Assembly: GCA_025929455.1 (NCBI GenBank)
Contig: JAICMB010000040.1
Location: forward strand, 1-12,521
DNA: 12,521 nt
From: Bryobacteraceae bacterium
GTDB taxonomy: Bacteria > Acidobacteriota > Terriglobia > Bryobacterales > Bryobacteraceae
Direction: 5' to 3'
Of the stretch, positions 1 through 12,521 are shown piece after piece (the first letter of the stretch is position 1; each line of letters opens with the position of its first letter). Both the position numbers and the translations under genes were made by a program. The notes below the pieces were generated by a model. It saw only the letters and a program-made list of their open reading frames with translations. It had not been told where the DNA came from and did not search any database.

Positions 1-1
1 C

Positions 2-487
2 GCGGACTTTGCCGCAGTCGTCGAGGATTTCCGCCGTATGGGGTTGGCGCTCGCGCCCACGTTCATCGCGTTCACGCCGTGGACCACGCGCGAAAGCTAT
101 CGCGAGATGCTGGCGGGAATCGCGGAGCTCGATCTGATCGGCAACGTCGCGCCCGTGCAGCTTGCGCTGCGCCTGCTGATCACAGGCGGCTCGCGGCTGC
201 TCGAGCTTCCTGAGATACAAGGTAGTGTGCAGCCGTTCGATGATGCCGCGCTTGTATATCCGTGGACACATCCGGACCCGCAGATGGACACGCTGGCCGC
301 GCACGCTCTGGCCGCTATGGCGGATGCGAACGATCGCCGCGAGGCATTCGAGGAGGCATGGGCGCTCGCGACGGATGAGCCGCTGCCCGAGAATTTCGAC
401 CTACTCCCGCGCGCGGCAATTCCTTATCTCGATGAGCCCTGGTATTGTTGAGCGGAGCCCACCTCCGGGCAGTTGGCCCGCATCTAG
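2..487 (+). CDS. CUAEP-tail radical SAM selenoprotein, C-terminal part (TGA 449-451 read as Sec)
   Basis: Seen: an open frame runs from the window edge to TGA at 449-451, preceded by TGT (Cys) and followed in frame by GCG GAG CCC (Ala-Glu-Pro). It continues T-S-G-Q-L-A-R-I to TAG at 485-487. Known: a family of radical SAM proteins ends in CUAEP or CCAEP, where U is selenocysteine, and the tail here fits exactly (PWYC-U-AEP). The visible 161 residues are the C-terminal region. The CxxxCxxC iron-sulfur motif would lie upstream, outside the window. 'APTFIAFTPWTT' resembles the last strands of a radical SAM barrel. The remainder is mostly helical with an acidic, proline-rich end. An automated caller would stop this gene at 451 and lose the functional tail. 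The next gene, an ATP-grasp ligase, starts 2 nt after the TAG, so the two are probably co-translated. The substrate is unknown. The Cys-Sec pair suggests redox or metal/sulfur chemistry, which is inference only. Confidence 0.85.
449..451 (+). other. Selenocysteine (UGA) recoding site
   Basis: TGA stands in frame between Cys (TGT 446-448) and Ala-Glu-Pro, giving the CUAEP signature. Twelve further sense codons follow before TAG. A candidate SECIS hairpin lies 15-29 nt downstream. This requires selA/selB/selC/selD elsewhere in the genome, which the window cannot show. Confidence 0.83.
466..480 (+). promoter_or_regulatory. Candidate bacterial SECIS hairpin
   Basis: CGGGC (466-470) pairs perfectly with GCCCG (476-480) around the 5-nt loop AGTTG (471-475). 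The loop opens 19 nt after the TGA and has a G in its first two bases, followed by U. Bacterial SECIS elements recognised by SelB have a small apical loop with a G (often GU) at about this distance from UGA. An alternative hairpin at 453-467 (CGGAG/CTCCG) overlaps it by 2 nt and could compete. The hairpin also lies directly before the start codon of the next gene. Confidence 0.65.
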
Positions 488-489
488 CC

Positions 490-1695
490 ATGAAGAAACG
501 CGTAATGCTGGTCGCCGCGACCACGGGTTATCAAACGCGGTCGTTTCAGCAGGCCGCCGGGCGCGCCGGCATCTCGCTCGCGATGGCGACCGACCGCTGC
601 CACGTGTTGGACGACCCCTGGGGCGATCACGCGCTGCCGATCCGCTTTGACGACAGCGCGGGCGCCGCAGAGGCCGCCATGGTCGCGGGTGAACTCGACG
701 GCATCGTAGCGGTCGGCGATCGAGCGGCAATAACCGCAGCCCACATCGCAAAAACGCGCGCGCTGCGCTTCAGCGCGCCGGACGCGGTTGCTGCCGCCGG
801 GAACAAATATCTTGCGCACGAGCGCTTCCGCGCATCGGGGTTGCTCGTGACCGAGTATTATCGTGTGCCTGTCGAGGACGCGCCGGATGACGCGCGCTTC
901 TATCCGTGTGTGCTGAAGCCTCTCGGCATGTCCGCAAGCCGCGGCGTCATTCGCGCCGACAACTCGCGCGAATTTCGGGTCGCGTTTGCGCGCATCACTG
1001 AACTCATTCACGATACGCAGGGGACCGAACCGTTCATACAGATCGAACGCTATATCCCCGGCCGCGAATTCGCGCTCGAGGGTTTGCTTACGAGTGGCGC
1101 GTTGCGCACGCTGGCCATCTTCGACAAGCCCGACCCGCTCGAAGGACCGTACTTCGAGGAAACGATCTATATCACGCCGTCGCGGGAGACCGCGGCTGTG
1201 CAGCGCGCCATCGGAGAGACCGCCCAGCGCGCCACCCGCGCGCTGGGCTTAAGCGATGGTCCCGTGCACGCCGAAATGCGCGTGAATGAGCAGGGCGTGT
1301 GGATGCTCGAGGTGGCCGCACGCCCCATCGGTGGTCTGTGCGCGCAGGCGCTTCCCGGTCTCGAAGAATTGATCCTGCATCACGCCGCGGGCGATCCGCT
1401 TCCGAGCGAGCCTTTGTTGCGCAGCGCGAGCGGCGTCATGATGATTCCGATCCCTGCCGCCGGAGTCTACGTAGGCGTCGACGGCGTTGACCATGCGCGC
1501 GCGGTCGACTGCATCACCGATGTCGCTATTACCGCCAAAGAAGGACAACGCCTGGTCCCGCTTCCTGAAGGCAACAGCTATCTCGGATTCATCTTCGCGC
1601 GCGCGGAGGACCCCGCCGAGGTCGATCGTGCACTGCGGGAATCGCACGCGCGTCTGCGGTTCGCGATTTCGGCCGCGCTTCCCGTGCTGCGCTAG
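490..1695 (+). CDS. ATP-grasp domain ligase paired with the CUAEP radical SAM gene
   Basis: This is a 401-aa ATP-grasp enzyme. The family activates a carboxylate as an acylphosphate with ATP and joins it to an amine or other nucleophile. Seen: N-terminal Rossmann-like pre-ATP-grasp domain (about 1-100); ATP-grasp core with the nucleotide-binding Lys at about 143 (VLKPLGMSASRGV, Gly/Ser-rich loop); EFALEGLL at about 193-200; metal-binding acidic residues in HAEMRV (E262) and LEVAARPIGG (E274, R278); then a C-terminal LAL-like domain (about 310-401). This layout resembles L-amino-acid ligase and carbamoyl-phosphate-synthase-like ATP-grasp proteins. The start ATG at 490 was chosen over an upstream TTG at 445 because MKKRVMLVAATTG is a natural N-terminus and because the upstream frame ends at 487 once UGA is recoded. 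No clear Shine-Dalgarno is visible, so translation is probably coupled to the gene before. The exact substrate cannot be named. Confidence 0.88.
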   Translation: MKKRVMLVAATTGYQTRSFQQAAGRAGISLAMATDRCHVLDDPWGDHALPIRFDDSAGAAEAAMVAGELDGIVAVGDRAAITAAHIAKTRALRFSAPDAVAAAGNKYLAHERFRASGLLVTEYYRVPVEDAPDDARFYPCVLKPLGMSASRGVIRADNSREFRVAFARITELIHDTQGTEPFIQIERYIPGREFALEGLLTSGALRTLAIFDKPDPLEGPYFEETIYITPSRETAAVQRAIGETAQRATRALGLSDGPVHAEMRVNEQGVWMLEVAARPIGGLCAQALPGLEELILHHAAGDPLPSEPLLRSASGVMMIPIPAAGVYVGVDGVDHARAVDCITDVAITAKEGQRLVPLPEGNSYLGFIFARAEDPAEVDRALRESHARLRFAISAALPVLR

Positions 1696-1731
1696 GACCG
1701 TTTCGCTCCCTAACGCTACACTGAATTTTCC

Positions 1732-3453
1732 ATGCGTTGGAGCAAACTCTTCATCCCCACATTGCGCGAAAACCCCGCTGAAGCCGAGGTGGTCAGCCAC
1801 CAACTCCTGCTGCGCGCCGGCTACATCCGCCAGCTTGCAGCGGGCATTTACAGCTACTTGTATCTCGCGCAACGGACACTGCTGAAAATTGAGCAGATCG
1901 TGCGCGAAGAGATGAACGCGATCGGGGCGCAGGAGTTTTATCTGCCCGCGCTCAACCCCGCCGAACTGTGGCAGGAATCCGGCCGCTGGGACATCATGGG
2001 CGACAACATGTTCCGGCTGAAGGACCGCTTCGGGCGGCCGCTCGCCCTCGCGATGACGCACGAAGAAGTCATGACCTCCATCGCGCGCGGCGAGCTGCGC
2101 AGCTACAAACAACTCCCGCAGATCTGGTATCAAATTCAGACTAAATTCCGCGACGAGCCGCGTCCCAAGTCGGGCCTGTTGCGCGTGCGCCAGTTCCTCA
2201 TGAAGGACGCCTATTCGTTCGACCTCACGCCCACCGGTCTCGACGAGAGCTACGACAAACACTACAGCGCGTATTGCAAAATCTTCGACCGCTGCGGTCT
2301 GGAGTATATCGTGGTCGAAGCGCATTCGGGCGCCATGGGCGGCAGCCAGTCGCACGAATTCATGGTGAAGTCCGACGCCGGCGAAGACTACGTCGTGCGC
2401 TGCACCGAGTGCGATTACTCGGCCAATCTCGAAAAGGCGGTAACGCGCGCTTCCGCGCCCGCGCAAACCGACGCGGACAGCAGTGCGCAGCGGGAGGAGA
2501 TTCACACGCCCGGCAAAAAAACCATTGCTGAAGTGGCGGAGTTCCTTGGCGCGCCGGAAACATCACTCATCAAAAGCCTTGTCATGGTCGCCGATGGCAA
2601 GCCGCTGCTCGTTCTGCTGCGGGGCGATCATCAGCTCAGCGAAACCAAGCTGAGCGCGATTGGAGGGGCACAGAACGCCCGGCCGGCGCATCCCGAAGAG
2701 ATACGCGAATGGTTCGGCGCCGAAGCCGGCTCACTCGGTCCCGTGGACGTGCGGGGCATGCGCACCGTCGCCGACGAGAGCCTGCGCGAGCGCCGCAACA
2801 TGATCGCCGGAGCGAACAAGGACGATTACCATCTGAAGTACGTCACGCCGGGCCGCGATTTCGCAGCCGAGTATCTGGACCTTCGACAGGCTCAGGAAGG
2901 CGACGCCTGCGCGAACTGCGGCGCGGCGGTCGAGCTGGTCAAAACCGTCGAGATCGGACACATTTTCAAGCTTGGCTACAAGTACTCGGACTCCATGGGG
3001 CTTCGCGTTCTCAACGAAGCCGGTGAAGAAGTGACGGTCATCATGGGCTCCTACGGCATCGGTATCGAACGCATTCTGAGCGCCGCCATCGAACTCTATC
3101 ACGACAAAGATGGCATGGCGCTGCCACACACCATCGCGCCGTTCACGGTCGTGGTCACTCCCGTCAACTACGCGGATGCCGAGCAACGCAAAATTGCTGA
3201 GGATATCTACAATTCGTGCCGCGACGCCTGTATTGATACGCTGATCGACGATCGCGACGAACGTCCCGGCGTGAAGTTCAAAGACGCGGACCTGATCGGC
3301 ATTCCGTACCGTATTACGGTCGGCAAAAAGGCTGCGCGCGGGATCGTGGAGGTCGTCGAGCGCAAGTCGAGACAGACTGTCGAAGTGGAAGCGGCGAATG
3401 CGGCGTCCTATGTGATCGATAAGATCAACGCCGGTGTGCCGCCGGGCGTATGA
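1732..3453 (+). CDS. proS: Proline--tRNA ligase, bacterial type with editing domain
   Basis: Cytoplasmic class II aminoacyl-tRNA synthetase that charges tRNA-Pro with proline. The 573 aa match the usual bacterial-type length. Seen: [15 protein letters not shown] at the N-terminus; catalytic core with THEE at about 109-112; motif 2 [21 protein letters not shown] at about 139-159; motif 3 [11 protein letters not shown] at about 439-449. A YbaK-like editing insertion at about 255-385 clears mischarged Ala-tRNA-Pro; it includes KSLVM and the [12 protein letters not shown] stretch. Cys pairs at about 224/227 and 393/396 flank the insertion, as in many bacterial ProRS. The C-terminal anticodon-binding domain has [20 protein letters not shown] at about 506-525. 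The ATG start is 36 nt after the ATP-grasp stop, with no clear Shine-Dalgarno. A TACACT at 1717-1722 could be a weak -10. The stop overlaps the next start as ATGA. It looks intact. Confidence 0.97.
2880..2896 (+). repeat. 17-nt REP-like imperfect palindrome inside proS
   Basis: CCTTCGACAGGCTCAGG is identical to the short imperfect palindrome (CCTGAGCCTGTCGAAGG on the other strand) that recurs as a dispersed repeat in many bacterial genomes. Here it is in frame inside proS and encodes part of DLRQAQEG, just after the editing domain. That peptide fits the family, so chance coding identity is possible. Only one copy was noticed in this window. Confidence 0.4.
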
Positions 3454-4562
3454 GCGCGCCCGATTGGAAAGCCGTTCGCGCGGAATTTCCCGCGCTGCGC
3501 GATTGGACGCACCTCAACACCGCAACCTACGGCCAACTGCCGCGGCGTGCGACTGAGGCCGTGGCGCGATTCTTTGCGCACCGCGATGAGCTGGCGTGCG
3601 CGGATTTTCTGCGCTGGTTCGACGACATGGACCGCTTGCGCGGCAAGATCGCGCGCTTGATCCATTGCGAAGCGGAGGACGTTGCGTTCGTTCCAAACGC
3701 ATCCACCGCGCTCGGAGTTTTGCTCGCCGGCATCGATTGGAAACAATACGATAATGCCATCACGCTCTCGGACGAGTTTCCTAACAATGTGTACGCGCCG
3801 TTGCGCCTGCAGCGGCTCGGGGTCGATTTCATTCAAGTCAGCGGCGACAACCTCCTCGAAGTTGTCAACGAGCATACCCGCCTGGTCCTCGTCAGCATGC
3901 TTAACTACACCACTGGCTTTCGCGCGCGGCTCGACGAGATCGGTCCGCTGTTGCGCGAACGCGGCGTGCTGCTCTATGTCGACGGCACGCAAGGACTTGG
4001 GCCGCTAACGTTCGATTCCGCGCGCGTGCGGCCCGCCATGCTCGCCGCACATGGATACAAATGGATGCTCGCGCCCACGGGCGCGGGCTTCATGTACGTC
4101 GACCCCGAGTTGCGACGCCGTCTCGAGCCGCTCACGGTCGGCTGGCGAAGCCACCGTGACTGGCGCCGCGTGGACAACCTGCATCACGACAATCCGCAAC
4201 TGTCCGACGCCGCGGAACGTTACGAAGGCGGCATGCTGCCGTTCGCCCTGCTTTATGCGATGGAAGCGTCGCTCGACTTCATATTCGAAATAGGCGTGGA
4301 GGCCGTCACGCGCCGCACGTGCGAACTTGCCGCGCTCGTTCGCGACGCCGTGCACCGCCTTGGCGGCGAAGCGCTGTTTGATGACACGCCGATCATCGCC
4401 GCGAGATTCGAAGGCCGCGATCCCTCCATCCTTGCCGGTGCGCTTGAACAGCAGCATATTCTCGTAGCTGCGCGCCACGGTTGCCTGCGCATCTCGCCGT
4501 ATTTCTATAACGACGAAAGCGATATTGCGCGGTTTGAATCCGAGCTAAAACGGCTCCTCTAA
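3450..4562 (+). CDS. Aminotransferase class V (PLP-dependent, NifS/isopenicillin-epimerase-like fold)
   Basis: A 370-aa fold-type I PLP enzyme of the class V group, which includes cysteine desulfurases, kynureninase-like and epimerase-like members. Seen: [12 protein letters not shown] at about 21-32 (N-terminal substrate-site region); [12 protein letters not shown] at about 81-92 (phosphate-binding helix); [10 protein letters not shown] at about 177-186, with the cofactor-binding Asp178 and Gln181; [17 protein letters not shown] at about 201-217, with K204 the likely Schiff-base lysine; and RYEGGMLPF at about 257-265, typical of the class. No cysteine-bearing mobile loop typical of IscS/SufS is apparent, so a true cysteine desulfurase or selenocysteine lyase role is not supported. 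The start ATG overlaps the proS stop by 4 nt (ATGA), so it is translationally coupled to proS. Its 3' end overlaps the opposing gene by 4 nt. Substrate unknown. Confidence 0.88.
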
Positions 4563-5062
4563 TCCCTGTTCGGGCCGCGCTTCAGAGTGGCCGATATCGT
4601 TTCGAGTTCGGAGCGAATGGCCACCTGCTCAGCGTGGAGTTGCTCGGCCAAGCTCCGCGTACGCGCGAGTTCATCGTTCAGCGTTGCGAGGCACTCCGCC
4701 GTTTCGCGGAGCAATGTAGCGTTTCGCAATTCAAACTCGTTCACTTGCTGCGTATACCAGAACAATGCGCGGCGAACCATGCGAACTACACTCGCGCCCA
4801 GCTTGCCGCGTACGGTCGGCGGTTCGGGCGGCATACGGCCAATGCGGGAATCCGCGTTCGCCGCGCTGCGTGCAAGTTGGTCAGCGCCTTCGAGCAACGA
4901 GCGAATGGCGGCGTCGCGAGGCGCTCCGGTACGGCGCGGGCGTCGCGTAACTCTGGCTTGCGCGGCACGCCAGGCATTTCCTTCATGCATCCGCGCGACT
5001 TCGCGACCCACGCTCGTCAGCGTCTCAAGTGGTGGCACCGTATTCTCGTTACGAGGCGTCAT
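4559..5062 (-). CDS. Hypothetical coiled-coil protein of the glycosyltransferase cluster
   Basis: 167 aa, function not recognised. Seen: an Arg-rich N-terminal third (about 1-60, e.g. RRPRRTGAPR) and a central segment PPEPPTVRGKLGASVVRMV at about 77-95. An aromatic stretch FWYTQQVNEFELRN follows at about 104-117. The C-terminal helix (about 110-160) has heptad-like Leu/Ala/Glu spacing (TLLRETAECLATLNDELART) and suggests a coiled coil. The middle-to-end portion resembles the leader region found in front of methyltransferase or glycosyltransferase domains in some polysaccharide-cluster proteins of Acidobacteriota and Myxococcota; this is recollection, not an alignment. Here no catalytic domain follows. 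The start overlaps the preceding glycosyltransferase stop by 4 nt (ATGA), so it is the last gene of that operon. It may act as a partner or scaffold for the glycosyltransferases, or be a leftover of a split fusion. Confidence 0.75.
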   Translation of the reverse strand: MTPRNENTVPPLETLTSVGREVARMHEGNAWRAAQARVTRRPRRTGAPRDAAIRSLLEGADQLARSAANADSRIGRMPPEPPTVRGKLGASVVRMVRRALFWYTQQVNEFELRNATLLRETAECLATLNDELARTRSLAEQLHAEQVAIRSELETISATLKRGPNRD

Positions 5063-7296
5063 ACCACGGCTCTCGCGCGCCTCGCGGCCGATGCGGCCGC
5101 AATCGCTTCAAACTGCCGAGCGGCTTTATCCCACGACATGGCGTCGACGCGCTCGCGCTGTTTCGACTCAAAACAGCGAAGCCGGCTCAAGTCTGACGAC
5201 AACTCGATCATCCGATTCGCAAGCGTGACAGTGTCGTCCGCCGGATAAGTATGGATAATGTCTGAGAACTCACGAAAGACCTCCAAATCGGAACAAAGCA
5301 ACGGAGTAAGTGAAGCAAGCGGGAGGCGGATCGCAGCGCTCGACGCCTCGGTTGACCAACGGTACGGCAGAACCACAAGGTCTGCGTCCGCAAGCTCTTC
5401 AAGGACCGTAGTGTCGTCCAAAAACTCCGTGCAGACGAACACGCGATCGGCAATTTCGTTTTCGTCGATAAGCCGCATGCATTCCGACGCATAGGCGCGT
5501 GACTCGGGCACATCGTAGAGGGCGTTTATAAGCTTCAGGCGCAGCGCCGGATTCGCAGTGCTCGCTACGGTAAAAGCCTGCAACAACTCATAAATGCCCT
5601 TGGGGGGCAGAAAAAAACCGAAGCAGGCAACCGTGAACGTGCCCGGAGTTTCTCCAGGAATGTTCCCGCGCTCGACCGAACGCAAAGGCGGCAAGCCGTG
5701 AGGTTGGCACACCGCATGATCAATGCCGGCGGCGATCAGCTTGTCTCTCTCCGCATCTCGATGAACGATGATTGCGTCCACCTCGTTTAGCGCAGAGAAG
5801 GCCTGTTCCGATACCTGATCCACCGATCCATGCAGAGTCATGAGCACGGGTATTCCATGCTTTTTTAGCCGTGCCGCCAGCGCGCGAACTGTCGCTATAG
5901 ATAGCAAGCTGAAGTTGTGTTGTAGCGAAACGATGTCACAGTGCGATCGCGCAATAGCTGCGGCCATTTCTTCGATAGCGGAGACTGACAGGTCGGACGG
6001 GCCTGCCGTCCAACAGCGTGACACGTACCCTTCGTCCGGGCGGACGGTGTTGTGAGTATGGCTCGCGAATACAGAAAACCGGTATTGTGAGCCAAGGCTT
6101 TGGGCGAGATAGCGGGTGTATTCGGCAATCCCACATCTAGCATTCCAGGTACTCACAAATCCAATGTGTATCTTTGATCCGCGCTGTTCCGACTGAGTCG
6201 TGTGTTTCTGGTCTAGCGCGTCCCGGCAGGCGCTTTCGTGACGTGCGGCAACGCGATCCCAGGTGAAATTCGAGCGAATATACTGTTGCGCGCGCGCAGT
6301 TTTGGGCAAGACGACCTCCCGCCCGGATTCGTACAACTCGCGCATGCGCGCAGCCAGCGCGTCCACATCGGGTTCCGCCCACAAGGACCCGCTCTGGGTC
6401 AGGTGCGTGCGCGCGGGCTGTAGCCGGTAATCGATGTTCCAGCACCATTCTGGGCTGCATAGGTCCGCGTGCCCACCGTGAAACGTCGCAATCACGGGCG
6501 TTCCCAACAGCATCGCTTCAGCGACGGGCAGCCCGAAGCCTTCGCCTCGGCTGGGCGCCACCAGACAGTTCGCGTTTTCGATGAGGTATCGCATTTGCGA
6601 AACATCCAGCGAATCCCATAAGAGCTTCACGGCCGAGTGATTCGGATGTCTCGCGAACGCGTTTGCGGCGATGCGCTCCACCTCGTTATGAGGGTTTGCA
6701 AACGTTTTGACGATCAGCCCGACGGGTTCGCTTTTGCGAAATTCACGGCAGTACGCTTCGAGCAAAACGTCGACACCCTTGCGTGGAAAGCAGGACGAGA
6801 TGTGGAGGAAGTGAAAGGTGTCCGGTTCGAAGACGGGCACCTCCCGCGCAGCATCGGCAATGATATGGTCCGCGCCGAGTCCGACGACTTCGACGGGGAC
6901 GTTTACACCGCTGTCGCGCAGTACCGATCGCACATACTCGGACATAACAGTGATCAGATCCAGGCCGGTGTTGAACGCGCCGACCCATCTCTTCGGAAAA
7001 ACGGACTCTTCCCATCCATAACAGTGGATCGCATGCACAGCGCCAATCATGCCGTCTGTGTATGGAGGATAGATGTATCGCGAGTGAATTTGCGCGCGCG
7101 ACTGTGCGGCCGAAGCGACGACGTACGGCGAAAAGTCAGGATGGGTCTTAAGAAACTCCGGACTGAACGGGTACGCCGTGGTGTTGTCGCGCTGATGTAA
7201 TTCTACCGGCCGGCCGGCGCGGATGAGAGCGGCTGCCAAATGCCGGTTTACAATCGCGAGACTATAGTCGCTTTCAAATGGCCCTTCGATCAACAT
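5059..7296 (-). CDS. Tandem two-domain glycosyltransferase (GT4-like x2)
   Basis: A 745-aa cytoplasmic GT-B protein made of two glycosyltransferase modules, probably adding sugars from nucleotide donors to a polysaccharide or glycan. Module 1 (about 1-365): MLIEGPFESDYSLAIVNR start, nucleotide-binding strand FHFLHISSCFPRKGVD at about 161-176, and the E-x7-E motif EGFGLPVAE at about 252-260 followed by AMLLGTPVIAT. Module 2 (about 375-745): a fresh N-terminus IHIGFVSTWNARCGIAEYTR at about 376-395, DIVSLQHNFSLL at about 454-465, VACFGFFLPPKGIYELL at about 556-572, and ADLVVLPYRWSTEASSAAIR at about 638-657. The second module keeps the fold but has STEASSAA where E-x7-E is expected, as in other GAEYTR-type GT4 proteins. 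The start overlaps the upstream gene's stop by 7 nt and the stop overlaps the next start by 4 nt, so these genes are one transcription unit. The sugar specificity of each half is unknown. Confidence 0.9.
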   Translation of the reverse strand: MLIEGPFESDYSLAIVNRHLAAALIRAGRPVELHQRDNTTAYPFSPEFLKTHPDFSPYVVASAAQSRAQIHSRYIYPPYTDGMIGAVHAIHCYGWEESVFPKRWVGAFNTGLDLITVMSEYVRSVLRDSGVNVPVEVVGLGADHIIADAAREVPVFEPDTFHFLHISSCFPRKGVDVLLEAYCREFRKSEPVGLIVKTFANPHNEVERIAANAFARHPNHSAVKLLWDSLDVSQMRYLIENANCLVAPSRGEGFGLPVAEAMLLGTPVIATFHGGHADLCSPEWCWNIDYRLQPARTHLTQSGSLWAEPDVDALAARMRELYESGREVVLPKTARAQQYIRSNFTWDRVAARHESACRDALDQKHTTQSEQRGSKIHIGFVSTWNARCGIAEYTRYLAQSLGSQYRFSVFASHTHNTVRPDEGYVSRCWTAGPSDLSVSAIEEMAAAIARSHCDIVSLQHNFSLLSIATVRALAARLKKHGIPVLMTLHGSVDQVSEQAFSALNEVDAIIVHRDAERDKLIAAGIDHAVCQPHGLPPLRSVERGNIPGETPGTFTVACFGFFLPPKGIYELLQAFTVASTANPALRLKLINALYDVPESRAYASECMRLIDENEIADRVFVCTEFLDDTTVLEELADADLVVLPYRWSTEASSAAIRLPLASLTPLLCSDLEVFREFSDIIHTYPADDTVTLANRMIELSSDLSRLRCFESKQRERVDAMSWDKAARQFEAIAAASAARRARAVV

Positions 7297-9347
7297 TGCG
7301 AATTGACCACCGCACGCGCGGTTTCGGCGAAGCCCAGCGCTGTGATCCGCTCCATGTATCTCTGGCTTAGCGCCCGGACGCTAAACCGGCTCGCGATCAA
7401 TTCGCGCGCCGCGTCTCCTAAACGGGCGCTTTGCGCGCGATCTTCCGCGAGTTCGCGCATGCAGTCCGCGGCGACGTTCACATCGGGGTCCGCCCATTCG
7501 TAACCACGATCTGAATCGAGAAAAGGATACTCATCCCGATTTACACGGATCAAGTTGTATGGGACCAACTTCGCGGTCGAGGGCGTGCAAAAATCACACA
7601 CGCCGGAATAATTGGTCACGATCGCAGTGCGTCCGTGGGCCATTGCTTCGGCAGGGCCGAATCCGAAGCCCTCGGAGCGGTGCAACGAGACGAAGCAATC
7701 GCACATTCGATACAGAGCGGCAAGCGCGGAGTCGCTCATTCTTTCGTCGATCACGCGAATGCGGTTGTCTCGTTCGATCTTTTCGGCGGCTCGCGCCCAA
7801 TGGAGGCGGTCGGCATCCGTTCGAACGTTATCGAGGTTATGAGTCTTTATTATCAGACCTACGGAGTCACTCTGCCGCGGAAACGCTTGCTGAAACGCCA
7901 TAATCGCGGCCAGCGGATTCTTCCGCTCAATGATCGACGTCACATCGAAACTGGACAGAAACAGGTACGTATCTTTGGCGTACCCGAACGCCGCGCGATC
8001 TAGCAGCCCCGACGGTGCGGTAGGGATAACGGCTTGGCCCATGTTCAACACCGGCCTGGCCGTGGCTGCGCTATAGATATCGGCGAGATACTGACTGGCT
8101 GTCCAGATCTCATCGACCATCGCAATCCCAGCCTCATGGACTTTCGACACCCGTGACAGTTCCCAATAGAACTGACCGATCAGGTAATCGTTCAGGCCCA
8201 GACGGTGAATGTTGCAGAAACAGCATTCGCATACGTTTTCTGGATTGAGATGCAGGATGTGCATCTTGCGGCGGGCATTGATGCGCACGGAAATGTTTCT
8301 ATCGCGCTCCGCCGCAAATCCGCTGCGCAGTAGCGAGTGATGCAGATCGAACACGGGAATGCCGCTGGCCAGCAACGTGTTGCGAGTATTCTCTCCGGCC
8401 CTGCTGAGCCCGCATACGGTATCGTGATCGCGGTACACCAGGACCGCAGTGTCGAGCACGGGCTCTGGTGGCTCGGGAGGCGCGAACTGCACCGGCGGAC
8501 CCGACATGACTGCCAGGCCGGAGTTCCCCGGTAGCTGCTGTAGAAACCAGGTCCGCACTGTTGCTTCAGGCACCGGGCCGCTCTGCGCGGCATCCTTGCG
8601 TATTGCGCCGTTCGCGGCGGCGGCGACATGTTCAAACGCGGTGGCAACAGCGCCTGGCCGCTGTCTCCAGAAATTAGACACATGCGATGGGATCAGCCGC
8701 GAGTGGCCCGACGATAACACCCCTTCGACGGCGCAGTAAGATAGCGACAGTAGCCGTTCACGTTCCGGCCGTGCCTCGACGAACGCAGGATACGCGCTTT
8801 TCAGAAACAGCAGCATGCCGCAGGTGATGGGCACGTCGCCGCCGGCCGCATCCTGATTGAGCAGATCGATAATCGCGCCGGGAACTAAAGCGCGCGCGAT
8901 ATGCGACTGCGGCACGAACGTGAAGAGATACCACGATAAAAATTCATAGTAGGAATCGCGCAACGTAGCCGGCTCAAACCCATATTGTTCCGCGGCGGTA
9001 ACCATAAACCGCGATACCGGCTTCGATGCCGCGCATGGTATCGCGCCGCATAATCCGGGGCGGTGGATGACATCATGTGCCAGGTCTATCTCGGGGGCGT
9101 TTAGCCAATCGATCAAGGGCAGCGGCAGCACGGCGTCGTAGGGCGCACGGCTGGGTAGCCATTGGTTCGCAAACCACAGGAGAGCCCGGCCTTCCGCTTC
9201 GTATTTGTGAGCCCCTTTTATAATCGGGCGCCCGTGCCGCTCCCATTGATCTTGAATCCAAGCGGGCGTGAGGGAATGTGGGGGCGCGCCCAGCCACAAT
9301 CGAAAACCGGGATTGTCTCGGCCCGTCACTTCAAAACGCAGCTTCAT
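7290..9347 (-). CDS. Glycosyltransferase with large N-terminal domain of unknown function
   Basis: 685 aa. The C-terminal half (about 298-685) is a GT-B glycosyltransferase: VLVYRDHDTVCGLSRAGENT near its start, LFLSSFDVTSIIERKNP at about 462-478 (nucleotide-binding region), GLIIKTHN at about 497-504, and the E-x7-E motif EGFGFGPAEAMAHG at about 559-572. The N-terminal half (about 1-285) was not recognised. It opens MKLRFEVTGRDNPGFRLWLG, is rich in Trp/Tyr, and resembles the helical N-terminal regions of some long polysaccharide-cluster glycosyltransferases. A Pro-rich linker (about 284-297, APPEPPEP) joins the halves. A cysteine cluster CECCFC at about 373-378 stands out and could bind metal. 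A good Shine-Dalgarno (AGGGA, about 7 nt before ATG) supports this start. It lies 55 nt after the methyltransferase stop and overlaps the tandem glycosyltransferase by 7 nt. Confidence 0.87.
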   Translation of the reverse strand: MKLRFEVTGRDNPGFRLWLGAPPHSLTPAWIQDQWERHGRPIIKGAHKYEAEGRALLWFANQWLPSRAPYDAVLPLPLIDWLNAPEIDLAHDVIHRPGLCGAIPCAASKPVSRFMVTAAEQYGFEPATLRDSYYEFLSWYLFTFVPQSHIARALVPGAIIDLLNQDAAGGDVPITCGMLLFLKSAYPAFVEARPERERLLSLSYCAVEGVLSSGHSRLIPSHVSNFWRQRPGAVATAFEHVAAAANGAIRKDAAQSGPVPEATVRTWFLQQLPGNSGLAVMSGPPVQFAPPEPPEPVLDTAVLVYRDHDTVCGLSRAGENTRNTLLASGIPVFDLHHSLLRSGFAAERDRNISVRINARRKMHILHLNPENVCECCFCNIHRLGLNDYLIGQFYWELSRVSKVHEAGIAMVDEIWTASQYLADIYSAATARPVLNMGQAVIPTAPSGLLDRAAFGYAKDTYLFLSSFDVTSIIERKNPLAAIMAFQQAFPRQSDSVGLIIKTHNLDNVRTDADRLHWARAAEKIERDNRIRVIDERMSDSALAALYRMCDCFVSLHRSEGFGFGPAEAMAHGRTAIVTNYSGVCDFCTPSTAKLVPYNLIRVNRDEYPFLDSDRGYEWADPDVNVAADCMRELAEDRAQSARLGDAARELIASRFSVRALSQRYMERITALGFAETARAVVNSQC

Positions 9348-9402
9348 CGGCGTTCCCTAGACAGAACCGCAGCCGTGACGAAGGGGCGGATTTGCTTCGC
9401 AC

Positions 9403-10212
9403 TTAGCGTTTCCTGAAGAACAGCATTATGGACGTCCATTGGACTTCGCCGTCGTTCAGTACGACATGACGGCGGCGCCGGTCTACGCCGCTCGGAACTA
9501 CGATTGAATCCACAAGATACTCGGGCGGCACGGTGGCCCAATCGACCTCCGACACCAACTGCAAGTTATCACAGGCATCTACTATGGACTCATAAATGCG
9601 AGTTCGGTTGAAGTACTCGACGTGATCATACTCGGGCAAAAGCAGATATTCAGTTGCGATGGCGACATGGCCGCCCGGCTTAGTCACACGACCCATCTCT
9701 CGCATCGCATCCGCGGCAACGGAATGTCCTCCGAAGTGTTCGATGCTGGACAAGCTCCAGCAGAAATCGAACTGCGCCTCCTTAAAATCGAGATGGGTTC
9801 CGCTGCCCACGACAAATTGAACGCGTGAGAAGTCCATCTGCTTCGGACACCACCGCTCTGGGCTGTGCATCACCTCGGCTTTGGCTTCCTGACCTCCCGC
9901 GCCCGTCGACCAGCGCTCGTTTCCGTACAGATCCAGGGCCGTTACGCTGCGAATGCGATCGCCAAAATAGAAGATGAGCGGCTCGCGGCCGGCGCCGACT
10001 CCCAGACCGCTAGAGGAGGTGTGCACGGCGCCCAGTTGCTGCAAGCCATAAATGCACTGCGTCCACTCCCAGCCCTTCCGATAAACGTGGCCGCCGTTGG
10101 TGTGCATAAATACGTGCTTATCGGTCGAATACGGTTCGAGCGCGCGGTGGCAGGACATCCACTCGTTATCCGAGTAGCGCGCGGGGTTACATAACTCGCA
10201 CAACGATGCCAT
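9403..10212 (-). CDS. Class I SAM-dependent methyltransferase
   Basis: 269 aa, Rossmann-fold methyltransferase, first gene of the - strand glycan cluster. Seen: SAM-binding motif I GLGVGAGREPLIFYF at about 69-83; post-I acidic strand TALDLYG at about 91-97 (D94 for the ribose); motif II region FDFCWSLSSIEHFGG at about 148-162; and VTKPGGHVAIATE at about 176-188, the usual motif III turn. The 65-residue N-terminal extension has CELC at about 5-8 and many aromatic residues, and precedes the fold. It may methylate a sugar hydroxyl or a glycan end, given three glycosyltransferases next to it; this is inference from context. A divergent glycosyltransferase starts less than 100 nt upstream, so both probably share a control region. 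Start ATG 10212 gives a complete fold. The Shine-Dalgarno is weak. Confidence 0.87.
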   Translation of the reverse strand: MASLCELCNPARYSDNEWMSCHRALEPYSTDKHVFMHTNGGHVYRKGWEWTQCIYGLQQLGAVHTSSSGLGVGAGREPLIFYFGDRIRSVTALDLYGNERWSTGAGGQEAKAEVMHSPERWCPKQMDFSRVQFVVGSGTHLDFKEAQFDFCWSLSSIEHFGGHSVAADAMREMGRVTKPGGHVAIATEYLLLPEYDHVEYFNRTRIYESIVDACDNLQLVSEVDWATVPPEYLVDSIVVPSGVDRRRRHVVLNDGEVQWTSIMLFFRKR

Positions 10213-10240
10213 GCGGAAAAAGCGGTGAGAAGATCAGTCT

Positions 10241-10260
10241 AACAAATGTGGGCGTTTGTT
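10241..10260. repeat. Inverted repeat between divergent methyltransferase and glycosyltransferase
   Basis: AACAAA (10241-10246) and TTTGTT (10255-10260) are perfect 6-nt arms around the 8-nt spacer TGTGGGCG. The repeat sits in the short gap between two divergent genes, where an operator would be expected. The arms are low-complexity A/T, so chance is possible. No convincing -35/-10 pair was found on either strand. Confidence 0.3.
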
Positions 10261-10304
10261 CCTGAACGAGTATCGCCTTGCCGGGCAACGTTACTATCGA
10301 CGAC

Positions 10305-11429
10305 GTGCGAGCTGTCGTGGACGGAACATCTCTGCTGCTCCGTAGCGCAGGGGTGAAGACGTACCAACATTACTGGATTGAACACCTGCAACGGACCGCG
10401 GGGCGCAATTTTCTATCCATTTTTCCGTACTTACGCCGATTGCGGGGGCTTAATCACGAAGGCTCGAATCAGCCGGACGTCAGCACCCGCCTGCGGCTAC
10501 TGCTTGTAGGAGCGGCGAATAGGCGGTTTTTCGGGAGTGACCGGCTCACGGAGACCATCGCGGGAAAGACCGACCTGTTTCACATCTCGCAACATCTTCT
10601 CAGCTTTCCGCGGCGGACTAAAATCACAGCAACGCTTTTTGACATGACCTGTTGGACTGCGCCGGAGACGCATACACCGGCCAACATCGCGGCAACCAAG
10701 GCGTACACGGAGCGCGTGCTACGGCGGGCGGACGCCGTAATCGCCATCTCGGAAAGCGCGCGGCAAGACGCCATTCGGATAGCAGGATTTTCGCCGCAGA
10801 AGATCGAGCGCATCTATCCGGGCGTTGCGGACGGCTTTTTCGGGCCCACGCGTGATTCGATATGCGATGCAAAGCGCGCATACCACTTATGTAAACCGTA
10901 CGTGCTTTGCGTGGGCGCGATCGAGCCTAGAAAGAACCTGGACCGTTTGCTCGACGCGTGGAAGGGCTTGCCGGAAGACGTGCGGGAGCACTACGAACTG
11001 GTGATTGCGGGACCGCTCATGTGGGGCGTTGAGCAAACCGGCGCGCGGCTGCTGCGGGGCGACAGCGGCATCCGCTACCTCGGATACACCGCCGAGGCGC
11101 TCTTGCCAGGGCTTACGGCTGGCGCGTACGCGTTTGCGTACCCTTCTTTGTACGAGGGTTTCGGCCTTCCGCTGGCGCAGGCGCTGGCGGCCGGCGTACC
11201 CGCGGTAACGTCCAATGTTTCCAGTCTGCCGGAGGTGGCGGGCGATGCCGCGTTATTGGCCGACCCGCGCAGCGTCGAGGAAATCCGGACGGCTTTGGAG
11301 AAGATGCTCACGTCGCCGAGCCTGCGCACCAAAATGGCGGCCGCGGCGCCCCTGCAGGCGGAGCGTTTCCGCTGGAGCGTGGCCGCCCGCCAGAGCTGGG
11401 ATCTGTTCATGCGCATCTGCTCTTGTTGA
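10305..11429 (+). CDS. Glycosyltransferase family 4 (GT1/GT4 mannosyl-type)
   Basis: 374 aa from GTG 10305. GT-B enzyme that transfers a sugar from a nucleotide donor, probably in cell-surface polysaccharide synthesis. Seen: N-terminal VVDGTSLLLRSAGVKTYQ (a usual family start, glycine-poor acceptor-side loop); DAVIAISESARQDAIRI at about 143-159; YVLCVGAIEPRKNLDRLLDA at about 201-220 (donor-binding strand with conserved E-P-R-K-N); RYLGYTAEALLPGL; YPSLYEGFGLPLAQALAAGV, the E-x7-E region; and SSLPEVAGDAALL. The second Glu of E-x7-E is Gln, a variant seen in many GT4 enzymes. The open frame reaches back to TTG at 10278; GTG 10305 was preferred because families of this type begin M-R-V/A-V-V-D-G-T. 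Divergent from the methyltransferase. The gmd remnant follows 52 nt downstream. Confidence 0.9.
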   Translation: MRAVVDGTSLLLRSAGVKTYQHYWIEHLQRTAGRNFLSIFPYLRRLRGLNHEGSNQPDVSTRLRLLLVGAANRRFFGSDRLTETIAGKTDLFHISQHLLSFPRRTKITATLFDMTCWTAPETHTPANIAATKAYTERVLRRADAVIAISESARQDAIRIAGFSPQKIERIYPGVADGFFGPTRDSICDAKRAYHLCKPYVLCVGAIEPRKNLDRLLDAWKGLPEDVREHYELVIAGPLMWGVEQTGARLLRGDSGIRYLGYTAEALLPGLTAGAYAFAYPSLYEGFGLPLAQALAAGVPAVTSNVSSLPEVAGDAALLADPRSVEEIRTALEKMLTSPSLRTKMAAAAPLQAERFRWSVAARQSWDLFMRICSC

Positions 11430-11464
11430 GCGCACAAACCGCATCGGCGAGCGCGCCCGGATTG

Positions 11465-11470
11465 TATAAT
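11465..11470 (+). promoter_or_regulatory. Candidate -10 box of gmd
   Basis: A perfect TATAAT lies 11 nt before the gmd ATG (11482) in a 52-nt gap. No -35 match is seen at 16-18 nt spacing. If used, the transcript would start within a few bases of the ATG, giving a very short leader. Confidence 0.35.
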
Positions 11471-11481
11471 AGAGCGAAACG

Positions 11482-11835
11482 ATGGCCAAGAAACGCGCGC
11501 TGATTACCGGAATAACGGGACAGGACGGCTCCTACCTGGCGGAGTTATTGCTTGACAAGGATTATTAGGTGCACGGGCTGGTGCGCCGGGTGGCGCTGGA
11601 AGATCCAAGCCACCGGCTTTCGCGCGCCGCCGATCTGGCCGACCGCGTTCAATTTCACGCCGGATCGCTCGAAAGCTTACCCAGTATTTTCAAGGTATTT
11701 GCGACGGTGGAGCCGCACGAGTGCTATCACCTGGCGGCACAAAGCTTCGTGAGTTACTCGTTTGAAGACGAGTTTTCGACGTTGAACACCAACATCAACG
11801 GCACCCACTTTGTGCTGGCCGCGATGAAAGCGGTC
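11482..11835 (+). pseudogene. gmd: GDP-mannose 4,6-dehydratase, broken (TAG at codon 29, 3' end lost)
   Basis: The intact enzyme converts GDP-mannose to GDP-4-keto-6-deoxymannose, precursor of GDP-fucose and GDP-rhamnose for surface glycans, and is usually about 320-370 aa. Seen: [20 protein letters not shown] (NAD(P) motif GxxGxxG), then LLDKDY, then an in-frame TAG (11566-11568) exactly where family members have Glu in 'GYEVHG'. The same frame goes on with VHGLVRR, FHAGSL, ECYHLAAQSFVSYSF and NTNINGTHFVLAAMKAV, all in family order. Similarity stops at about 11835, before the SSEMFG/YxxxK catalytic region, so there is no active site. After that the frame is antisense to a lacI remnant. Two independent lesions mark it as dead. 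Its place beside the glycosyltransferases suggests it once supplied their sugar donor. Confidence 0.85.
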
Positions 11836-12225
11836 GATCAGGTGGGAGCCCATCTCGGAGGTCATGACGGCGACGCCGTCCACTTTGCGCTCCAGCATGC
11901 GCTGCACGCAGACTTCGGTGCGTTCGGGGCTGTAGCCGGTATTGGCGACGATGACTTCGTATCCGTTGCGAACGGCCATATCTTCGAAAGACTTGACCAG
12001 TTCGGGGAAGAACGGGTTCGTGATGTCGGAGATGATGAGGCCGTACATGCGGCTGCGTCCGGAACCAAGCGCGCGGGCGTTTGTGTTGGGGTAATAACCG
12101 AGCGCCTCGATGGCGCGGCGCACGCGTTCGGCGGTCTTCGGCGCCACTTTGTTGGAACCATTGATGGTGCGGGATACCGTGGCGGTAGAGACCCGCGCCC
12201 GATCTGCGACGGCCTGGATGTTCAT
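11677..12225 (-). CDS. LacI-family transcriptional regulator, 3'-truncated remnant
   Basis: LacI/GalR repressors bind operators through an N-terminal helix-turn-helix and sense a sugar through a periplasmic-binding-protein-like core; full length is about 330-350 aa. Seen: MNIQAVADRARVSTATVSRT (HTH, 1-20), INGSNKVAPKTAERV and GYYPNTNARAL (hinge region, to about 53), then core start YGLIISDITNPFFPELVKSF at about 61-80 and KVDGVAVMTSE at about 114-124. Similarity ends at about residue 133 (near 11827). The remaining roughly 50 codons to the stop at 11677 are the reverse complement of gmd and have no LacI character. So the DNA-binding part is whole but most of the ligand and dimer core is missing. 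Start ATG 12225 was chosen over 12309 because the HTH begins at the N-terminus in this family and GGGGG lies just upstream. Divergent galT is the likely former target. Probably non-functional. Confidence 0.8.
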   Translation of the reverse strand: MNIQAVADRARVSTATVSRTINGSNKVAPKTAERVRRAIEALGYYPNTNARALGSGRSRMYGLIISDITNPFFPELVKSFEDMAVRNGYEVIVANTGYSPERTEVCVQRMLERKVDGVAVMTSEMGSHLIDRFHRGQHKVGAVDVGVQRRKLVFKRVTHEALCRQVIALVRLHRRKYLENTG

Positions 12226-12319
12226 TTGCCCCCGGGCGGCGTCCGGATGCGAGATAAGGCCGGACAATCCGCGATTCAGACAGAGGATAACCTGCCGCGT
12301 GCAATTCAAGTTATTGTGA

Positions 12320-12521
<202 letters not shown>

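Follow-up and report, generated by a model that had tools for sequence, protein, structure and literature searches.

ArsL, a radical SAM enzyme of Burkholderia gladioli, is proposed in the excerpted text of PMC8552651 to transfer the 3-amino-3-carboxypropyl group from SAM onto As(III) in the synthesis of arsinothricin. Selenocysteine (Sec) has been recorded in other radical SAM proteins: the table of a 2026 review of prokaryotic selenoproteins, as excerpted (PMC13188914), gives a TIGR04167 member and TrsS (NF045646), which combine radical SAM and Sec as the CUAEP family does but belong to different families. The CUAEP family is itself already named, as NCBIfam model NF040546 (CUAEP/CCAEP-tail radical SAM (seleno)protein), and this name is carried by public records. 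NF040546 is absent from the excerpted text of the review, which cites two papers by Haft that could describe the family, and our literature search returned no occurrence of CUAEP or CCAEP, none of the ArsL tail motif RCCLKC, and no paper tying together radical SAM, ATP-grasp and selenoprotein. Here we describe one more member of NF040546, located at the beginning of a 12,521-nucleotide stretch of DNA from a Bryobacteraceae bacterium (GenBank assembly GCA_025929455.1, contig JAICMB010000040.1), hereafter the window, together with the ATP-grasp gene that follows it (Table 1).

The contig begins within a CUAEP-tail radical SAM gene

The reading frame at the left end of the window is open from base 2, indicating that the start of the gene lies beyond the left end of the contig. 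Positions 446-487 read TGT TGA GCG GAG CCC, then ACC TCC GGG CAG TTG GCC CGC ATC, then TAG, all in one frame and just as the initial annotation had described, and ordinary ORF calling stops at position 451, as that annotation foresaw. With TGA translated as U, the window protein comprises 161 residues and ends in DEPWYC-U-AEPTSGQLARI. This translation matches NF040546 (E 9e-46) from position 299 to 467 of the 468 profile positions, tail included, in support of the proposed membership in the CUAEP/CCAEP family. The curated cut-off of 500 bits is beyond the reach of a 161-residue fragment, two thirds of the protein being off the contig, and the score of 156.5 bits stays well under it; the equivalent pieces of L001 and L003, two relatives, reach 161.6 and 156.9 bits, and three full-length relatives score 625 (L001), 614 and 692 bits, all over the cut-off. 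Cutting the fragment before the TGA lowers its score from 156.5 to 136.5 bits, so that the codons from TGA onward hold 20 bits of family signal. In sequence and tail we saw no difference between the window copy, truncated by the contig end, and NF040546. In a tree, the window clusters with three loci from Bryobacteraceae/Acidobacteriia (L004, L016 and L055), with a support of only 81 and with 32% of its columns filled.

Six Cys/Sec positions are invariant in all 74 aligned rows of the CUAEP family, namely the three cysteines of CxxxCxxC, Cys265, Cys438 and Sec/Cys439; CxxxCxxC itself falls outside the window, which covers only the C-terminal part of the protein. Judging from this conservation, the Cys-Sec pair appears to be the functional end of the enzyme, as had been suggested. 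The description of the gene as unannotated holds in part: the family has its name and model, and the annotation of a record so named nevertheless ends at the Cys before the TGA. That record is a Thermomicrobium roseum plasmid gene (L081:4935-6371), and past its annotated end the DNA continues with U-AEP and a hairpin-like repeat.

Table 1. Positions of the radical SAM gene, its tail elements and neighbouring genes in the window.
Feature	Position	Strand	Basis
C-terminal 161 residues of a CUAEP-tail radical SAM protein (NF040546), predicted selenoprotein	2..487	+	NCBIfam profile, tree; 5' part off the contig
Predicted Cys-Sec-Ala-Glu-Pro tail motif	446..460	+	translation; Cys438 and Cys/Sec439 invariant in 74/74 full-length relatives
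In-frame UGA, predicted to be read as selenocysteine	449..451	+	TGA 65 and TGC 16 in 81 rows (best 80 of at least 572 confirmed loci plus the window)
Bacterial SECIS-like hairpin CGGGC-AGTTG-GCCCG, 5 pairs	466..480	+	fixed register across rows; covariation; 14 nt after the UGA
Inferred true stop UAG	485..487	+	direct reading; next ATG two bases on
ATP-grasp protein with L-amino-acid-ligase C-terminal domain (PF13535, PF18603), apparent partner	490..1695	+	domain matches; co-occurrence
proS	1732-3453		profile/domain scan of the window
Class-V aminotransferase	3450-4562		profile/domain scan of the window

The UGA aligns with cysteine codons and is followed by a SECIS-like hairpin

Protein searching identified 313 relatives; 28 from the 120 listed were aligned with the window, and species genomes were scanned with this alignment. 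The scan yielded at least 597 pattern matches and at least 572 confirmed loci; the 80 best loci plus the window make up 81 rows. The recoded codon is TGA in 65 of these rows and TGC in 16, and thus the in-frame UGA aligns with Cys in homologs. It is followed by AE in all 81 rows and by AEP in 80, the sole exception being L072 with AEA; close homologs ending at the Cys with no AEP downstream, which the initial annotation had named as a refutation, did not turn up among these rows. On a tree from which the tail was excluded, 12 switches between Sec and Cys were counted, seven or eight of them forced by well-supported branches. One MAG, JANXRE01, carries a Sec-form copy (L009:10457-10459) and a Cys-form copy (L061:1183-1185) on separate contigs.

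A hairpin in fixed register, with at least five consecutive pairs and starting 12-14 nt past the UGA, is present in 62 of the 65 TGA rows (all but L023, L026 and L076) compared with 1 of the 16 Cys rows, again among the best 80 of at least 572 loci plus the window. When synonymous codons were shuffled among rows, the hairpin was found in a mean of 38.8 and a maximum of 49 of the 65 rows (1000 trials). Within an alignment of 64 TGA rows (L019 left out), 91.8% of the cells are paired, as opposed to 80.7% after shuffling and 44-59% when the register was slid, and the covariation score is 0.378 as opposed to 0.175; neither value was matched in any of 500 shuffles. Two of five covariation measures were no better than in shuffles (both-side changes, 3 vs 2.9; pair types, 9 vs 9.0). 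Pairing in the 16 Cys rows (51.0% vs 40.9% shuffled) exceeds nearly all of their own shuffles, suggesting that some hairpin signal is left in them. The only Cys-form row with the hairpin (L027:4333-4368, six pairs) comes from a genome in which neither selB over the cut-off nor a strong tRNA-Sec match was found; it looks like a fossil SECIS, and this locus likely represents a recent Sec-to-Cys change.

Folding of the window from the UGA onward gave -8.8 kcal/mol for the hairpin and -12.8 kcal/mol for another fold, with a pair probability of about 0.1, and the hairpin is the dominant fold only with the first 15 nt omitted. Since the hairpin is not the minimum-energy fold, single-sequence folding was dropped as evidence; the energy of the window's own sequence speaks against a SECIS hairpin, and the case for one is made entirely by the comparison among rows. 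An Rfam scan of the window gave no match at gathering scores.

Selenium machinery was scored in 50 genomes from the set of 80 relatives. Of the 34 Sec-form genomes, 29 have selB over the cut-off, 30 have a tRNA-Sec match of at least 60 bits, and 33 have at least one of the two; the respective counts for the 16 Cys-form genomes are 11, 10 and 11. Most of these relatives have selB and tRNA-Sec, contrary to the lack of selB/selC that the initial annotation had named as a refutation. The corresponding one-sided Fisher values (p 0.16, 0.04 and 0.01, respectively) ignore the kinship of the genomes and are not true probabilities, and selB alone fails to separate the two forms. One Sec-form genome, G050 (L070), is without both selB and tRNA-Sec, and the MAG with both forms of the gene (G009; L009 and L061) was counted as Cys-form. 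The tRNA-Sec model RF01852 was useless as a test at Rfam's own cut-off, since nearly all genomes (47 of 50) pass it, as do 5 of the 14 controls. Since clear matches lie at 60 bits or more and a crowd lies at 55 bits or less, probably other long-armed tRNAs, we chose the 60-bit cut ourselves.

A larger sample consisted of 247 Acidobacteriota genomes (requested completeness of at least 90%), 40 of which match NF040546 at E up to 1e-60, 39 of them over the cut-off. In 29 of the 40, the match contains one TGA somewhere along its length, and one genome (G242) has a TAG as well as a TGA there. selB is present in 28 of the 29 TGA-form genomes (all but G147) and in 37 of all 40 with the gene, as opposed to 123 of the 207 genomes without it; it is also present in 5 of 7 genomes with a full-length Cys form. 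Taken with the TGA/TGC comparison, the conserved AE, and the covarying hairpin tied to TGA, which all support the selenoprotein reading of the initial annotation, the comparative evidence indicates that the gene almost certainly encodes a radical SAM selenoprotein of NF040546, in which the SECIS-like hairpin 14 nt downstream of the UGA would let SelB insert Sec and so form a C-terminal Cys-Sec pair.

Gene neighbourhood

The other scanned genes of the window encode glycosyltransferases, a methyltransferase and a LacI-type regulator, and no ars gene was found among the scanned proteins. When the ORFs of the retained loci (best 80 of at least 572) were compared, proS (73% identity) and the aminotransferase (53%) had a match only at L013, a Bryobacteraceae MAG in which both lie beside the radical SAM gene, so the host probably belongs to the Bryobacterales (Acidobacteriota). 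A gene for an Fe(2+)-trafficking protein (PF04362) is near in 30 of the 81 stretches (e.g., L005:11745-12077), all 30 of which also have the ATP-grasp gene. NifU and Fe-S_biosyn domains occur in four neighbours each, probably one and the same gene upstream in L030, L033, L071 and L077. No plasmid DNA match to the window was found. At positions 11569-12309, a plus-strand frame, which by our own reading of the translation resembles the central part of a sugar-nucleotide dehydratase/epimerase, leads into the minus-strand LacI-type regulator; the best profile match of the regulator stops near 11806, and its last 40 or so residues resemble the antisense of the epimerase-like gene. The sequence near 11800-11840 may have been rearranged, or joined there in assembly.

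A predicted ATP-grasp ligase accompanies the radical SAM gene

The protein encoded downstream has both the ATP-grasp_4 and LAL_C2 domains over cut-off (104.4 and 61.6 bits vs 27 and 29.4), domains that it has in common with the ATP-grasp ligases BL00235, BacD and DdaF, and its best solved relative by sequence is the L-amino acid ligase BL00235 (E 1.5e-25). It differs from these enzymes in falling far under the named NCBIfam cut-offs and in being tied to a radical SAM gene. Across the sampled genomes, the ATP-grasp gene is present in 98 of 98 with the radical SAM gene compared with 15 of 350 without it. The Acidobacteriota sample (E up to 1e-50; weakest match 9e-88) has it in 41 genomes, namely every one of the 40 that carry the radical SAM gene plus 1 of the 207 without, G066, in which no radical SAM match of the NF040546 family was found. 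Of 201 Chloroflexota genomes, 58 carry the radical SAM gene (56 over cut-off, 25 with TGA) and 72 the ATP-grasp gene (E up to 1e-40; weakest genome best match 2e-79), that is, all 58 and 14 of the 143 others, and these 14 have no NF040546 match over cut-off. One Chloroflexota genome, G330, keeps the ATP-grasp gene together with a relic tail lacking the radical SAM part (L087:1465-1674; HLSEAWYCCAEPSDEQ), a stretch that looks like a decayed gene.

Of the 81 loci (best 80 of at least 572 plus the window), 72 have at least 1400 bases downstream and could be examined for the place of the ATP-grasp gene. In 33 of them it follows immediately on the same strand, in 13 it lies at another place in the stretch, and the other 26 showed no copy. 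For 21 genomes without a seen neighbouring copy (18 from loci of the last group and three with too short a contig), the whole genome holds a single ATP-grasp at 46-64% identity in 19 cases and one at 29% in G044, and none was found in G050. The persistence of the pair through changed gene order and on different contigs suggests a functional tie, bearing in mind that the genomes are related and the p values are not probabilities. The adjacent ATP-grasp thus looks like an obligate partner of the radical SAM gene, and from this co-occurrence it is very probable that the selenoprotein and the ligase act in one pathway.

Kinship to ArsL

After NF040546, the closest named family is ArsL (NF040542), which scores 276 bits for L001 compared with 53 bits for the next family. 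Three full-length relatives score 276, 254 and 266 bits against the ArsL cut-off of 450 bits, and the window fragment scores 61.2 bits. The window tail is YCUAEP, and only its vicinal pair aligns with RCCLKC, the CC of which falls on CU in all three ArsL proteins aligned. ArsL resembles the CUAEP proteins in length, in the FGDPDFFN/FIDADFFN and PTFIxFxPW blocks, and in its vicinal C-terminal Cys pair, but differs in having no Sec, in a third tail Cys, in some 40 fewer residues before the tail, and in lacking Cys265, a residue of all 74 CUAEP rows at whose position two of the aligned ArsL proteins have V and one has L. The kinship is deep, with a branch of 1.57 on each side and 30-35% identity.

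Plasmids gave at least 16 RCCLKC/ArsL matches, and in each of the three neighbourhoods opened ArsL sits amid ars genes; ars surroundings of this kind are not seen among the window's scanned genes, which represent the downstream side. Nor do arsenic families appear among the 25 listed of 82 families found in 112 scanned of 143 nearest neighbours. Two of the three ArsL neighbourhoods contain an ATP-grasp gene at 24-29% identity to that of the window, which by sequence probably represents a parallel rather than orthology. In these two plasmid clusters, from Priestia (L082:1741-2964) and Alicyclobacillus (L083:1436-2668), the ATP-grasp gene comes after one for a carboxymuconolactone decarboxylase, which suggests that products of the arsinothricin type may undergo further ligation.

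As(III) favours three thiol or selenol ligands. With Cys265, Cys438 and Sec/Cys439 in the CUAEP proteins and a third tail Cys in ArsL, both families could offer three such ligands. The AlphaFold model of L001 (pLDDT 94.3) has a tail ordered to residue 440 (mean 85 for 431-440, 52 after), and its closest solved folds are AprD4, MgmA, OxsB, CysS and TsrM, all of which work by a different chemistry.

Proposed pathway and alternative explanations

SelB would place Sec at the UGA by means of the downstream hairpin, creating the C-terminal Cys-Sec pair. By analogy with ArsL, the enzyme may then break SAM to yield a 3-amino-3-carboxypropyl radical and couple it with a soft atom or a nucleophile bound at the Cys-Sec pair, perhaps jointly with Cys265, giving an unusual amino acid that the ATP-grasp enzyme could ligate to a second amino acid or amine. 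As a whole, this combination of selenoprotein, ATP-grasp pathway and ArsL-like chemistry is our best explanation, held at somewhat below an even chance. The aminocarboxypropyl chemistry followed by ligation is a tentative proposal and less likely than not, since the ArsL parallels have to be weighed against the lack of ars genes among the scanned neighbours and the different chemistry of the closest folds.

Two alternatives concern the tail itself. If the UGA were a plain stop, with the similarity beyond it untranslated or reached by rare read-through, the ends at Cys of the T. roseum CDS and of 3 of the 28 aligned homologs (P0001, P0010 and P0080) would be genuine; such ends are what a gene caller would produce either way, however, and the 16 TGC rows read on through the conserved AE with no recoding required. 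Together with this conservation, the tie of the hairpin to TGA and the association with selB lead us to reject a plain stop as highly improbable. RimK, an enzyme that modifies a ribosomal protein, offers a precedent for the ATP-grasp enzyme acting on the tail of the radical SAM protein rather than on a small product, and the near-perfect pairing of the genes, the conserved tail, and the retention in G330 of the ATP-grasp gene and a relic tail without the rest would fit such a role. Against it, an exact match to the tail pattern (no mismatch allowed) is absent from 13 of the 14 Chloroflexota genomes that have the ATP-grasp gene alone, and the G330 stretch resembles a decayed gene, so this activity was mostly rejected and is, in our view, very unlikely.

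Other alternatives accept the selenoprotein and differ in its chemistry. The same protein and partner could rely on the usual 5'-deoxyadenosyl radical, in which case the Cys-Sec pair would serve as a redox or hydrogen-donor tail and not as a ligand for a soft element; a sequence kinship to ArsL far above that to other named families argues against this, and we regard it as a possibility to be taken seriously that nonetheless falls well short of even. The tail Cys-Sec and Cys265 might instead ligate an auxiliary iron-sulfur cluster or metal rebuilt by carriers, as in sulfur-inserting radical SAM enzymes. The three extra invariant Cys/Sec positions, the NifU and Fe-S_biosyn neighbours, the PF04362 gene (in 15 of 112 scanned neighbours and in the 30 stretches noted above), and the presence of MiaB and RimO among the fold neighbours are consistent with such a role, but PF04362 goes with the ATP-grasp gene in every stretch and may be mere synteny, and Cys265 is absent from the three ArsL proteins; we consider an auxiliary cluster improbable. 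Returning to the ArsL-like pathway, its fullest form is a speculative and rather unlikely one: an unrecognised pathway of two enzymes, spread across Acidobacteriota and Chloroflexota, that would make an amino acid with a carbon-to-soft-element bond (to arsenic, selenium or another element) on a Cys-Sec-Cys site and seal it into a peptide or amide, as a selenoenzyme counterpart of arsinothricin synthesis.

Significance

New in this work are the covariation in the SECIS-like hairpin, the association with selB, the near-perfect pairing with the ATP-grasp gene, and the comparison of Cys265 with ArsL, for a named family whose public record in T. roseum is still cut short at the UGA. The ATP-grasp partner, the kinship to ArsL, and the three extra thiol/selenol positions turn a selenoprotein known by name only into an answerable question, namely whether SAM is converted to 5'-methylthioadenosine or to 5'-deoxyadenosine and which substrate the ATP-grasp enzyme ligates. 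Selenocysteine is costly to make, and since the family is maintained in 40 of 247 Acidobacteriota and 58 of 201 Chloroflexota genomes, its product should be valuable to these bacteria.
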